Shown here in pieces: positions 1 to 64,000 of a stretch of DNA of 64,000 nt. Under the pieces are notes generated by a model. That model saw only the letters and a program-made list of their open reading frames with translations. It was not told the origin of the DNA and did not search any database. Where the stretch lies: positions 1-64,000 of the forward strand of contig NZ_SMKX01000008.1 in assembly GCF_004349055.1 (NCBI RefSeq), written 5' to 3'. Numbering within the stretch: the first letter of the stretch is position 1; every line of letters begins with the position of its first letter. The stretch is from Kribbella antibiotica. Its GTDB lineage: Bacteria; Actinomycetota; Actinomycetes; Propionibacteriales; Kribbellaceae. The position numbers and the translations under genes are program-made.

Positions 1-2044
1 GGGTTGCGGAGGACGTGCCGGGCGGGGGCAGAGCGGGGACACGGGCCGGCCAGAGGGTGGTCCAGGTGAGTTCGCCAACGACTTGTTTCTCCTGATAGCT
101 AACGGTTCGGACGGGTATTCGATGCTGGGTCGCCAGGTCGGTCACTCGGCGGTATTCGGCCTGCGGGGAGAAGTAAGGCGTCACCTCTAGCTCGTCGACC
201 CGACGGCCGTTCAGTACGCCGGCTAGTCCGCCAACGTGGTCGGCGTGGAAGTGCGTGAGCACGACGATCGGTATGTGCTCGACCTTCAGGTCGCGAAGGC
301 AACGGTTCATGGCGGCTGGGTCGGGCCCGGTGTCGACGACCACGGCACTGCGCTCGCCTGCCCTGAGGACCATTCCGTCCCCCTGGCCGACATCGCACAT
401 CACGAGAATCCAGTCGCGCGGTGGCCAACCGAATGAACCGACCGGGCGCAGTACGGCGATGGCTAGGACTGCGAGGGCGATAAGCATCGCGAGCGGGCGG
501 GCGAGGATGCGATGGAGGCCAACGACCAGGGCGAGACAGAGCAAGGTGAGAACGGTGACGCCGATTGCTGTTGCTGGCCAGGGGTTTGCGGCACCGGGAA
601 GGTCGGCGCCTTGGCGGGCGATCAGGAGGATCCATTGGGCGGGCCAGCCTGCGGCCCAGCCGATGAGTTGGGCTGCGTCCGTGTTGATCAGCGCGACGCC
701 TGCGGCGGCGAAGCCGAGGATGGTGGCTGGGCCGACTGCGGGTGCTGCGAGAAGGTTGGCGGCTACGGCGACAAGCGATACCTCGCTCGAGAGCCAGGCG
801 ACAACCGGCGTACAGGCTAGTTGGGCGGCTAGTGGGCAGGCGATGGCTTCAGCAAGCCAGGTCGGAAGCCAGTTGGCGAGGGCGTCGCGCCAGCCGGGAC
901 CGAGCAGGACGATGCCGGCGGTGGCTAGTACAGACAGGGCGAATCCGGCTGAGCGGGCGAGTGAGGTGTCGAGGAGCAGCAGCACGATGACTGCGCCGGA
1001 GAGGCTGCGGACTGCTCGTCTGCCACCGTCGCCGCTGGTCATGGCGGCTAGTGCGATCAGTCCCATCGCAGCTGCGCGCAGGACGCTGGGTTGTGGGCGG
1101 GCGAGGATCACGAAGACGACGACGGTCAGTACGCCGACCGCCGTCAGGCCCCGGGCGCGAACTCCGATCAGGCGGGCGCAGGGCAGGACGAAAGCGAGTA
1201 GGAGGGTGAGGTTGGTGCCCGAGACTGCGGACAGGTGGGTGAGGCCGGTGGTCTTGAAGTCTTCGGTGAGCTCGTCGGGCAACGCGGATTCGTCGCCCAT
1301 CACGAGTGCTGGAACAAGACCGCGTACGTCGGGTGGTTCGTCGGCAACCGCTGCGCGGAGACCTGCCCTGACCTTCTCGGCGGCTTGGAGCCACCAGGTT
1401 GGGTCGTCCAACGGGCGAGGTGGCGTGCGGACGGACAGGGTCGCTGCCACATCGTCACCGTCTTGCACAGCTTCGAGTCGCCCAGTCGCCGCAACGCGTT
1501 GCCCGTAACGGACGTCCCGCCAGCTCTCCCCTGTAATCAGCAACACCGGCGTACGAACCCGCACGCTGTCCTCGGTAGACCGCGAGTGGACTTCTTCGAT
1601 GATGGCTTGGAGGACTACGTAGGGCGGGCGGTGGGTGCCTGGGGAGCGGCGGAGGACGGGGTCGCTGGTGAGCTTTAAGTGGACTTCGACGGTGGCGGAT
1701 TCGGCGGCGAGGGTGCGGATCGGGCCTGTCCGGAGGGTGTGGGTTTGGAGAGCTGCGGCGAGCGCCATGCCGGTCACCACGACGAGGACGCCGAGGAGAG
1801 CCCAGCCGCGCTGCGTCGCACGGGCATGCGCGATTGCTTGAGTGCGGCGGACCAGGACGACGGTGGTGATGGCGACGGTGAGGGTTACGCCGGCGGTCAC
1901 GAGGCTGACGGCAGGGCGATAGGCGATCAGGAGGATCGCGGTGAGCCAGCCTGCTGCCGCGGGGGCGAGGAGGCGGACGTCCAACGGGGTGGTCGGCTCG
2001 ACGGGGACGGCGTCCGACGTGGGGGCGGGGTCAGATGCGGACAT
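1..2044 (-). CDS. comEC: ComEC/Rec2 DNA-uptake channel, C-terminus cut by window edge
   Basis: Membrane channel that carries single-stranded DNA across the cytoplasmic membrane. The frame opens with ATG at 2044 and stays open to base 1, giving at least 681 residues. In order: N-terminal membrane helices and a DUF4131-like soluble stretch, a hydrophobic competence domain beginning near residue 280 (HLSAVSGTNLTLLLAF), then a metallo-beta-lactamase-like domain with DVGQGD at residues 551-556 and the metal motif HFHADH at 598-603. The start overlaps the last 14 nt of comEA, so the two genes form one operon. Natural competence is not proven for this group; comEC is widely kept in actinobacteria. 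The missing part lies left of the window. Confidence 0.93.
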   Translation of the reverse strand, partial: MSASDPAPTSDAVPVEPTTPLDVRLLAPAAAGWLTAILLIAYRPAVSLVTAGVTLTVAITTVVLVRRTQAIAHARATQRGWALLGVLVVVTGMALAAALQTHTLRTGPIRTLAAESATVEVHLKLTSDPVLRRSPGTHRPPYVVLQAIIEEVHSRSTEDSVRVRTPVLLITGESWRDVRYGQRVAATGRLEAVQDGDDVAATLSVRTPPRPLDDPTWWLQAAEKVRAGLRAAVADEPPDVRGLVPALVMGDESALPDELTEDFKTTGLTHLSAVSGTNLTLLLAFVLPCARLIGVRARGLTAVGVLTVVVFVILARPQPSVLRAAAMGLIALAAMTSGDGGRRAVRSLSGAVIVLLLLDTSLARSAGFALSVLATAGIVLLGPGWRDALANWLPTWLAEAIACPLAAQLACTPVVAWLSSEVSLVAVAANLLAAPAVGPATILGFAAAGVALINTDAAQLIGWAAGWPAQWILLIARQGADLPGAANPWPATAIGVTVLTLLCLALVVGLHRILARPLAMLIALAVLAIAVLRPVGSFGWPPRDWILVMCDVGQGDGMVLRAGERSAVVVDTGPDPAAMNRCLRDLKVEHIPIVVLTHFHADHVGGLAGVLNGRRVDELEVTPYFSPQAEYRRVTDLATQHRIPVRTVSYQEKQVVGELTWTTLWPARVPALPPPGTSSAT

Positions 2045-2681
2045 GAGGTTTCAGCGAGTCGAACTTCTTGGGACCTACACCGGGGACCTCTTGGAGTTGG
2101 TCGACTGAGCTGAAGAGGCCGTTCTCCGTTCGGTAGTCGAGGATGCGCTGGGCAAGGACCGGGCCAACGCCGGGAAGCGCATCGAGTTGGGGCACGGTGG
2201 CGGTGTTGAGGTTGACCGGGACACCTGCCGCCGGTGCAGCACCGGGTGAGGAAGCAGGGGCGGTCGGGGCATTGGGGAGGCCAACGAGGATCTGCTCGCC
2301 GTCGGTGACTTGGCGGGCGAGGTTCACGGAGCTGAGGTCGACACCGCGGAGTGGACCACCGGCAAGGGTGAGGATGTCGGCGACGCGAGAGCCGGTGGGC
2401 GCGCGGACCAGGCCAGGGCGGCGAACCTTTCCCGCGACATGAATGACGACCGTGCCGGTCGGCGGTTTGCCGGTCGCACCTGGGGCCGTGGGTTGGGTGA
2501 CGGGTGAGCCGGTGGTGAGGGTCGGTGGGCGGGCATCGGAGATAGGACTCGGTTGGGCTCGGACGACAGCCCAGACCCCCCAGCCCAGGCCGACAACCAG
2601 TACCGCCAGGAGAACCAGGACGTGGCGGAAGGACAAGGTCCAGCGGGTGGAGCGAACAGCTTCGGGAATCCAGCCAGGCAT
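2031..2681 (-). CDS. comEA: ComEA family DNA-binding protein
   Basis: Membrane-anchored double-stranded DNA receptor that feeds ComEC. 216 aa: one transmembrane helix at about residues 19-41, an SLBB-type domain around 75-130 (VIHVAGKVRRPG), a Pro/Ala linker, then a C-terminal helix-hairpin-helix pair (LNTATVPQLDALPGVGPVLA and VPGVGPKKFDSLKPH). Length and domain order are normal for the family. It precedes comEC with a 14-nt overlap, which implies translational coupling. Confidence 0.93.
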   Translation of the reverse strand: MPGWIPEAVRSTRWTLSFRHVLVLLAVLVVGLGWGVWAVVRAQPSPISDARPPTLTTGSPVTQPTAPGATGKPPTGTVVIHVAGKVRRPGLVRAPTGSRVADILTLAGGPLRGVDLSSVNLARQVTDGEQILVGLPNAPTAPASSPGAAPAAGVPVNLNTATVPQLDALPGVGPVLAQRILDYRTENGLFSSVDQLQEVPGVGPKKFDSLKPHVRI

Positions 2682-2798
2682 CGGTCGTCACTCTCCTCCG
2701 GTCGAGCACGCCGCCGGGCGGCGTTGTCGACAGAGAAAGTACGAGTTTCCGTACCCGCCTGAACCAACAATCCGAAGCCTGTGGAAAACCGGCCCCAG

Positions 2799-3641
2799 TT
2801 AGAGCGGGGAGACGACCACCGCGAGGAGGCCGGGGCCGACGTGGGCGCCGATGACGGCACCTACCTCGCGCAGGACGATGTCACCGGCGAGCGGGAGCCG
2901 GTCGGTGAGACCGTCGGCGAGGGTCTGCGCCTTCTCGAGATTCGCGAGGTGGTGGACCGCGATCTGGACCGATTCCTCGCCGGCGCGCTGGACGGCGATG
3001 TCGGCCATCCGCGCAATGGCTCGGCTGGAGGTGCGGACCTTCTCGAGCGGCACGATACGACCGCCCTTGATCGTGAGCAGCGGCTTCACGGCGAGCGCCG
3101 TACCGAGGAGGGCTTGGGCGGCGCCGATGCGTCCGCCGCGGCGGAGGTATTCGAGGGTGTCGACGTAGAAGTACGACGAGATGGTCGCCATGCGTGATCG
3201 AGCGGCGGCCTCGACGGCGGCCTGGTCCTCCCCTGCGGCTGCTGCAACAGCCGCGGCCAGCACGGGAAAGCCGAGGCCCATGCCGAGCGAGCGGGAGTCG
3301 ACGACGCGGACCGGGATCGGGGATTCTTTGGCGCCGATCATCGCGGCCTCGAAGGTGCCGGACATGTCGCCGGACAGGTGGATCGAGACGACCGACTCGG
3401 CACCGGCCGCGGCACAGGCGGCGTACGTGTCGGCGAAGGTCTGCGGCGCCGGGCGGCTGGTCGAGACCGGCGTGAAGGTCTTCAACGCCTCCGCTACCGC
3501 GTCGGCCGAGGTCGCACCATCGTCGTACGACGTCCCGCCGATCACCACCTGAAGCGGTACGACGGTCAGCCCGTGCTTGAGCACCTCGTGTGTCGACAGC
3601 CCGGCTGTGGAGTCGGTGACGACGTGCACGCGGGCTGACAT
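2799..3641 (-). CDS. DegV family fatty-acid-binding protein
   Basis: 280 aa, full length for the DegV family, whose members bind a fatty acid in a cleft between two domains; in some Gram-positive bacteria they serve as FakB subunits of a fatty-acid kinase. Seen here: the N-terminal VTDSTAGLS signature, SGDMSGTFEAA, the SRSLGMGLG loop and the YLRRGGRIGAAQALLG segment. ATG start at 3641, with the terminal inverted repeat of a small element lying 23 bp upstream. It lies upstream of comEA on the same strand. No FakA-like kinase is seen in this window, so the kinase link is only family knowledge. Confidence 0.9.
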   Translation of the reverse strand: MSARVHVVTDSTAGLSTHEVLKHGLTVVPLQVVIGGTSYDDGATSADAVAEALKTFTPVSTSRPAPQTFADTYAACAAAGAESVVSIHLSGDMSGTFEAAMIGAKESPIPVRVVDSRSLGMGLGFPVLAAAVAAAAGEDQAAVEAAARSRMATISSYFYVDTLEYLRRGGRIGAAQALLGTALAVKPLLTIKGGRIVPLEKVRTSSRAIARMADIAVQRAGEESVQIAVHHLANLEKAQTLADGLTDRLPLAGDIVLREVGAVIGAHVGPGLLAVVVSPL

Positions 3642-3663
3642 GCAGCGAGGTTACCGGAGAGTT

Positions 3664-3830
3664 TAGGGCGTGTCTCGCGGTCACGCGCCGTAGCGAGCAG
3701 GTGCTCGGTGCGGTGCATCGGTGCGCGGGGGCGAAGGGTGCGATGCGGAGCATCGTGCGCTTTGCACACGTGCGGCGAGGTGCCGTGCCGAGTGCCGCGC
3801 AGTAGGCGCGTGACCGCGAGACACGCCCTA
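3664..3830. mobile_element. MITE-like element with perfect 26-bp terminal inverted repeats
   Basis: Bases 3664-3689 and 3805-3830 are perfect reverse complements over 26 bp, starting TAGGGCGTGTC and ending GACACGCCCTA. Each end is TA, compatible with a TA target duplication as made by IS630/mariner-type transposases. The 115-bp interior codes for nothing convincing and holds a small hairpin (CGATGC-GGA-GCATCG). No transposase is present, so a non-autonomous element or a very long cruciform-forming repeat are both possible. Confidence 0.6.
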
Positions 3831-4372
3831 TGTCGGCGCGCGGTGTCAGTATCGGGAAGATGAAGGAATCAGCGGAGGAAGTCAGCGAGTTGCAGGCGCT
3901 TCTCGACGCCTCGATCGGGCGGTCGACAGCGCATCTGCAAGCCATCATCACGGACGAGCGGCAGCTGAGCGCCGCTGACCTGGTCCAGCTCCTGACCGGC
4001 ATGCGAGTGCTGAATCTGGCGACCGTGACGAAGGGTGGTGAGCCGCGGATCAGTGCGGTCGACGGGCATTTCCTGCACGCGCGCTGGGTGTTCACCACGG
4101 CCGGCTCGGCCGCGAAGGCCAGACACCTGAAAGCCAGACCGGCAGCGAGTCTCTCGTACGTCGACGGTGAGCGGCTCGGCGTGTTCAGCCACGGCGAGGT
4201 CGAGTTCCTGACTCCCGAGCACCCGGACTTCGCAGAGATCGAGGCGCATCTGGTGGCGCACTACGGCAGCTCGCCGTCCACCTGGGCCGAAGACATCGCG
4301 TACTGCCGGTTCCAGCCGAGCTGGATGGTCGGCTACGCCTTCGACAAAGCGGCGGTCACACAGACCAAGTGA
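3830..4372 (+). CDS. Pyridoxamine 5'-phosphate oxidase family (FMN split-barrel) protein
   Basis: 180 aa from the first ATG. The middle (MRVLNLATVTKGGEPRISAVDGHFLHARWVFTT) is the flavin-binding split barrel of the PNPOx-like superfamily, followed by KARHLKARPAASLSYVDGERLG. Members bind FMN, F420 or haem, so the substrate cannot be named. The first ATG at 3830 overlaps the last base of the inverted repeat; the ATG at 3860 (MKESAEEVSELQ) is an equally good start, and neither has a clear Shine-Dalgarno site. If 3860 is right the repeat element ends 29 bp upstream and may carry promoter sequence. Confidence 0.75.
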   Translation: MSARGVSIGKMKESAEEVSELQALLDASIGRSTAHLQAIITDERQLSAADLVQLLTGMRVLNLATVTKGGEPRISAVDGHFLHARWVFTTAGSAAKARHLKARPAASLSYVDGERLGVFSHGEVEFLTPEHPDFAEIEAHLVAHYGSSPSTWAEDIAYCRFQPSWMVGYAFDKAAVTQTK

Positions 4373-4409
4373 GGTGAAGGCCGACCCCTCCGGAAGCCTT
4401 CACCTCACT
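4368..4409 (+). terminator. Hairpin terminator after the split-barrel gene
   Basis: Perfect 14-bp stem (4368-4381 with 4396-4409, AGTGAGGTGAAGGC pairing GCCTTCACCTCACT) with a 14-nt loop; the left arm overlaps the stop codon. It has no long U-tract, which is common for actinobacterial terminators. Confidence 0.7.
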
Positions 4410-4883
4410 CTGTGCTGACTCCCCCTGGATGTCAGCCAAGTCCGTGCCTCGCCGGGCTACTCCCCGTGCCGGTCCCCAGAACCGGTTCGACCGCGAGCCC
4501 GTCGAGGTCTCGGGAGGCCCCAGCGGCCAACCACGCCGGCAGGTGACCAGACCCACCAGCGTCCCCGTGTCAGCCGAACCTGCACTCGTCCCCTGTGTCG
4601 TGTGCCTGTCCGTTGCTGGGACCTCGCCCCGGGTGCGGTGCCCTGACGGTGCACGGCAACCGGTTCGAGCAGGACAGATCCGCACTTGTCAGCACTCCGG
4701 AGCTCTCGACAGCCGGTCGGCGCCCCCACCAACCGGCCACCGGATGCCCTCCGCGTCGCCTTCACCGAACTCGACGGCAGCTGAACCGGCTTCCGTGGCC
4801 TCACACGGATCACCCGCCCTTTCGCTGCCCTGTACCGCTCGGTGTCGGACTCTGCTTCGTGGAACCTGCCCTACGGCTGTAAT
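4410..4883. other. Gene-free stretch, nothing recognised
   Basis: About 470 bases between two terminators. Open frames exist on both strands but their translations are Arg/Pro/Ser/Thr-rich and match no family I know; none has a good ribosome site. No tRNA fold or riboswitch core was seen. It could be decayed coding DNA. Confidence 0.5.
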
Positions 4884-4913
4884 CCTCGTCCGGGCAGCCA
4901 TGTCCGGACGAGG
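4884..4913 (-). terminator. Hairpin terminator of the XRE-STAND regulator
   Basis: Perfect 10-bp stem (CCTCGTCCGG with CCGGACGAGG) and a 10-nt loop, 42 nt beyond the stop of the regulator that ends at 4956. Confidence 0.6.
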
Positions 4914-4955
4914 CAGAACAACCGGCAGTTACCCGGCAGCTTTAGCGGTTCAGCA

Positions 4956-7511
4956 TCACGAAAGGGCGACTAATACGTCAGCAGCCAAAACCTGTACGGC
5001 GGCCGCCGGATCCGACTGCGGCCAGCCGGCTGACTGCGCGGCCCGCTCGCACGACTCCTGCAGGACCGCCCAGGCGGTCGGCAGCATCGGCGGGTCCATC
5101 GTGCGCTGCCAGGCCAGCAGCTGCCCGCACAGGGCGTCACCAGCCTCGGTCTTGCCGAGCGCGTGCAGGACCGCGACCGCCTCCGGCAGGACCTGGAGCA
5201 GGTAGACAACCCGGCCCTCGGCCAGCAGCCGACTGACCGTGTCCCGAATACACAACCGAGCCTGCTCGGCCTCGCCCGCAGCACGAGCCAGCCGGCTGCG
5301 GTAGAGCATCACCAGGTAGTCGAAGTACCCGCGATGCCCGCGGATATCAGCCTCGGCCGCATCAAGCAGCCGCCGCGCCTCGTCGTACCGGCCGTCGTGG
5401 AACTCGACCATGGCCAGGCACCCGGCCACCTTGGTCCGCTCAGGGTCGTCAGACGCCTGCGCATCCCGGGCAAGCTCCGCCCAGCGCCGTGCCTCGGCCA
5501 CGTTCCCCAGCTCGAGCTCGACTCGACTGAGCGCCATGTACGCGATCTCGTCCGGATAGACGCCCGGGTTGACCAGTGCGGCCTCCCACGCGAGCAGCAG
5601 CTCCTTGGCCTCGGGCAGTCGACCCCAACGCAGCAGAGCGAGCCCGCAGATGGCCTGCACCGTCGCCGACCTCTGTACGTCGCCGTGCTTGCGAGCGTCA
5701 TCGACCAGCGCCGGGATCTCGGCGAGACTCTGGGTGTCCAGCAGGTGCGAGCCGGACGACACCCAGCCGCCACGGGCGACGAGCCCCATCTCTGACTCCC
5801 CCGGAACCAGCTGCCGGGCCTCGCCGTAGTGCCGCCGCGCCCCATGCACGTCACCGGTCAGGTTGGACAGCCGACCGGCGATCGCCAGCAACATGCCGCC
5901 GACTTCCTTGTCCGTGACGTTGTCCGCGCAGACGGTCGCCCAACGAATCCCGCTCTCGGCCACACTCGCCTGGTACTGCCAGGCGATCCGGAACCCGAGC
6001 ACGATCCGCGCAGCGACATCCCATTGCGCCAGCGCCGACGCACGCTCCAGCGCCACCTCGAACAGCGCCGAGTTCGCATTCGCCGCCCGGTAGCGCCGGT
6101 CGCGGTCCGGCGAGGACCAAGCACCCTCAAGCCCCGCGACGTACGTCGTACACCACTCGACCGCTCGGTCCTGGAACTCGGTGAGGTCGTCGTCCTGCGA
6201 AGTCAGCCCGGCGTACGCGTGCTCCCGGATCGTCTCCAGCATCTTGTAGCGAGCGCCGTACAGCTGCTCGAACTCATGCACCGGCTGCAGCAGCGATTTG
6301 TCCACCAGCTCAGCCAGCAGCATCGGCACGTCGGCTGCGTCGATCGGATACCCCGTACACACCCCGACCACCGCGTCGAGTGTGAACGGCGACCCCAGCA
6401 CCGAAGCGCGGTACAGCAACTGCCGCGCCGCATCCGACAGCGCGTCGACGCTCCACGCGATCGTGTCGGCCAGCGTCCGCTGATGCGGCGCCCCGAACCG
6501 CCTCGGCCCGGACAGCAGCCGGAACCGGTCGTCCAGCGCAGCCAGTATGGTCTCCACCGACAGTGACCCGGCCCGCGCAGCTGCCAGCTCCAGTGCGAGC
6601 GGCAGGCCGTCCAGTCGACGGCACAACCGCGCCACAGTACGAGCGTTGTCCGCAGTCAGCCGGAACTCCGGCCGGACCCGCGCCACCCGCCGGATGAACA
6701 TCTCCACCGCCGGACTGGCCGCGATCTCGGCGAAGTCCTCGTCATTCGACGGCACTCCGAGCACCTGCACCCGCCGGACCACCTCATCGGGCAGCCCGAG
6801 TGGGATCCGCGAAGTCACCAGTACGCCGACGCCGGGGAAGCTCCTGACCATCCGGTTCGCGACTGTCGCCACCCCGTCAAGCACATGCTCGGCGTTGTCC
6901 TCGACGATCACCAGGTCACCCGGCTTCCGGCCGGACAGTACGTCGTCCAGATCCGACGTACCGGGCGCGGTGCCGAAGGCATCCAGGATCGCGGACGTGA
7001 CGGCCGCATCGCGCTGGACGGTGGTCAGGTCGACGACCACGACAGTCGTGTCGGCTCCGGAGAACCGGTCAGCCGCAGCGAGCGCCAGCTCGGTCTTGCC
7101 GACCCCGCCGGGGCCGACCAGAGTCACCAGCCGGTTCTGCCGCAGGAGCTGCTCGAGCTCCAGCAGCTCGTCTTCGCGGCCGACCAGACCGTCCGGGATC
7201 GGCCGCGTCCCGCGCCAGCGCAGACCGGTCGGCGCCGGATCGGCGACCGAGACCACCGCTTTCGGTGCCGAACCGCGCCCGGCAGCAGTCAGGAAACGTG
7301 CTGCGTCCTCCGCGCCCAGGCCGAGGCCGCTGCTGAGCAGCCGGACCGAGTCCTTCCGGGGACGAGCCACCCGGCCGGCCTCGAGCTCGCGGATCGTCCG
7401 CACGCTCAGACCCGCCCGCTCGGCCAGCTCCTCCTGGGACAGCCCTGCCTGCACCCTGAAGTCGAGCAAGAGGTCGGCAAAGCTCCGCCCCTGACTGTCC
7501 GTCTCCGACAA
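4956..7511 (-). CDS. XRE HTH-STAND ATPase transcriptional regulator
   Basis: 851 aa. Residues about 14-70 form a Cro/C1-type helix-turn-helix (LSQEELAERAGLSVRTIRELE); residues 105-400 form an NB-ARC/STAND ATPase with Walker A GPGGVGKT at 133-140 and a Walker B-like DLVIVEDNAEHVL; the rest is an Ala/Leu-rich helical-repeat region like TPR sensors. The design parallels AfsR/BREX-type signal-transduction ATPases, but the DNA-binding domain is XRE rather than SARP or LuxR. It stands alone, with its own terminator; target genes are unknown. Confidence 0.88.
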   Translation of the reverse strand: MSETDSQGRSFADLLLDFRVQAGLSQEELAERAGLSVRTIRELEAGRVARPRKDSVRLLSSGLGLGAEDAARFLTAAGRGSAPKAVVSVADPAPTGLRWRGTRPIPDGLVGREDELLELEQLLRQNRLVTLVGPGGVGKTELALAAADRFSGADTTVVVVDLTTVQRDAAVTSAILDAFGTAPGTSDLDDVLSGRKPGDLVIVEDNAEHVLDGVATVANRMVRSFPGVGVLVTSRIPLGLPDEVVRRVQVLGVPSNDEDFAEIAASPAVEMFIRRVARVRPEFRLTADNARTVARLCRRLDGLPLALELAAARAGSLSVETILAALDDRFRLLSGPRRFGAPHQRTLADTIAWSVDALSDAARQLLYRASVLGSPFTLDAVVGVCTGYPIDAADVPMLLAELVDKSLLQPVHEFEQLYGARYKMLETIREHAYAGLTSQDDDLTEFQDRAVEWCTTYVAGLEGAWSSPDRDRRYRAANANSALFEVALERASALAQWDVAARIVLGFRIAWQYQASVAESGIRWATVCADNVTDKEVGGMLLAIAGRLSNLTGDVHGARRHYGEARQLVPGESEMGLVARGGWVSSGSHLLDTQSLAEIPALVDDARKHGDVQRSATVQAICGLALLRWGRLPEAKELLLAWEAALVNPGVYPDEIAYMALSRVELELGNVAEARRWAELARDAQASDDPERTKVAGCLAMVEFHDGRYDEARRLLDAAEADIRGHRGYFDYLVMLYRSRLARAAGEAEQARLCIRDTVSRLLAEGRVVYLLQVLPEAVAVLHALGKTEAGDALCGQLLAWQRTMDPPMLPTAWAVLQESCERAAQSAGWPQSDPAAAVQVLAADVLVALS

Positions 7512-7650
7512 AGCCCGTCACCCCCAAACGTTCCCGACACAACATAGCGTGGGCGGGACGCTCGCGTCGGGCTGATCGGCGTGCGGGACGGCGACCTCGA
7601 TCACACCAGGTCGTTGCGCGCGGCAACCACCTGGAAGCGAAAAGGGATCT

Positions 7651-7845
7651 TCAGGCGCTCGCGCGCGCCGGTACGTCGTCGGTCGCGTAGAGGGCGAACA
7701 CGCTGTCCCAGTCGTCGCGCCGGGCCAATGCCTCGGCGTGACCGAGCTCGGCGTTCACCCGGCTGCCCGCGCAGATACCCTGCGTCGCGCGGATCAGAAG
7801 TTCGGCGCAGTGGTCACGCACGGTGTCGAGGGCTGCCATGTCCAC
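7651..7845 (-). CDS. Small hypothetical protein
   Basis: 64 aa from a GTG at 7845 (MDMAALDTVRDHCAELL), with an ATG two codons later. The composition (acidic, helix-forming, two Cys near residues 13 and 24) looks like a real soluble protein rather than a shadow frame. No family recognised. It sits between the STAND regulator and yjbQ on the same strand. No good ribosome site was found, so confidence is modest. Confidence 0.45.
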   Translation of the reverse strand: MDMAALDTVRDHCAELLIRATQGICAGSRVNAELGHAEALARRDDWDSVFALYATDDVPARASA

Positions 7846-7911
7846 CAGTGAACAGGGAGCGTGTTTCGCCTACGTAACGGTGCGGGCAACGCCACGATAA
7901 GTCACTAAGTA

Positions 7912-8316
7912 TTAACCTGCGAGGAAAGACAGTCTGACCTGGCGCTCGGGGTTGTCGACGTTGGTGTCGACCAAACAGATCGACTGCCAAGTGCCCAGCG
8001 TCAGCCGCCCGTCGAGCACTGGCACAGTCGCGTACGGCGGAATGATCGCCGGGAGCACGTGGTCCCGGCCATGGCCCGGCGTACCGTGCCGGTGCCGCCA
8101 GGCGAAGTTCCGGGGCAGCAGCTCCTCGAGCACCCGGAGCAGGTCAGTGTCGCTGCCCGCTCCGGTCTCCAGGATCGCCAGACCGGCCGTGGCGTGCGGC
8201 ACGAAGACGTGCAGCAGACCGTCGCCACGACCGGAGACGAACTCCTCGCACCGGCTCGTGAGGTCGAGAACGACCTCACGAGTTCCGGTCCGGACCGAAA
8301 TCAGTTCCGAATCCAA
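7912..8316 (-). CDS. yjbQ: YjbQ/UPF0047 family protein
   Basis: 134 aa, the normal size for this family, whose E. coli member has a weak thiamine-phosphate synthase activity; the true role is uncertain. Conserved features: FVPHATAGLAILE, GHGRDHVLPAI and LGTWQSICLVD, with the three His that bind metal or phosphate. The chosen start is TTG at 8316: the frame is open upstream only to the leuS stop, and GGAG lies 8 nt before the TTG. It begins 15 nt after leuS, so the two are probably co-transcribed and under the same attenuator. Confidence 0.87.
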   Translation of the reverse strand: MDSELISVRTGTREVVLDLTSRCEEFVSGRGDGLLHVFVPHATAGLAILETGAGSDTDLLRVLEELLPRNFAWRHRHGTPGHGRDHVLPAIIPPYATVPVLDGRLTLGTWQSICLVDTNVDNPERQVRLSFLAG

Positions 8317-8331
8317 CGGTGTCAGCTCCAG

Positions 8332-10812
<2,481 letters not shown>

Positions 10813-10856
10813 GGTCTTACTCTCCCGCTCGTGTCTGTAGTTGAGCCCCTGAAATG

Positions 10857-10880
10857 AAAAAGCCCCTCGCTCAGGAGGGG
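10857..10880 (-). terminator. Intrinsic terminator inside the leuS leader (attenuator)
   Basis: On the minus strand CCCCTC-CTGAGC-GAGGGG is followed at once by CTTTTT, a classic Rho-independent terminator, yet it lies 45 nt before the leuS start and about 46 nt after the leader-peptide stop. That position marks it as an attenuator rather than the end of the upstream araC gene. Between them, 10883-10927 can fold with outer arms GCCGTAC/GTACGGC and an inner GGCGC/GCGCC stem. Confidence 0.75.
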
Positions 10881-10926
10881 ACGCCGTACGGGCCGGCGCA
10901 CTGAAGGCGCCTGAATGCCAGTACGG

Positions 10927-10953
10927 CTAACTAAGGAGCAGGCTCACTCGCAT
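10927..10953 (-). CDS. leuS leader peptide MRVSLLLS
   Basis: Eight codons, ATG CGA GTG AGC CTG CTC CTT AGT then TAG. Three successive Leu codons use three different codons, including CTT, which is rare in high-GC actinobacteria. Placed 16 nt after the araC stop and followed by the hairpin-terminator pair. No strong ribosome site is visible, so it may be translated from a leaderless or nearly leaderless transcript. The known logic is that scarce charged tRNA-Leu stalls the ribosome here and prevents termination. Confidence 0.7.
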   Translation of the reverse strand: MRVSLLLS

Positions 10954-10968
10954 AGGCCAACGATAGCA

Positions 10969-11859
10969 CTAGACGAACTCCGTTCCGCCGGAGCGACGGT
11001 GGTCGCCGGGGGTGCGCCCGTAGTGGCGTTTGAAGGCGGTGGAGAAGGGGCGGACGTCTGAATAGCCGCAGGCCCGCGCCACCTCGGTGACTGTCAGGGC
11101 CGGGTCCAGCAACAGCTGAGCGGCCAGCTCGAGCCGCAGCCGCCACAGCGTCGCCATGAGCGACGTACCGGTCTGCTGCGTGAACAGCCGCTCCGCATGG
11201 CGCTCAGACAGGTGTACGACGGCCGCTACGTCCCGGACCGTGATCGGCCGGGACAGGTTGTCCCGCAAGTGCCGCTGCATCGCCTCAACGACTAGCAGCC
11301 CGCGATCCCGCCGTACGGGTTCCACAGCCAGGTCGTCGTCCAGTGCGAACGCACGGGCAGTCTCAAGAACCAGAGTGGAGCCAAGTGCATTCAGTACGGC
11401 GCTATAGCCGGAGACGGGGGTGGCGGCCTCGGCGGCGAGTGCGGTGATCAGTGCGGGCAGCGCGCCCACCCGGTTAGAGAGCACCGGCCCGTCGGCGCGC
11501 GTGAGCCCAGACCACCAACCCGGCTCATCCGAGCCCGGACGGAAGGTGAAGCCCCAGAAGGCGATCCCCAGTGGCTCACTACGGCTCGACTCGATCTCGT
11601 GGACATCACCTGGTCGCGCTAGGAACACACTGCCCGGCTGTACGTCGTACAGGGTGTCGCCGTTGTTGAAGCGACCACTGCCGGAGTACGCGAGGCAGAC
11701 CTCGTGGAACGAGTGGCTGTGCCAGTAGTTGCGCCAGTACTCCGGCCGGTAGTGCCCCCAGCTCAGGAAGTCCGCGCGGAACCCGTCGACCTCGCAGGAC
11801 TCCAGTAGTCCACCGAGGTCGACGAAACGGTCCGCGTCAGCGAGCTCCGCGAGCGTCAA
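10969..11859 (-). CDS. AraC family regulator with N-terminal cupin
   Basis: 296 aa. Residues about 25-120 are a cupin-like sensor (HSHSFHEVCLAYSGSGRF, VQPGSVFLARPGDVHEI); residues about 190-290 hold the two AraC helix-turn-helices (ITVRDVAAVVHLSERHAERLF, LTVTEVARACGYSDVRPFSTAFKRHYGRTPG). The start is TTG at 11859, overlapping the PhyH stop (TTGA), with AGGAG 8 nt upstream. Translational coupling to the dioxygenase suggests it controls that gene and senses a small molecule related to its substrate, probably a sugar or polyol; this is inference. Confidence 0.88.
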   Translation of the reverse strand: MTLAELADADRFVDLGGLLESCEVDGFRADFLSWGHYRPEYWRNYWHSHSFHEVCLAYSGSGRFNNGDTLYDVQPGSVFLARPGDVHEIESSRSEPLGIAFWGFTFRPGSDEPGWWSGLTRADGPVLSNRVGALPALITALAAEAATPVSGYSAVLNALGSTLVLETARAFALDDDLAVEPVRRDRGLLVVEAMQRHLRDNLSRPITVRDVAAVVHLSERHAERLFTQQTGTSLMATLWRLRLELAAQLLLDPALTVTEVARACGYSDVRPFSTAFKRHYGRTPGDHRRSGGTEFV

Positions 11860-12623
11860 ACATTGCTCCTACCCGTCGGGTCGACTCCTCGCAGCATCAT
11901 GCCCTGCCCGAGCGACCACTCGTGGGTCTTCACCGTCGGCGGGTCCGACGGGTCGCGGTACTGCACCAGCCAGGTGGTGCGCGGCTGGTCGCTGACATTC
12001 ACCCCAGACCCGTGCACCGTCAGGTAGGTGAAGAACAGCACGTCCCCCGCCTCAGCCGGCTGCGGCGTCGCATCATCAAACGGCACATCAGTCAGGTGGA
12101 ACGACCCCTCCGGATCGTGCTCCCGCGGCCCAGACTTGTGGCTGCCCGGAATGACCCGCACACACCCCTTCTCGACCGGCGCGTCATCGAAGTGGAAGAT
12201 CGCCGCCCCCACCCGGTGATACTGGTGCGGAAAGAACGGGTAGTCCTGATGCAGCGGGAACGGCGACCCGTTCTCCGGCGGCTTCACAAACAGCTTGGTG
12301 TGATGCAACTGAACGTTCTCCACCTGCATCACCGCAGCGGCCACATCAGTGAACCGAGGATCAACCAACAGCTTCGCAAACTCCGCATCGTAGAACTGCG
12401 CATCATGCAAATGCTGCAACCGAGTAGCGCCATCAGCCAACCCCATCGCAGACTGCCACGTCGGGTCGTCCTCACGATTCAACTGCGCCAGCAGATCGTG
12501 GCTACGGCCGCGATAGTAAGCCGCCTCCTCCTTACTGAGCAGGCCTTTCACCAACACGAATCCCTGCTCGTCATACTGCGCAGCCAGGCTCGACAGCTCG
12601 GCCCTGGCGGGCGTGATCGTCAT
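11856..12623 (-). CDS. Phytanoyl-CoA dioxygenase (PhyH) family oxygenase
   Basis: 255 aa Fe(II)/2-oxoglutarate-dependent oxygenase. The iron-binding facial triad is seen as H-x-D in PFPLHQDYPFFPH and the distal His in TYLTVHGSGVN, with the later Arg in DQPRTTWLVQY for 2-oxoglutarate. ATG at 12623 with GGAGGAGC-type Shine-Dalgarno just upstream. Pairs of PhyH and AraC genes are common in actinobacterial catabolic loci, but the substrate is unknown. Confidence 0.88.
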   Translation of the reverse strand: MTITPARAELSSLAAQYDEQGFVLVKGLLSKEEAAYYRGRSHDLLAQLNREDDPTWQSAMGLADGATRLQHLHDAQFYDAEFAKLLVDPRFTDVAAAVMQVENVQLHHTKLFVKPPENGSPFPLHQDYPFFPHQYHRVGAAIFHFDDAPVEKGCVRVIPGSHKSGPREHDPEGSFHLTDVPFDDATPQPAEAGDVLFFTYLTVHGSGVNVSDQPRTTWLVQYRDPSDPPTVKTHEWSLGQGMMLRGVDPTGRSNV

Positions 12624-12745
12624 CTCGAAGCTCCTCCTGTTCGGGTCCTTCGAGCGTAAGAAAATTGGCGCCCGTCAGGGAGGACCCCGCCGGACGCCGA
12701 TGTTTCTCAAACGGACATGCTCCGACTGGGTGCAAGGATGCTCAA

Positions 12746-13861
12746 GTGACAGCACTCCTGAACTGGGCCGCCTTCGAGCAGACGCTGACAGACGCGTTGA
12801 CAACGGCTGTCCGGTCGGTCATCACCACACACCGCGACGAGCAGTTCTACGCCGCGGCACTCGCCGGCATCTACCGCGAGCAGAACGCCTTGATCGCGCT
12901 GCCGACGCTTGGCCTCAACAGCATCCAGGCACTCAGCAAGCACCCGGTCGAAGACCAGCCGGACCTTCGCTGGAGCGTCCTCGACTGGGAGCACGTCGAC
13001 GACGACTGGTTGCCTGACGCCCGCAGTTGGGAGCAGGCCCTCACCGCGGAGGCCTGCCGGGACACGACCGCCCACTGGGAGTCGACCTTTCAGCGGTATC
13101 TGATGCTGCTCGTCCGGGTCTGCCAGGCGGTCCGGCGTCGCAGCCAGGACCTCCTGATACTTGTCCTCGACGACGAGCACCACGAGCTGCTCATCCGGGA
13201 CACGCTCACCCCGAGCGACGTACGCCGGTACTTCCCCGAACTCGACGTACGAGCGGCCGAGGCGGCACAGGTCGCCGCGCTTCCGGGAGACACGCGCGCC
13301 GCGTACTACGTATCTCGCCTTGACTCGTTTGACAGCGAAGAGGCCGAGTCAGCGCTGCGCCGACTCGGTCCGGCGGCAGTGCCCGCGCTCGTCGAGATGC
13401 TCGCCGTCTCGCAACAGGCTTGGCAGGCGGCGAAGCTGCTCGGCGAGATCGGTCAGGCCGACGACAGCGTCGTTCGCGCACTCGACGCCGCGCTGACACG
13501 ATGCTCCGGCCCGGACCAGGCGTGGATCGCCAGCGCTTTGTCGTTCCTCGGCCGCCTGGATCTCGTATTCAGCAAGCGGAACCAGCTTCCACACGATGTA
13601 GTCGTTACCGCCATCTGCGCGCCGTACACGAGCTTCCGCAACTACACGCTCGCTCCACGCCCGCTCGACTACCGCCCCCTGGAAGAAGTCTTCGAGCACC
13701 ACCCCGGGTACGCCGCCGCCCTCGCCGAAGAGCTCGCCCCCGGCCGCGGCCACTGCGACCTCTCCCCAGCCGAAGCCGCCGAGGCCAACCGCGCCCTCAC
13801 CTCATCCCACCCAGCCGTCCGCCGCCACGCGGCCCTGTGTCTGGAAGCCCTGCACAGATAG
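12746..13861 (+). CDS. DUF4303 domain protein with C-terminal HEAT-like repeats
   Basis: 371 aa from GTG at 12746, preferred over in-frame upstream codons because AAGGATG lies 7 nt before it and DUF4303 proteins begin with a W-x-x-F-E motif, here LNWAAFEQTL. The N-terminal half (FYAAALAGIYREQNALIALP, LRWSVLDWEHV) resembles DUF4303; the C-terminal half (AESALRRLGPAAVPALVEML, AAKLLGEIG) resembles HEAT/PBS-lyase repeats. Function unknown; DUF4303 and SMI1/SUKH-like immunity proteins often share genomic niches, but no toxin neighbour is seen here. Divergent from the PhyH-AraC pair. Confidence 0.75.
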   Translation: MTALLNWAAFEQTLTDALTTAVRSVITTHRDEQFYAAALAGIYREQNALIALPTLGLNSIQALSKHPVEDQPDLRWSVLDWEHVDDDWLPDARSWEQALTAEACRDTTAHWESTFQRYLMLLVRVCQAVRRRSQDLLILVLDDEHHELLIRDTLTPSDVRRYFPELDVRAAEAAQVAALPGDTRAAYYVSRLDSFDSEEAESALRRLGPAAVPALVEMLAVSQQAWQAAKLLGEIGQADDSVVRALDAALTRCSGPDQAWIASALSFLGRLDLVFSKRNQLPHDVVVTAICAPYTSFRNYTLAPRPLDYRPLEEVFEHHPGYAAALAEELAPGRGHCDLSPAEAAEANRALTSSHPAVRRHAALCLEALHR

Positions 13862-13882
13862 GCCCAACTCGAGGCTGTTGTC

Positions 13883-13912
13883 TTGACCTGGGTGATTGCT
13901 GTCAGTGATAGT
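13883..13912 (+). promoter_or_regulatory. Candidate promoter of the regulator-graspetide run
   Basis: TTGACC, an 18-bp spacer and GATAGT lie 38 nt before the ATG at 13951. It is the only clear sigma70-like pair before the six co-directional genes. Confidence 0.35.
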
Positions 13913-13950
13913 CGTTTGCGACGGTGGCACCTGACTTGAGGAGCAATTTC

Positions 13951-14226
13951 ATGCAAACTCAGCCGGTTGGTGACGACCTGCAGGTTCACTTCTATTGCAA
14001 GGACCCGCAATCGAAGACGGCAGACGACTGCCCGAGCTTTTACCAGACCAGCAAGGGAAGCTGGGTCGTCCAGGGCGATGCCCTTGGCGACGAGGTCGGG
14101 GCTCAGCTACGGGGACTCAAGGAGAGCGAGACCTTCTTGGAGATCCCGCAGACGCTGGTCGATCGGTTCGTCCAGCAGTACGTCGAGGAGAGGTATGGAG
14201 TCGATCTCGGTCCAGCGCCGCGGTGA
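13951..14226 (+). CDS. Small hypothetical protein upstream of DUF6879 gene
   Basis: 91 aa (MQTQPVGDDLQVHFYCKDP...), start chosen at ATG 13951 because GGAG lies 9 nt upstream. Acidic, with a Cys in FYCKDP and another in DDCPSFY, and a C-terminal helix (PQTLVDRFVQQYVEERYG). Similar short proteins with an FYCKDP-like opening sit next to DUF6879 and XRE-DUF5753 genes in actinobacteria, but no function is known. It overlaps the next gene by 32 nt. Confidence 0.75.
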   Translation: MQTQPVGDDLQVHFYCKDPQSKTADDCPSFYQTSKGSWVVQGDALGDEVGAQLRGLKESETFLEIPQTLVDRFVQQYVEERYGVDLGPAPR

Positions 14227-14725
14227 GCTGGTCAACCAGACCTACGACTTGCTGAAACTGGAGTTGCGCGACAGCTACAAAGTCGACGAGGAGGATCTGG
14301 CAGCCTGGCGCGCCCGCGACTACGCAACGCTCGAGGCCTCGTACGGCGGCTGGCGTGATGCTGTTGCCACCAGACTGGCTCAAGGAAAGACACTGCGCCG
14401 CGTCCGGGTCGTGTCCGAGCCCTTGTCCGAATACCAGCAGATGTCGCTGCGGTTCAGTGGCTCGGCAGTAGACGCCGGCGAGGATCTGCGCTGGCTGCCC
14501 CGGCGACTGGTCTCGGCCATCGCCTTACCGGGTAATGACTGCTTCGTCCTGGACGGCCGGATGGCGATGTTCAACATCCTCGATGGTGACAACGATCGGT
14601 CGGAGATCCAGTTGGACACCGAGCCGGAAGCCGTGAAGTTCTGTCTCGAAGCCTTCGAGACAGCCTGGTCACTTGCGGTGCCGCATCACGAATACCGCCC
14701 GCAGGAAACATCCCGGCTGCCTTGA
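14195..14725 (+). CDS. DUF6879 family protein
   Basis: 176 aa from ATG 14195 (MESISVQRRGELV), AGGAG 4 nt upstream. The core WRDAVATRLAQGKTLRRVRVVSEPLSEYQQMSL and the late FNILDGDNDR segment match the DUF6879 family, a common partner of XRE-DUF5753 regulators in actinobacteria, perhaps the regulated or toxin-like half of a pair. It overlaps the gene before by 32 nt and the regulator after it by 4 nt (TTGA). Role unknown. Confidence 0.8.
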   Translation: MESISVQRRGELVNQTYDLLKLELRDSYKVDEEDLAAWRARDYATLEASYGGWRDAVATRLAQGKTLRRVRVVSEPLSEYQQMSLRFSGSAVDAGEDLRWLPRRLVSAIALPGNDCFVLDGRMAMFNILDGDNDRSEIQLDTEPEAVKFCLEAFETAWSLAVPHHEYRPQETSRLP

Positions 14726-15579
14726 GGCAGGACGCGTCCGACGCCAAGGTGGCCTTCGGACTCAAGTTGCGCGATCTGCGCCGAGACGCAGGCCTGAGCG
14801 GCCGTGAGTTCGCTCAGGCCACCGGCCTGCACAACACGAAAATCTCCCGGATCGAGCACGGTCGGCAGAATCCGTCCGAGGACGACATCCGGGCCTGGTG
14901 CATCGCCTGCGGCGTCGCGCGCCGGATCGACGAACTGGTGGCCATCCATCGCGAAGTCGAGCAGATGTGGGTCGAGCACCGTCGCGAGCTCCGCAAGGGT
15001 CAACGCCACATCCAAGCCCGGGGGGAGGCCCTGTACGCCCGAACTGGCCTGCTCCGCGTCTACGAGGCGATCGTCGTACCGGGCATCCTGCAAACAGCCG
15101 ACTACGTACGCGCCATCCTGACGATCAACGCGTCGGTGCACGGCCTGCCGCTGGGTGAGGTGGACAGTGCGGTCGACGCGCGGCTGGCCCGTCAACACCT
15201 CCTGACGATGGGGAACGGACGGAACAACTACTCCTTTGTCATCGAGGCCGGGGTGCTCGGCTACTGGTTCGGTGGCCTCGAGGTGATGCGCGAGCAGCTC
15301 GACTTCCTGGTCGCAGCCACTCGACTGCCGAACGTGGCGCTCGGGATCATTCCGCCCGGCCCGCGGACGATGTGGGGCGGTGAGTGTTTCTACATCTTCG
15401 ACGACCTGATGGTCAGGAGCGAGATGTGGACCGGCGCCTTCCGCGCCACCCAGCCCGAGGAGGTCGAGTTCTTCAGCCAGGTATTCGGCCGCCTCCGTGA
15501 CCAAGCCGTGTACGGCGACGAGGCGCGCGATCTCATCACGGCCGCGAAACAACAGCTGCAAACTGCTGAAAACTTCTAG
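14722..15579 (+). CDS. XRE family regulator with DUF5753 domain
   Basis: 285 aa, TTG start overlapping the upstream stop. Residues about 12-65 are a Cro/C1 helix-turn-helix (LRRDAGLSGREFAQATGLHNTKISRIEHG); residues about 105-280 are DUF5753 (YEAIVVPGILQTADYVRAIL, VVAATRLPNVALGIIPPG-like). This architecture is the WhiJ-like/Scr1-type regulator linked to development and antibiotic control in streptomycetes. It ends 67 nt before the RiPP precursor gene on the same strand, so it may control that cassette. Confidence 0.88.
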   Translation: MRQDASDAKVAFGLKLRDLRRDAGLSGREFAQATGLHNTKISRIEHGRQNPSEDDIRAWCIACGVARRIDELVAIHREVEQMWVEHRRELRKGQRHIQARGEALYARTGLLRVYEAIVVPGILQTADYVRAILTINASVHGLPLGEVDSAVDARLARQHLLTMGNGRNNYSFVIEAGVLGYWFGGLEVMREQLDFLVAATRLPNVALGIIPPGPRTMWGGECFYIFDDLMVRSEMWTGAFRATQPEEVEFFSQVFGRLRDQAVYGDEARDLITAAKQQLQTAENF

Positions 15580-15646
15580 CCAGCCGGTCGAGCTCCTAGC
15601 GAGGGTTGCAAGTGCCGTTCCACTCGCCACGTCTCGAGGAGCCTTC

Positions 15647-15877
15647 ATGAGCACTCCGCCGTACGCCGTACCGTTCGGAGCCCGCTTTCTTGCGTCGCCA
15701 GCAGCATCCCGCCCAGTCGCACCGCCGATGTCCTACAGCGCGAAGCTGCAACTCACTGTTTCGAGCACAGGGAACCCCTACCACGCGATCGCCGCGTCGT
15801 TGCCGGAGACGAGCACCGAGACCGACACCGGTGATGGTCAACGACCGGGCTCGGACAGCTCTACGGACAACTACTGA
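15647..15877 (+). CDS. tgmA: Graspetide precursor peptide (TgmA-like)
   Basis: 76 aa from ATG 15647, GAGGAG 6 nt upstream. The leader carries PFGARF at residues 9-14, the place and shape of the PFGxR motif of ATP-grasp-targeted leaders, then RPVAP (22-26) and YSAKLQLTV (30-38). The C-terminal core (about 54-76) has nine Thr/Ser that could donate hydroxyls (T55, S56, T57, T59, T61, S69, S71, S72, T73) and six Asp/Glu acceptors (E54, E58, D60, D63, D70, D74). Asp63-Gly64 is a likely aspartimide site. There is no Lys in the core, so ester rather than amide links are expected. Stops 3 nt before the ligase gene. Call rests on leader motif and neighbours. Confidence 0.85.
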   Translation: MSTPPYAVPFGARFLASPAASRPVAPPMSYSAKLQLTVSSTGNPYHAIAASLPETSTETDTGDGQRPGSDSSTDNY

Positions 15878-15880
15878 CCC

Positions 15881-16828
15881 ATGAGCACGATCCTGGTCCT
15901 CACGAGCCGCGATGACCTTACCGCCGACGCGGTGATCGACGAGCTTGCCGTCCGCGGCGCAGATGTCGTTCGCTACGACACTGCGGACTTTCCGTTGTCT
16001 TCCCAGCTCGCAGCCTCCCTTGGCCGACGCGGATGGGAGGGAACCCTGACGGGCGACCGCACGATCGACCTGGACTCGATCAGATCCGTCTGGTGGCGGC
16101 GGCCCGCCGAGTTTGCACTGCCCGACGACTGGCCCGACGAGGCACGAGCGTTCGCAGCTTCCGAAGCGAGAGTCGGACTTCTCGGCGTACTGGGTTCGTT
16201 GCCTGCACGCTGGATCAATCATCCGGCCAAGGACTCGGCGGCGAGCTACAAGCCAGTTCAGCTAGCGGCAGCAGCCAGTGCCGGCCTGGAGGTACCGCGC
16301 ACGATCATCACGTCCGATCTGGATCACGCCCGGCAGTTCATCGGAACCGAGCAGGTCATTTACAAAGGCCTGAGCGGCGGTGTCCTGACGCCTGAGCGGC
16401 GGCACCGCTACCTACCGACGACTCCACTCACGGCAGCAGACCTCGACGCCGGTCTGGCCGGGACCGCCCACCTGTTTCAGGAGCGGGTGCCCAAAGCCTT
16501 CGAGTGCCGGCTCACTGTCATCGGGCAGCGGATGTTCCCCGTTGCGATCCACGCCGGGTCTGACGCAGCGAGACTGGACTGGCGGACCGACTACGCGTCG
16601 CTGACCTACCAGCGGATCGAACTACCGGCCGAGGTCGAGAAAGGTGTCCGGCTGCTGATGGATGATCTGGAGCTCTTCTTCGGTGCTTTGGACTTCGCCG
16701 TGACTCCGGATGGCCGCTGGGTGTTCTTCGAGGTGAATCCAAACGGCCAATGGCATTGGCTGGCGGCAAAGGCCGGCGTACCGATGGTGGATGCGATGGC
16801 CGATGCCCTGCAGAGACGGGACTATTGA
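15881..16828 (+). CDS. tgmB: ATP-grasp RiPP maturase (TgmB-type ligase)
   Basis: 315 aa. Graspetide ligases use ATP to join Thr/Ser hydroxyls (or Lys) to Asp/Glu side chains of the precursor, forming macrolactones. Family marks seen: N-terminal ILVLTSRDDLTADAVIDEL, SVWWRRP in the pre-grasp domain, the HPAKDSAASYKPVQLAAAASAG segment split across the precursor-binding region, LFQERVPKAFECRLTVIG, and the ATP/Mg motif FFEVNPNGQWHWL at the C-terminus. Normal length for TgmB. Lies between precursor and methyltransferase with gaps of 3 nt each, a typical three-gene cassette. All key acidic residues appear intact. Confidence 0.93.
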   Translation: MSTILVLTSRDDLTADAVIDELAVRGADVVRYDTADFPLSSQLAASLGRRGWEGTLTGDRTIDLDSIRSVWWRRPAEFALPDDWPDEARAFAASEARVGLLGVLGSLPARWINHPAKDSAASYKPVQLAAAASAGLEVPRTIITSDLDHARQFIGTEQVIYKGLSGGVLTPERRHRYLPTTPLTAADLDAGLAGTAHLFQERVPKAFECRLTVIGQRMFPVAIHAGSDAARLDWRTDYASLTYQRIELPAEVEKGVRLLMDDLELFFGALDFAVTPDGRWVFFEVNPNGQWHWLAAKAGVPMVDAMADALQRRDY

Positions 16829-16831
16829 TCG

Positions 16832-17959
16832 ATGCATGACTGGACCGCAGCGGCGCGGCAGCTCGCCGCACAGGTGACCGGTGAGGCGCCCGAGTGGTAC
16901 GACGCAGTAGCGGCGACGCCGCGGCATCGGCTGGTGCCGCGATGGTGGGAACCGGTCGCCGGAAGCTACCCGCCGTACTGGCAGCTCATCACCACAAGCG
17001 CTGACGGCCCCTACTCCAACAAAACGCTCGTGACGCGGGTCGGTCGCCAGCATGCAGACCACGCGACCGAGGCAGACCACGGGACGGGCGCTCCCACCTC
17101 GTCCTCCACACTGCCCGGTCTGATCGTCGACATGTTGCACCTTCTCGATCCGCAGCCCGGTCAGCAGGTGCTGGACGTCGGCACCGGCTCGGGCTATTCG
17201 GCTGCCCTGCTCGGTCACCGGCTCGGGGACGAGCTCGTGACCAGCATCGACCGGGAGGACTACCTGGTCCGAATCGCCAAGGAGCGGCTGGCCGGATTTG
17301 GGCGGGTGCCGACCATCGAGGTCGCCGATGCGACGACGACGCTACCAAGCGGGCAGTACGACAGGCTGATGGCGACTGTGTCGGTCAGGCCAATCCCTCC
17401 GGCCTGGCTCGAAGCCCTTCGCCCAGGTGGTCGGATCGTCACGACCATCGCCCAGACCTCTCTCCTCATCAGCGCCGATCTGGACGACGACGGAACGGCG
17501 TACGGACGCGTGCTTCCCGGCCCGGCCAGCTTCATGCGGGCCCGGCAGGGTGCCGATTACCCGCCGCGCTTCGACGACGTGTACGCCGCGGCTCGTGACG
17601 CCTCCGGAGAAGAGATACGCCGCGTCGAGGGCAACGACGTACCGGACCTGTGGACCGACTGGGAGCTGCGCTGCCTGTACGAACTCGAAAGTCCCGACAT
17701 CGAGCACCGCTCCGCCACACTCGACGACGGCAGCCGCATCATGTGGTTGCTCAGCCCCGACGGATCCTGGGCCCGCGCCGAGCAGGCCAGCGGGGTCGTC
17801 CACGAAAGCGGCCCTCGTCGCCTGTGGGGCGAGCTCGATCGAACTCGCTCCCGCTGGTACGACGCGGGCCGCTTCCCTCTGCACCGGATGTCCGCCGAGT
17901 TCGGCCCCGAGCGCAGCGTTCTTCTCAGCCCGGACAAGGACTGGCAGTTTGAACTCTGA
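16832..17959 (+). CDS. tgmC: PIMT-like methyltransferase of graspetide cassette (TgmC-type)
   Basis: 375 aa. The central domain is a protein-L-isoaspartate O-methyltransferase relative: SAM motif I VLDVGTGSGYSAALL near residue 112, then YDRLMATVSVRPIPPAWLEALRPGGRIV. The long C-terminal extension (about residues 230-375) is absent from housekeeping PIMTs and typical of the graspetide-associated group, which methylates a chosen Asp so that it closes to an aspartimide, as shown for fuscimiditide and amycolimiditide. Three nt after the ligase. The expected target is Asp63 of the precursor; that is inference. Confidence 0.9.
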   Translation: MHDWTAAARQLAAQVTGEAPEWYDAVAATPRHRLVPRWWEPVAGSYPPYWQLITTSADGPYSNKTLVTRVGRQHADHATEADHGTGAPTSSSTLPGLIVDMLHLLDPQPGQQVLDVGTGSGYSAALLGHRLGDELVTSIDREDYLVRIAKERLAGFGRVPTIEVADATTTLPSGQYDRLMATVSVRPIPPAWLEALRPGGRIVTTIAQTSLLISADLDDDGTAYGRVLPGPASFMRARQGADYPPRFDDVYAAARDASGEEIRRVEGNDVPDLWTDWELRCLYELESPDIEHRSATLDDGSRIMWLLSPDGSWARAEQASGVVHESGPRRLWGELDRTRSRWYDAGRFPLHRMSAEFGPERSVLLSPDKDWQFEL

Positions 17960-17984
17960 GCGCGTCGGGGCCGCTCGAGCGCGG

Positions 17985-19760
17985 TTACAGGCCGAGCTGT
18001 CCCAACCGCACGGAGATCCGGGGATCCGTGGAGACCACCGGGGCCTCCTTCAGCACCCAAGGGTCGCCGCCGAAGTAGGTCTGGAAGATCTTCTCCGCCG
18101 TCCGCGTCGCCAGTGCCTGGGACGTGAGCGTCGGGTTCGGGCCGCCAAGGCCGTTCGGCAGAGCTGAGTTGTCGGCGATGAAGAGGCGCTTGACGGCGCG
18201 GGACTCGCCGCGGGCATCGAGGACCGAGTTGTTCTCGGACTCCCCCATCCGCATCGACGACTGGACGTGCAGGATGAGCGGCGCCCAGTCGATCCGGTAG
18301 ACCTTCTTGGCACCGGCTCCACGCAGCAGCTCGGCTGCCTTGCGCGCCATGAACTCGCGGTTCTTGAGCGTCCGCTTGGTGCGTTGGCGCTGTTTGAAGG
18401 TGACCTTCGGGATCGGGCCGTTCTCGTCGGCCGGCAGCGCCGACAGGGTGACGCGGTTCTGCGCCTCGACGTCGTCGTCGGTGATCACCAGCACGGTCAG
18501 CAGTTTGTCGATGCCGCCGCTGAGCAGCTCCTTCAGCTCCGGGCCGGCGACTCGTCCCGCCGGTCCGTCCCACGGCCCGGTCGCGCCGCGGCCGTTCTTG
18601 TACTGCCCACGGATTCCGCTGTCCGACAGCGAGGCCGAGAAGGCGCTCAGCGCCGGCGGCAGGCCGACGTTCTCCAGACCCCCGTACGGCGGGTAGTCCA
18701 GCCGCGCGCTGGATCCGACGCCCTTCGGGTTGCCGGTGTAGTCGTCGAACGACCCGATCATCCAGTCGAAGAAGTGATCGGTGTACCCGCGCCCAACCCA
18801 GTCGTTCGGATTGGGCAGACCGCTGTTGAACCACAACCGTGGGTTCTCGGTGCAGCCACCGGCCATCACGACGACCTTCGCGTCCTCGCGGTGCTCGTCA
18901 CCGGTGACGTTGTCGCGCCACGTCACGCCGGTCGCGGTCAGGACGCCGTTCCGCTTCTCGGAGTGCACCTGCGTCACGTAGGCATCCGCGATCAGCTCAG
19001 CTGGGCGGCCACCAGTCGCCCAGACCTCAGCGGTCAACGCCATCGGCACATAGCTGTTATCGGTCGAGCGCTTGGCGAATTGGTTGCGCGGGGCCCCCTT
19101 CGGTCGCATGCAGCCCTGGAAGCAGTAGCCGCAGAATGTGCAGCCCTTGGCCTGCGGGAAGTTCAGCAGGTTCTTGTCCGATGTCTTGCCGGCCGTCCCC
19201 TGCGGTTGCAGGATCGCGTTCTCCTGCGGCCGGTACGACGCCCGCAACGTTGTCTTGGTGGTCTGGACGGGCAACCCCATCGTCTCAGCGCCCTTGAAGA
19301 ACAGCTGTTCCTTGTGGCCCATCGCCGCCGTCTGGACCGGCATCAGCGCCTCGACCCATTCGAAGTACGGAACCATCTCCTTGTACGTGAACGGGAACCG
19401 ATGGTTCACGTCGTACTCGTTGCGGTCGGCACCGTCGTACCCCTTGAAGACCCCGGGATACGCACGCGGGTAGTTGCCGTAGAAGTGCTGCGTCGTCCCG
19501 CCGACACCGGACAGCTGCCAGACGAACGAGTTCTGCGGCCACTCGCGGTACCAGGCCGGCTTCGACCGATCGGTCGGGCCGAGCCGGAAATACCCACTCA
19601 GCGGATTGTTCGCGTCGTTCTCAAAAGTCGTCCACTCGTCCCGCGGCTTCGCATGCCGCGGCCCAGCCTCCAGGACCAGTACGTCGAGCCCTTTCGCCGC
19701 AAGCTCCTTGGCGACGACGGGGCCACCACCGCCGGCTCCGATCACAATGACATCGCGCAT
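17985..19760 (-). CDS. GMC family FAD-dependent oxidoreductase
   Basis: 591 aa from ATG 19760 (MRDVIVIGAGGGG), chosen because the Rossmann motif starts there and the codon overlaps the preceding stop by 1 nt. FAD-binding VIGAGGGGPVVAKELAAKGLDVLVLEAG at the N-terminus, a GMC C-terminal active-site region with HVQSSMRMG and NPTLTSQALATRTAE. A cysteine cluster CTFCGYCFQGC (C-x2-C-x2-C-x3-C) lies near residue 207. It has no signal peptide, but its partner gene encodes a Tat protein, so it may be carried out of the cell with it. Likely oxidises an alcohol or sugar; substrate unknown. Confidence 0.9.
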   Translation of the reverse strand: MRDVIVIGAGGGGPVVAKELAAKGLDVLVLEAGPRHAKPRDEWTTFENDANNPLSGYFRLGPTDRSKPAWYREWPQNSFVWQLSGVGGTTQHFYGNYPRAYPGVFKGYDGADRNEYDVNHRFPFTYKEMVPYFEWVEALMPVQTAAMGHKEQLFFKGAETMGLPVQTTKTTLRASYRPQENAILQPQGTAGKTSDKNLLNFPQAKGCTFCGYCFQGCMRPKGAPRNQFAKRSTDNSYVPMALTAEVWATGGRPAELIADAYVTQVHSEKRNGVLTATGVTWRDNVTGDEHREDAKVVVMAGGCTENPRLWFNSGLPNPNDWVGRGYTDHFFDWMIGSFDDYTGNPKGVGSSARLDYPPYGGLENVGLPPALSAFSASLSDSGIRGQYKNGRGATGPWDGPAGRVAGPELKELLSGGIDKLLTVLVITDDDVEAQNRVTLSALPADENGPIPKVTFKQRQRTKRTLKNREFMARKAAELLRGAGAKKVYRIDWAPLILHVQSSMRMGESENNSVLDARGESRAVKRLFIADNSALPNGLGGPNPTLTSQALATRTAEKIFQTYFGGDPWVLKEAPVVSTDPRISVRLGQLGL

Positions 19761-20653
19761 CAGTCGTGCACCTCCGTACGCCCTTGGTAGTAGCCGATGA
19801 AGTCGTCCCAGCCCTCGACCGGACCGTCCGGCTGGTAGCCCGAGAGCTGCCACGAGACCGGCCGCCCCTTGAGCTTCCGCGTCTTCGGATCGAAGACGGC
19901 GTACTCGCTGTAGGCGCCGAAGGTGCCGAACTCGATCAGCGCACCGCCGACGAACTTGAGCAGGCCGGAGACCGACTCCTTCAGCGGCTCAGGGAACTGC
20001 ACGTCCAGCAACGCGACCAGATCCGCGTCGGTCTTCTCGATCAGCTCGAAAGCAGACGCCTTCTCGGCATACGTCAGTCGCGCGAACGGCGACAGGTGCG
20101 GACCGTTCACCGCGAGCGGGTTCACCTGGGTCGCCATCAGGTTGAGCAGCATCGCGATCGGCAGCGACAGCGGCAGCGCCTCGTCACTCTGCAGGAGCGC
20201 CGCGAGCGCCTTGTCGAGCTGCCGCAGCTGCGGGGGCAGCAACTCCAGCCCGGGCAGGACGATCCCGGTGTCGGCCAGGCCGGTCACCATCGCCGCACCG
20301 ATCGGCTGCGCGAGCGCGTCCGGGAACGGGACGAAGTTGTCCAGCGACTCGATGATGAAGTTGGTCGCGCCGGACTCCATCGCGCCGGGAGTCTTGCTGA
20401 CCGTGCCCTGAGTGCGCGAATACGCATCCGGGCCGGGCTGGCAGAAGACCGTCAACCCGTTCATGGTGTCGCGGGCGAGCGCCGCGAGGACAGGGCGGAG
20501 AAGATCCACCGTGGGCGGAAGAAGGGGATTCGTGGCGGCGTCAGCGGGGTTCAGCAGGCTGCGCGTGAGCAGCCCGCCTCCGCCCAGCGCCGCGCCCAGA
20601 ATCCCGATCCGGGCGAGAAACGCCCTTCGGGCAAGAGGAACTGCTGTAGGCAT
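19760..20653 (-). CDS. Tat-exported small subunit of GMC dehydrogenase (gluconate 2-dehydrogenase subunit 3-like)
   Basis: 297 aa from ATG 20653, with AAGGA 6 nt upstream; an upstream in-frame start would add nine residues. Twin-arginine signal ARRAFLARIGILGAALGGGGLL, cleaved near AAT. The remainder (LDNFVPFPDALAQPIGAAMVTGL, RLTYAEKASAFELIEKTD, GGALIEFGTFGAYSEYAVFDP) resembles the helical partner subunit of membrane GMC dehydrogenases. Its TGA overlaps the GMC ATG by one base, a strong sign of a stoichiometric complex. No cytochrome subunit follows in this window. Confidence 0.78.
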   Translation of the reverse strand: MPTAVPLARRAFLARIGILGAALGGGGLLTRSLLNPADAATNPLLPPTVDLLRPVLAALARDTMNGLTVFCQPGPDAYSRTQGTVSKTPGAMESGATNFIIESLDNFVPFPDALAQPIGAAMVTGLADTGIVLPGLELLPPQLRQLDKALAALLQSDEALPLSLPIAMLLNLMATQVNPLAVNGPHLSPFARLTYAEKASAFELIEKTDADLVALLDVQFPEPLKESVSGLLKFVGGALIEFGTFGAYSEYAVFDPKTRKLKGRPVSWQLSGYQPDGPVEGWDDFIGYYQGRTEVHD

Positions 20654-20707
20654 ACGGGTCCTTCGGCAGATGGGGGCCACGCCGGAGTCCCGCAGGAGGT
20701 GGAACCA

Positions 20708-20744
20708 CCGGCACCACTGGTCCTACAACGACCAGTGGTGCCGG
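20708..20744 (-). terminator. Strong hairpin terminator between membrane-protein remnant and GMC operon
   Basis: Perfect 14-bp stem (CCGGCACCACTGGT with ACCAGTGGTGCCGG) and 9-nt loop, starting 5 nt after the stop of the fragment at 20749. Confidence 0.7.
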
Positions 20745-20748
20745 GGAG

Positions 20749-20862
20749 TCACTCGCTTGTTGTGACCGGTACGGCGATCGGCCGCACCCGCGCCCACAGC
20801 ACGAACAGGGCCGCGAACACGACCATCGCGATCCCGCCCCACAGGTCGATATTGAGCCCGCT
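20749..20862 (-). pseudogene. C-terminal remnant of a small membrane protein, 5' end lost at the TnpB element
   Basis: A frame of 37 codons, SGLNIDLWGGIAMVVFAAL then LFVLWARVRP and a hydrophilic tail, ending in TGA at 20749 with a terminator right after. It looks like one clean transmembrane helix with a positive-inside flank. No start codon lies in frame at its beginning; the sequence just upstream is the 3' end of the TnpB element. Either the element inserted near the start codon or this is a shortened gene. Family not recognised. Confidence 0.5.
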
Positions 20863-22117
20863 ACTTGTTCCAGAACATACCGAGGTTGACGTCCTCCCCG
20901 CCCTGAAGGACGGGGATTCCAGCCGCTATAGAGGTAGCGAACTGCGGTTCACGCTTCGACGAAACTCGTACCGACGTCTCTCGGCGTGCGCTAACGGCCC
21001 GTCCGGCCGCGATGTTGACTGCTGCGTTCACGTCCGCGTTCGCCTCATGCCCGCAGGCCACACACCGGAACGCCGCTTGGCTCTTGCGGTTCTCCGGTGC
21101 GCAATGCCCACAGACGCCACAGGTCTGCGACGTGTAAGCGGGATTGACTTTCTCGACCCGTCCGGGCGCCTTGTGCTCCAAACGGGACACCAGGCCGCCC
21201 CAGCCGTTGGCCAGGATCCCGCGATTGAGTCCGGCCTTGGCACGACGGCGGTTCGGTGCATACCTACCTGGTTGATCCGGATCAGGTTTCGGCCTAGGTC
21301 GTCTAGTCATTTGGGCGATATGCAGGTCCTCCACCCGGATGACATCGAACCGTCGCGCCAAATCTGTACTGGCCTTCTCCAACCAATCCTTGCGACGGTC
21401 GCCGGCCCGCGCAGACAGCTTCGCGATCGCAGCCTTTACCCGTTCGCGGCGTTTGGAGCCGCGGCACCGGGCCAGCCGACGTTGCAGACGCTTCAGCCTC
21501 GCTTGTTCGGTCTCCGACAAACCAGGGCAGATCAAAAGTTCACCGGTGGATAGCGCGGCCGAGACCGTGACACCGCGATCCACGCCAACGACCTCACCGG
21601 TACCAGGCCCGGGAATCGGCGGCGGGACGACGGCGAACGCGAGATGCCAGCGACCGACCCGATCGCGGGTGACCCGGTACGACCTCGCATCCGGGACGGC
21701 ACGGGACAGCCGGATTCGCACCCAGCCGACCTTCGGCACGTTCACCGCGGCCCACCTGCGGCTCAGCCGCACTATCCGCGACGCCTGAGAACCGACTATG
21801 CGGAACCCCTCGCGCCTCCCGGCCTTGCGCCACGTCGGCCGCCGACTGAGACCCGCGTAGAAGTTCTTGGTGGCTTGGGCGAAGTCTCGCAGCGCCTGCT
21901 GCTGAACGGTATGCGACCCTGCCCGCAACCAGCCGAACGTGGCCCGCGCCTCGGTCAGCTGCTTCGATTGCTCGACGTAGCCAGGCGTCGCGCCTTTGTC
22001 GCGGCTCCACATCGACCACTGCTCAAGAGCAAGATTCCACACGTATCGAGCATGCCCGCACTGCTCCAGCAACGCAGCGTGTTGCGTCGGAGTCGGGTAC
22101 ATCCGGAACCGGGACAT
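20861..22117 (-). CDS. tnpB: IS200/IS605-family TnpB RNA-guided endonuclease
   Basis: 418 aa from ATG 22117 (MSRFRMYPTP, AAGG upstream); a TTG four codons earlier is possible. Intact RuvC catalytic acids: Asp in GEVVGVDRGVTV, Glu in VIRVEDLHI and Asp in HEANADVNAAVN. Zinc finger CGVCGHC...CVACG present. N-terminal OrfB HTH domain (QHAALLEQCGHARYVWNLALEQ). No TnpA is nearby, so this is an IS1341-type element. TnpB proteins cut DNA guided by an RNA from the element's right end. The last residues run past the right-end hairpin into flanking DNA. Confidence 0.95.
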   Translation of the reverse strand: MSRFRMYPTPTQHAALLEQCGHARYVWNLALEQWSMWSRDKGATPGYVEQSKQLTEARATFGWLRAGSHTVQQQALRDFAQATKNFYAGLSRRPTWRKAGRREGFRIVGSQASRIVRLSRRWAAVNVPKVGWVRIRLSRAVPDARSYRVTRDRVGRWHLAFAVVPPPIPGPGTGEVVGVDRGVTVSAALSTGELLICPGLSETEQARLKRLQRRLARCRGSKRRERVKAAIAKLSARAGDRRKDWLEKASTDLARRFDVIRVEDLHIAQMTRRPRPKPDPDQPGRYAPNRRRAKAGLNRGILANGWGGLVSRLEHKAPGRVEKVNPAYTSQTCGVCGHCAPENRKSQAAFRCVACGHEANADVNAAVNIAAGRAVSARRETSVRVSSKREPQFATSIAAGIPVLQGGEDVNLGMFWNK

Positions 22118-22230
22118 ACCTTGACTCAATCATCCAGCACCGACAATTTCTGAGTCTCGCAGAGACGGGAGTCGCTGCACTGCTGGATATCGGAGCCTTT
22201 TCAACAACCAGAACGATGGGTTCTGGACGC
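20880..22230 (-). mobile_element. IS1341-type (IS605 family) insertion element, ends approximate
   Basis: Comprises the tnpB gene and the right-end hairpin. On the left, 22135-22195 can pair ATCCAGCA with TGCTGGAT around a GTCTC-TGC-GAGAC hairpin, and 22208-22226 forms CCAGAAC/GTTCTGG; one of these may be the left-end structure. IS605 elements make no target duplication, so the exact ends cannot be fixed from one copy. Confidence 0.55.
20884..21100 (-). ncRNA. Predicted omega (reRNA) guide RNA overlapping the tnpB 3' end
   Basis: TnpB guides are processed from the 3' end of tnpB through the right end of the element. Here a hairpin (CCCCG...CGGGG, 20896-20915) followed by GGAGGACGTCAAC matches the usual right-end form, and the guide would begin just beyond, near 20884 going left. 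The 5' border near 21100 is a guess from known lengths. Confidence 0.4.
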
Positions 22231-22311
22231 GTCCTCTGCATCTGCGTCTCCACCCGGATCTCCACCCCTGGACGGTCCTGCGGAAAGGGGGTACCCACTT
22301 AGCGTCGGAGC

Positions 22312-22797
22312 ATGTCCTTCGGAACCCTGAGCAACGCTCTCGTCGTGATCGCGATCGTGGTCGTGGTCCTCATCCGCCGGATCTCCTGCTCGGAGCTCAA
22401 GAACTCCGACGCCGACGCCTGGCGCGGTCCGCTGATCCTCTGCGGGGTCGGCGTCTACCAGATCTACGGCAAACACCAGTACGGCGCGATCGACGTCGTA
22501 CTGCTGGTCATCGGAGCCGTCGTCGCCCTGGCGGCCGGCTACGCGTCCGGCATGGTCGCGCAGGTCGAGCGGCGCGCCGGGAAGGTGTTCTTCCGGCTCG
22601 GCATCCCCGGACTCGGCATCATGGTGGCGTACCTGGTCGTCCGCCTCGGCCTGGCCGGTGCCGGGCACCTGCTCGGCGCCGCGACTACGGTCGGCGGTGG
22701 TGCACTGATGGTGAGCCTGGGTGCGAACCTGCTGACCCAGACACTGGTGATCCAGAGCAAGGCACACCGCGAAGCAGAGGAGTACAGCGTCCGTTGA
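22312..22797 (+). CDS. Four-helix membrane protein upstream of two-component system
   Basis: 161 aa with about four transmembrane segments (residues 7-22, 60-80, 97-115, 118-140) and a short polar tail. Contains SCSELKNSDADAW after the first helix. Resembles actinobacterial integral membrane proteins that accompany DesK-like kinases, but I do not recognise a named family with certainty. Its TGA overlaps the kinase TTG start, so it may be a sensor accessory or target of that system. Confidence 0.75.
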   Translation: MSFGTLSNALVVIAIVVVVLIRRISCSELKNSDADAWRGPLILCGVGVYQIYGKHQYGAIDVVLLVIGAVVALAAGYASGMVAQVERRAGKVFFRLGIPGLGIMVAYLVVRLGLAGAGHLLGAATTVGGGALMVSLGANLLTQTLVIQSKAHREAEEYSVR

Positions 22798-23906
22798 GGT
22801 CAAGTGGGATGCACGGCGACAGCGGCTGGCTCGGCCGCGTGATGACCGCGGCGGTCGCCGTCGGAGTCCTCGGTACGGCGCGCCCTGCCGATCCGTGGGT
22901 GTGGTTCGCCCTCGGCGCCGGCCTGCTCGCGTTCCTCGCCGGAACCGTCTTGATGGCCGTCCGCCCGCGGCTCACGCTCGTGCTGCTGATCACGGTCGCG
23001 ATCGTCAATTCGCTCCTCGCGGGGTATCCGGACTCGAACTCGCTGGTCCTCACTCTCCTCTCCATCACCACCATCGTGGTCGTCGACCTGAACCGCACCG
23101 GTATCCGCCCGATCATTGCCGTCGGCATCGGTGTTGCGCTCGGCTTCGCCGTGTCGATGTGGTGGTTCGACCGGCCCGAGAGTTGGCTGCTCACGCAGTA
23201 CCTGTGGTCCACCATCCTGATCGCCTTCGGCCTGAACCGCCGCCAGTACGAGATCCAGGTCCGGCAGACCCGCGAACTGCTTGCCCAGACCCGGCTCGCC
23301 CAGAGCGAGCAGGCACGCGCCGCAGCGTTGGACGAACGTGGCCGCATCGCCCGCGACCTGCACGACGTGCTCGCCCACTCCCTGGGCGCTCTGAGCGTGC
23401 AGCTGGAAGTTGCCGAGGCCCTCCTTTCCGAGCGCCGCGACGTAGACGGTGCTCTCGAGCGAGTACGACGCTCGCGCCGCCTCGCCGTACAAGGGTTGGA
23501 CGAAGCGCGAAACGCGGTCGCCGCCCTGCGCGCCGACGAGGTCCCGGACCTGCCGCAAGCACTCGCCACACTCGCTCAGCAACACGAAGCCGACCACTCG
23601 GCATCCGTCCACCTGAACATTGCAGGCGCTCCCACCAAGCTCGACTCCGGCATCATCGTCGCGCTGCTGAACGCGGCCCGCGAAGCACTCACCAACGCCG
23701 CGAAGCACGCGCCCGGTCAAGCAGTAGCCCTCACACTCTCGTACGGCGGCAGTGTGCGGCTGGAGGTTCGCAATGCGGGTCCTACCAGCGGCGAGGGGTT
23801 CGGGTTGACGGGGATGCGGGAGCGGCTGGCGCTGGTGGATGGGACGCTGACGGCGGGTGCGGATGGGGACGACTGGCTCGTGACCGCGGAGGTGCCGAGT
23901 GAGTGA
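22794..23906 (+). CDS. Sensor histidine kinase, HisKA_3/DesK type
   Basis: 370 aa from TTG 22794, coupled to the gene before (an ATG at 22809 is possible). Five or so N-terminal helices, a short coiled linker (QVRQTRELLAQTRLAQSEQAR), phospho-acceptor H in RGRIARDLHDVLAHS, and a HATPase_c domain (REALTNAAKHAPG, GFGLTGMRERLALVDG). Phosphorylates the response regulator whose gene overlaps its last 8 nt. Signal unknown, possibly envelope state given the membrane neighbour. Confidence 0.93.
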   Translation: MRSSGMHGDSGWLGRVMTAAVAVGVLGTARPADPWVWFALGAGLLAFLAGTVLMAVRPRLTLVLLITVAIVNSLLAGYPDSNSLVLTLLSITTIVVVDLNRTGIRPIIAVGIGVALGFAVSMWWFDRPESWLLTQYLWSTILIAFGLNRRQYEIQVRQTRELLAQTRLAQSEQARAAALDERGRIARDLHDVLAHSLGALSVQLEVAEALLSERRDVDGALERVRRSRRLAVQGLDEARNAVAALRADEVPDLPQALATLAQQHEADHSASVHLNIAGAPTKLDSGIIVALLNAAREALTNAAKHAPGQAVALTLSYGGSVRLEVRNAGPTSGEGFGLTGMRERLALVDGTLTAGADGDDWLVTAEVPSE

Positions 23907-24540
23907 GACGATCCGCGTGATCGTGGCCGACGACCAGCAGGTGATGCGGGAAGGGCTCGTTGCGCTGCTCGAACTTCTCGACGGGATCGAGGTCACCGGC
24001 GCTGCGGCGAACGGCGCCGAGGCCGTCGACCTCGTTGCTCAGGGCAACGTCGATGTCGTGCTGATGGATCTCCGGATGCCGGTCCTCGACGGCGTCGGCG
24101 CAACCGCCCGGATCACCGCCGAGTTTCCGCAGGTCGCCGTACTGGTGCTGACGACGTACGCCGATGACGCGTCGATCGCCACCGCGCTCAGAGCCGGGGC
24201 ACGTGGCTATCTCACCAAGGACGTCGGCCGGGTCGAGATCGGAGCGGCGATCAGGTCAACAGCAGCAGGTCAGTCCACCTTCGATCCCGAGGTGAGTAAG
24301 CGGCTCATCGCCGGGCTTGCGCCCGAGCCGGCCGGCAACGACGGCCTCACCACCCGCGAGACCGAGGTCCTCAAGCTGATCGCGCGCGGTCTCAGCAATC
24401 CCGAGATCGCCGCGCAACTCTTCATCAGCGAGGCAACGGTCAAGACCCACATCAACAACACATTCGCCAAGATCGGCGCCCGGCACCGCGCGGATGCGGT
24501 CCGGTACGCCTATCGCCAAGGGCTGGCGTCAGATCTTTAG
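23899..24540 (+). CDS. Two-component response regulator, NarL/FixJ (LuxR) family
   Basis: 213 aa. Receiver domain with acidic pocket VADDQQ, phospho-acceptor Asp in VVLMDLRMPVLDG, and Lys in YLTKDV; C-terminal LuxR helix-turn-helix LTTRETEVLKLIARGLSNPEIAAQLFISEATVKTHINNTFAKI-type. Overlaps the kinase by 8 nt and, tail to tail, the nuclease-fold gene by 12 nt. Confidence 0.94.
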   Translation: MSETIRVIVADDQQVMREGLVALLELLDGIEVTGAAANGAEAVDLVAQGNVDVVLMDLRMPVLDGVGATARITAEFPQVAVLVLTTYADDASIATALRAGARGYLTKDVGRVEIGAAIRSTAAGQSTFDPEVSKRLIAGLAPEPAGNDGLTTRETEVLKLIARGLSNPEIAAQLFISEATVKTHINNTFAKIGARHRADAVRYAYRQGLASDL

Positions 24541-25527
24541 CTCGGCAACGACCGGGCGGTGGTCGCTGCCCGTGGAATCCATCACCCAGGCCTTGGTCGG
24601 CTGCACACCGCGCACCAGGATGTGGTCGATCCGCGCCATCGGGAACGCCGACGGCCAGGTGAACCCGAACCCGTGCCCGGCCGCGCCCTGCGCCGAGCGC
24701 AGCCCGTAGGTCAACGGCGCCAGGCTGCGATCGGTCGCCGTACCGTTGAAGTCGCCCATCACGATCACACCGGCCAGCTTCTCAGCGGCGATCTGCCGGC
24801 CAAGGGCCTTGATCGTCTTGTTGCGCTGGTCCGACGTGAAGCCGCTGGTCCCGATCCGCACCGAGGCGAGGTGCGCGACGTACACCGCGACCTTGCCCTC
24901 CGGGGTGTCGACCTCGGCCCGCAACGCCCGGGTCCAGGCGAAGCCGACGTCGACCGACTCACTCTCCTCGACCGGGTACTTCGACCAGAGCGCAACCGTG
25001 TCCCGCGTGACCTGATAGGGGTACTTCTTCGCGAAGGCCGCCTTGTAGATCTTGAGATCGGCCGCGGTCAGCTCCTCCAGCGCAACAATGTCGGCGTCGG
25101 CGGCGAGCAGATCGGTCGCCGTGCGCTTCGGGTCCGGGTTGGCCGCATCGACGTTGTGTGACAGGACGCGCAGGTCGTAGGCACCACCGGTCGACTGCGG
25201 GATCAGCTGATTGCCGAACATCCCGCCCCACACGATTGCGGGCAGCAGCAAAGCCACGCCGGCGATCGCAGAACGCCGTACCAGTGCAGCAACGGCAAGG
25301 ATCGGTACGGCGACGCCCACCCAGGGCAGGAAGGTGTCGAGCAGACTCCCCATGTTGCCGAACGAATTCGGCACCCAGCGGTGGAAGAGCAACGGGGTTG
25401 CGGACAGCACCGCAAGCACCGCGATGAACCAGCCTCGACGCCACTTGTTGCCGTTCTTCCGCGCACGACGGGCGGTGGCCCGTTGCGGCGGCCGTTTGGG
25501 CGCGAGTGTCGCGGTGCTGTTGGACAT
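24529..25527 (-). CDS. Membrane-anchored endonuclease/exonuclease/phosphatase family protein
   Basis: 332 aa. Basic N-terminus, three transmembrane helices (about residues 32-50, 63-83, 88-106), then an exterior EEP domain with LSHNVDAANPD, ALEELTAADL, VMGDFNGTA and the catalytic GSDHRPVVAEL. Such proteins act as phosphodiesterases or nucleases on the cell surface. ATG 25527. It converges on the response regulator with a 12-nt overlap of the stop regions. Confidence 0.88.
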   Translation of the reverse strand: MSNSTATLAPKRPPQRATARRARKNGNKWRRGWFIAVLAVLSATPLLFHRWVPNSFGNMGSLLDTFLPWVGVAVPILAVAALVRRSAIAGVALLLPAIVWGGMFGNQLIPQSTGGAYDLRVLSHNVDAANPDPKRTATDLLAADADIVALEELTAADLKIYKAAFAKKYPYQVTRDTVALWSKYPVEESESVDVGFAWTRALRAEVDTPEGKVAVYVAHLASVRIGTSGFTSDQRNKTIKALGRQIAAEKLAGVIVMGDFNGTATDRSLAPLTYGLRSAQGAAGHGFGFTWPSAFPMARIDHILVRGVQPTKAWVMDSTGSDHRPVVAELKI

Positions 25528-25622
25528 GATCCGATTCTTGCGGACACAGCGGCTCAGCCAAAGCCCGCGGTCCCCTTTTCATCCTTGTGAAGGACGGATC
25601 AGGCCGAAGTGATTAGATCTTC

Positions 25623-26279
25623 ATGAGAGCTATGGTGCGGAGGGTGGACAACACCCACAATGCAGGAATGCCGCCTGACCAAAAGGTTGAGCCGTTCGTC
25701 GTGAAGCGCCACGGGCTCGGCACCACCAAGACGATGCTGCTCTTCTGCGCACTGCTGGTCGGTGCCGAGATCCTGCTCACTGTGCTCACGGTGGTGATCG
25801 CGCGCGCTCAGGGACATTCCGTGCGTGACGGGTTGGAGACGATCTGGCTGTCCTGGGGCGGTAGCCCGCTGATCTTCGCGCTCGGCATGCCGTTCCTGCT
25901 GCTGATCGGCGCGATCACCGCGCTCGAGGAACGCCAGCAGGCCGACGAGGACGACGTACTGCTGTCCATCGACGAGGCCGGCGTGCACCTGGGCGGCGCT
26001 CAGCCGCGCACCGTCGCGTGGACCGAGATGCGTGGCATCTGCCGGATCGAGCGTCCGGTCGGGAGCGCGGAGGACGAGGAGTGGGAGCCCTATCTCGTCG
26101 TTCTGATGCACGACGAGCTGGCGCTCCCCCACAGCTCCAAGGCGTGGGGACCGTCCCGCCCCTGGCCCGGCGCCCATGAGGTGATCGGGCGTGCCATGCC
26201 GTACGACGACCTGGTCGCAGCCGTAGCGCGGTATGCGCCGGACGTCCCGGTCACCGACCGCGGCCGCGTACCGGACTGA
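25623..26279 (+). CDS. Membrane protein of unknown function
   Basis: Up to 218 aa; ATG 25623 is the first start, but ATG 25668 (MPPDQKVEPF) is also plausible and no ribosome site decides. Two transmembrane segments (about residues 38-60 and 80-98), then a cytosolic PH-like or beta-rich tail (VLLSIDEAGVHLGGAQPRTVAWTEMRGICRIERP). Followed 17 nt later by a terminator. Family not recognised. Confidence 0.7.
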   Translation: MRAMVRRVDNTHNAGMPPDQKVEPFVVKRHGLGTTKTMLLFCALLVGAEILLTVLTVVIARAQGHSVRDGLETIWLSWGGSPLIFALGMPFLLLIGAITALEERQQADEDDVLLSIDEAGVHLGGAQPRTVAWTEMRGICRIERPVGSAEDEEWEPYLVVLMHDELALPHSSKAWGPSRPWPGAHEVIGRAMPYDDLVAAVARYAPDVPVTDRGRVPD

Positions 26280-26296
26280 ACCACTTCAGTATTCGC

Positions 26297-26314
26297 CCAC
26301 CGTTGAAACGGTGG
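26297..26314 (+). terminator. Short hairpin terminator
   Basis: CCACCGT-TGAA-ACGGTGG, 18 nt after the stop at 26279 and 34 nt before the next gene. Confidence 0.5.
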
Positions 26315-26347
26315 CGATCACCGCTCGATCACCCGACGATGTAGTCC

Positions 26348-28441
26348 ATGCGTCTCGCCCGAATGGTCCTCGTCGCGCTGTTGCTCGCCGGCCAGTTCGC
26401 CCTCCCAGCTCACGCGGCCGAGCCCGCCGGTACCTGGAATCCGCAGGCCGCGCCGAATGCCGGCGTACCGGTACCGCCTGGCAACGGGTCGTACTACATG
26501 TACGCACCTTCGGTCGTGCAGCTCACACCCACCGAGCGAATGGTCTACACGTGTGCCAATCGGGTCTCCGGCCAGACCTGGGACCACATCGGCATGAACT
26601 ACGGCACCCGTCGCGCCGACGGCACCTATGCCTGGGGCGCCGTCCAGTTCCCCCTCAACCCGCAGGCAGCGGACACGCCGTTCTGGGCCTCGAACCACAT
26701 CTGCGATCCCGAGGTGGTGCGCGGCTCGTTCCGGTACGACGACCACACGTATGCGTGGGCAATGTTCGTCCTGGGCTACCCGGACCTCGGCAAGTATCCG
26801 AACGCGGACCCGATCAACGTGATCGGTGTCGCGTACGCCGACCAGCCGCAGGGACCGTGGAAACTCAGCCGGAACGCGCTCCTCGACCGGTCCACCGACG
26901 GCCCGCTGAGCAGCTGGGGAGTCGGCCAGCCGAGCGTGACCTCGATCGACGGCGCCGGCCGGGTGCTCGTGTTCTACAGCGGTGTCGGCCGGGTGTCGCG
27001 GCGCGAGATCGATCTCAGCGACGCCAACAACCCAAAGGTCGGTGCGCGCGTCGAACTGCCCGGGGACGGCCTCACGCCGGAACCCGATGGCGGTGTGTGG
27101 CTGCACAACGCGTCCTTCGTGTACGACCCGGCGCGCGACGAGTTCCTGATGTCCCGCGACACCGGTGCCAGTAATCCGAGGGTCCAGACGGACACCGAGA
27201 TCAACCGGATCGCCAGCTCCGCGATCTGGTCCGGAACCGGGACCTGGAGCGTGGTCGGCCGGCTGAACGAATGCCAGAGCGGATTCAAGTACAACCACAA
27301 CTCGGGCATCGTGCGGAACGCGTACGGCATGATCGCGGACAGCTCCGAGATCGATGTGTACTTCGCCACCGAGCAGCCCGGCGGCGACTATTGGGCGTAC
27401 CGGCTCTCGCACGCGCAGGCGCCACTCGCCTTCACCAGTGGAGCCAAGCCGGAGCTGGTCGCACAGGAGAACGGCCAGCTGACCGTGCTCGGGCACACCG
27501 CGAACCGGTGTGAAGCGAACGTCTGGAGTTCAACGCAGGCCGGGCCGTGGACCAAGTTCGGTGCAAGCCCGGCCGGGCGACCGGTCGCAGCACGACAGCC
27601 CGACGGCCGGGTTGCTTTGTTCTCCCGCGCGAACGACGGGTCGATCTGGTGGAACGTGCAATCCGCGCCGAACGGTGGTCATCCCGGCTGGAGCCAGCTG
27701 GCCGGGTCGGCCAGCGCCGGCGACCCGGTGGTCGGGAAGACACCCGACGGTCGGTTGGTCGCCGTCACCCGGCGGAACGAAGCACCGGGCTCCCGGGTCT
27801 ACGTCAACACCCAGCAGGCGCCCAACGGGGCCTTCGCGAGCACCTGGCAGGACCTCGGCGCCAGCCCCGCCGGTCAACCCGTCATCGGCACCAACCAAGA
27901 CGGATCGCTGGTGCTGTTCGCTCGGGCAGCGAAAGAGGCCGGCGGTCAGATCTGGTTCAACCAGCAGAACGGCACCTCGTGGACCGGCTGGCAGGTCGTG
28001 GAGAGCTCACCATCCTTCGATGGTCAGCCGTCCGTCGCCCGCCAGGCTGACGGCCGCCTAGTGCTCGTAGCGCGCCGCTGGGAGGGCCAGCTCTCGGTCG
28101 TCTACCGATCTGTCCAGACGGCCACCGGCTTCACCCCGTGGACCAGCCTCGGCGCCAGCCCCGCCAACGACGCCGTACTGGTCGAGCAGGCTGCACGCCG
28201 CCTCGCCATCTTCGCCCGAGCTGCCGACGGCAGCATCTGGTGGGCCCAGCAACAAACCGACAACGGCGCCTTCGCCAGTTGGACCTCCCTGGCCGGCAAT
28301 GCCGGAGACGACCCGGTGGCCCAACTCCGCTCCGACAACCGCCTCGATCTGGTGGTCCGCCAGCCCGACGGCCGCATCGCCCACCGCATCCAGACCGCCC
28401 CCGGAGCCACCAGCTTCGACGACTGGCAGCCCATCAAGTGA
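26348..28441 (+). CDS. Secreted GH43-like propeller protein with C-terminal lectin-type propeller
   Basis: 697 aa. Sec signal peptide (MRLARMVLVALLLAGQFALPAHA). Residues about 27-370 look like a five-bladed glycosidase fold of GH43/62 type (YYMYAPSVVQL, ICDPEVVRGSF, GVGQPSVTSIDGAGRVLVFYSG). Residues about 385-697 are seven or so repeats of about 45 aa with the pattern LGASPAGxPV...PDGRxxLFARxxDGSIWW...W, as in PLL-type seven-bladed fucose-binding lectins. The pairing suggests attachment to and action on a glycan; substrate not known. Its neighbours on the other strand include a GH95 fucosidase. Confidence 0.82.
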   Translation: MRLARMVLVALLLAGQFALPAHAAEPAGTWNPQAAPNAGVPVPPGNGSYYMYAPSVVQLTPTERMVYTCANRVSGQTWDHIGMNYGTRRADGTYAWGAVQFPLNPQAADTPFWASNHICDPEVVRGSFRYDDHTYAWAMFVLGYPDLGKYPNADPINVIGVAYADQPQGPWKLSRNALLDRSTDGPLSSWGVGQPSVTSIDGAGRVLVFYSGVGRVSRREIDLSDANNPKVGARVELPGDGLTPEPDGGVWLHNASFVYDPARDEFLMSRDTGASNPRVQTDTEINRIASSAIWSGTGTWSVVGRLNECQSGFKYNHNSGIVRNAYGMIADSSEIDVYFATEQPGGDYWAYRLSHAQAPLAFTSGAKPELVAQENGQLTVLGHTANRCEANVWSSTQAGPWTKFGASPAGRPVAARQPDGRVALFSRANDGSIWWNVQSAPNGGHPGWSQLAGSASAGDPVVGKTPDGRLVAVTRRNEAPGSRVYVNTQQAPNGAFASTWQDLGASPAGQPVIGTNQDGSLVLFARAAKEAGGQIWFNQQNGTSWTGWQVVESSPSFDGQPSVARQADGRLVLVARRWEGQLSVVYRSVQTATGFTPWTSLGASPANDAVLVEQAARRLAIFARAADGSIWWAQQQTDNGAFASWTSLAGNAGDDPVAQLRSDNRLDLVVRQPDGRIAHRIQTAPGATSFDDWQPIK

Positions 28442-28445
28442 TGCG

Positions 28446-29465
28446 TCAGCTCTTGGCGGTGAGGAGGGTTTCCAGGTCGGTGAGGGTGGCCATGGCGCCG
28501 AGCGGGCCGAGGCCGAGGAACCAGACCTCGTCGTTGACGCGCTTGGCGTGGCCGGCCTTGACGGCGGGCAGCGCCTTCCAGAGGTTGCCGTTGACGACCT
28601 GGGATTCCTTGGTACCGGTGATCGGGCCGAAGCTGGAGTAGAAGATCCAGTCGCCGTCGGCCTGGCCGATGTTCTCCTCGGAGACCTCGACCGCGAGGTC
28701 CTGGACGTCCTGCACCTTCGGGCGGGGCAGGCCGATGTCCTTCAGGATCACGCCGATGAACGACAGATTGCCGTACAGGCGGATCTCGGCCGGGCGGAAC
28801 CGGACCAGCGAGATCGTCGGCGCTCCCTGGACCTTGCCCTTCACCTCGTCGGCGCGCTTCTGGTAGTCGTTCAAGATCTGGGTGGCCTTGGTCTCCTCGC
28901 CGACCGAGTCGGCGACCAGCAGGAAGTTCTCCTTCCAGGGGAACCCGGGCCGGATGCTCATCACGGTCGGCGCGATCGCACTCAGCTTGCTGTAGAGCGT
29001 CGCTGCGCGCAGCTTGCTGCCCAGGATCAGATCCGGCTTCAGAGCGGCGATCGCCTCGAGGTTCAGCTCGCTGACCCCACCGACCGTCTTGATGCCCTGC
29101 GCCTTGTCCGCCAGGTACGACGGGACGCCGTTCTGCCCGGTGTTCGTCGCCATCCCGACCGGGGTGATGCCGAGCGCGAGCACGTCGTCCAGCTCGCCGC
29201 TGTCCAGCACCACGACGCGCTCGGGCTTCTTGTCCAGCTTGGCCTCGCCGAGCGCGTGCTTGACGGTCCGCGGGAAGGCCCCCGGCTGCGCGTCCGAGCC
29301 GAGCTTGGCGGTCTCGGCGTCGGCGGTCTTGAACAGCCGCCCGCCGGTCGCCACCTCCGTGTCACCGGCCCCGGTGTTGGCACTCTTCGTGTCACTACCA
29401 CCACAGCCGGCCAGCGCCAGAACGGCGGACACGGCAACGATTCCGATCAGTCTCTTCACGAACAT
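28446..29465 (-). CDS. Iron-siderophore ABC transporter substrate-binding lipoprotein
   Basis: 339 aa from ATG 29465. Lipoprotein signal with lipobox LALAGC near residue 20; a FecB/FepB-like periplasmic-binding fold (RVVVLDSGELDDVLALGITPVG, LNLEAIAALKPDLILGSKL, QVLNDYQKRADEVKG-like long helix). Captures ferric siderophores for import. An iron box overlaps its promoter. It is an orphan: no permease or ATPase genes are adjacent, so it must share a transporter encoded elsewhere. Convergent with the lectin protein, 4 nt between stops. Confidence 0.9.
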   Translation of the reverse strand: MFVKRLIGIVAVSAVLALAGCGGSDTKSANTGAGDTEVATGGRLFKTADAETAKLGSDAQPGAFPRTVKHALGEAKLDKKPERVVVLDSGELDDVLALGITPVGMATNTGQNGVPSYLADKAQGIKTVGGVSELNLEAIAALKPDLILGSKLRAATLYSKLSAIAPTVMSIRPGFPWKENFLLVADSVGEETKATQILNDYQKRADEVKGKVQGAPTISLVRFRPAEIRLYGNLSFIGVILKDIGLPRPKVQDVQDLAVEVSEENIGQADGDWIFYSSFGPITGTKESQVVNGNLWKALPAVKAGHAKRVNDEVWFLGLGPLGAMATLTDLETLLTAKS

Positions 29466-29480
29466 TGAGACTACAACAAC

Positions 29481-29499
29481 TTCGGTAAGGCTCACCTCA
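29481..29499 (-). promoter_or_regulatory. DtxR/IdeR/DmdR-type iron box
   Basis: The plus-strand sequence TTCGGTAAGGCTCACCTCA matches the actinobacterial iron-box consensus TTAGGTTAGGCTCACCTAA at 16 of 19 positions. It lies 16 nt before the start of the siderophore-binding lipoprotein and overlaps the last codons of the fucosidase gene. Confidence 0.75.
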
Positions 29500-31714
29500 C
29501 CAAGTCCACCGTGCGGCCGGCGGGCAGCGTGACGACAATTTCCCTGTCCGGCAAGGCGATCCGATGCTGACCGGTGCGCGAGGCAACGACTGAGGCCGCC
29601 GTCACTCGCCCACCCTGCCACGTGACGTCGAACACGAGCCCGCCCCGGGCCCGCAGACCACGGAACGAGCCGTCCGGCCAGGCGGTGGGCAACGCAGGCA
29701 GCAGCCGGATCACGTCGGTGTGGCTCTGGATCAGCAGCTCGGCGATACAGCCCGTCATACCGAAGTTCGCGTCGATCTGGAAGATGTCTCCGTCGCGGTG
29801 CAGCAGGTTGTCCGAGACCAGCCGGGCCAGGTAGTCCTGGATGACCTCAGACGCCTTGTCTGCCTCGAACAATCGCGCCCACAACGCCACGAGCCAGGCG
29901 GCCGTCCAGCCACCATTCGTCGCACCATCGGTACGCACGGTCAGCGATCTGCGCGCGGCTTCCGCCCACTCGGGCGTACCGGCTGGGTCGATCTCCGCGC
30001 CCGGGTACAGACCGTACAGATGCGATTGGTGGCGGTGGTTGATCTCGGACGGGGTCCAGTCGGTCGGCCACTCGTTCAGCCGCCCGTCCGGCGTGATCTT
30101 GATCTCCGGCAACCGCTCGCGCGCCGCTTGGGCCTGCTTGTTGAGCTCAGTCGCAAGACCCAGCGCCGACTCGGCCTCGGCCAGATTCGCGAACAGCTCG
30201 CGAATCAACCAGATGTCGTACGTCGACGTCAGATCAACTGACGCCTTCTCCCCTGACGGCAAGACGAAGTGATGTTCCGGCGCAGTCGACGGTATGAACT
30301 GCAACTGCGCGTCCCAGTCCTCGATCAGCATCGCCAGCACAAACTCCGCAGCACCTGCAATCAGCGGATACGACCGCTCGCGCAGCAACTCCAGGTCTTG
30401 ACCGAATCGGTAGTGCTCCATGAGATGCGCGGCCATCCAGACGCCGCACGTCGCACACATCGCCCAGACCGGATCATCACCGCCGTCGCCAACTGGCCAG
30501 GTCGCACGCCAGATGTCCGAGTTGTGATGCGAGACCCAGCCAGGAGCGTCGTACAGGATCCGTGCCGTGTCCGCGCCGGAGTCGGCCAGGCCCTCCAGCA
30601 GGTCGATGAACGGCTCGAAGCACTCCCCCAACCCGGTCACATCAGCTGGCCAGTAGTTCATCTGGGTGTTGATGTTGTTGGTCCAGTCGCTCGCCCACAT
30701 CGGCCGGCGGTCTTCGTTCCAGATGCCTTGCAGGTTGGCCGCCTGGGTGCCCGGTCGCGACGACGCGATCAGCAGGTAGCGGCCGAAGTTGAACATCAGC
30801 GCGACCTGATCCTGACCAGCACCGAGTTGAAGCTCTGCACGGTTATACAGCTCGTGGTGATCCTCGATGTGCCGCTCACGCAGCTTGTCGAGCTCAACAG
30901 CCTTGAGTAGGTCGATTGCCGCGCGCACCGCGGTTTGCGGATCACGACCCGGCGGCACCGACCACCCTTCGAAGGTGCTCGCCGCAGCCAGCACCACGGT
31001 CACGCGGTCAGCGCCACGAACCGTCACGCCCTCCTGGGACGAGGTGACGTCACCCCCGAGGTGGTGTACCTGCAACGCGATCCCGAACCCGATCCCGTGA
31101 CCATCGCGGTACTGAATCGGATCCGGACTCTGGCGATACTCGATCGTCAGCTCCGACGGCGCATGGCCACTGACGGTATAGATGCCGTCGGCAACTTCTG
31201 CCGTGATCGGATGCTGACTCTCCAGGCCCAGGTCCAGATCGATCGCTCCGGCCTGGTCGGCCGTGATCGTCCAGACGAGCACCTGGTCCGGCGCGGACAC
31301 AAAGGTCTCGCGCCGGAACTGCGTCCCACTCACTGTGTAGTCGACACCGACCACGCCGGTCCGCAAGTCGAGGCTCCGGCGATAATCGCCGGCCTCCCCC
31401 GCCGTACGGATCAACAGGTCGGCGAGCGGCTGATACGACTCCACCAGCGGACCCTGCAAATCCCGGGTCCGCTCAGTGGCCGCCAGCCGATCACCGTCGT
31501 CCAGCAACAATCGCCGTACGTCGGCCAACGCCTCCGGACCGCCCGTCACCTTGAGCTCGCGCGGCCCGTCGCCGGACCATACGTCGTCGAGATTCAGGGC
31601 GATCCGCTCCGCACCGACCCGGCCGAACACTTTCGCTCCGAGGTGCCCGTTGCCGATCGGCAACGCCTCGAACCAGTCCGGCGCGGGGGTACGGAACCAC
31701 AGTTCGCTGGTCAT
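29492..31714 (-). CDS. GH95 family alpha-L-fucosidase (or galactosidase)
   Basis: 740 aa inverting glycosidase. N-terminal super-sandwich (FEALPIGNGHLGAKVFG), then an (alpha/alpha)6 barrel with the family residues: general-acid Glu in PSTAPEHHF, the two Asn of NNINTQMNYWPADV, and Asp of FQIDANFG. No signal peptide, so it acts on oligosaccharides inside the cell. It follows the sugar ABC operon (SBP-permeases) on the same strand with a separate 125-bp gap, fitting uptake then cleavage of a fucosylated or L-galactosyl glycan. Confidence 0.93.
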   Translation of the reverse strand: MTSELWFRTPAPDWFEALPIGNGHLGAKVFGRVGAERIALNLDDVWSGDGPRELKVTGGPEALADVRRLLLDDGDRLAATERTRDLQGPLVESYQPLADLLIRTAGEAGDYRRSLDLRTGVVGVDYTVSGTQFRRETFVSAPDQVLVWTITADQAGAIDLDLGLESQHPITAEVADGIYTVSGHAPSELTIEYRQSPDPIQYRDGHGIGFGIALQVHHLGGDVTSSQEGVTVRGADRVTVVLAAASTFEGWSVPPGRDPQTAVRAAIDLLKAVELDKLRERHIEDHHELYNRAELQLGAGQDQVALMFNFGRYLLIASSRPGTQAANLQGIWNEDRRPMWASDWTNNINTQMNYWPADVTGLGECFEPFIDLLEGLADSGADTARILYDAPGWVSHHNSDIWRATWPVGDGGDDPVWAMCATCGVWMAAHLMEHYRFGQDLELLRERSYPLIAGAAEFVLAMLIEDWDAQLQFIPSTAPEHHFVLPSGEKASVDLTSTYDIWLIRELFANLAEAESALGLATELNKQAQAARERLPEIKITPDGRLNEWPTDWTPSEINHRHQSHLYGLYPGAEIDPAGTPEWAEAARRSLTVRTDGATNGGWTAAWLVALWARLFEADKASEVIQDYLARLVSDNLLHRDGDIFQIDANFGMTGCIAELLIQSHTDVIRLLPALPTAWPDGSFRGLRARGGLVFDVTWQGGRVTAASVVASRTGQHRIALPDREIVVTLPAGRTVDLVR

Positions 31715-31839
31715 GGGGCCTCCTGACCTGGACTGAGGAGTGGAGGGAGCGAAGCGACTGGAGTGACGAGGGAAGGGCTGGAGTTAAAGCCCCATGACCC
31801 GACGCGCCGGAGGCGTGGCCGTGATGCAGACATATCTGT

Positions 31840-33501
31840 TTACTTGCTCCCGGACTTGTACTTGTCGTAGGCCTGCTGGTTGATCTCCAGGAACCGCGGC
31901 ATCCCGGTGTTGTCGAGACCCTTCACGAAGGCATCCCAGTCGGTGTCGATGTTCTTCGACCCGGTGATGAACGCGAGCTGGCCCTGGTTCACGTAGTTCT
32001 GCAGGTTGGTCTGCAGTGTCGCCAGCTCACCACTCAGGCTCGGGTCCGGCCACACGACAGCCTGCGGGAAGACCTGGGCCCGGTCGGCGTGCCCGTCGTA
32101 CAGCTTCGTTGCCTGGAACAACCGACGCTCGTAACCGGCGGAGCTGTAGATATCGGTCGGCGTGACCTGTGCGTTCCGGAAGGCGAGCACGTTGTGGTAC
32201 TGCGCCAGTGCGCCCCAGTTGATGTTCTTCGGCGCGTTCTGGACCGGCTTCCAGAGCGGCTTGGTGTCCTTGTCGAGCCCGACCTCACCAGCGGCGGGCT
32301 TGTTCCAGCCGACACCCTCAGGGCCGTTGTTCGTGATGATCTGGCCCTCGTCGGTGAAGATGTAGTCGAGCATCTTGATCGCCGCGACCTGAGCCTCCTT
32401 GCTGGCCTTGTTGGTCAGCATGAAGGTGTAGTTGAGCGCCGGCAGGTACTGCTCCCCCGCGTAGCTCTTGCCTTCCGGGCCGGTCAGCGGCGGGACGGCG
32501 TCGTACTGCTTGTCCCGGCCGTCCTTGGAGTCGGACTGGACGAAGATGTACGGGTGCAGCATCGGCGCCGAGCCGATCCGGACCGCCTTCGGGTCGTTGC
32601 CCAGGGCCTGCAATGCCTGCGCGTTCTGGGTGAACGCCGCCTGGTCGATCAGGCCGTCCTTGTAGAGGGAGGCGATGTACTTCAGCCCGTCGCGCCACTG
32701 CGAAGTGGCCAGCGGGGTGACGACCTTGTCGCCGTTCAGCGTGATGAGCCCCTGGACGCCGTTGTTCGCGCCGACCGGCGGGTAGGCGTACGCGCCCATC
32801 AGGTACGAGATCAGGGTGCCGTCTTGTGTGTCCGCGGTCATCGGGACCTCGTCGGCCTTGCCGTTGCCGTTCGGGTCCTGCGTCTTGAAGGCCTTCAGGA
32901 CCGTGCGCAGCTCTTCCGGAGTCTTCGGCTGCTGGAGGTTGAGCTTCTTCAGCCAGGCCGAGTTCATCCACAGCTTGTTCGGGAGGCTGCAGTGGTAGCA
33001 GTCGGCCCACTGCGGCAACGCGTAGATGTGCCCGTCCGGAGTGGTCGACTCCTCCTTGTAGGCCTTGTTCTCGTCCAGGAACTTCTGGATGTTCGGGGCG
33101 TTGTCCTTGATCAGCTGCTCGATCGGGAGCGCCACGCCCTGCTGACCAAGCTTCATCACCTCGGCCTTGCTGAAGCCGTCGACCCACGGAATCAGGAAGA
33201 ACAGGTCCGGGTAGTCCGCACTGGCCAGCGAGATCTGCCGCTTCTCCTTGGCCGGACCGGCGTCGAAGGTGGTCGTCTGCCAGCGGAACTGGAGCTTGAA
33301 CTTGTCGCTCATGATCTTGGTCACCTCGTTGGTGTCCAAGTTCATCGTCTGGTCGGCCGGCGTGAAGACGTCGATGACGGTCTTGCCGTCGGCCGACGTC
33401 TCGTTCGCCGCCGCGTCGGACTTGTCCGAGCTGCAGGCCGCCACGGTGGCGAGCAAACCGGCGGCGACGAGCGCGGACAGTTTGCGCACGGATACGCGCA
33501 T
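31840..33501 (-). CDS. Extracellular solute-binding lipoprotein of sugar ABC transporter (LplA-like)
   Basis: 553 aa. Lipoprotein signal (ALVAAGLLATVAAC, Cys at about 23). Family 1 solute-binding fold of the long LplA/YtcQ type: FFLIPWVDGFSKAEVMKLG, PQWADCYHCSLPNKLWMNSAWLKKL, an EF-hand-like DPNGNGKADEVP loop, YIASLYKDGLIDQAAFTQNAQ. Long SBPs of this type usually bind oligosaccharides. It is the last gene of the operon, 55 nt after the second permease; the ATPase is missing, as is usual when a shared MsiK-like ATPase serves several CUT1 systems. Confidence 0.93.
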   Translation of the reverse strand: MRVSVRKLSALVAAGLLATVAACSSDKSDAAANETSADGKTVIDVFTPADQTMNLDTNEVTKIMSDKFKLQFRWQTTTFDAGPAKEKRQISLASADYPDLFFLIPWVDGFSKAEVMKLGQQGVALPIEQLIKDNAPNIQKFLDENKAYKEESTTPDGHIYALPQWADCYHCSLPNKLWMNSAWLKKLNLQQPKTPEELRTVLKAFKTQDPNGNGKADEVPMTADTQDGTLISYLMGAYAYPPVGANNGVQGLITLNGDKVVTPLATSQWRDGLKYIASLYKDGLIDQAAFTQNAQALQALGNDPKAVRIGSAPMLHPYIFVQSDSKDGRDKQYDAVPPLTGPEGKSYAGEQYLPALNYTFMLTNKASKEAQVAAIKMLDYIFTDEGQIITNNGPEGVGWNKPAAGEVGLDKDTKPLWKPVQNAPKNINWGALAQYHNVLAFRNAQVTPTDIYSSAGYERRLFQATKLYDGHADRAQVFPQAVVWPDPSLSGELATLQTNLQNYVNQGQLAFITGSKNIDTDWDAFVKGLDNTGMPRFLEINQQAYDKYKSGSK

Positions 33502-33556
33502 TGCTGTGTTCCTTTCTGAGAAGGGCCTTCGGCCCTTGACCGCTGAGAAAGAGCCG

Positions 33557-34507
33557 TTAGCCCTTGACCGCGCCGACCATCACGCCCTTGGTGAAGTGGC
33601 GGGCGACGAAGGGGTAGATGACCAGTACGGGCAGGCTCGAGATGACGATGAGCGCGTACTTGAGGACGTTGGCGAGCTGTTGCTGTTCGAGCTGCTGCGC
33701 CAGGTTGTTGGCCGTGGTGGATCCGGTGAGGGTGTTCAGGATCAGCACGTTCCGCAGCACGATCTGCAACGGGTAGAGCCCGGGATCCTTGAGGTAGATC
33801 AGGGCGTCGAAGTAGCTGTTCCACTGGAAGATCGCGTACATCAGCGCGATCACCGCGATGACCGGCTTGGACAGCGGCAGCACGATCGACCAGAGGAAGC
33901 GCAGGTCGCCGGCGCCGTCGATGGTGGCCGCCTCGTAGAGCTCGTCCGGGATGGTCGAGCGGAAGAAGGTGCGCGCGATGATCACCTGCCAGACGCCGAT
34001 CGCGCTCGGGATCACCATCGCCCACCGGGTGTTCAGCAGGCCCATGTCCTGGACCACCAGGTAGGTCGGGATCAGGCCGCCGGAGAACAGCATCGTGAAG
34101 ATCAGCAGGCTCATGATCACGTTGCGCCCGTAGAAGGTGCGCCGCGAGAGCGGGTAGGCGATCGCGATCGTCAGCGTGACGCTGATCAGCGTGCCGCCGA
34201 TCGCGTAGATGAACGAGTTCAGGTAGCCCTTCATGATGAGGGGATCGCTGAACGCTTGCTGGTAGGCCTTGATACTCGGCTCGACCGGCCACAGCAGCAC
34301 CCGGCCGGCACTGACCGCGGACGCGCTGCTGAACGAGTTCGCGACGATGTAGATGATCGGTACCGAGACCACGATCAGCGCGAGCCACAGCATGATCCGG
34401 ACACCGGTCAGGAAGATCTTGTCGGTCCGGGTCTCCTCGATCGCCGTCCGCTTCGAGCCCTCGGACGACTTCCCCGTACGGCGGAATCCTTGCAACGTGA
34501 CGCTCAT
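33557..34507 (-). CDS. Carbohydrate ABC transporter permease (LplC/CUT1 type)
   Basis: 316 aa from ATG 34507, overlapping the partner permease stop by 4 nt. Six transmembrane helices and the EAA loop ELYEAATIDGAGDLRFLWSIVLPLSKP that contacts the ATPase. The YFDALIYLKDPGLYPLQIVLRNVLI segment is typical of the LplC subgroup. Forms the channel with the product of the next gene. Confidence 0.95.
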   Translation of the reverse strand: MSVTLQGFRRTGKSSEGSKRTAIEETRTDKIFLTGVRIMLWLALIVVSVPIIYIVANSFSSASAVSAGRVLLWPVEPSIKAYQQAFSDPLIMKGYLNSFIYAIGGTLISVTLTIAIAYPLSRRTFYGRNVIMSLLIFTMLFSGGLIPTYLVVQDMGLLNTRWAMVIPSAIGVWQVIIARTFFRSTIPDELYEAATIDGAGDLRFLWSIVLPLSKPVIAVIALMYAIFQWNSYFDALIYLKDPGLYPLQIVLRNVLILNTLTGSTTANNLAQQLEQQQLANVLKYALIVISSLPVLVIYPFVARHFTKGVMVGAVKG

Positions 34508-35517
34508 GACCAGAGTCCGTTCCCGGTGATCCGCTTGGCGACGAAGTTGACGACCACCAGCAGGACGAGGTTGACGACGGAGTTGAACAGCCCGATCGCG
34601 GTCGCCATCGAGAAGTCGGCGTTCAGCAGGCCGGTCTTGTAGACATAGGTCGCGATGATCTCGGCGTGTGACTGGTTCAGCGGGTTCTGCAGCAGGAAGG
34701 CCTTCTCGAACCCGATCGACATGATGTTGCCGACGCCCAGGATCAGGATGATCACGGCGGTCGGCATGATGCCGGGCAGATCGACGTTGCGGATCCGCTG
34801 CAGCCTGCTGGCCCCGTCGATGCGGGCCGACTCGTGCAGCGCGGGGTCGATCCCGGCCAGCGCCGCCAGGTAGATGACAGCCGAATAGCCGGTCGTCTGC
34901 CAGACATCGGACCATACATAGATGTGCCGGAAGTAGTCCGGATTACCGAGGAAGTCGACGGCGGGCACTCCGAACAGCCCGATCGCGTCGTTCACGAACC
35001 CCAGCCGCGGCGACAGCACCAGGATCGTCATCGAGACGACCACCACGGTGGAGATGAAGTACGGCGCGTACGTCACCAGCTGGACGAGCTTCTTGAACCT
35101 CCCGTTGCGGATCTCGTTCAGCGCGATCGCCAGGATGATCGGGATCGGGAAACTCGCCAGCACCGTGTAGGCCGCCAGAATGAACGTGTTCTTCACCAGG
35201 GTCCAGAACACGGGGTTCTGGAAGAACAGTTCGAAGTTCTTGAGGCCGACCCAGTCGCTACCCCACGGCCCCTTGATCGGGCTGTAGTTCTTGAACGCGA
35301 TCACCGCGTTGCTGATCGGGATGTACTTGAAGATCACGAAGTACGCGAGGGGCACGATCACCAGCAGGTACAGCTGCCAATGCCGGCGCAGACTCCGGCG
35401 GGCCTGCGTCCACTGGCTCGGCCGGGGCAACGGTGTCCGTGTCACCACCTTCGCCGGAGCCGGCGTGGGCGGCGCCGCCGACGACTCACTATCCCGCACC
35501 TCGTACGTTGCACTCAC
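34504..35517 (-). CDS. Carbohydrate ABC transporter permease (LplB/CUT1 type)
   Basis: 337 aa, GTG start at 35517 with AAGGA about 10 nt upstream. Cytosolic Pro-rich N-terminus of about 45 residues, six transmembrane helices, and EAA loop ALHESARIDGASRLQRIRNVDLPGIMPT. First gene of the operon permease-permease-SBP, followed by the GH95 gene. Confidence 0.95.
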   Translation of the reverse strand: MSATYEVRDSESSAAPPTPAPAKVVTRTPLPRPSQWTQARRSLRRHWQLYLLVIVPLAYFVIFKYIPISNAVIAFKNYSPIKGPWGSDWVGLKNFELFFQNPVFWTLVKNTFILAAYTVLASFPIPIILAIALNEIRNGRFKKLVQLVTYAPYFISTVVVVSMTILVLSPRLGFVNDAIGLFGVPAVDFLGNPDYFRHIYVWSDVWQTTGYSAVIYLAALAGIDPALHESARIDGASRLQRIRNVDLPGIMPTAVIILILGVGNIMSIGFEKAFLLQNPLNQSHAEIIATYVYKTGLLNADFSMATAIGLFNSVVNLVLLVVVNFVAKRITGNGLWS

Positions 35518-35916
35518 TCCGCATCCTTTCCGTCACCGATCGGAGTGAAACCGATATCCGATAGGATCTCGGCCCTCACTCACCGGGAGGATGACACAGA
35601 ACGACCGTCGACGGAAGACTCCCGCCCGGTGCCGATACCCGACCTTGACCAAAAAGGTCCGATCTCTTGCAGGCAAGGGGAAACTCGCGTTGCCCAAGGC
35701 AACCATGACGGCCAACGAGCCATGGCCCGATGGCTGTTTCCCACCGGACCCGGGCACCTCACGGCACTGCCCCGGGTCGCTCTGAGCCACCGACACCGGA
35801 CCGCACCACAATTTATTACTCTTGTGAACTATCTCGCAGTCAACCGCCCTCCGCAATCCCTGTCAAGACTTTGTGAGAACAAGAAAACCCGTCGACGGCG
35901 CTGGGATAGTGGCCAG
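35518..35916. other. Divergent intergenic region before sugar ABC operon
   Basis: About 400 bases. Near the operon start it has CGATATCCGATAGGATC (35553-35569), a weak direct/inverted repeat that could be an operator. A 64-codon plus-strand frame at 35591-35785 has a GGGAGG site right before its ATG but a translation I cannot assign (many Pro/Lys/Arg). An AT-richer patch lies at 35810-35885, probably promoter sequence for the acetyltransferase. Confidence 0.4.
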
Positions 35917-36645
35917 ATGGGAGCGCGAATGACGTGGTGGGACGAGGCAGACGGAACGCGGCTCTACTTACTGTTGGGGTTCGCTGACACTGCGCAATTG
36001 GCCGAGCTCGAGCAGCAGGCGCGAGAGCACGCGGCTGCCGACGACAGCGTTGGTACGCCGATGTTCGGGACGAACCCGGAGTCTGCGGACGAGGTCGCGC
36101 TGGTACGGGCGGCTGGGTACGGGGTGGCGTTCACCCGGGTGCGGATGACGCTTGAGCTGGGTGAGCCGGGCGAGGTGGAGATGCCCGCGGGGATTGAGCT
36201 GCGGCCGGCGTCGGCGGGTGATCATCGGGCCGTGTTCGAGGCCAATTCCGAAGTGTTCTCGGGAAGGTCGACCGGGTATATCCAGGACACCTTCGAGGAG
36301 TTTGAGAAGGACATCGCTGACGACTACCCGGACTACCGGTTGTGGACCTTGTCTTGGGTTGGCGACAAGCTCGCTGGTTGGGTGGTCAGTGGGATCGACG
36401 ACACCCCATGGGTCGGCGTCCGGGCGGACTGGCGACGGCGTGGGCTCGCGTCCGCGCTACTGCGCGCAAACCACGCCCAGCTGTGGGAGAACGGCGTACG
36501 GGAGGCGTCGCTGTGGACCGTCGCGGAGAATCCGACGGGGAGCGTGGCGCTCTACGAATCGCTCGGGTATCAGGTCGTCGAGCGGGAGCCCAGATATCGA
36601 AAGGCTCTCACTGTGCCATCTAACGGCTCCGCCTTAGGGACCTGA
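35917..36645 (+). CDS. GNAT family N-acetyltransferase
   Basis: 242 aa from ATG 35917 (a second ATG lies four codons on). The C-terminal half is a full GNAT domain: WVVSGIDDTPWVGVRADWRRRGLASALLRANHAQLWENGV, with acetyl-CoA loop RRRGLA and the closing NPTGSVALYESLGYQVVEREPRY. The N-terminal half looks like a degenerate second GNAT. Substrate unknown. Confidence 0.85.
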   Translation: MGARMTWWDEADGTRLYLLLGFADTAQLAELEQQAREHAAADDSVGTPMFGTNPESADEVALVRAAGYGVAFTRVRMTLELGEPGEVEMPAGIELRPASAGDHRAVFEANSEVFSGRSTGYIQDTFEEFEKDIADDYPDYRLWTLSWVGDKLAGWVVSGIDDTPWVGVRADWRRRGLASALLRANHAQLWENGVREASLWTVAENPTGSVALYESLGYQVVEREPRYRKALTVPSNGSALGT

Positions 36646-36874
36646 CCCGACCATCACGGGGGAACGGCCGGGCCAGGCACTTTCGATACTACTCCGGTTC
36701 GGAGTGCACGTCCGGGTAAACGGCAGGCGGACGCGCCGGAACGCTTTCAGGAGAACACGTTTCCTGCCGAAGACTTATCGCCCGGTCCGATCCGGTCCGG
36801 ACCTATCAGACCGCCTGGGCGTTCTGCTCGCGCCGATCCCGGTGCTGTTGCGCGGTGGAAGGCAGAGAGGCGGA

Positions 36875-38005
36875 TCAGCAGCGCAGTGTCCGGTCGAAGA
36901 AGGACCTGACACTGTTGCGGATCCAGGGCACAGATCGGCCGGGTGCGATGGTGCCGACAAGCTTGGCGCGGTTCTCGGCGGTCATCAGACCGGCCTGCTG
37001 GCATTGGGCGGCCATCGTGCCCAGGTCGGTGAACACCCAGTGGTTGGCTTGCGTGAGTTCGGTACGGCGTACCGGCCCACCGTGGCTGAGCAACGCCGAC
37101 CAGGAGCTGTCGAAACGGTCGTCGCGGTAGCCGTCGGTGCCGGTCAGCTGGACTGGCCGATCAGTACCGTGCTGGGCGATCGGGTAGAGCTCGTTGGGTT
37201 CGCCTGGAGTGAGCGGCAGGTAGTCGAGGTAGCCCTCGAGGTTGATGGCTGACCTGAGCCCACGGTTCTCATAGAGCGCCTCGGCCGCGGTGGCGCCGCC
37301 GGCTGAATGGCCGTAGATGCCGACTCGGCGCAGGTCGAGCGGCAGGTCGATGGTCTTCAGTTGCGAGAGCACGAACGCGATATCGGCCAGGCGGGTCGAG
37401 ATCATCAGGCGCAAAATGACCGGATCGGTCGCCCCGGTCGGGGGAATCTTGATCCTCCGCAGCTCACCGGTCGAGAGCTCGACCTCAGAGGTCTCGCCCG
37501 GGTGGTCGATGGTGATCACGATGTAGCCGTGGCTGGCGAGCTCCTCGGCGGTACCGGTGCCGAGGGTTCTCGGGTCGATGCCGCCGGGTGAGTAGAGGAT
37601 GACGGGACGGTGTCCCGGCAGTGCCGGTGCCTCGACGTGCGAGTGGGTGAGCGTGGCCGCCCAGTTGACCCCCGCGGTGGGCAGCGAGTGCAGGAACTGC
37701 GCGTCGAAGATATTGAAGAACGCGGCCGCCGCGGGCGTCATCTGCGGAGCGACCGGGTAGCCGTGCGTCGTCAGCGCCGGGTAGAAGATGCTGAGCATCA
37801 CGTCGCGGTCGGGCGTGCCGATCCACGGATCGCGCCGGCCGCGCTGGATGAGTTGCAGGGATCGGACACCGATCCGGTGCGGTCCGGTGGGTGCCGGCAA
37901 CCTCAACGTGAGGTCAGCTTGGGTCGAGGTGGCGTGCGCAAGAGTCGCCATCGGCAAGGTGGCCGCCAGGCTGGACAGGGCGAGAAAACTCCGTCTGCTC
38001 CACAT
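36875..38005 (-). CDS. Secreted alpha/beta hydrolase, PAF-acetylhydrolase-like
   Basis: 376 aa from ATG 38005. Tat-type signal (SRRSFLALSSLAATLPMATLAHA). Nucleophile elbow GHSAGG at 232-237 with Ser234; oxyanion region VILYSPGGIDPR; catalytic His likely in ANHWVFTDLG. Insert IFYPALTTHGYPVAPQMTPAAAAFF is typical of the platelet-activating-factor acetylhydrolase/isoform II group of lipases. Follows the TerC gene on the same strand after 72 nt. Confidence 0.85.
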   Translation of the reverse strand: MWSRRSFLALSSLAATLPMATLAHATSTQADLTLRLPAPTGPHRIGVRSLQLIQRGRRDPWIGTPDRDVMLSIFYPALTTHGYPVAPQMTPAAAAFFNIFDAQFLHSLPTAGVNWAATLTHSHVEAPALPGHRPVILYSPGGIDPRTLGTGTAEELASHGYIVITIDHPGETSEVELSTGELRRIKIPPTGATDPVILRLMISTRLADIAFVLSQLKTIDLPLDLRRVGIYGHSAGGATAAEALYENRGLRSAINLEGYLDYLPLTPGEPNELYPIAQHGTDRPVQLTGTDGYRDDRFDSSWSALLSHGGPVRRTELTQANHWVFTDLGTMAAQCQQAGLMTAENRAKLVGTIAPGRSVPWIRNSVRSFFDRTLRC

Positions 38006-38077
38006 GGCCTCACCCTGCCAGCCGAACACCGCGCCGGTCGGTCGCTGACCGGAACCTGCCGCCGCGCCCCAAACCGC

Positions 38078-39076
38078 TCAGTCGTCGGTCCTGACCGGCA
38101 CCCGGCGGGCGTCGTATGACGACTTGACCAGGCTGGCGACCGTGGTGACGAACAGCGTGGCGCCGATGAAGCTGAGCGAGGTGATGATGCCGATGTGCGG
38201 CAGGTGGATCGCGCCGATGTCGTCGATGTGTGAGCCGTGCAGGGCCTCGACGATCAGCTTGATGCCGATGAAGGCGAGGATGACCGACAGGCCGACGTTC
38301 AGGTAGACGATCCGCTCCAGTAGGCCGCCGATCAGGAAGTAGAGCTGGCGCAGACCCATCAGGGCGAAGGCGTTCGCGGTCAGGACGACGTACGCGTCCT
38401 GGGTGAGGCCGAAGATCGCGGGGATCGAGTCGAGCGCGAAGATCACGTTCGCCATGCCGATCGCGGAGATCACGATCACCAGCGGGGTCAGCAGGCGCTT
38501 GCCGGTCTTCTCGTCGCGGGTTGCCAGCTTCGCGCCGTCGTAGTCGTGGCCGAGCGGGAGGATCCGGCGCATGCCACGCAGTACAGCGTTCTCCTGGAAG
38601 TCTTCATCGTCGTTCTCCCCCTCGATCGCGAGCTTGATCGCGGTGTACACGAGAAACGCGCCGAAGATGTAGAACACCCAGCTGGCCGCGGAGATCGCCG
38701 CCGCACCGGCCAAGATGAAGACGGCGCGCAGCAGCATCGACACGACGATGCCGATGTAGAGCACCTTGTCCTGCGCCAGCGCCGGCACGCTGAACCGCGC
38801 CATGATGATGACGAAGACGAAGAGGTTGTCGACGCTCAGGCTGTATTCGGTGATGTACCCGGCGACGAACTCACCACCGGTCTTCCCGCCACTGAACATG
38901 AACAGCCCGATCGCGAACAGCGCGGCCAGCCCGACATAGAACAGCACCCAGCGGGTCGCATCCTTGATCGTGACGGCATGGTTCCGGCGCGAGATCACGA
39001 TCAGGTCGAACGCGACGATCGCAACCAGACCGGCGATCGTGAGCACCCAGACCAAGGGGGGCATGACAGAAACCAT
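38078..39076 (-). CDS. TerC/Alx family membrane transporter
   Basis: 332 aa, eight to nine transmembrane helices. Conserved acidic motifs YSLSVDNLFVFVII and NVIFALDSIPAIFGLTQD. Members export Mn(II) or other metals, in some cases to load exoenzymes, and also bear the tellurite-resistance name. ATG 39076 with GGAGG 8 nt upstream; that Shine-Dalgarno is part of a hairpin (see leader). Confidence 0.92.
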   Translation of the reverse strand: MVSVMPPLVWVLTIAGLVAIVAFDLIVISRRNHAVTIKDATRWVLFYVGLAALFAIGLFMFSGGKTGGEFVAGYITEYSLSVDNLFVFVIIMARFSVPALAQDKVLYIGIVVSMLLRAVFILAGAAAISAASWVFYIFGAFLVYTAIKLAIEGENDDEDFQENAVLRGMRRILPLGHDYDGAKLATRDEKTGKRLLTPLVIVISAIGMANVIFALDSIPAIFGLTQDAYVVLTANAFALMGLRQLYFLIGGLLERIVYLNVGLSVILAFIGIKLIVEALHGSHIDDIGAIHLPHIGIITSLSFIGATLFVTTVASLVKSSYDARRVPVRTDD

Positions 39077-39139
39077 GAGTGATCCTCCGGACGCATGAGA
39101 TTACGTTGGTCCGGAGGTCTCTTCCGCCTGGATCACTCC
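39077..39139 (-). promoter_or_regulatory. Structured leader of the TerC gene, candidate riboswitch-like element
   Basis: In the mRNA, CCTCCGGAC (39117-39109) pairs perfectly with GTCCGGAGG (39092-39084), which contains the Shine-Dalgarno. A second segment GAGTGATCC (39138-39130) is complementary to GGATCACTC (39085-39077), overlapping the same ribosome site. The two pairings compete, as in translational switches. TerC genes are often controlled by the yybP-ykoY Mn riboswitch; its conserved core is not clear here. Confidence 0.45.
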
Positions 39140-39403
39140 AGGCCGGCAGCACCGGTTCGGCCGCCCAGGCCTCCCGTGATGACGACACTGCCGTTGCGGA
39201 ATACTCCCCTCCACAAACGAGCCAACTCTATCTGATACCGATGCATCTCACCGTGCACCACGTCACAGTCGAGCCGCTCTGCGTGATCGTATACCGCATA
39301 CAGTCCTCACTGCTAGCCCCCGGAACCCTTCGATCAGCGCTGAACAGGTGGCGATCTGCGGACACCGCAGCAAGGGTGGACAAATGACGCGCCGTACCGC
39401 TTC
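39140..39403. other. Gene-free stretch between TerC leader and methyltransferase terminator
   Basis: AT-richer than its surroundings at 39190-39310. It probably holds the TerC promoter and 5' leader. No convincing frame. Confidence 0.4.
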
Positions 39404-39441
39404 GGCTGGTGGTATTCGATTGCAGTCGACTACCACCAGCC
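39404..39441 (-). terminator. Hairpin terminator of the RNA methyltransferase gene
   Basis: Perfect 11-bp stem GGCTGGTGGTA with TACCACCAGCC, 16-nt loop, beginning 18 nt after the stop at 39459. Confidence 0.65.
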
Positions 39442-39458
39442 CTGAGAGCGCCGACCCT

Positions 39459-40370
39459 TTACCGCCGCGTCGGCATCAGAACGAAGACCGTCGGAGTAGC
39501 GCCGTTGAAGCGCAACAGCCGCTCCTTCACGATCTTCAAACCCTGAGTGCCGGCGACGGCGGTCCGCAGCAACCGCTTGTCTTCGGTCATCAGCACCGCG
39601 CGGCCATCCTTGGTGAGCACGCGCGCGATCTCGCCGACGGCGGCCGGATACAACCGCAGGTTGTCCTGATGACTGCCGACCCGTTTCCCGAATGGCAGGT
39701 TCGCGACCACCCGGTCGACGCTTCCGTCCGCGTGCTTCAACTCTTCAGCGAACCCGACACGCAAACACCCATCACCAAGATTGCGCCGAGCCAACTCGAT
39801 CGACCCCGCAGACTGATCCGCTCCGACAACCCGTACGTCGACCTGCTGGGCGCGAGCCGCCACCAGCACCGTTCCTGATCCGCAGAACGGGTCCAGCACC
39901 ACCTGTCCGGCGCGAATCTTCGCCAGCCGCACCAGCACCTCGGCCACCACCGGACTAGTGGCCCAAGGCAACCGCTCCAGCCGCCCGAACCGCCGTACCC
40001 AATGCAGTTCACCAACCTCGGCAACCCAACCTGCCGGCGACTCGGTCAGATTGATCGCCCAGTCCCGCGGATCGTTCCGCCACCCCATCCGCTCAACGGC
40101 TGACACCAACTCACGCCTGACGGTTGCGCTGTCCGCACCGACCCGGAACGCCACCGGCTCCAGGTGCTGCAGAGGTTCGAGAAAGGTCTCATCACCGGGG
40201 CTGCCCGGCAGCGGGATCGCCGCCGACGAATACAACCGGCAACCGGCGATCTCTTGCAGGTCGCTCACGCAACAGTCCACCGAAGATCTGTTGGAGCGAA
40301 TGACGAACTGACCGAGCTCGGCGGCGAGCAGGTCGACCGCTCCTTCTACACAACGAAGATTCAACTGCAC
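39459..40370 (-). CDS. UPF0020/Trm14-like RNA methyltransferase
   Basis: 303 aa, GTG start with AGGAG 7 nt upstream. N-terminal THUMP-like or ferredoxin-like part, then a class I SAM methyltransferase with DPFCGSGTVLVAAR (motif I) and the catalytic NLPFG (motif IV, N6-A or N2-G methylases). Probably modifies a guanine or adenine in tRNA or rRNA. Stands alone with its own terminator. Confidence 0.85.
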   Translation of the reverse strand: MQLNLRCVEGAVDLLAAELGQFVIRSNRSSVDCCVSDLQEIAGCRLYSSAAIPLPGSPGDETFLEPLQHLEPVAFRVGADSATVRRELVSAVERMGWRNDPRDWAINLTESPAGWVAEVGELHWVRRFGRLERLPWATSPVVAEVLVRLAKIRAGQVVLDPFCGSGTVLVAARAQQVDVRVVGADQSAGSIELARRNLGDGCLRVGFAEELKHADGSVDRVVANLPFGKRVGSHQDNLRLYPAAVGEIARVLTKDGRAVLMTEDKRLLRTAVAGTQGLKIVKERLLRFNGATPTVFVLMPTRR

Positions 40371-40875
40371 AGGTGACTCCTGAGGTCGCGTCGATGAATG
40401 TCGATCGATGCGCGACGTGCCTCATCACCACCAGCAGGTCGAACCTCTGGCGGTGGAACACGTCTCTCAGAAACCAGTCACTACCGTCGACCCTAGAACG
40501 CCCCTCGCTGATCCCGCGAGGCATTTACGTCGGGAAGGACACCTGGTGGTCGGCCGGGGTTCGTCGAGGGCCAAACCCATTTGGTGGGCTGACCCACCCG
40601 CGTGTGGGAGGGCTAACCGCATGCGATTGGCCCTCCCACATTCTCGTGGGTGGGCCTACCAAATGGGGCGGGCAGCGACCGTGGGTAGGCGCGGCGGGGC
40701 GGGCACGCGCAGACGGGGTCCGACGGGCGCCGCGAAGGCGTACCGGGCTTTTGCGGGCCGTCCGGGTCTCGTTAGGCAAAAAGTTTCCATTTCGGTCGAG
40801 GACTGGGAGATTTCTCATCTGAGGAGTACAAAGAAGTGCTGTAGGTCTTACCGCCCCTAGACCTGGAGGTACTTG
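40371..40875. other. 500-bp region with a long palindrome upstream of the Cys-rich operon
   Basis: No supported gene. Contains the palindromic element at 40576-40667 and, near 40780-40850, an AT-rich stretch (AAAAAGTTTCCATTTCGG) likely to be promoter DNA for the operon at 40876. Confidence 0.45.
40576..40667. repeat. 92-bp imperfect palindrome
   Basis: The outer arms CCCATTTGGT and ACCAAATGGG are perfect, then GGGC/GCCC, ACCCAC/GTGGGT and TGTGGGAGGGC/GCCCTCCCACA pair with a few mismatches around the centre GCATGC. It is far longer than a terminator needs and lies about 200 bp from either gene. It may be a palindromic repeat unit or MITE remnant. Confidence 0.6.
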
Positions 40876-41298
40876 ATGGACGTGATGTACGGACTTGTCG
40901 GCGAGGCATCGTGGTTCTGTTGCGGCAACGCATGGGGACCCTGCGCGAGCACCGGGACCGGTGCTTGTGGGACGTGTCATTCGGGAAACTTTCAGCATGC
41001 ATGGACGAACACTTCGGACGCCTGTTACGCGATCACACGGCCGGACAACTGCGGGGTTACCGGGGTATCCCGCAGGGGTTGTGGGTTCCGGCATGCGACG
41101 ACCAACCTGTGCAACGGCTCACGGGTGGTTACGTCGATCGCGGACTGTGGGCCGCGGACGCGGTCGTTCTGTGGTGAGCGGGCTTGCTGCGGAGGGACTT
41201 GTGCGTCGAACCGGGTCATCGACCTGACTCCCGCGGCGTTCACGCGGATCGCCAGCCTGAACGCCGGGCTGATTCCAGCCGGCATCGATGTGGGATGA
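40876..41298 (+). CDS. Cys-rich RlpA-like double-psi beta-barrel protein
   Basis: 140 aa from ATG 40876, GGAGG 6 nt upstream. It opens GEASWFCCG, like the start of an RlpA/expansin barrel, and ends with VIDLTPAAFTRIASLNAGLIP, the conserved DPBB C-terminus; VVTSIADCGPR is the middle strand. It carries 14 Cys, enough for seven disulfides, yet has no Sec or Tat signal. First gene of an operon with a Tat-secreted protein and a MauE-like membrane protein. RlpA folds bind or cut peptidoglycan; the catalytic Asp of lytic RlpA is plausible at TSIAD. Export route is unknown. Confidence 0.78.
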   Translation: MDVMYGLVGEASWFCCGNAWGPCASTGTGACGTCHSGNFQHAWTNTSDACYAITRPDNCGVTGVSRRGCGFRHATTNLCNGSRVVTSIADCGPRTRSFCGERACCGGTCASNRVIDLTPAAFTRIASLNAGLIPAGIDVG

Positions 41299-41309
41299 GG
41301 TGAGCTGAG

Positions 41310-41912
41310 ATGACTTCGACGATGGATCGCCGGGCTCTGCTCACCAGGGCCGCCCTGGGCGCGACCGGTTTGGTTGCGGCCAGCGCGATGGGTTCGCTCG
41401 CTCCGGAGGCTGCGTTCGCAACTTCGGCGCAAGCACCGGATCCGGGCGCACCGGATCCCAACTTCGCGGAAGGTCTGATCACCGGCCGCAACCAGGATCT
41501 CCTGCAGGTCAAGGGATCCGACGGCCGGCTGCACAAGATCCAGTTGACCGGCGTGACCAGTATCTGGAAGCTCCGGCCGACCACGATCGACCAGGCGATG
41601 ATCGGTGACGGCCTGTACGCGCGGGGCGTCAAGCTGCCGAACGGCGTCCTGGCCGCAGAGTCGGTGTGGCTCAATATCGTCAACCTGGACGTGATGATCA
41701 ACTCGATCAGCCGGACCGGGCTGAACCTGGATCATTTCGGCCAGAAGATCTTCGGTCATGTCCAGGAAGGGGTCACAGCGGCCGCCTACAACGGCACGCC
41801 GGCGATCTCGGACCTGTCGCTGCTGAAGGTCGGCCGGCATGTCCAGGTGATCGGCGCCTGGCGACCCGGGACCAGCGAGATCGACATCGCGACGATCTAC
41901 GCGGCGAACTGA
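41310..41912 (+). CDS. Tat-secreted beta-rich protein of unknown function
   Basis: 200 aa. Twin-arginine signal (MDRRALLTRAALGATGLVAASAM). Mature part has two repeats of a small beta domain (GLITGRNQDLLQVKGSDGRLHKIQL and a C-terminal LLKVGRHVQVIGAWR), resembling DUF5666/OB-like domains. Eleven nt after the Cys-rich gene. It may act with that protein outside the cell. Function unknown. Confidence 0.75.
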   Translation: MTSTMDRRALLTRAALGATGLVAASAMGSLAPEAAFATSAQAPDPGAPDPNFAEGLITGRNQDLLQVKGSDGRLHKIQLTGVTSIWKLRPTTIDQAMIGDGLYARGVKLPNGVLAAESVWLNIVNLDVMINSISRTGLNLDHFGQKIFGHVQEGVTAAAYNGTPAISDLSLLKVGRHVQVIGAWRPGTSEIDIATIYAAN

Positions 41913-41925
41913 CCGGCAGGCCGCG

Positions 41926-42744
41926 ATGTTCGCACAGCAGGTGGCGGCCGCCCAGCCGCTGCTGATCGGATTACTGCTCCTCTGGACGTCGTACGGGAAA
42001 CTGGCGAATCCAGAGGAAGCAGAGAAGACCGCCCTCCCGAAGCTGGTCGGCGAGAAACGGGCCAAGCCCGCCTATCGCGCGATCGGCATCATCGAGGCGG
42101 CCCTGGCGCTAGCGCTGCTCAGTCCGCCCGCCTGGACTGCAGAAGTACTGGCTGCAACCGCGCTCGGCCTCGGTTTCACGGGATACCTGATCTACGCGAA
42201 GGTCGTCGTACCGGAGGCGTCGTGTGGTTGTGCCGGCAAGTCGGCCAAACCCGTTGGCTACCGTTCGATCGGGCGTGCCTTGTTGCTAACGGCAACAGCC
42301 GCGGTCGCACTGACTACCACCCAAGGATGGTGGTCGGCCGGACCGGCCACGTTCATCCTGATCGCTGAAGCGGCCGCGTTCATTGCCCTGTCACCCGAAC
42401 TCGACCGCTACTGGCTACTACCGCTCCGACGGCTGCGCGTCCGGCTCAGCCACCCTCTGGCGGGCACCGCGAGCACGACAGTACCGCTCGCCGCCACGGA
42501 ACGCCGCGTAATCCTCAGCCCCGCCTACCGCGCGGTCACCGGACTACTCAGGTCCGACGTCCGCGACTACTGGGACGAAGAGGACTGGCGGTTCGTCAGC
42601 TACACAGCCCGGTACGACGGCCGCTCGGCAACCGCCGTTTTCGCCGTACCGCATAGTGATTCGGAGTCTGTCCGGGTCGCCGTTGTCGACGAGACGTCGG
42701 GGCAGACGCTCTATCGGCCGGCCCTGCTGAGCATGGCGAGCTAA
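41926..42744 (+). CDS. MauE/DoxX-like membrane protein
   Basis: 272 aa. Four transmembrane helices in the first 155 residues; a CxC pair in PEASCGCAGK between helices; a cytosolic C-terminal tail with RYDGRSATAVFAVPH. MauE proteins assist disulfide formation or assembly of methylamine dehydrogenase; the fold is related to DoxX and VKOR-like redox membrane proteins. Its place after a 14-Cys protein suggests a thiol-oxidising role for that partner (inference). A strong terminator follows. Confidence 0.8.
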   Translation: MFAQQVAAAQPLLIGLLLLWTSYGKLANPEEAEKTALPKLVGEKRAKPAYRAIGIIEAALALALLSPPAWTAEVLAATALGLGFTGYLIYAKVVVPEASCGCAGKSAKPVGYRSIGRALLLTATAAVALTTTQGWWSAGPATFILIAEAAAFIALSPELDRYWLLPLRRLRVRLSHPLAGTASTTVPLAATERRVILSPAYRAVTGLLRSDVRDYWDEEDWRFVSYTARYDGRSATAVFAVPHSDSESVRVAVVDETSGQTLYRPALLSMAS

Positions 42745-42757
42745 CCGGACCGAACCG

Positions 42758-42793
42758 GCCCCCGCGGAGCTGATCAATCAGCTCCGCGGGGGC
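42758..42793 (+). terminator. Very strong hairpin terminator
   Basis: Perfect 16-bp stem GCCCCCGCGGAGCTGA with TCAGCTCCGCGGGGGC and loop TCAA, 13 nt after the operon stop. Confidence 0.85.
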
Positions 42794-42971
42794 TTCCTGC
42801 TGTTCGGGGAAACGACAATCTCGCCGCGCTCTCTAGCGACGAAGCCCGGATGCTCGTACGATCTGACGAATTGGGAAAGCGCATGCCAGACGCCTTTGAC
42901 CACCTGCTGTCAGCTCCGGCGTTCACCGGTTGACAGCAATCCGTCACTGGTGGTCTCATGCGGGAATAATG

Positions 42972-42988
42972 TTAGGAAACTTTCCTAA
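42972..42988. promoter_or_regulatory. Perfect palindromic operator TTAGGAAA-C-TTTCCTAA
   Basis: 17 bp, 8-1-8, 61 nt upstream of the secreted sugar dehydrogenase start. The AGGAAA/TTTCCT inverted repeat resembles sites seen before secreted carbohydrate-active genes in actinobacteria; the binding regulator is unknown to me, a ROK or LacI protein being likely. Confidence 0.6.
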
Positions 42989-43049
42989 TAGCGCGAAATT
43001 GTGGTCTCCCTGCAGCTCCTCCGCCCCGGAACACTCAGGAGAACTCGAA

Positions 43050-45110
43050 ATGAAACCTCGCATGTTCAGGCGCAGCCTGATAGCCGGCGCCTCGGCGCTG
43101 GCGACAGCACTCGCCCTGCTCGCCGCTCCCCCGACGGCCACCGCCGCACCGACCGACTACCAGGCCGAAGACGCGACCATCTCCCAAGGAGTCGTCGAGT
43201 CCAACCACGCCGGATTCACCGGCAGCGGCTTCGTCAATTACGACAACCTCGTCGGCAGCTACGTCGAATGGACGATCGCCAACGCGCCGGCCGGACCGGC
43301 TGACGTGACCCTGCGCTTCGCCAACGGTACGGCGGCCACCAGACCGCTCGACTGGACTGTCAACGGCGTGGCCGGCGCGGTCGGTATCACCTACCCCGGC
43401 ACTGGCGCCTGGACGACGTGGGTCACCAAGACCGTCCGCCTCCAGCTCGCCGCCGGTACCAACAAGATTCGCGCCCGCGCCACCACCGCCGACGGCGGAC
43501 CGAACGCGGACAAGCTAACGGTGAACCCGGTCAGCGACGACGTCACACCGCCGTCCCCGCCGAGCAACCTGGTGGTCAGCAACATCAAGTCGAACGCGGC
43601 CACCTTCACCTGGGCCGCGGCCAGCGACAACGTCGCCGTCACGCGATACGAGATCAACCGCGGCGGCAACGTCCTGAAGGTGGTCGACGCGAACACCCTG
43701 TCGGCCACCGTCGACACCCTGACGGCCAACACGGCGTACGACATCTCTGTCGGTGCATTCGATGCCGCAGGCAACGCTTCGCAGCAGAGCAACGTGGTCG
43801 CGTTCACGACGCCGGGCAGCGGTGACACACAGCCCCCGACGGCACCCACAAACCTGCGCTCGACCGGTGTCAGCGTCAACAGCGTCTCGCTGGCCTGGAA
43901 CGCGTCGACCGACAACAGCGGCAGCATCGCGGGGTACGACGTCTACCAGGGCACGGCCAAGGTGGCCTCGACCGGATCGTTGACCACGACCGTGACCGGG
44001 CTGGCCGCGAACACCAACTACACGTTCACTGTGAAGGCCCGCGACCCCGACAGCAACGCCTCGGCCGCGAGCAACGCCCTGACCGTCAAGACCGCAGCCA
44101 CGGGCACCGGCGGGATTCCGGCGTACGACCGTGATATCGCGAAGGTCGACCTCGGCTGGAGCGTCGCCTTCCTGCCGGACGGGTCGGCGCTGGTGACCGA
44201 GCGGGACCGGTTCGAGGTTGTGCGGGTCCAGGCGAACGGCACGAAAACCACGCTGGGCAAGGTTCCTGGTGCAGTGACGACCACCGGTGAAGGCGGGCTG
44301 CTCGGCATCGCGATCTCGCCGACCTTCGCCACCGACAACTGGGTGTACTTCTACCACACGGCCTCAGGAGACAACCGGGTCGTGCGGATGAAGTACGAGA
44401 ACGGCGTGCTGGCCACGACATCGTCGCCGGTGCTCACCGGTCTGACCAAGAACCGGTACCACAACGGCGGCCGAATCGCCTTCGGTCCGGACGGCAAGCT
44501 GTACGTCTCGGTCGGCGACGCGCAGAACTCCGGGAACGCGCAGAACAACGGCTCGCTGAACGGCAAGATCCTGCGGGCCAACCCCGACGGTACGGCGCCC
44601 AGCGACAACCCGTTCTTCAGCACCGGCGGCAATGCCCGCTACGTCTGGAGCCGCGGTCACCGCAACCCGCAGGGTCTGGCCTGGGACTCGCGCGGTCAGC
44701 TGTGGGCGTCGGAGTTCGGCGAGAACAGCCAGGACGAGCTCAACCTGATCCAGAAGGGCGGCAACTTCGGCTGGCCCGCATGTGAGGGGACCATCGGAGA
44801 CTGCGGCGGTTACATCGCGCCGAAGCGCACGTGGTCGACGTCGCAAGCAGGTCCGAGCGGTATCGAGATCGTCAACGACTGGATCTACATCGCCGGAGTC
44901 ACCGGTTCGCAGTTGTGGGTCACCCAGATCAACTCCGCCGGCAACGGCGTCGGCACCCCGCAAGCGGTCTTCTCCGGTCGCTGGGGCCGGCTGCGCAGCG
45001 TCACCAAGTCCCCCGACGGCGGCCTGTGGCTCACTTCCACCAACAACGACAAGAACGGCGGTACGCCGACCGTGCTCGACAACGTGATCGTCCGCCTCAA
45101 GTTCGGCTGA
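43050..45110 (+). CDS. Secreted PQQ-dependent sugar dehydrogenase with CBM and two FN3 domains
   Basis: 686 aa from ATG 43050, AGGAG upstream. Signal peptide to about residue 33. CBM6/35-like module (YQAEDATISQGVVESNHAGFTGSGFVNY) at about 34-160; two fibronectin III domains (PPSPPSNLVVSNIKSNAATFTW, PPTAPTNLRSTGVSVNSVSLAW) at about 165-355; then a soluble glucose/sorbosone dehydrogenase propeller with the catalytic His in YHNGGRIAFGPDG and the PQQ/Ca region RGHRNPQGLAWD. Oxidises a sugar end or aldose at a polysaccharide surface. Fusion of CBM and dehydrogenase recalls AA12-type lignocellulose enzymes. Confidence 0.9.
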   Translation: MKPRMFRRSLIAGASALATALALLAAPPTATAAPTDYQAEDATISQGVVESNHAGFTGSGFVNYDNLVGSYVEWTIANAPAGPADVTLRFANGTAATRPLDWTVNGVAGAVGITYPGTGAWTTWVTKTVRLQLAAGTNKIRARATTADGGPNADKLTVNPVSDDVTPPSPPSNLVVSNIKSNAATFTWAAASDNVAVTRYEINRGGNVLKVVDANTLSATVDTLTANTAYDISVGAFDAAGNASQQSNVVAFTTPGSGDTQPPTAPTNLRSTGVSVNSVSLAWNASTDNSGSIAGYDVYQGTAKVASTGSLTTTVTGLAANTNYTFTVKARDPDSNASAASNALTVKTAATGTGGIPAYDRDIAKVDLGWSVAFLPDGSALVTERDRFEVVRVQANGTKTTLGKVPGAVTTTGEGGLLGIAISPTFATDNWVYFYHTASGDNRVVRMKYENGVLATTSSPVLTGLTKNRYHNGGRIAFGPDGKLYVSVGDAQNSGNAQNNGSLNGKILRANPDGTAPSDNPFFSTGGNARYVWSRGHRNPQGLAWDSRGQLWASEFGENSQDELNLIQKGGNFGWPACEGTIGDCGGYIAPKRTWSTSQAGPSGIEIVNDWIYIAGVTGSQLWVTQINSAGNGVGTPQAVFSGRWGRLRSVTKSPDGGLWLTSTNNDKNGGTPTVLDNVIVRLKFG

Positions 45111-45146
45111 TCCTTGTAGCCAAGAACACATAGTACTGCGTCAAGG

Positions 45147-45182
45147 CCGCCCGGCCGCTCACTTGCTGAGCGTGCCGGGCGG
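45147..45182 (+). terminator. Bidirectional hairpin terminator
   Basis: CCGCCCGGC pairs GCCGGGCGG, with an inner GCTCA/TGAGC stem, between the sugar dehydrogenase and the convergent NUDIX gene. Confidence 0.65.
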
Positions 45183-45208
45183 TCTACGTAGACACCTACT
45201 ACATGTTC

Positions 45209-45721
45209 TTACCGACGCCGACCGAACTCGGAGTACTGCGGCGCACCGGACTCCAAGGCATCGAGCGCGCGGCTGAGGCGGCGGACCATCGACGGGTAGG
45301 TGCGCGGCGCGGCTTCCGCCAGCGTGAGGAAGTGGATGGCGCGGACCTCGTCCGGCTGGGGGACCAACTGCTCGTTGCCGGTCAGCACGCCGCCGTCGAA
45401 GACGAACGCCAGCGCGTCGTGCCAGACACCGCGTGCGGGATCCCAGTCCACGACAAGCAGCGGCCCGATCGTCAGGTCGAGCCCGACCTCCTCCATCACC
45501 TCCCGCTGACACGCGTCGTACGGCGACTCGTCGAACTCGGCGATGCCGCCGGGGATATCGAGCATCGGCTTGTACGTCGGCTCGATGAACAGGATCCGCC
45601 CCTCCTGATCCCGGATCAGCGCACCCCCGGACACCCGTTTCCGCGGCAAGGTCTCCGCGACTCCCGGGTTCCACTCTTTCTCGGGCTCACCCTCGGCCAG
45701 CAGATCCGCTTCTCGACTCAT
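45209..45721 (-). CDS. NUDIX hydrolase
   Basis: 170 aa. Nudix box GGIAEFDESPYDACQREVMEEVG is complete. The N-terminal segment is short and polar. Family hydrolyses nucleoside diphosphate-linked compounds; substrate cannot be told. ATG 45721, 16 nt after the response regulator's stop codon on the same strand. Confidence 0.9.
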   Translation of the reverse strand: MSREADLLAEGEPEKEWNPGVAETLPRKRVSGGALIRDQEGRILFIEPTYKPMLDIPGGIAEFDESPYDACQREVMEEVGLDLTIGPLLVVDWDPARGVWHDALAFVFDGGVLTGNEQLVPQPDEVRAIHFLTLAEAAPRTYPSMVRRLSRALDALESGAPQYSEFGRRR

Positions 45722-45737
45722 GGCACCAGTCTCGGGC

Positions 45738-46406
45738 CTACCCCGTCGGTGGGTCTCCCGGGGTACTGAGGCCGGACTCGTAGGCGATGTGGACGAGTTG
45801 GGCGCGGTCGCGGGCGTCGAGTTTGGTGAGCAGCCGGCTGACGTAGGTGCGGGTGGTGGCCGCGGTCAGATAGAGGCGGGCAGCGATTTCAGTGTTGGAA
45901 CGGCCGGCCGCGATCTCGACCAGCAGTTCACGTTCGCGGTCGGTGAGTGGCGCGAGCCGCGAGGGGTCAGTAGTACGGCGATCGGCAGCGACCTGGGCCA
46001 GCACGCGCCGCGTGACCGACGGGGAGAGCAGCGCATCACCGTTCGCGACCGTCCGCACAGCCGCTCGGAGGTCGTCAGGGTCAGTGTCCTTCAACAGGAA
46101 ACCGGCCGCACCAACCTGGATCGCGGCGAAGATGTGCTCATCGGTGTCGAACGTCGTCAGCATGACAACCCGGGTCGCCCGCAACCGCTCGTCGGCAACG
46201 ATCCGCCGGGTCGCCTCGATCCCGTCCACGCCCGGCATCCGGATATCCATCAGTACGACGTCCGGCCGCTCAGCGCGCACTGTCGCGACACCGGCGGTGC
46301 CGTCCCCGGCCTGACCGACCACGGTGATCTCGGCATCGCGTTCGAGCAGCGCCACCAGACCGGATCGCATCAACTGCTGGTCGTCCACGACCACCACCCG
46401 GATCAC
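45738..46406 (-). CDS. LuxR-family two-component response regulator
   Basis: 222 aa. Receiver with VVDDQQ, phospho-acceptor Asp in VVLMDIRMPGVDG, FLLKDTDPDD; LuxR helix-turn-helix LTDRERELLVEIAAGRSNTEIAARLYLTAATTRTYVSRLLTKL-type. Starts 4 nt inside the kinase stop. Partner of the kinase upstream. Confidence 0.94.
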   Translation of the reverse strand: MIRVVVVDDQQLMRSGLVALLERDAEITVVGQAGDGTAGVATVRAERPDVVLMDIRMPGVDGIEATRRIVADERLRATRVVMLTTFDTDEHIFAAIQVGAAGFLLKDTDPDDLRAAVRTVANGDALLSPSVTRRVLAQVAADRRTTDPSRLAPLTDRERELLVEIAAGRSNTEIAARLYLTAATTRTYVSRLLTKLDARDRAQLVHIAYESGLSTPGDPPTG

Positions 46407-47581
46407 CGGTGCTCCCCCAACGGCAGCGTCGCCTCGACCCGGAACCCTTCTCCGGGTCGCGAACTGAACGAGACGTCGCCACCGATCACCCCGGCCCGCT
46501 CCCGCATCCCGGTCAGGCCTCGCCCGCGCGACTCGTCGACCGTCGTACCGATTCCGTCGTCGGTGACGCTGATCCCGAGGCAGGCCGGCTGATACCGCAG
46601 GACGACGACCGCGCGGTTCGCTGAGGCATGCCGCAGCGCGTTCGTCAACGCCTCCTGAACGATCCGGTACGCCGTACTGTCCACGACTGCAGGCAGCGGC
46701 CGCGGCTCCCCTTCGGTCTGCAGCTCGACCTCCGGCCCACTTCCGATCGTTGCCTCGATCAACAACCCCAGGTGCTCCAGTGAACCCACCGGGCTCCGGT
46801 CCGCGCTTTCGTCGAGCAGCCCGACCATCGCCCGCAGCTCGCGCACCGCCGTGTTGCTGGTGGTCCGGATCGTGCCGAGGGCCGATCGGGTCGTCTCCGG
46901 ATCGTCGTCGAGCGCCTCCAGCGCGACACTCGTCTGCACCGACACCACCGCGATCGTGTGCCCGATCGCGTCGTGCAGGTCGCGTGCTATCCGCAGCCGC
47001 TCGGCCTCCACCCGGCGTCTTGCTTCGCTCTCCTTCTCGGCCGCGGATCGCTCCGCCGTACGGCGATGCTCGGCCCGCAGCAGCCTGGTTGCGCGGACGG
47101 TGGCGCCGAGGGCGATCGCGCTCAGCATCAACCCGGCCGTCGAAGCCAGCTCGAACCCGATCAGGTAGCCGGCGCTCTCCCCTTGCACGAGCCGAAAGGC
47201 CGTGCTGACCACGATCAGCCCAACGGCCGTCGCACCGGCGATCCGGAACTTGCCCGCTTCGGCCGCCGAATACAGCGCGGCGGCGACCGGTAGCGCGAGC
47301 CCGACCGCCGGGTACCCGATCGCGTAATAGGCCAGCAGCCCGGCGACGGTCGCCGCCAACGCGAGCACCGGGAACTGCCGCCGGACCAGCATCAAGGCTC
47401 CGAGCGCGACCGCGAACAGGTAGGCGATCGCATCGGGACCGCGCTGTCCGCCGAGGTCCATCGCGATCGCCACTGCCACGACAGCCGACGTCACGAGACC
47501 GAGCGCGATGTCGATCAGCAGGTCCGGGGTCACCCCGAACCGCGTACTGCCCGCTGCATCCGCCGTACCGGGTTGGTCCAC
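46403..47581 (-). CDS. Sensor histidine kinase, HisKA_3 type
   Basis: 392 aa, GTG start. Several N-terminal transmembrane helices, H-box RLRIARDLHDAIGHTIAVVSVQ, HATPase region VVDSTAYRIVQEALTNALRHAS and GRGLTGMRERAGVIGG. No extracytoplasmic sensor of size, so it probably senses within the membrane. Overlaps its regulator by 4 nt. Confidence 0.93.
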   Translation of the reverse strand: MDQPGTADAAGSTRFGVTPDLLIDIALGLVTSAVVAVAIAMDLGGQRGPDAIAYLFAVALGALMLVRRQFPVLALAATVAGLLAYYAIGYPAVGLALPVAAALYSAAEAGKFRIAGATAVGLIVVSTAFRLVQGESAGYLIGFELASTAGLMLSAIALGATVRATRLLRAEHRRTAERSAAEKESEARRRVEAERLRIARDLHDAIGHTIAVVSVQTSVALEALDDDPETTRSALGTIRTTSNTAVRELRAMVGLLDESADRSPVGSLEHLGLLIEATIGSGPEVELQTEGEPRPLPAVVDSTAYRIVQEALTNALRHASANRAVVVLRYQPACLGISVTDDGIGTTVDESRGRGLTGMRERAGVIGGDVSFSSRPGEGFRVEATLPLGEHR

Positions 47582-47701
47582 AGCTTCGAGGATAGGTCAG
47601 GGTCGGCGTCGTCCGCAGTCGTCGGATGTTGACGATTGCGGCGCCGGATCGGCAACAGCAGCGGGCTGTCCGCGGCGGCTCCGCTGTCTAGCGTCGGAGC
47701 C

Positions 47702-47923
47702 ATGAGAACACTAGGAGTCGCCGTCCTCGGTCTGTTCCTCGGGCTGCTGGCGGGTTTGCTGATATTCGGGGAACTGGTCGGCCGGATCGTTGTCGCGAAC
47801 AAGGGTTCGGTCGAAGCGCCTTGGACCTTCGTCATCGGGTTCGGGCAGCAAGGGCTCGCGATCGCCGGACTGATCGCCGCCATCGTCATCGACCACCGGC
47901 GGCGCGCTGGTACAAGCAAGTGA
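47702..47923 (+). CDS. Small two-helix membrane protein
   Basis: 73 aa from ATG 47702. Two hydrophobic helices (about residues 4-27 and 43-63). Its TGA overlaps the GTG of the multicopper oxidase by 4 nt, so the two are translated together. Perhaps a membrane anchor or copper-route partner; no family recognised. Confidence 0.72.
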   Translation: MRTLGVAVLGLFLGLLAGLLIFGELVGRIVVANKGSVEAPWTFVIGFGQQGLAIAGLIAAIVIDHRRRAGTSK

Positions 47924-49392
47924 TCCGGCGCAGGAAGTTGCTTCAAGCAACTGTCGGAGGGCTGCTGCTCGGCGCGAGCAGCGGCTGCTCCGCCAGTAGC
48001 GGGGGCGGCGGGAACAACGAGACCGAGTCGAGTGCGGGGACGCTTCTGCGCAGTACGGCGAAGCTGCCCGAACCGTTCACCGTCCCGCTACCGATCCCGG
48101 CCGTCCTGCGCCCCAGCGGGACCGACCGGTACGACGTCACCCAGCGCGCCGCGAAGGTCGAGATCCTGCCGGGGCTGACGACCGAGATCTGGGGGTACGA
48201 CGGAACGTTCCCCGGACCGACGATCGAATCGCGCCGGGGCCGGCAGATCGTCGTACGGCATCGGAACGAGCTCGCCGTACCGGCCGTGGTGCACCTGCAC
48301 GGCGGTCGGACTCCGGCCGATTCCGACGGCTACCCGACCGATGTGATCAAGCCGGGCGGGTCGCGGGATTACACCTATCCGCTCGACCAGGCAGCGACCA
48401 CGCTGTGGTACCACGACCACACGATGGACTACACCGGACCGCAGGTCTACAAAGGGTTGGCAGGGTTCCACTTGATCCGCGACGACGTCGAGGATGCCCT
48501 GCCGTTGCCACGCGGTAAGCGGGAGATCCCACTGATGATCACCGACCGGGCGTTCGCCGAGGACGGTTCGTTCCACTACCCGATGATGATGGAAGGCATG
48601 CCTGGGGTGGCCGGCGAATACATGAGTGGGGTGCTGGGCGACTGCATCCTGGTGAACGGCGCGCCCTGGCCGGTGCTCGAGGTGAGTGCGACGCGATATC
48701 GCTTCCGGATCCTCAACGCCTCCAACGCCCGCCGGTACAAGCTGAAGCTCGATCCGCCCACGCCGATCGTCCAGATCGGTAGTGACCAAGGGCTTTTGGC
48801 CGCACCGGTCGAACATGACGATCTTCCGGTCGCACCGGCCGAGCGGTTCGACGTCATCATCGACTTCTCCCGATACGCCGTCGGCCAGCAGGTGACGTTG
48901 ACGAATCGGTTCGGATCGGGCGGGACCAAGAACGTCATGCGGTTCGTCGTCGCCCGGAGCGGATCCGACGACAGCCGCGTCCCGGATCGGCTGGCCGAGA
49001 TCGAACCACTGAGCCGGTCGCAGGCCGTCGTACAGCGGCAGTTCACGTTCGAACGCAACGGCCCGTCCCATCATGGGATGACCACCTGGGCAGTCAACGG
49101 CCAGGCGTTCAGTCCGGACACCATCGTGGCCGAGCCTGCCCTCGGCACGGTCGAACTCTGGAAGCTTCGGGCACAGAACGTTCCGCATCCGATCCACATC
49201 CACCTCGCGCCGTTCCAGGTCGTGGATCCCGGGCGGACGGCGACCGGCTGGAAGGACACCGTCGATCTGGCCAGCGGGGACGAGGCCGAGGTACTGCTCC
49301 GCTTCGACGGGTACCGCGGCAAGTACGTCTTCCACTGCCACAACCTGGAGCACGAAGACATGATGATGATGGCCAACTTCCGGGTCCGGTGA
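47920..49392 (+). CDS. Multicopper oxidase (CotA/bilirubin-oxidase-like)
   Basis: 490 aa from GTG 47920, coupled to the upstream gene. N-terminus RRRKLLQATVGGLLLGASSGC is a Tat signal with a lipobox-like Cys. All four copper motifs are present: HLHGG, WYHDHTMD, HPIHIHL and HCHNLEHEDMMMM (type 1 copper with Met ligand). Oxidises phenols, metals or bilirubin-like compounds with O2 reduction on the outside of the membrane. Downstream gene is convergent. Confidence 0.92.
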   Translation: MIRRRKLLQATVGGLLLGASSGCSASSGGGGNNETESSAGTLLRSTAKLPEPFTVPLPIPAVLRPSGTDRYDVTQRAAKVEILPGLTTEIWGYDGTFPGPTIESRRGRQIVVRHRNELAVPAVVHLHGGRTPADSDGYPTDVIKPGGSRDYTYPLDQAATTLWYHDHTMDYTGPQVYKGLAGFHLIRDDVEDALPLPRGKREIPLMITDRAFAEDGSFHYPMMMEGMPGVAGEYMSGVLGDCILVNGAPWPVLEVSATRYRFRILNASNARRYKLKLDPPTPIVQIGSDQGLLAAPVEHDDLPVAPAERFDVIIDFSRYAVGQQVTLTNRFGSGGTKNVMRFVVARSGSDDSRVPDRLAEIEPLSRSQAVVQRQFTFERNGPSHHGMTTWAVNGQAFSPDTIVAEPALGTVELWKLRAQNVPHPIHIHLAPFQVVDPGRTATGWKDTVDLASGDEAEVLLRFDGYRGKYVFHCHNLEHEDMMMMANFRVR

Positions 49393-49403
49393 GGGGCGGG
49401 CGG

Positions 49404-49991
49404 TCACAGGTCCCGTCGGAGGAACTGAACGGTCGCGACGGCTCCGATCAGCGCGACCCAGGCGAGGGCCCCTAGCGCCCCGATGGTTGCGGAACCTTGG
49501 TAGAGCTCCGCCGCCGCTCGGTCGGGGAGCCAGCGGCCGTGGTCGGCGAGCACGGGAGAAACGATCAGGATCAGGCTGAGCATGCCGACCAGAGCTGGAA
49601 TGAGTTGCCGAACAACCACGGCGACCGCATACGCGAAGAGACCGATGAACACGAGATACGCCGCCGCGCCCACCGGCCGCTCGGCTCCCCCCAGCACGGC
49701 GGTGGCGGCAGCGGTCAGCGCCATGACGACGGCAGTGGCCAAGCTCTTGGCGACGAGCAGACGACCACGGGCCGGTACGGCGATGAGCGTCGTACCGAAC
49801 TGGCGACCGGCGTGCTCGTGCGCCACCGGGATGATCCCCAGCAGGACGAACCCTGCCTGCACGTACATGATGATGTCGACCGCCTGATCCGCGGCCGCGA
49901 GAAGTGCGGTGCAGGCGAGGATCCCCGCCACGGTGAATCCGGTGAGCGGAAGGGTGCGGAGCTTGGACAGCTCCGCGAGTACGACGTTCAT
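49404..49991 (-). CDS. ABC exporter permease subunit
   Basis: 195 aa from ATG 49991 (MNVVLAELSKLRTLP). About six hydrophobic segments and the ABC-2 type pattern HEHAGRQFGTTLIAVPARGRLLVAKSL. Third gene of a three-gene operon with 4-nt overlaps. Confidence 0.85.
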   Translation of the reverse strand: MNVVLAELSKLRTLPLTGFTVAGILACTALLAAADQAVDIIMYVQAGFVLLGIIPVAHEHAGRQFGTTLIAVPARGRLLVAKSLATAVVMALTAAATAVLGGAERPVGAAAYLVFIGLFAYAVAVVVRQLIPALVGMLSLILIVSPVLADHGRWLPDRAAAELYQGSATIGALGALAWVALIGAVATVQFLRRDL

Positions 49992-50695
49992 GCGTCCCGC
50001 CGGGCGAAGACGAACCCTGCCAGCAGGCAGAGCAGGACTGCCCAGCCCGCCATCACCAACCCACCCGGTACGGCGTCCAGTCCGCTGTCGACCGTCCTGA
50101 CACCGCTGCCGAAAAGCCGGCGTCCGGCCAGGTCCGGCAACCAGTAGGCGAGCGAGGTGAGTTTCGTGAGCAGGAGCGAGACCGAGACCAGCGAGCTGTT
50201 CAGGATCAGCAAGATCAGCGGTATGACGCCGTTGCGAAGCACCACCGTGATCGCGAAGCCAAGCAGGCCGCTGAGGACCCAGTACAGCGTTGCCCCGAGA
50301 CAACTGGTCAACAGTTCATCGGCCGGGACGTCCGGTCGCGCAATGCCGACGGCGACGGGCATGGCAACGACAGCGCTGAGCACGATCAGGATGACGATGG
50401 TGAGCGCCTTCGTCAGCAGGACCCGGGTCTTGCTCGGCGTTGTCGTGAGCGTGGTAGTGATCTGGCGGCCGCCGCCTGCGTCGGCACTGTTAGCGGTGTA
50501 TTCGCTGCTGAAGGCAACGACTCCGATCACGGCCGCCCCGACGGTTCCCATCGGCAGGCTGTCGGTGCCTGTGACATCGCCCTGGCTCGCCAGCAACACC
50601 TCGAGGGCAATACAACCCACAACGGTCAAAGCAAATCCGGCCCAGACGGCCGGCAGCGTAGAAGCCTTGTACAGCTCGGCTTTGAGGGCATTCAT
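49988..50695 (-). CDS. ABC exporter permease subunit
   Basis: 235 aa ABC-2 type membrane protein (MNALKAELYKASTLPAVW...EYTANSADAGGGRQITTTLTTTPSKTRVLLTKALTI). Six predicted helices. Overlaps the ATPase before it and the permease after it by 4 nt. Likely exports a lipid, peptide or drug. Confidence 0.87.
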   Translation of the reverse strand: MNALKAELYKASTLPAVWAGFALTVVGCIALEVLLASQGDVTGTDSLPMGTVGAAVIGVVAFSSEYTANSADAGGGRQITTTLTTTPSKTRVLLTKALTIVILIVLSAVVAMPVAVGIARPDVPADELLTSCLGATLYWVLSGLLGFAITVVLRNGVIPLILLILNSSLVSVSLLLTKLTSLAYWLPDLAGRRLFGSGVRTVDSGLDAVPGGLVMAGWAVLLCLLAGFVFARRDA

Positions 50696-51393
50696 CGGGT
50701 CACCCCGGTCAGCGCGAAGAAGGCTTCCTCGAGATCGGCGTACCCTGAGGTCACTTCGGTGACGGTGCCGGTGGTCACGATCCGCCCGTTCGCGATCACC
50801 ACCAGGTCGTCGGCGACGTCTGCCACCTCGGTCATCAGGTGGCTGGACAGCAGCACGGTGCCACCGGCGTCGGCGTGGTCGCGCAGCAACCGCCGGATCC
50901 AGCGAATGCCTTCCGGATCGAGGCCGTTGACCGGCTCGTCGAGGACGAGGATCTGGGGTTCGCCGAGCAACGCCGCAGCGATCCCCAGTCGCTGCCCCAT
51001 TCCCAGCGAGTACTTCGCCACGCGGACCCGAGCGTCGGCGGCCAGACCGACCTCGGCCAGCACCTCAGCAACCCGGCGCCGCGGAATACCGTTGCTTCGG
51101 GCAACCCAGGCCAGATGGTTGCGGGCGGTCCGGGACCGGTGCGCGCCGGATCCCTCGAGCATCGAGCCAACGGTGCGCAGCGGATCGGGCAGCGTTCGGT
51201 ACGGGCGTCCGTCGAACAGCGCATGGCCATCGTCGGCGCGATCGAGGCCGAGCAGTATCCGCAGCGTGGACGACTTGCCGGCGCCGTTCGGTCCGAGGAA
51301 CGCGGTCACCCGGCCGGGCCTGGCGGTGAAGCCGACATTGTCGAGGACGGTCCGCGAGCCGCGGCGTTTGACGAGCTGGTCGATCGTGATCAT
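50692..51393 (-). CDS. ABC transporter ATP-binding protein
   Basis: 233 aa. Walker A GPNGAGKSS, signature-like YSLGMGQRLGIAAAL (LGMGQ in place of LSGGQ, usual for this exporter group), Walker B ILVLDEPVNGLD and H-loop LLSSHLM. First gene of the exporter operon. The divergent kinase-regulator pair (51515-53028) likely controls it, the common BceRS/LiaRS-like arrangement. Confidence 0.95.
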   Translation of the reverse strand: MITIDQLVKRRGSRTVLDNVGFTARPGRVTAFLGPNGAGKSSTLRILLGLDRADDGHALFDGRPYRTLPDPLRTVGSMLEGSGAHRSRTARNHLAWVARSNGIPRRRVAEVLAEVGLAADARVRVAKYSLGMGQRLGIAAALLGEPQILVLDEPVNGLDPEGIRWIRRLLRDHADAGGTVLLSSHLMTEVADVADDLVVIANGRIVTTGTVTEVTSGYADLEEAFFALTGVTR

Positions 51394-51514
51394 GCGCCTA
51401 TCCCAGCCATCCTCCGACCGCGGCGGATCGGACCGCAGTCGGGACTTGCTCAGACCACGATCCGTCAGACCTGAGTCCGATGTGCGGGAACCACCGGTTC
51501 TTTAAACTGACCGG

Positions 51515-52372
51515 ATGGACGCTCGCGATCGGCCCGTACTGCGCTCCCGCGCCTGGCCGGCCGCTTTCGGAGTGCTCGTCGTACTGCTGCTCGTTCTCGC
51601 GACCGTCGGCGCCAGCCCACCCGCAGCCACCATCGCCGTCACGTCCGCCACCGTGCTTTGCGCTGTGCTGGTCGTCGGTTGGGCTTTGCTGCGGACTCGC
51701 CGCCAACGGCAGCAATACGAGGACGAACTGACCGCCTGGGCTTCCGAGCGGGCCACTCAGGACGAGCGCTTACGCATCGCCCGCGACCTCCACGACCTCG
51801 CCTCCCACGGACTCGGACTCATCACCGTCCGCGCCGCTGCCGCACGCACCTTGACCGGGACCGACGGCGATGCCGAGCGACTCGCCGCCCTCACCGACAT
51901 CGAGCAGGCCGGCCGCGAGGCTACCACCGAGCTCCGCCGGATGCTCGCCGTACTGCGCTCCCCTGGCGACGGTACGGCGTTGCAGCCGGCCGAGTCGTTG
52001 GCGGATCTGCCTCGGATCGTCGAGTTCGCCCGGACCAGCGGCGTACGGGCGGAGCTCACTGTCGCCGACCTCGGCGAGGTGACGGGCGGCATCCAGCTCA
52101 CCGTCTGTGCGATCGTCCGCGAAGCGCTCGCCAACACGGCGCGACATGCCGGGCCGGTGCGCGCCAAGGTCGCCGTACGGAGGGATGCCGGCGCTATCGC
52201 GGTCACCGTCGCCGATGACGGACCGGACGCCGGGTGGATCCCGCATCCGGGCGCCGGAGCCGGGCTCGCCGGGCTGCGCGAGCGGGTCGGTGCTGTAGGC
52301 GGAACGCTGCGGGCCGGTGCTCGGCAATCAGCGGGGTTCGAGGTCGTTGCTCACCTTCCGGACCACCAATGA
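51515..52372 (+). CDS. Sensor histidine kinase, HisKA_3 type
   Basis: 285 aa, short: two N-terminal helices (about residues 14-34 and 39-58) with almost no loop, then RLRIARDLHDLASHGLGLITVRAAAA and HATPase (AIVREALANTARHAG, GAGLAGLRERVGAVGG). The tiny sensor means it probably reads the state of the transporter or membrane. Divergent from the ABC operon with a 121-bp shared promoter region. Confidence 0.93.
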   Translation: MDARDRPVLRSRAWPAAFGVLVVLLLVLATVGASPPAATIAVTSATVLCAVLVVGWALLRTRRQRQQYEDELTAWASERATQDERLRIARDLHDLASHGLGLITVRAAAARTLTGTDGDAERLAALTDIEQAGREATTELRRMLAVLRSPGDGTALQPAESLADLPRIVEFARTSGVRAELTVADLGEVTGGIQLTVCAIVREALANTARHAGPVRAKVAVRRDAGAIAVTVADDGPDAGWIPHPGAGAGLAGLRERVGAVGGTLRAGARQSAGFEVVAHLPDHQ

Positions 52373-53028
52373 GCCCGTCGGTTCGGGTCCTGGTGGTCGA
52401 CGACCAGCCGCTGATCCGCCACAGCCTGCGGCTCATCGTCGACGGGGCGAGCGATCTGGAGGTGGTGGGCGAGGCCGGCACCGGTACGGCGGCTGTTGCG
52501 CGGGCTGTCGAGTTGCGGCCTGACGTCGTACTGATGGACATCCGGATGCCTGACGGCGACGGGATCGAAGCGACTCGGCAGATCACGACCGCGCTGACGG
52601 CGACGCGCGTCGTCGTACTGAGCATGTTCGAGCTGGACGAGTACGTCCACGCTGCCTTGTACGCCGGAGCCAGCGGCTTCCTGCTCAAGGACGCCGAACC
52701 GGAACGCCTCGTCGATGCCGTCCGGCGAACGCATGCCGGTGAATCGCTGTTCGCCCCGAGCATCCTGACCCGCCTCGTCGAGCACTACCTCGGCCGATCG
52801 ATGCCTCAGGCAACGGCTGCCGACCTGACCGAGCGGGAGGCGGAGGTGCTCACCCTGATCGGGCGCGGGCTGTCCAACCAGGAGATCACCCAGGCATTGA
52901 CGATCTCGATGGGCACCGCCAAGACCCACATCGGGAACCTGCTCGCCAAGCTGCACGCCCGCGACCGCGCCCAGCTCGTGATCGCCGCGTACGAACGCGG
53001 GCTGGTGACGGCACCGCCGCGCCTGTGA
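52369..53028 (+). CDS. LuxR-family two-component response regulator
   Basis: 219 aa from ATG 52369, overlapping the kinase TGA by 4 nt. Receiver VVDDQPL, phospho-Asp in VVLMDIRMPDGDG, FLLKDAEPE; LuxR helix-turn-helix LTEREAEVLTLIGRGLSNQEITQALTISMGTAKTHIGNLLAKL-type. Confidence 0.94.
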   Translation: MSPSVRVLVVDDQPLIRHSLRLIVDGASDLEVVGEAGTGTAAVARAVELRPDVVLMDIRMPDGDGIEATRQITTALTATRVVVLSMFELDEYVHAALYAGASGFLLKDAEPERLVDAVRRTHAGESLFAPSILTRLVEHYLGRSMPQATAADLTEREAEVLTLIGRGLSNQEITQALTISMGTAKTHIGNLLAKLHARDRAQLVIAAYERGLVTAPPRL

Positions 53029-53044
53029 CGACCGTCATGTCACA
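53024..53044. promoter_or_regulatory. TGTGAC-N9-GTCACA palindrome
   Basis: 6-9-6 inverted repeat overlapping the regulator stop and 47 nt before the flavoprotein ATG. Could be an operator or a weak terminator stem; the spacing is too long for a standard CRP site. Confidence 0.35.
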
Positions 53045-53090
53045 CGGTGCTGGTGGGCGGTGTCCTTGGGGTGTCGAAAAGGGGACAGAG

Positions 53091-54197
53091 ATGACACCGC
53101 ACATCGTCGTACTGGGAGCCGGGTACTCCGGAATGATCGCGGCCAAGCTGGCTGCACGTCGTACCAAGGGGCAGGTCACGCTCGTGAACGCGCGGGACAC
53201 GTTCGTGGAGCGGGTCCGGATGCATGAACTGGCTTCGGGGAAGACGTTGCCGGAGCGGCCGATTGCCCAGCTGCTGAAGGGGACGGGGATCGAGTTCGTT
53301 GTCGATCGGGTCGTGCACATCGACGCCGAGCGGCGGGTGGTGGCGTTGAGCGGTCAGGAGATCGCGTACGACGTACTGGTCTATGCGTTGGGGAGTCGGG
53401 CAGACCTGGATTCGGTGCCGGGGGTTGGTGAGTATGCGTTCACGGTCGCGGATGTGGTGAGCGCCGGGCGGCTGCGGGATCGGTTGCAGAGTGGTGGGTC
53501 GATTGCTGTGGTGGGTGGTGGATTGACCGGGCTCGAGGCAGTGACGGAACTGGCGGAGACTTATCCAGGACGGAAGATCCAGTTGGTCACGGCCGGTGCG
53601 CTGGGTGGCGCGCTGTCGCAGCGCGGGCGGCGGCACCTGCACAAGGTGTTCGACCGATTGGGGATCTCGAAGGTCGAGGGCGCGCGGGTGGTGGCGGTCG
53701 ATGGTCAGGGTCTGCAGCTTGCGGATGGTGGCCGGGTGGACGCGGATGTCGTCGTGTGGACGACTGGGTTCGAGGTGCCGGACATCGCTCGCAAGGCTGG
53801 TTTCGCGGTCGACGACAACGGGCGGATTCTGGTCGACACCACCCTGCGGTCGGTGTCGCATCCCGAGGTGTCGGCGATCGGGGATGCGGCGGTCGTTCGA
53901 CCTGAAGGTCGGGACGAGCTGCGGATGGCTTGTGCGACTGGGATTCCGATGGCTAGCCATCTGGCGCGGGCGATCAACGATCGGCTGAACGGGCGGGAGC
54001 CGCGCGGGATGAAGTTCCGCTACTTCAACCAGTGCATCAGCCTCGGTCGGCGGGACGGGCTGATCCAGTTCGTTCGGGCCGATGACTCGCCGGTCGAGGC
54101 TGTGCTGACCGGTCGGCTGGCGGCGAAGTACAAGGCAGCCATTGTCGGCGGCGCGTTCTACAGCCAGCGGCGGCCGGGGCTTGTCGCCTCTGTTTAG
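53091..54197 (+). CDS. NADH dehydrogenase-like FAD oxidoreductase
   Basis: 368 aa from ATG 53091 (MTPHIVVLGAGYSGMIAAKL). FAD motif GAGYSGM, NAD motif VVGGGLTGLEAVTELAE, and the closing ISAIGDAAVVRP-like GD motif (SAIGDAAVV). Lacks the C-terminal membrane helix of type II NADH dehydrogenases, so it is probably a soluble or peripheral member of that family. Next to the tetR operon, stops overlapping by 4 nt tail to tail. Confidence 0.9.
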   Translation: MTPHIVVLGAGYSGMIAAKLAARRTKGQVTLVNARDTFVERVRMHELASGKTLPERPIAQLLKGTGIEFVVDRVVHIDAERRVVALSGQEIAYDVLVYALGSRADLDSVPGVGEYAFTVADVVSAGRLRDRLQSGGSIAVVGGGLTGLEAVTELAETYPGRKIQLVTAGALGGALSQRGRRHLHKVFDRLGISKVEGARVVAVDGQGLQLADGGRVDADVVVWTTGFEVPDIARKAGFAVDDNGRILVDTTLRSVSHPEVSAIGDAAVVRPEGRDELRMACATGIPMASHLARAINDRLNGREPRGMKFRYFNQCISLGRRDGLIQFVRADDSPVEAVLTGRLAAKYKAAIVGGAFYSQRRPGLVASV

Positions 54198-54835
54198 CCT
54201 TTGCCGCTGCGCAGGATCTCGCTGAGCGACTCCACAGGTGGCGGATCGACCGGCAGCGGGGGCCGGTCCGCCGGGCGGAGGGCGTCGAGCATCAGCGCGA
54301 GGTAGCGGCGCCAGAGGTCGGGCCGGATCGTCCGGCTCATCGTGAAGGCCGGGCCGAGCAACGCGAAGATCGCGGCGATGTCCTGCGCCTCGACGTCGGG
54401 CCGGATCGCGCCGGCCTTCTGCGCGCGCTCGAAGAGTTCGGTGACGGCGGCAACGATCCGCGGCCAGATCCGGGCCTGCTGCTCGTCATCGCCTTGCCCG
54501 GTGAGCATTTGGTACAGCCCCCGATCCGCGGCCTGGCGGGCGCCGGTCCGTTCGAAGAACTCGACCAGCGCCGCCCAGGGATCCTCGATCGCCAAGGCCT
54601 CTTCGGCGTCGTTGACGATCTGCTCGGTCGCATCCCGCAGCACCTCGGCGGCGATCGCGTGCTTGTTCGGAAAATGCCGGTACGCCGTCCCGGTGCCGAG
54701 CCCGGCGTGGCGCGCAATATCGTCGAGCGTCGCGCCGAAGCCGTGTTCTGCAAAGACTTCGCGCGCCGCGACCACGAGTCGTTCCCGGTTGCGCACCGAG
54801 TCGCTTCGGGCACTGCGGGGGGCGGGGGTGCTCAC
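54194..54835 (-). CDS. TetR family regulator
   Basis: 213 aa, GTG start. N-terminal helix-turn-helix RERLVVAAREVFAEHGFGATLDDIARHAGLGTGTAYRHFPNK, then a ligand-binding helical domain. Starts 4 nt after the epimerase stop, so it is the second gene of that operon and likely represses it through the CGGAGAT repeats upstream (55868-55957). Confidence 0.93.
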   Translation of the reverse strand: MSTPAPRSARSDSVRNRERLVVAAREVFAEHGFGATLDDIARHAGLGTGTAYRHFPNKHAIAAEVLRDATEQIVNDAEEALAIEDPWAALVEFFERTGARQAADRGLYQMLTGQGDDEQQARIWPRIVAAVTELFERAQKAGAIRPDVEAQDIAAIFALLGPAFTMSRTIRPDLWRRYLALMLDALRPADRPPLPVDPPPVESLSEILRSGKG

Positions 54836-54839
54836 CTCG

Positions 54840-55850
54840 TCATCGTCTCACTGCGCCTTGTGCAATCAAGCTCTTCGCGCACTCGACCACGGTCTCAGCG
54901 GCCGGCCGGGGCTTCCATCCCAGGATGTGCTCGGCCTTCGCCGTACTGTGGCGGTTTCGGCGGCCGAGGCTGATCGTGATCGCCTTCAGCGCCGGGTCGG
55001 AGATCGAGGCGAGCCGTACGACGAAGTTCGGGAGCTGACGCGTCGGCACGTTCTTGGCCTGCTCGCCGAGCCTGGATTTCAACGCCTCGGCGATGTCGCG
55101 CATCCACACGAACTCGCCCGTGCCGAGGAACCGCTGGCCGCCGGCTTCGGCCGACACCATCGCGCGGATGTGCAGGTCGACCAGGTCCCGTACGTCGACC
55201 ACCTCGAGCCCGATCTTCGGCGTACCGGGCATTTTGCCGGTCAACATGCGCTGGATGATCTGCGTCGTACCGACATTGTTCGCGGTCAGGATCGGGCCGA
55301 AGACCGCTCCGGGGAGGACGGTCGTGAGCTCGGTCGGGCCGTCGTACGAGTCGATGAAGTCCCAGGCGGCCTTCTCGGCCAGCGTCTTCGAGCGGCGGTA
55401 GGCGGGGAGCGATGGGTCATCGACCGTCCACAGGGTCTCGTCGGTGACGCTGTCTTCCTTGTACGACGCGGGGCTGGCCGCGTTGGCCGCGGATGTCATC
55501 ACGACTCGCCTGACGCCGGCCCGCGTGGCCGCCTTGAGCACCCGGAGTGCGCCGTCACGCGCCGGAACGATCAGGGCTTCGGCGTCGGTCGAGTTCTCGT
55601 CGCCGAGCGGCGACGCCACGTGCAGCACGTAGTCCACGCCCTGCATCGCCTCGTCCCACCCGGCGTCCTTGGTCAGGTCAGCCGCCGCAAACGACAACCG
55701 CTCACTCGCCCCCACCGCCGCCCGGACTGCATCCGCCTTCTCCAGGGTCCGCACGGTGGTCCGGACGTCATACCCCCGCTCCAGCAAAGCCACGATCGCC
55801 CACCCGCCGACGTACCCGGTCCCACCAGTCACCAACACCGTCTCGCCCAT
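54840..55850 (-). CDS. NAD-dependent epimerase/dehydratase family reductase
   Basis: 336 aa from ATG 55850, with GGAGGAGTG just upstream. Extended SDR: VLVTGGTGYVGGWAIVALLERGYDVRTTVRTL, catalytic Y-x-x-x-K in LPAYRRSKTLAEKAAWDF, VLPGAVFGPIL. Closest to dihydroflavonol-4-reductase-like enzymes that act on ketones or aldehydes with NADPH. First gene of the epimerase-tetR operon. Confidence 0.91.
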   Translation of the reverse strand: MGETVLVTGGTGYVGGWAIVALLERGYDVRTTVRTLEKADAVRAAVGASERLSFAAADLTKDAGWDEAMQGVDYVLHVASPLGDENSTDAEALIVPARDGALRVLKAATRAGVRRVVMTSAANAASPASYKEDSVTDETLWTVDDPSLPAYRRSKTLAEKAAWDFIDSYDGPTELTTVLPGAVFGPILTANNVGTTQIIQRMLTGKMPGTPKIGLEVVDVRDLVDLHIRAMVSAEAGGQRFLGTGEFVWMRDIAEALKSRLGEQAKNVPTRQLPNFVVRLASISDPALKAITISLGRRNRHSTAKAEHILGWKPRPAAETVVECAKSLIAQGAVRR

Positions 55851-55867
55851 CACTCCTCCTCGTTTAA

Positions 55868-55957
55868 CGGAGATCCACTCTCCGTTTAAGACGGTAGCAC
55901 TATCCGGAGATACCATCTCCGTTTCTCCCGCAAATGTAACCGGAGACACAATCTCCA
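55868..55957. promoter_or_regulatory. Three copies of a CGGAGAT-N3-ATCTCCG operator
   Basis: Copies at 55868-55884 (one base off), 55905-55921 (perfect) and 55941-55957 (two bases off). Centres are 37 and 36 bp apart. They lie 18-107 bp upstream of the epimerase-tetR operon and fit a TetR dimer site, so the co-transcribed TetR is the likely binder. Confidence 0.7.
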
Positions 55958-56020
55958 CTTCTCGTCGCCCGACACGACCAACTGCAGGTAGTCGCACTCC
56001 CGAACGCTTGCCCACCACCT

Positions 56021-56290
56021 GTGCACGGTGAACCCACTCGCGGGGTCCGCCTGCGCACGGTGAACCCACTCGCAGGGCCGAGCGTGCACGGTGAACCCAC
56101 TCGCGGAGCATTCGCACAGTGGGTTCACTCGCGCGAGTGGCGCCGCCACTGAACCCACCCTGCCGAACCAGCACCGAGTGGAAGGAGATTGCCGCCGGCC
56201 AACGTTTGCCAACAGCACACTCCCTCCACTCGGGGATCAGATGCACGGTGAACCCACTCGGAGCACCCCGTGCACGGTGAACCCACTCGC
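56021..56290. repeat. Cluster of GTGCACGGTGAACCCACTCGC repeats
   Basis: Direct copies start at 56021, 56053, 56084, 56241 and 56270, each 19-21 bp and nearly identical; an inverted copy core GTGGGTTCAC is at 56119-56128 and a degenerate one at about 56148. Spacing is irregular (10 to 136 bp). No gene covers the region. Confidence 0.85.
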
Positions 56291-56443
56291 GGGCCCGGGT
56301 ACCCGCTAGCGCCTGAAAGAGCCGAGTGCGCGATCGTGTTCTGGGACGCACTAAATGGGTGGACCCGACCACCTGCAGTCGCTCGTGCTGCTCGTGGTGG
56401 TTACCCAGTTGACCGAGGGCCGGCAGGCGGGGGTTGATGGGGT

Positions 56444-56530
56444 ATGGCAACCGACTCCGGCCACTACATCCATCTCGACCGCCCCGACCTCGTCATCACC
56501 GCAGCCCGCGAAGTCGCCGCAACGCGATGA
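56444..56530 (+). pseudogene. C-terminal fragment of an alpha/beta hydrolase
   Basis: 28 codons reading MATDSGHYIHLDRPDLVITA then AREVAATR and TGA. The SGHYIHLDRPDLV segment is the hallmark end of alpha/beta-fold hydrolases, with the catalytic His. A stop lies three codons upstream in frame and no hydrolase body is present, so this is a remnant. Confidence 0.65.
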
Positions 56531-56553
56531 CTTCACCTCTGTGCACGCCCCTT

Positions 56554-56614
56554 GACTTTGAGCACCCACCAACCACTTCCGCGCCGGAAAAACGGTTGGT
56601 GGGGACACAAAGTC
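56554..56614. repeat. Imperfect 61-bp inverted repeat
   Basis: GACTTTG...CCACCAACC on the left pairs GGTTGGTGG...CAAAGTC on the right around a 19-nt centre. Lies just after the hydrolase remnant. Could be an old element end or a terminator. Confidence 0.5.
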
Positions 56615-56760
56615 GGCGCGAAAGGTGACGAGCGGCATGAGCGATGGCGAGATCGCCGTACGGCGGACCTGGCCGCAGTACGCGAAATTGCTGGTGAGCG
56701 CGGTGGCAGGTTCGGGTCAGCGGGCTTCGCCATACGTTGGCGGGTTCTACCGTCACGACG

Positions 56761-57162
56761 GTGATCATCAGAGCCCTCAGGGCGGTGTTCGACTTTCGCG
56801 GTCGCACTCGGCGGCGGACCTTCTGGCTCTTCGTCGCGGCTTGGTTCGTGCCAGTGACGGTGTCTGGCGCCGAAATCGACCGGCCCGAGAGCACGTTGGA
56901 CTCGGTGGCGATCGCGGCCTTCTGGGTGATGTACCTCGTCGTCCTGCTCGTCGCCATCCGCCGACTGCACGACACCAACCGCCGGGGCTGGTGGATCCTG
57001 CTGGGCATCTCGGGCCTCGGTCTGATCTACGTCCTGGTGCTCCTCAGCACCGACAGCACCCCCGGCCCCAACCGCTTCGGCGCGGACCCCAAGGGCAGGC
57101 CGGCGATCTATGAGCCGCCCGCCATTCACTATCCGGCCGGCGGCCCCGGCCGACCGGGCTGA
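56761..57162 (+). CDS. DUF805 family membrane protein
   Basis: About 133 aa from GTG 56761 (MIIRALRAVFDFRGRTRRRTFWLF); a TTG at 56737 would add eight residues. DUF805 marks: FRGRTRRRTFW, IRRLHDTNRRGWWILL and the GPNRFGADPKG tail. Only about three of the usual four helices are present. Function of the family is unknown. Its last 53 nt overlap the next gene. Confidence 0.72.
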   Translation: MIIRALRAVFDFRGRTRRRTFWLFVAAWFVPVTVSGAEIDRPESTLDSVAIAAFWVMYLVVLLVAIRRLHDTNRRGWWILLGISGLGLIYVLVLLSTDSTPGPNRFGADPKGRPAIYEPPAIHYPAGGPGRPG

Positions 57163-57526
57163 CATTCATCAGGTACTGCGCCAACTGCATCCTGACCTCG
57201 CCGGGACGACGCTGCCGCGGATCCGGCAGGAGGCGCAGACGTTTGTCGCGGGCGAGCCGGTGATCGGGGTCGCGGTCGTGACGTTTGTGGATTACAGGGC
57301 GGGCGCCTACGGGATGGTCGAGGAGTTGGTGGTGGACGCGGCCCACCGCGGCACTGGCGTCGGGCGACTGTTGCTCGACGAGTGCCGCGGTTGGCTGGCG
57401 CGGTTGGGGGCTGAGGTGATTTTTGTGTCGGGGATCGATGAGGCGGCCGCGGGTTTCTATCGCCGCGCCGGGTTTGCCGACTGCACCGGGCCTTGGTTGT
57501 TTCAGGGAGCGGACGGCGGGGTGTAG
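57110..57526 (+). CDS. GNAT family N-acetyltransferase
   Basis: 138 aa single-domain acetyltransferase: FTIRPAAPADRADIHQVLRQLHP, VEELVVDAAHRGTGVGRLLLDECRGWL with acetyl-CoA loop HRGTGVG, and AAGFYRRAGFADC. ATG 57110 overlaps the DUF805 gene by 53 nt. Overlaps the convergent SnoaL-like gene by 25 nt. Confidence 0.85.
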   Translation: MSRPPFTIRPAAPADRADIHQVLRQLHPDLAGTTLPRIRQEAQTFVAGEPVIGVAVVTFVDYRAGAYGMVEELVVDAAHRGTGVGRLLLDECRGWLARLGAEVIFVSGIDEAAAGFYRRAGFADCTGPWLFQGADGGV

Positions 57527-58053
57527 GCGCCGGCGGGGAGGCCTACCTGGCGGAGGATGTCGGCGAGGTTGTAGTAGTCGTCGATCTTCAGGATCTTGCC
57601 GTGGCGGAGGGTGATGATCGACGTGGCGGGGACGGCGAAGGACTTGCCTTCGGCGGTGTAGGGCGGGGTGAAGGGTGAGTCGCCGGTGAAGGTGCCGCTG
57701 AAGGTCCAGGTGACGGCGATGTTGTTGCCTTGGGCGATGGTGTCGTGGACGGCGACCTTGGCGGGGTTGATGCTGTCGGCGGTGAGTTCGACCCAGAGTT
57801 TGGCGCCGGCGGGGCCGGTGAACGAGGCCTGGAAGGCGTGGTCGATGTAGACGCCGTTCTTGTCGAAGAGGTTGCTCATGGCAACGGGGTTCATGGTGGT
57901 CCAGGCGTTCGCCCACTGCTGGACGATGCGCGGCGAGTGGTGACCGAAGCTGGCGACAGGGACGGTGGCGGGAGCGGCCGTGGCCGGTACGGCGGCAACC
58001 TCGACGCCGGCGGAGAGAGCGAGAGCGGCGATCAAGCGAGTGGTGCGAGACAT
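57502..58053 (-). CDS. Secreted SnoaL/NTF2-like protein
   Basis: 183 aa from ATG 58053, AAAGGA upstream. Signal peptide to about residue 27 (ATAA). Mature part is an NTF2-like cone: RIVQQWANAWTTMNPVAMSNLFDKNGVYIDHAFQ, TWTFSGTFTGD, IITLRHGKILKIDDYYN. Family members are cyclases, isomerases or binding proteins. Starts 43 nt after the MDR oxidoreductase, same strand, likely same operon. Confidence 0.83.
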   Translation of the reverse strand: MSRTTRLIAALALSAGVEVAAVPATAAPATVPVASFGHHSPRIVQQWANAWTTMNPVAMSNLFDKNGVYIDHAFQASFTGPAGAKLWVELTADSINPAKVAVHDTIAQGNNIAVTWTFSGTFTGDSPFTPPYTAEGKSFAVPATSIITLRHGKILKIDDYYNLADILRQVGLPAGAYTPPSAP

Positions 58054-58096
58054 GACGAGAAGTCCTTTCAGGGGAACAGGTTCAGGGCGAACAGAT

Positions 58097-59107
58097 TCAG
58101 GGGATGATGACGACTTTGCCGGCGGCTGAGCCGGACTCTGCATAGCGGACAGCCCCGGCGACGTCGGAGAGCGGGAAGGCGCGGGCGATCCGGGCGGTGA
58201 TGTCACCGGCGGCGAGCTGGCCGAAGACGGCTTCGAGGTCGTTGCGCATGGCAACCTGGTGCTGGGCGAGCCGGCGGCGGCCGGCCCAGAGGTTGAAGAA
58301 GGTGGCGGACTTTCCGTTCGGCAGGAAGTTCCACAGCAGGAGCCGTACGACGAGCGCCAGCACGGGGAGCCGGGCGTTGCCCTCATCCTTCATGGTGGCT
58401 GCGGATCCATAGGAGACAAGCGATCCACCGTGGCCGAGCATGGCCCAGGACTTCTTGATCTCTGGTCCACCAACGTGGTCGAACACCGCCTGGACGCCGT
58501 TCGGCGCGATCGCTCGAACCGCGGCACCAACATCCACCGACCGGTCGACCGGGATCGCCCCAAGCTCACGGACGTACGGGAAGTGCCGCTTCGACACGAC
58601 CCCGATGACCTGCGCCCCAGCGTGCCGAGCGAGCTGAACCAGCAGCGAGCCAACACCGCCGTTCGCCCCCAGTACGACGATGGTGTCGCCGCGCCGGACC
58701 TTGGCGATCGCCAGCATCCGCCGAGCGGTCACGCCGTTCACGATCACGGCCTCGGTCTCCTCGGCGCCGACCCCGTCCGGCACCAGCGCCAGATCCGCGG
58801 TGTTGACCACCAGTCGGTCGGCCCACCCGCCGGTCTTGGTGACTGCGGCGACCCGCTGACCGACAGAGAACTCCGACGACGCAGACCCGAGAGCCTCGAT
58901 CACCCCGACCACGTCGTACCCGGGAACGAAGGGGAACGGCGGCTGGTCGTAGTACTTGCCGCGTCGCATCTGCTGCTCGGCGAACGAGACTCCGGTCGCC
59001 TCCATCCGGACCAGCGCCTGGCCGGCCCCGACCTCCGGGGTCTCCCGCCGACGCAGCTCCAGCCCGTCCGGCTCCACGATTCCCGGCAGTTGAACCTCGG
59101 TGATCAT
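58097..59107 (-). CDS. MDR superfamily NADPH:quinone-type oxidoreductase
   Basis: 336 aa. GroES-like N-terminus (GVSFAEQQMRRGKYYDQPPFPFVPGYDVVGVI), Rossmann motif VVLGANGGVGSLLVQLARHAGAQVIG. It lacks the catalytic-zinc Cys of alcohol dehydrogenases, so it is a zinc-free quinone-reductase-like member. Divergent from a LuxR-ATPase regulator with a palindrome between them; probable target of that regulator. Confidence 0.9.
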   Translation of the reverse strand: MITEVQLPGIVEPDGLELRRRETPEVGAGQALVRMEATGVSFAEQQMRRGKYYDQPPFPFVPGYDVVGVIEALGSASSEFSVGQRVAAVTKTGGWADRLVVNTADLALVPDGVGAEETEAVIVNGVTARRMLAIAKVRRGDTIVVLGANGGVGSLLVQLARHAGAQVIGVVSKRHFPYVRELGAIPVDRSVDVGAAVRAIAPNGVQAVFDHVGGPEIKKSWAMLGHGGSLVSYGSAATMKDEGNARLPVLALVVRLLLWNFLPNGKSATFFNLWAGRRRLAQHQVAMRNDLEAVFGQLAAGDITARIARAFPLSDVAGAVRYAESGSAAGKVVIIP

Positions 59108-59183
59108 CTTTTTCCTCCTCCAGAGCGTCTTGCTGACGGGGTCAACCTTGCCGCCGGGGCCGGACTCGGCGCGTCGGCGAGAA

Positions 59184-59204
59184 CTACGTAGATTGCGTAC
59201 GTAG
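59184..59204. promoter_or_regulatory. CTACGTA-N7-TACGTAG palindrome in divergent promoter
   Basis: Perfect 7-7-7 inverted repeat in the 134-bp gap between the MDR oxidoreductase and the LuxR-ATPase, 77 and 38 bp from the two starts. A candidate binding site for that regulator. Confidence 0.6.
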
Positions 59205-59241
59205 ACCCGACGCCCACCGACTACGCAGGAGAACCGAGCCG

Positions 59242-61902
59242 ATGCAGTTCGTAGCCCGCCAGAAGGAACTGCAGGCGATCGAAGCCCTCACCCAAGGCGC
59301 GACCGATGGGCGCGGCGGCGCGGTAGTGGTGCTCGGCGAGGCCGGGATCGGCAAATCCACGCTGCTCGAGACGGTCACCGAGGGTCTCGACGGCTGGCTG
59401 ATCCTGCGCGCCGACGGCAGCGAGTTCGAGCAAGATCTCCCGTACGCCGCTCTGCACCAACTCTGCTCGCCCGTCATCGAGGCACGCACAGCGCTGCCCG
59501 AGGTCCAGCGGCAGGCTCTGGAATCGGTGTTCGGACTAGCAGCCGGTACGACGCCAAGTCCGCTCCTGGTCGGACTCGCCGTACTGGGTCTGTTCAACGA
59601 GCTCACTCGGCAGCAGCCCGTCTGTTGCGTCGTCGACGACATCCAGTGGATCGACGCTGGTACCCGACAGGCCCTCGCGTTTGTCGCGCGCCGCATCTCC
59701 TCCGAGGGGGTCGCGATGATCCTCTCGGGGCGCCCGGACGGCGCCGGCTTCCCCGACCTGCCGCAGTTGCCACTGGCCGGGCTGGACGAGAAGGAGGCGC
59801 AGGCGCTCCTGCGTTCGACCGGACGCGCGGGGCTCGACTCCGCCGTACTGGATCGCATTCTGGCCGAGGCTCACGGCAATCCGTTGGCCCTGCTGGAATT
59901 CGACGGCGCTGCGGACGGCCCGCGCAAGAGTGTTGTGGAGGAGCTAGAGGCGGAGTTCACCCGCCGGGTGCGAAGGTTGCCGGAGGCAACGCAATTGCTC
60001 CTCGGCCTGGCCGCGGCCGAACCCGTTGGCGACCTCGGTCTACTGCGTCGGGCCGCGAAACGCCTCGACCTGAATCTGGCGGTCGCCGCCGAGGCCGAGA
60101 ACGACGGGCTGGTGACGCTCGGACCGCGGTTGCGATTCCGCCATCCGCTCGTCCGATCGGCGGCGTACCAGTCGGTGACTCCGGGCGTCCGCCGCAGCCT
60201 GCACGCGGCGCTCGCCGACGCGACCGACGGACAGATCGACCCGGATCGCCGCGCCTGGCATCGAGCGCACGCAGTCATCGATACCGATGAGGACGTCGCC
60301 GCCGAGCTGACCGACGCGGCTGAGCGCACCCAGCTCCGCGGTGATTTCGCGTCCGCGGCTTCCTTCCTGGAACGCGCCGCCCAGCTCAGCCCTGAGCCTG
60401 CCGGACAGGCCGCGCGGCTGCTCGCTGCGGCCAGTCTGCGACTCAAACTCGGCGCGTTCGCCGACGCCCGCGAGCTGCTCACGCGGGCCGACCGCCATCC
60501 ACTCGATGCCGGGCAACGCGCGCAGGTGCGGTTGCAGGCCGCCACAATCGACGTACATGTCACCCGTAGTCCGGAGGCGACCGCTGCCCTCGTCAGCGCC
60601 GCCGCCGACCTCGGCCCGGACGACGCAACCGGCACCTACATCGAGGCGTTCTCGTCCGCAATGTTCATCGACCGCCTGCCCGGTCGGCTGCGGCAGCTCG
60701 GCACTCGTATCCGCGCACAGGTCCCGCCACGCGAGGATCCGCGTCCGGCCGACTTGCTGTTGGATGCGCTCCTCGACCAGGCGATGCTGCCGGTCGATGA
60801 AGCGGTGCCGGCCATGCGCCGAGCCGTCGATGCCTTCCGTACGGCGGACCTAGCGGACCCCTGGTGGATGGAACTCGCCTGCATGATGGCGCTTGATCTG
60901 GCCGACTCGCAGGCGACCGACGAGATCGCAGCCCGGCAGGTCGAGTTGGCACGCCGGCAGTCCGCGCTGGCGATTCTCCCGCAGGCACTGAAGTTCCAGG
61001 CGATCGGCAAGACGCTGTTCGGCCGGTTCGACGAGGCCGAGGCCGGTCTCGCCGAGGCGAACGCGGTCGACGAAGCGGCCGGGAGTGTCAGCCTCGCGTT
61101 CGCCGACGTCATCCTCGCCGCGTGGCGCGGTAACGCGGAGCAGTTCGACGAACTGAGGGCGTCGATCCATGACCGCGTCGGGCGCGACGAACTGGTCGCG
61201 GCGCTTTACGCGACGGCGGTCCTGCGCAACGGACTGGGCGACTATGCCGCCGCGCTCGACGCCACCCTGGCCGCCTACGCGGAGAAGGCGCTCGGCTCGT
61301 ACGTCGTCTGGCCGCTCGACTCCGAACTTGTCGAGGCCGCGGCTCGAGCCGGGCGTCCCGAGGCCGCAGTCCCGGCCATGGAACAGCTTGCGGGGCTCGC
61401 GCGCGCGAATCCGGTCCCTTGGGCGATCGCGCAACACCTCCTCGCCCAGGCCCTGCTTGACCCGGCCTCGCCGGACACCGACAGCCGGTACCGCGAGGCA
61501 ATCGACCTGCTCGCGCAGACCGACGTACGGGCGCAGCATGGGCGGGCGCGCTTGGCGTACGGCGAATGGTTGCGGCGCGAGGGTCGTCGGGCCGAGGCCC
61601 GCGTCGAGCTCCAGGCGGCGCACGAGTCGCTGGCCGCGATGGGCGCAGCCGCCTTTGCCGAGCGAGCAGCGAGGGAGTTGTCGGCCACAGGTCAGCGTCC
61701 GCGGCGGGAGGGCACGAACCCGCTGGACAGTCTCACCGCGCAGGAACGGCTGATCGCGACGAAGGTGGCCGGCGGGGAGACGTCGAAGGAGGTTGCGGCC
61801 ACGCTGTTCCTCAGCCCACGCACGATCGACACCCACCTGCGCAACATCTTCCGCAAGCTCGACATCACGTCCCGCAGGCAACTCCGGGACCTTTCATTGT
61901 GA
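59242..61902 (+). CDS. LuxR-family ATPase (LAL) regulator
   Basis: 886 aa. Walker A GEAGIGKS at residues 32-39, Walker B CCVVDDIQWID, a long helical-repeat middle, and C-terminal LuxR helix-turn-helix LTAQERLIATKVAGGETSKEVAATLFLSPRTIDTHLRNIFRKLDI-type. LAL regulators drive nearby catabolic or secondary-metabolite genes in response to a ligand. Divergent from the MDR/SnoaL pair. Confidence 0.93.
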   Translation: MQFVARQKELQAIEALTQGATDGRGGAVVVLGEAGIGKSTLLETVTEGLDGWLILRADGSEFEQDLPYAALHQLCSPVIEARTALPEVQRQALESVFGLAAGTTPSPLLVGLAVLGLFNELTRQQPVCCVVDDIQWIDAGTRQALAFVARRISSEGVAMILSGRPDGAGFPDLPQLPLAGLDEKEAQALLRSTGRAGLDSAVLDRILAEAHGNPLALLEFDGAADGPRKSVVEELEAEFTRRVRRLPEATQLLLGLAAAEPVGDLGLLRRAAKRLDLNLAVAAEAENDGLVTLGPRLRFRHPLVRSAAYQSVTPGVRRSLHAALADATDGQIDPDRRAWHRAHAVIDTDEDVAAELTDAAERTQLRGDFASAASFLERAAQLSPEPAGQAARLLAAASLRLKLGAFADARELLTRADRHPLDAGQRAQVRLQAATIDVHVTRSPEATAALVSAAADLGPDDATGTYIEAFSSAMFIDRLPGRLRQLGTRIRAQVPPREDPRPADLLLDALLDQAMLPVDEAVPAMRRAVDAFRTADLADPWWMELACMMALDLADSQATDEIAARQVELARRQSALAILPQALKFQAIGKTLFGRFDEAEAGLAEANAVDEAAGSVSLAFADVILAAWRGNAEQFDELRASIHDRVGRDELVAALYATAVLRNGLGDYAAALDATLAAYAEKALGSYVVWPLDSELVEAAARAGRPEAAVPAMEQLAGLARANPVPWAIAQHLLAQALLDPASPDTDSRYREAIDLLAQTDVRAQHGRARLAYGEWLRREGRRAEARVELQAAHESLAAMGAAAFAERAARELSATGQRPRREGTNPLDSLTAQERLIATKVAGGETSKEVAATLFLSPRTIDTHLRNIFRKLDITSRRQLRDLSL

Positions 61903-61955
61903 GCTGGGTCACACGAGTCGTGCGCAGCGGGGGCGGCCCGTGGTGAGCTCACCCG

Positions 61956-62987
61956 ATGGACCTTGACGAAGCTGCCCAACGGCTTGGATTCCCGGAAACT
62001 GCGCTAAAGCAATTCAGGGAACTGCCGACCAACGACGTACAGCTCGCAGCTGATGCGGCGGAGTTGCTGGTGTATTGCGGGGTTGCGGAACGGGATCGGG
62101 CGGAGATGCTTGCCGCTCGGCCGGATCCGGTAAAGCATCCGGAGTGGTGGGCGCTGACGGCCGCCTTGGCCGCGAGCTTGGAGCGGGATCTGGAGCAGCC
62201 GCTCCCCTCGACTGGACACACCGCTTGGCCAGTGGTGCCCGAATCGTCAACGCAGGTTGGGATGTTCGCCTGGGCCTGGGCGTTGCTCGCCAGCCTGCCG
62301 CGGCTCCTCGAAGTACACCGGCAGCGCGGTGTCCCTGACGCAATCAGCAGGGCTACCGTCGCCGCGCTCGGTGGTGTGATGGGAAGTCATCGCGAGATCT
62401 ACGGTCGGCCCGGCGTCGGGCTCATGCCGTTGTGGGGTCCGCCGCTGCGGTTCCGTGGGGCGGATTACGAGATCGGGCGGCATTCGTTCACGCGCACACA
62501 CCTCGGGCTCGGCGACGGCGTCGCGGGGCATCTACTGATGGTGCATGTGCCGCCGACCGGTCCGCTCGACGCCACGGTCTCCGAGCAGTCGATCGCTGCG
62601 GCGCTGCAACTGTTCCCACAGTGGTATCCGGATGAGCCGATCACCGGCCTGGTCTGTCCGTCCTGGTTGCTCGATCCGCAACTGGCCGAATATCTCCCGG
62701 CCGACTCGAACATCCTCACCTTCCAGCGCCGCTTCACGATTCTCCCGCTACTCACGCCCAGTACGCCGTACGAGGGTGATCACGAAATCATGCGGCTCGC
62801 GCTCCAGCTCGATCCACCCGACGGCGAACTCACCGCCGCGGATCTGGCCGGCATCCCGCAGAACACCACGCTCCAGCGAGCCTTCGTCACTCATCTGAGC
62901 TCCGGCCGGCACTTCCACCTGCGGATCGGCTTCCGGCCGAATACTGACAGAAACGTTTCCAACACCTTGAGTAATCTGGTCGAATAG
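61956..62987 (+). CDS. Acyltransferase domain protein (GNAT-like, NAT_N/GNAT_C type)
   Basis: 343 aa. The C-terminal half (DAISRATVAALGGVMGSHREIYGRPGVG, LRFRGADYEIGRHSFTRTHLGLG, LLMVHVPPTGPLDATVSEQSIAAALQLFPQWYPDEPITGLVCPSWLLDPQL) matches actinobacterial acyltransferase-domain proteins. Catalytic detail is not established; substrate unknown. Follows the LAL regulator by 53 nt. Confidence 0.82.
   Translation: MDLDEAAQRLGFPETALKQFRELPTNDVQLAADAAELLVYCGVAERDRAEMLAARPDPVKHPEWWALTAALAASLERDLEQPLPSTGHTAWPVVPESSTQVGMFAWAWALLASLPRLLEVHRQRGVPDAISRATVAALGGVMGSHREIYGRPGVGLMPLWGPPLRFRGADYEIGRHSFTRTHLGLGDGVAGHLLMVHVPPTGPLDATVSEQSIAAALQLFPQWYPDEPITGLVCPSWLLDPQLAEYLPADSNILTFQRRFTILPLLTPSTPYEGDHEIMRLALQLDPPDGELTAADLAGIPQNTTLQRAFVTHLSSGRHFHLRIGFRPNTDRNVSNTLSNLVE
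62950..62959. promoter_or_regulatory. GAAACGTTTC palindrome, candidate LacI-type operator
   Basis: Perfect 10-bp inverted repeat, 82 nt before the GH2 start and inside the 3' end of the acyltransferase gene. LacI-family sugar repressors often bind GAAACGTTTC-like sites. Confidence 0.45.
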
Positions 62988-63041
62988 TGTTCGATCCTGA
63001 GTGATTGACCCGATGCATCCGCCCCATGGATTGGGATCGAC

Positions 63042-64000
63042 ATGTCGCTGCGCCGTGCCCTCGTGTGGACTCTGACCGCTCTGCCGATGCTCGCCCTGCT
63101 GCCGGCGACTCCGGCACCGGCGGCCGCTCCCCCACCGGACGTCTATCAGTACCTCGAGGATCCGCAGCTCGTCGGCGAGGGACAGCAGGCGCCGCACGCG
63201 GAGCTTCGCCCGTACGACGACACTCAGCAGGCCATCAAAGCCGGCAAGGACAGTCGGTGGACTCGATCGCTGGATGGCAAGTGGCGGATCAAGATGGCCG
63301 ATCGGCCACAGGATGTGCCGGCCGGGTTCCACGATGACGGCTACGACACCAGCGCTTGGCCGACTGCCGACGTACCGCACACCTGGCAGACCGATGGGCT
63401 GGACCACCCGATCTTCCGCAACATCCCGACCGAGATGTGGCCGGACGATCCGCCCAACGTGCCGCACGATGTGAACCCGACGGGCGCTTACGTGCGCCAG
63501 TTCGACGTACCGAAGGATTGGCAGGATCGCAAGACGTTCCTTCGCTTCGAGGGCGTCACCAGCGCTTACTTCGTGTGGGTCAACGGCAAGTACGCCGGCT
63601 ACGACCAGGGCGGGTATCTGCCGGCCGAGTTCGATGTGAGTCCGCTGCTCAAGGCTGGTCGCAATACCGTCGCGCTGCAGGTGCATCGCTGGTCTGCGGG
63701 TTCGCATCTGGAGGATTACGACCAGTGGCGGTTCGCCGGGATCTTCCGGTCCGTCTGGATGTACTCCACGCCTGAGGTCCACGTCCAGGACATCACGCTC
63801 AAGCCCAAGCTGGATGCCGAGTACCGCAACGCCACCTTGAACGCCGAGATCGACGTAGCCGGTCAAACAGCCGGCTACTCCGTTCGGACCACGCTGCACG
63901 ATCCGAAGGGCCGGAAGGTTGTCAGCACGACCGGCACCACGATCGCCAACGGCAAGATCAGCGTCAGCGCACCGGTGACCGCACCGGCCAAGTGGAGTGA
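63042..64000 (+). CDS. Secreted GH2 family beta-galactosidase, 3' end cut
   Basis: At least 319 residues from ATG 63042. Signal peptide to about residue 29. The sugar-binding jelly-roll domain of GH2 is clear: SRWTRSLDGKWRIKMADRPQDVP, YDTSAWPTADVPHTWQTDG, PTGAYVRQFDVPKDWQDRKTFLRFEGVTSAYFVWVNGKYAGYDQGGYLPAEFDVS, and YDQWRFAGIFRSVWMYSTP. The catalytic TIM barrel lies beyond the window. LacZ-like rather than glucuronidase-like by sequence. Confidence 0.88.
   Translation, partial: MSLRRALVWTLTALPMLALLPATPAPAAAPPPDVYQYLEDPQLVGEGQQAPHAELRPYDDTQQAIKAGKDSRWTRSLDGKWRIKMADRPQDVPAGFHDDGYDTSAWPTADVPHTWQTDGLDHPIFRNIPTEMWPDDPPNVPHDVNPTGAYVRQFDVPKDWQDRKTFLRFEGVTSAYFVWVNGKYAGYDQGGYLPAEFDVSPLLKAGRNTVALQVHRWSAGSHLEDYDQWRFAGIFRSVWMYSTPEVHVQDITLKPKLDAEYRNATLNAEIDVAGQTAGYSVRTTLHDPKGRKVVSTTGTTIANGKISVSAPVTAPAKWS

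What the first reader, a model, noticed from the sequence alone, without database searches (positions are those of the whole stretch)
15647..17959. Cryptic graspetide (ATP-grasp RiPP) cassette with PIMT-like enzyme
A 76-aa precursor with PFGARF leader motif, a TgmB-type ATP-grasp ligase and a TgmC-type methyltransferase are spaced 3 nt apart. The core has nine Thr/Ser and six Asp/Glu but no Lys, so the product should be an ester-linked, Lys-free graspetide, and Asp63-Gly64 could become an aspartimide. I do not know this core sequence from any described compound. Seen: gene order, motifs. Known: fuscimiditide and amycolimiditide classes. Inferred: link pattern.
Basis: partly seen in the sequence, partly recalled or inferred. 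Interest (0 to 1): 0.93.

Follow-up and report, generated by a model that had tools for sequence, protein, structure and literature searches.

The report
Fuscimiditide-like ester-looped peptide gene set
A Kribbella bacterium carries three adjacent genes for a small precursor peptide, a graspetide-type ATP-grasp ligase and a PIMT-type methyltransferase, which are predicted to tie the peptide into a two-ring ester-linked hairpin and would likely turn one aspartate into an aspartimide, so it looks like a new relative of the known compound fuscimiditide rather than a new kind of molecule.

Summary
In detail: a 76-aa precursor (15647-15877), an ATP-grasp ligase (15881-16828) and a PIMT-type methyltransferase (16832-17959), both gaps 3 nt. 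Precursor and ligase pass NCBIfam cut-offs for TIGR04186 and TIGR04187; the methyltransferase matches TIGR04188 best, but below its cut-off. Of 122 related proteins 98 keep this geometry; in all 98, loop position 4 is Asp, followed by Gly 88, Ser 9, Asn 1, and two residues ending in Tyr or Trp follow the last Asp. Predicted product: a bicyclic Thr-Asp ester hairpin with an aspartimide, or its isoaspartate, at D63. Unexplained: an invariant third Thr (T57), the fixed two-residue tail, and a methyltransferase without the usual WXXXGXP motif. Verdict: new member of a known kind (group 13 graspetide, or graspimiditide, of fuscimiditide type); relatives are already annotated as putative ATP-grasp-modified RiPPs. 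Chemistry and biological function are untested.

The parts
15636..15641 (+). ribosome-binding-site-like GAGGAG, 5 nt before the precursor ATG
   Evidence: sequence
15647..15877 (+). graspetide precursor peptide, 76 aa
   Evidence: TIGR04186 30.5 bits, cut-off 25; most of the 28 listed homologues are 73-76 aa
15671..15688 (+). leader motif PFGARF (residues 9-14), likely ligase-binding helix
   Evidence: P9, G11, R13, L15 invariant in 27 aligned precursors; role inferred from the microviridin PFFARFL motif as described in PMC8939145 (passage)
15734..15787 (+). second conserved leader block YSAKLQLTVSSTGNPYHA (residues 30-47), role unknown
   Evidence: L34, Q35, V38, G42, N43, P44 invariant in 27 aligned precursors
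15803..15874 (+). predicted core P53-Y76: predicted esters T59-D70 (inner) and T55-D74 (outer) around a 10-residue loop; leader/core boundary not known
   Evidence: fuscimiditide spacing; 98 of 122 relatives; linkage inferred
15833..15838 (+). D63-G64 codons, predicted aspartimide site (loop position 4)
   Evidence: Asp in 98 of 98 relatives with the geometry, next residue G 88, S 9, N 1; modification inferred
15881..16828 (+). ATP-grasp graspetide ligase, 315 aa
16832..17959 (+). PIMT-type methyltransferase with extra C-terminal domain, 375 aa; predicted peptide aspartyl O-methyltransferase
14722..15579 (+). HTH_31 + DUF5753 regulator, possible regulator of the cassette
   Evidence: Pfam; DUF397/DUF5753 pairs reported with group 13 graspetides (PMC13097080, passage); only weak matches in 8 of 33 related loci, so association is tentative

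Best explanation
By gene content and core spacing the three genes form a graspetide cassette of the fuscimiditide kind: the ATP-grasp ligase is predicted to bind the PFGARF leader and likely joins Thr59 to Asp70 and Thr55 to Asp74 by side-chain esters, giving a hairpin with a ten-residue loop, and the PIMT-type methyltransferase would then methylate Asp63 so that it closes to an aspartimide. Shown by sequence: gene order, family matches, conserved residues and the 4-10-4 spacing. Inferred from characterised relatives: leader binding, phosphorylation of Asp by ATP, ester formation, and methylation only of the cyclised peptide. The aspartimide may persist or open mostly to isoaspartate, as reported for relatives. 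No other gene is shared by more than 7 of 24 related loci within about 6 kb, so leader removal and export presumably use enzymes encoded elsewhere. Biological function is unknown; covalent trapping of a target or protease inhibition are guesses.
Against: No ester or aspartimide was measured. The core has donors and acceptors beyond the two predicted pairs (T57, T61, T73, E54, E58, D60), and T57, E54 and E58 are invariant in 21 of 21 distinct close cores, which a bare two-ester model does not explain. The methyltransferase is below the TIGR04188 cut-off and lacks the WXXXGXP motif. 24 of 122 related proteins do not fit the pattern; some are fragments or unrelated ends, others have differently spaced strands or loops. 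The TIGR04186 genome search missed this precursor. ThfA, ThfB and ThfM sequences were not obtained, so kinship of enzymes and leader to the fuscimiditide pathway was not tested.
Confidence: 0.82

Rival explanations
1. The product is tricyclic: the invariant T57 forms a third ester. In a few relatives the partner would be an Asp at position 72 (T57-D72, amycolimiditide-like); in the window, where position 72 is Ser, the ladder would shift to T59-D70, T57-D74 and T55 to the C-terminal carboxylate of Tyr76, as postulated for SsfA.
For: T57 (T/S) kept in 98 of 98 relatives with the geometry, exactly two residues after the last Asp in 98 of 98, last residue Y 84 or W 14. Acid at position 72 in 6 of those 98. 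The amycolimiditide chain shows TNTVT and DSDTD strands and the compound has four nested esters. SsfA appears to use its C-terminal carboxylate (PMC10787088).
Against: The 4/4 spacing fits two esters exactly as in fuscimiditide; T57 could serve enzyme recognition. A C-terminal ester is only postulated in the one case seen.
Confidence: 0.15
2. The methyltransferase acts, but the final product carries isoaspartate at residue 63 rather than a lasting aspartimide (a different end state of the best explanation).
For: SsfA(BM) was obtained as an isoAsp/Asp mixture (PMC10787088); the fuscimiditide aspartimide opens to 95% isoAsp (PMC13001092).
Against: Three of four characterised graspimiditides were purified in aspartimide form; the shared DGQ(K/R)PG loop points to fuscimiditide-like behaviour.
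Confidence: 0.35
3. The methyltransferase is an ordinary isoaspartate repair enzyme that sits here by chance and does not modify the peptide.
For: It is below the TIGR04188 cut-off and lacks the strict WXXXGXP motif; its first 240 residues match repair PIMTs.
Against: It stays next to precursor and ligase in 24 of 24 loci in four genera, its model carries an extra C-terminal domain, and the loop Asp with Gly, Ser or Asn is conserved in 98 of 98.
Confidence: 0.04
4. The cassette is a decaying, silent leftover.
For: Three other ligases in the same genome lack their N-terminal part, and Streptacidiphilus sp. 4-A2 carries broken copies of this cassette.
Against: All three window genes are open with a ribosome-binding site, and core dN is below dS.
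Confidence: 0.05

Closest known systems
Fuscimiditide (Thermobifida fusca; ThfA/ThfB/ThfM; PDB 7li2, 7lif)
   Same: T-3-T, 10-residue loop, D-3-D spacing; loop piece DGQ(K/R)PG; precursor, ATP-grasp and PIMT genes
   Different: Window loop Asp is at loop position 4, fuscimiditide's at 3; window has an extra mid-stem Thr (T57; Arg in fuscimiditide's TMRVT) and two residues (NY) after the last Asp; leader and enzymes not compared (sequences not obtained)
Amycolimiditide (PDB 8dym)
   Same: TxTxT donor strand and, if the inner ester spans its 10-residue loop, an Asp-Gly at loop position 4 (alignment, E 4.7; loop size)
   Different: Four nested esters with DxDxD acceptor strand; a second Asp-Gly at loop position 1, and which Asp is modified was not checked; window has Ser at the middle acceptor position
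SsfA graspetide (Streptomyces sp. F-3)
   Same: Precursor, ATP-grasp, PIMT homologue; Asp-Gly conversion
   Different: Five esters, one suggested to the C-terminus; isoAsp/Asp end product
Microviridin ligases MdnB/MdnC (5ig8, 5ig9)
   Same: ligase fold, E 8.8e-40 and 1.1e-42 by sequence; PFFARFL leader motif
   Different: [quoted passage not shown] no PIMT partner (recalled)
Thermotoga maritima PIMT 1dl5
   Same: PIMT fold plus C-terminal domain
   Different: No RiPP precursor known for it (recalled)

Membership tests
Graspetide (ATP-grasp RiPP) | ATP-grasp ligase of the peptide-maturase branch | tested here: met
   TIGR04187 395.1 bits against 350; nine best structural rows all graspetide macrocyclases
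Graspetide (ATP-grasp RiPP) | adjacent precursor with conserved leader motif and Thr/Ser + Asp/Glu core | tested here: met
   TIGR04186 30.5 against 25 (missed by the genome search); conservation
Graspetide (ATP-grasp RiPP) | side-chain esters/amides in the product (-18 Da each) | not testable with these tools
   needs co-expression and mass spectrometry
Group 13 graspetide / graspimiditide | PIMT-type methyltransferase gene in the cluster | tested here: met
   PCMT, PIMT fold, linked in 24 of 24 loci
Group 13 graspetide / graspimiditide | Thr-Asp stem with 10-12 residue loop holding the methylated Asp | tested here: met
   sequence geometry only; 98 of 122 relatives; description from PMC12291112 and PMC13001092
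Group 13 graspetide / graspimiditide | aspartimide in the product | not testable with these tools
   needs in vitro methylation and MS
Fuscimiditide type | two nested Thr/Asp positions spaced 4-10-4 | tested here: met
   spacing met
Fuscimiditide type | actual ester links at those positions | not testable with these tools
   needs MS/MS or NMR
NCBIfam TIGR04188 (methyltr_grsp) | score over curated cut-off | tested here: not met
   275.9 against 380; also below in 5 of 5 clade members tested and in 2 of 4 paralogues tested, so it is named best match only
RiPP-associated PIMT, WXXXGXP motif (reported for most, not defining) | WXXXGXP near the C-terminus | tested here: not met
   window reads WYDAGRFP; 0 of 120 listed homologues (of 1329 found, some listed ones fragments) have the strict motif; 5 of 5 ligase-linked paralogues in the same genome have it, a further PIMT gene beside one of them does not; 1 of 9 loci with other cores (L040-L048) has it at the corresponding place

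The most novel reading that the evidence does not exclude
This clade makes a tricyclic graspimiditide closed at its end: T59-D70, T57-D74 and T55 esterified to the C-terminal carboxylate of Tyr76, which would make a side-chain-to-C-terminus ester the rule of a whole Kribbella/Streptomyces family and explain its invariant third Thr and invariant two-residue aromatic tail; the methyltransferase with a reshaped C-terminal motif would be adapted to this fold.
Probability: 0.12. Interest if true: 0.6.

Novelty: new member of a known kind. Interest (0 to 1): 0.36.

Why it matters
It describes a conserved family of fuscimiditide-like precursors in Kribbella and Streptomyces, gives a clear prediction for ester and aspartimide sites, and offers a natural test set: loop Asp followed by Gly, Ser or Asn; position 72 Asp against Ser/Gly; methyltransferases without the motif thought to matter for substrate binding. 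What aspartimidylated RiPPs do in nature is an open question (PMC13001092); this family does not solve it but supplies more natural variants.

Tried and rejected
New core without a described relative: rejected, since spacing and loop match fuscimiditide. Reverse-polarity esters from T73 to E54/E58: considered and set aside, because ThfB did not accept donors and acceptors in reverse order (PMC12291112). Loop Arg66 as a conserved protease-inhibitor residue: rejected, position 66 is R in 14 of 21 distinct close cores, otherwise A, S, T, K or G. Methyltransferase clade defined by failing TIGR04188: rejected, since paralogues at C329 and C275 fail too. The missing strict WXXXGXP as a mark of this clade alone: weakened, since 8 of 9 of the L040-L048 enzymes also lack it at that place (Phe in place of Trp in five). 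Upstream regulator and downstream oxidoreductase as cassette parts: little support; HTH-DUF5753 gives only weak hits (22-32%) on the other strand in 8 of 33 loci, and the 100-aa, DUF4303, GMC and Tat proteins none of 33; the DUF6879-like gene was fed in a wrong frame there and so was not tested. A protease or transporter shared with the cassette: none seen; in a check with ORFs of 120 aa or more from the window and 8 of the 24 loci, nothing outside the cassette (its reverse-strand shadow frames set aside) matched more than 7 of 24 others. Six full paralogous systems in the genome: rejected, three of the other five ligases lack their N-terminal part. Class survey: 7 of 394 genomes (own included) matched the precursor; of the six others one has this core type, three a related shorter one, and two (L059, L061) do not look like precursors. 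Paper searches: graspetide with Kribbella and fuscimiditide with Kribbella gave no paper in the held library; the original fuscimiditide and amycolimiditide reports did not appear among listed papers, so absence from print is not shown. The search gave unrelated papers. ThfA, ThfB and ThfM sequences were not obtained.

Full report
What is there. The window holds three same-strand genes with 3-nt gaps: a 76-aa precursor (15647-15877), a 315-aa ligase (15881-16828) and a 375-aa methyltransferase (16832-17959). The precursor scores 30.5 bits to TIGR04186 (cut-off 25), the ligase 395.1 to TIGR04187 (cut-off 350), the methyltransferase 275.9 to TIGR04188 (cut-off 380, so below) and also matches PCMT. 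A six-frame genome search with TIGR04186 found only the C27 precursor and missed this one.

Where it is. The window's genome is 9.28 Mb in 348 contigs. Its genus is Kribbella: in the genus survey, hits in unnamed same-genus genomes (G012:C1:1021200-1022141 and G021:C14:114043-114984) lie at the same coordinates as the loci of Kribbella kalugense and K. sindirgiensis found by name. Of 38 genomes in that survey, own included, 22 have some ligase relative at E 1e-20 or better, and 10 have one at 76% identity or more.

Relatives. A scan of genome contigs gave 33 loci; 24 (L016-L039; Kribbella, Streptomyces, Streptantibioticus, Streptacidiphilus) have the same core type and 9 (L040-L048) other cores. 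In all 24 the precursor, ligase and methyltransferase lie together; of the other window neighbours validly tested, only weak regulator hits on the other strand appear, in 8 of 33 loci, and no gene outside the cassette is shared by more than 7 of 24 loci. In Streptacidiphilus sp. 4-A2 (two loci) leader and core are in different frames and the methyltransferase is short. Searching 5.8 billion proteins with the precursor gave 28, and with an alignment of 27 precursors 125, of which 120 are listed; many bear the source name putative ATP-grasp-modified or ATP-grasp target RiPP. So the family is annotated; I saw no report of its characterisation in the held papers that I searched.

The core matches fuscimiditide. 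Fuscimiditide has esters T3-D22 and T7-D18 and a loop Y8-S17 (PMC12291112); the PDB chain 7li2/7lif reads GTMRVTYPDGQKPGQSDVEKD over residues 2-22. The window core reads T55-STE-T59, then DTGDGQRPGS, then D70-SST-D74-NY. The spacing 4-10-4 is the same, and the loop shares DGQ(K/R)PG. Shuffled window cores show the pattern in 143 of 200,000. Of 122 related proteins (28 plus 94 further ones; the window's own and fragments included), 98 keep it, the test also asking for an Asp somewhere in the loop; all 98 have Thr/Ser in the middle of the first strand, Asp at loop position 4, and two residues after the last Asp. The residue after the loop Asp is G in 88, S in 9, N in 1, all among those named as known or possible n+1 residues for graspimiditides (PMC13001092). 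This is strong comparative support for D63 as the methylated residue; it is not a measurement.

What remains unexplained. T57, E54 and E58 are invariant in 21 of 21 distinct close cores (23 distinct ends among 53 sequences, two dropped because they were not full cores). Position 72 is Asp in 4 of these 21 and acidic in 6 of the 98 proteins, which would give a third Thr-Asp pair in register, as in amycolimiditide; in the window it is Ser. The constant two-residue tail ending in Tyr or Trp suggests that the C-terminus matters, perhaps as a third acceptor (SsfA precedent), perhaps for enzyme binding. This is the most novel reading left open.

Own-genome relatives. Two further cassettes with complete ligases are at C27 and C329, with precursors of different sequence; C99, C275 and C151 have ligases that lack roughly the first 100, 100 and 230 residues, with no upstream piece found in the fetched stretches.

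Verdict. The finding is real and correctly read in outline, but it is a new member of a known kind: a fuscimiditide-type group 13 graspetide. Papers seen: PMC13001092 parts 1-3 of 5; PMC10787088 abstract and parts 1-2 of 3 of section 5; PMC12291112 parts 1-2 of 6 and passages; PMC13003496 part 1 of 7; PMC8939145 and PMC13097080 passages only; others only in search listings.

Noticed in passing
L051 (G000:C99:22500-33500), L052 (G000:C275:50500-62000), L053 (G000:C151:3500-10369): Three further graspetide ligase genes in the same genome lack their N-terminal part yet are each still followed by a long PIMT reading frame; the C99 copy is 85% identical to the complete C27 ligase.
   Followed up: partly
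L049:5717-6145 and L050:3599-3880: Precursors of the two other cassettes with complete ligases: C27 passes TIGR04186 (45.0 bits), C329 does not (19.0 bits) but has KPFGIKF and an SDG in its tail.
   Followed up: partly
L024 and L025: Streptacidiphilus sp. 4-A2 carries the window-type cassette on its 8.8-Mb contig and on an 86-kb contig, both with leader and core in different frames and a short methyltransferase.
   Followed up: partly
L057:1459-1701, L058:1456-1698, L060: Distant precursors (also among Jiangella and Phytoactinopolyspora proteins) share the leader but have a shorter core such as ETSTNNDGNQSGEDTNTDPW.
   Followed up: partly
window 13924-15579: A 100-aa protein, a DUF6879-like frame (name recalled, from no call) and an HTH-DUF5753 regulator lie just upstream; DUF397/DUF5753 regulator pairs are reported with group 13 graspetides.
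   Followed up: partly
window 17985-20680 (minus strand): A GMC oxidoreductase and a protein with a weak Tat-signal match (13.8 bits, cut-off 16.7) lie directly downstream on the other strand; no match in 33 related loci.
   Followed up: no
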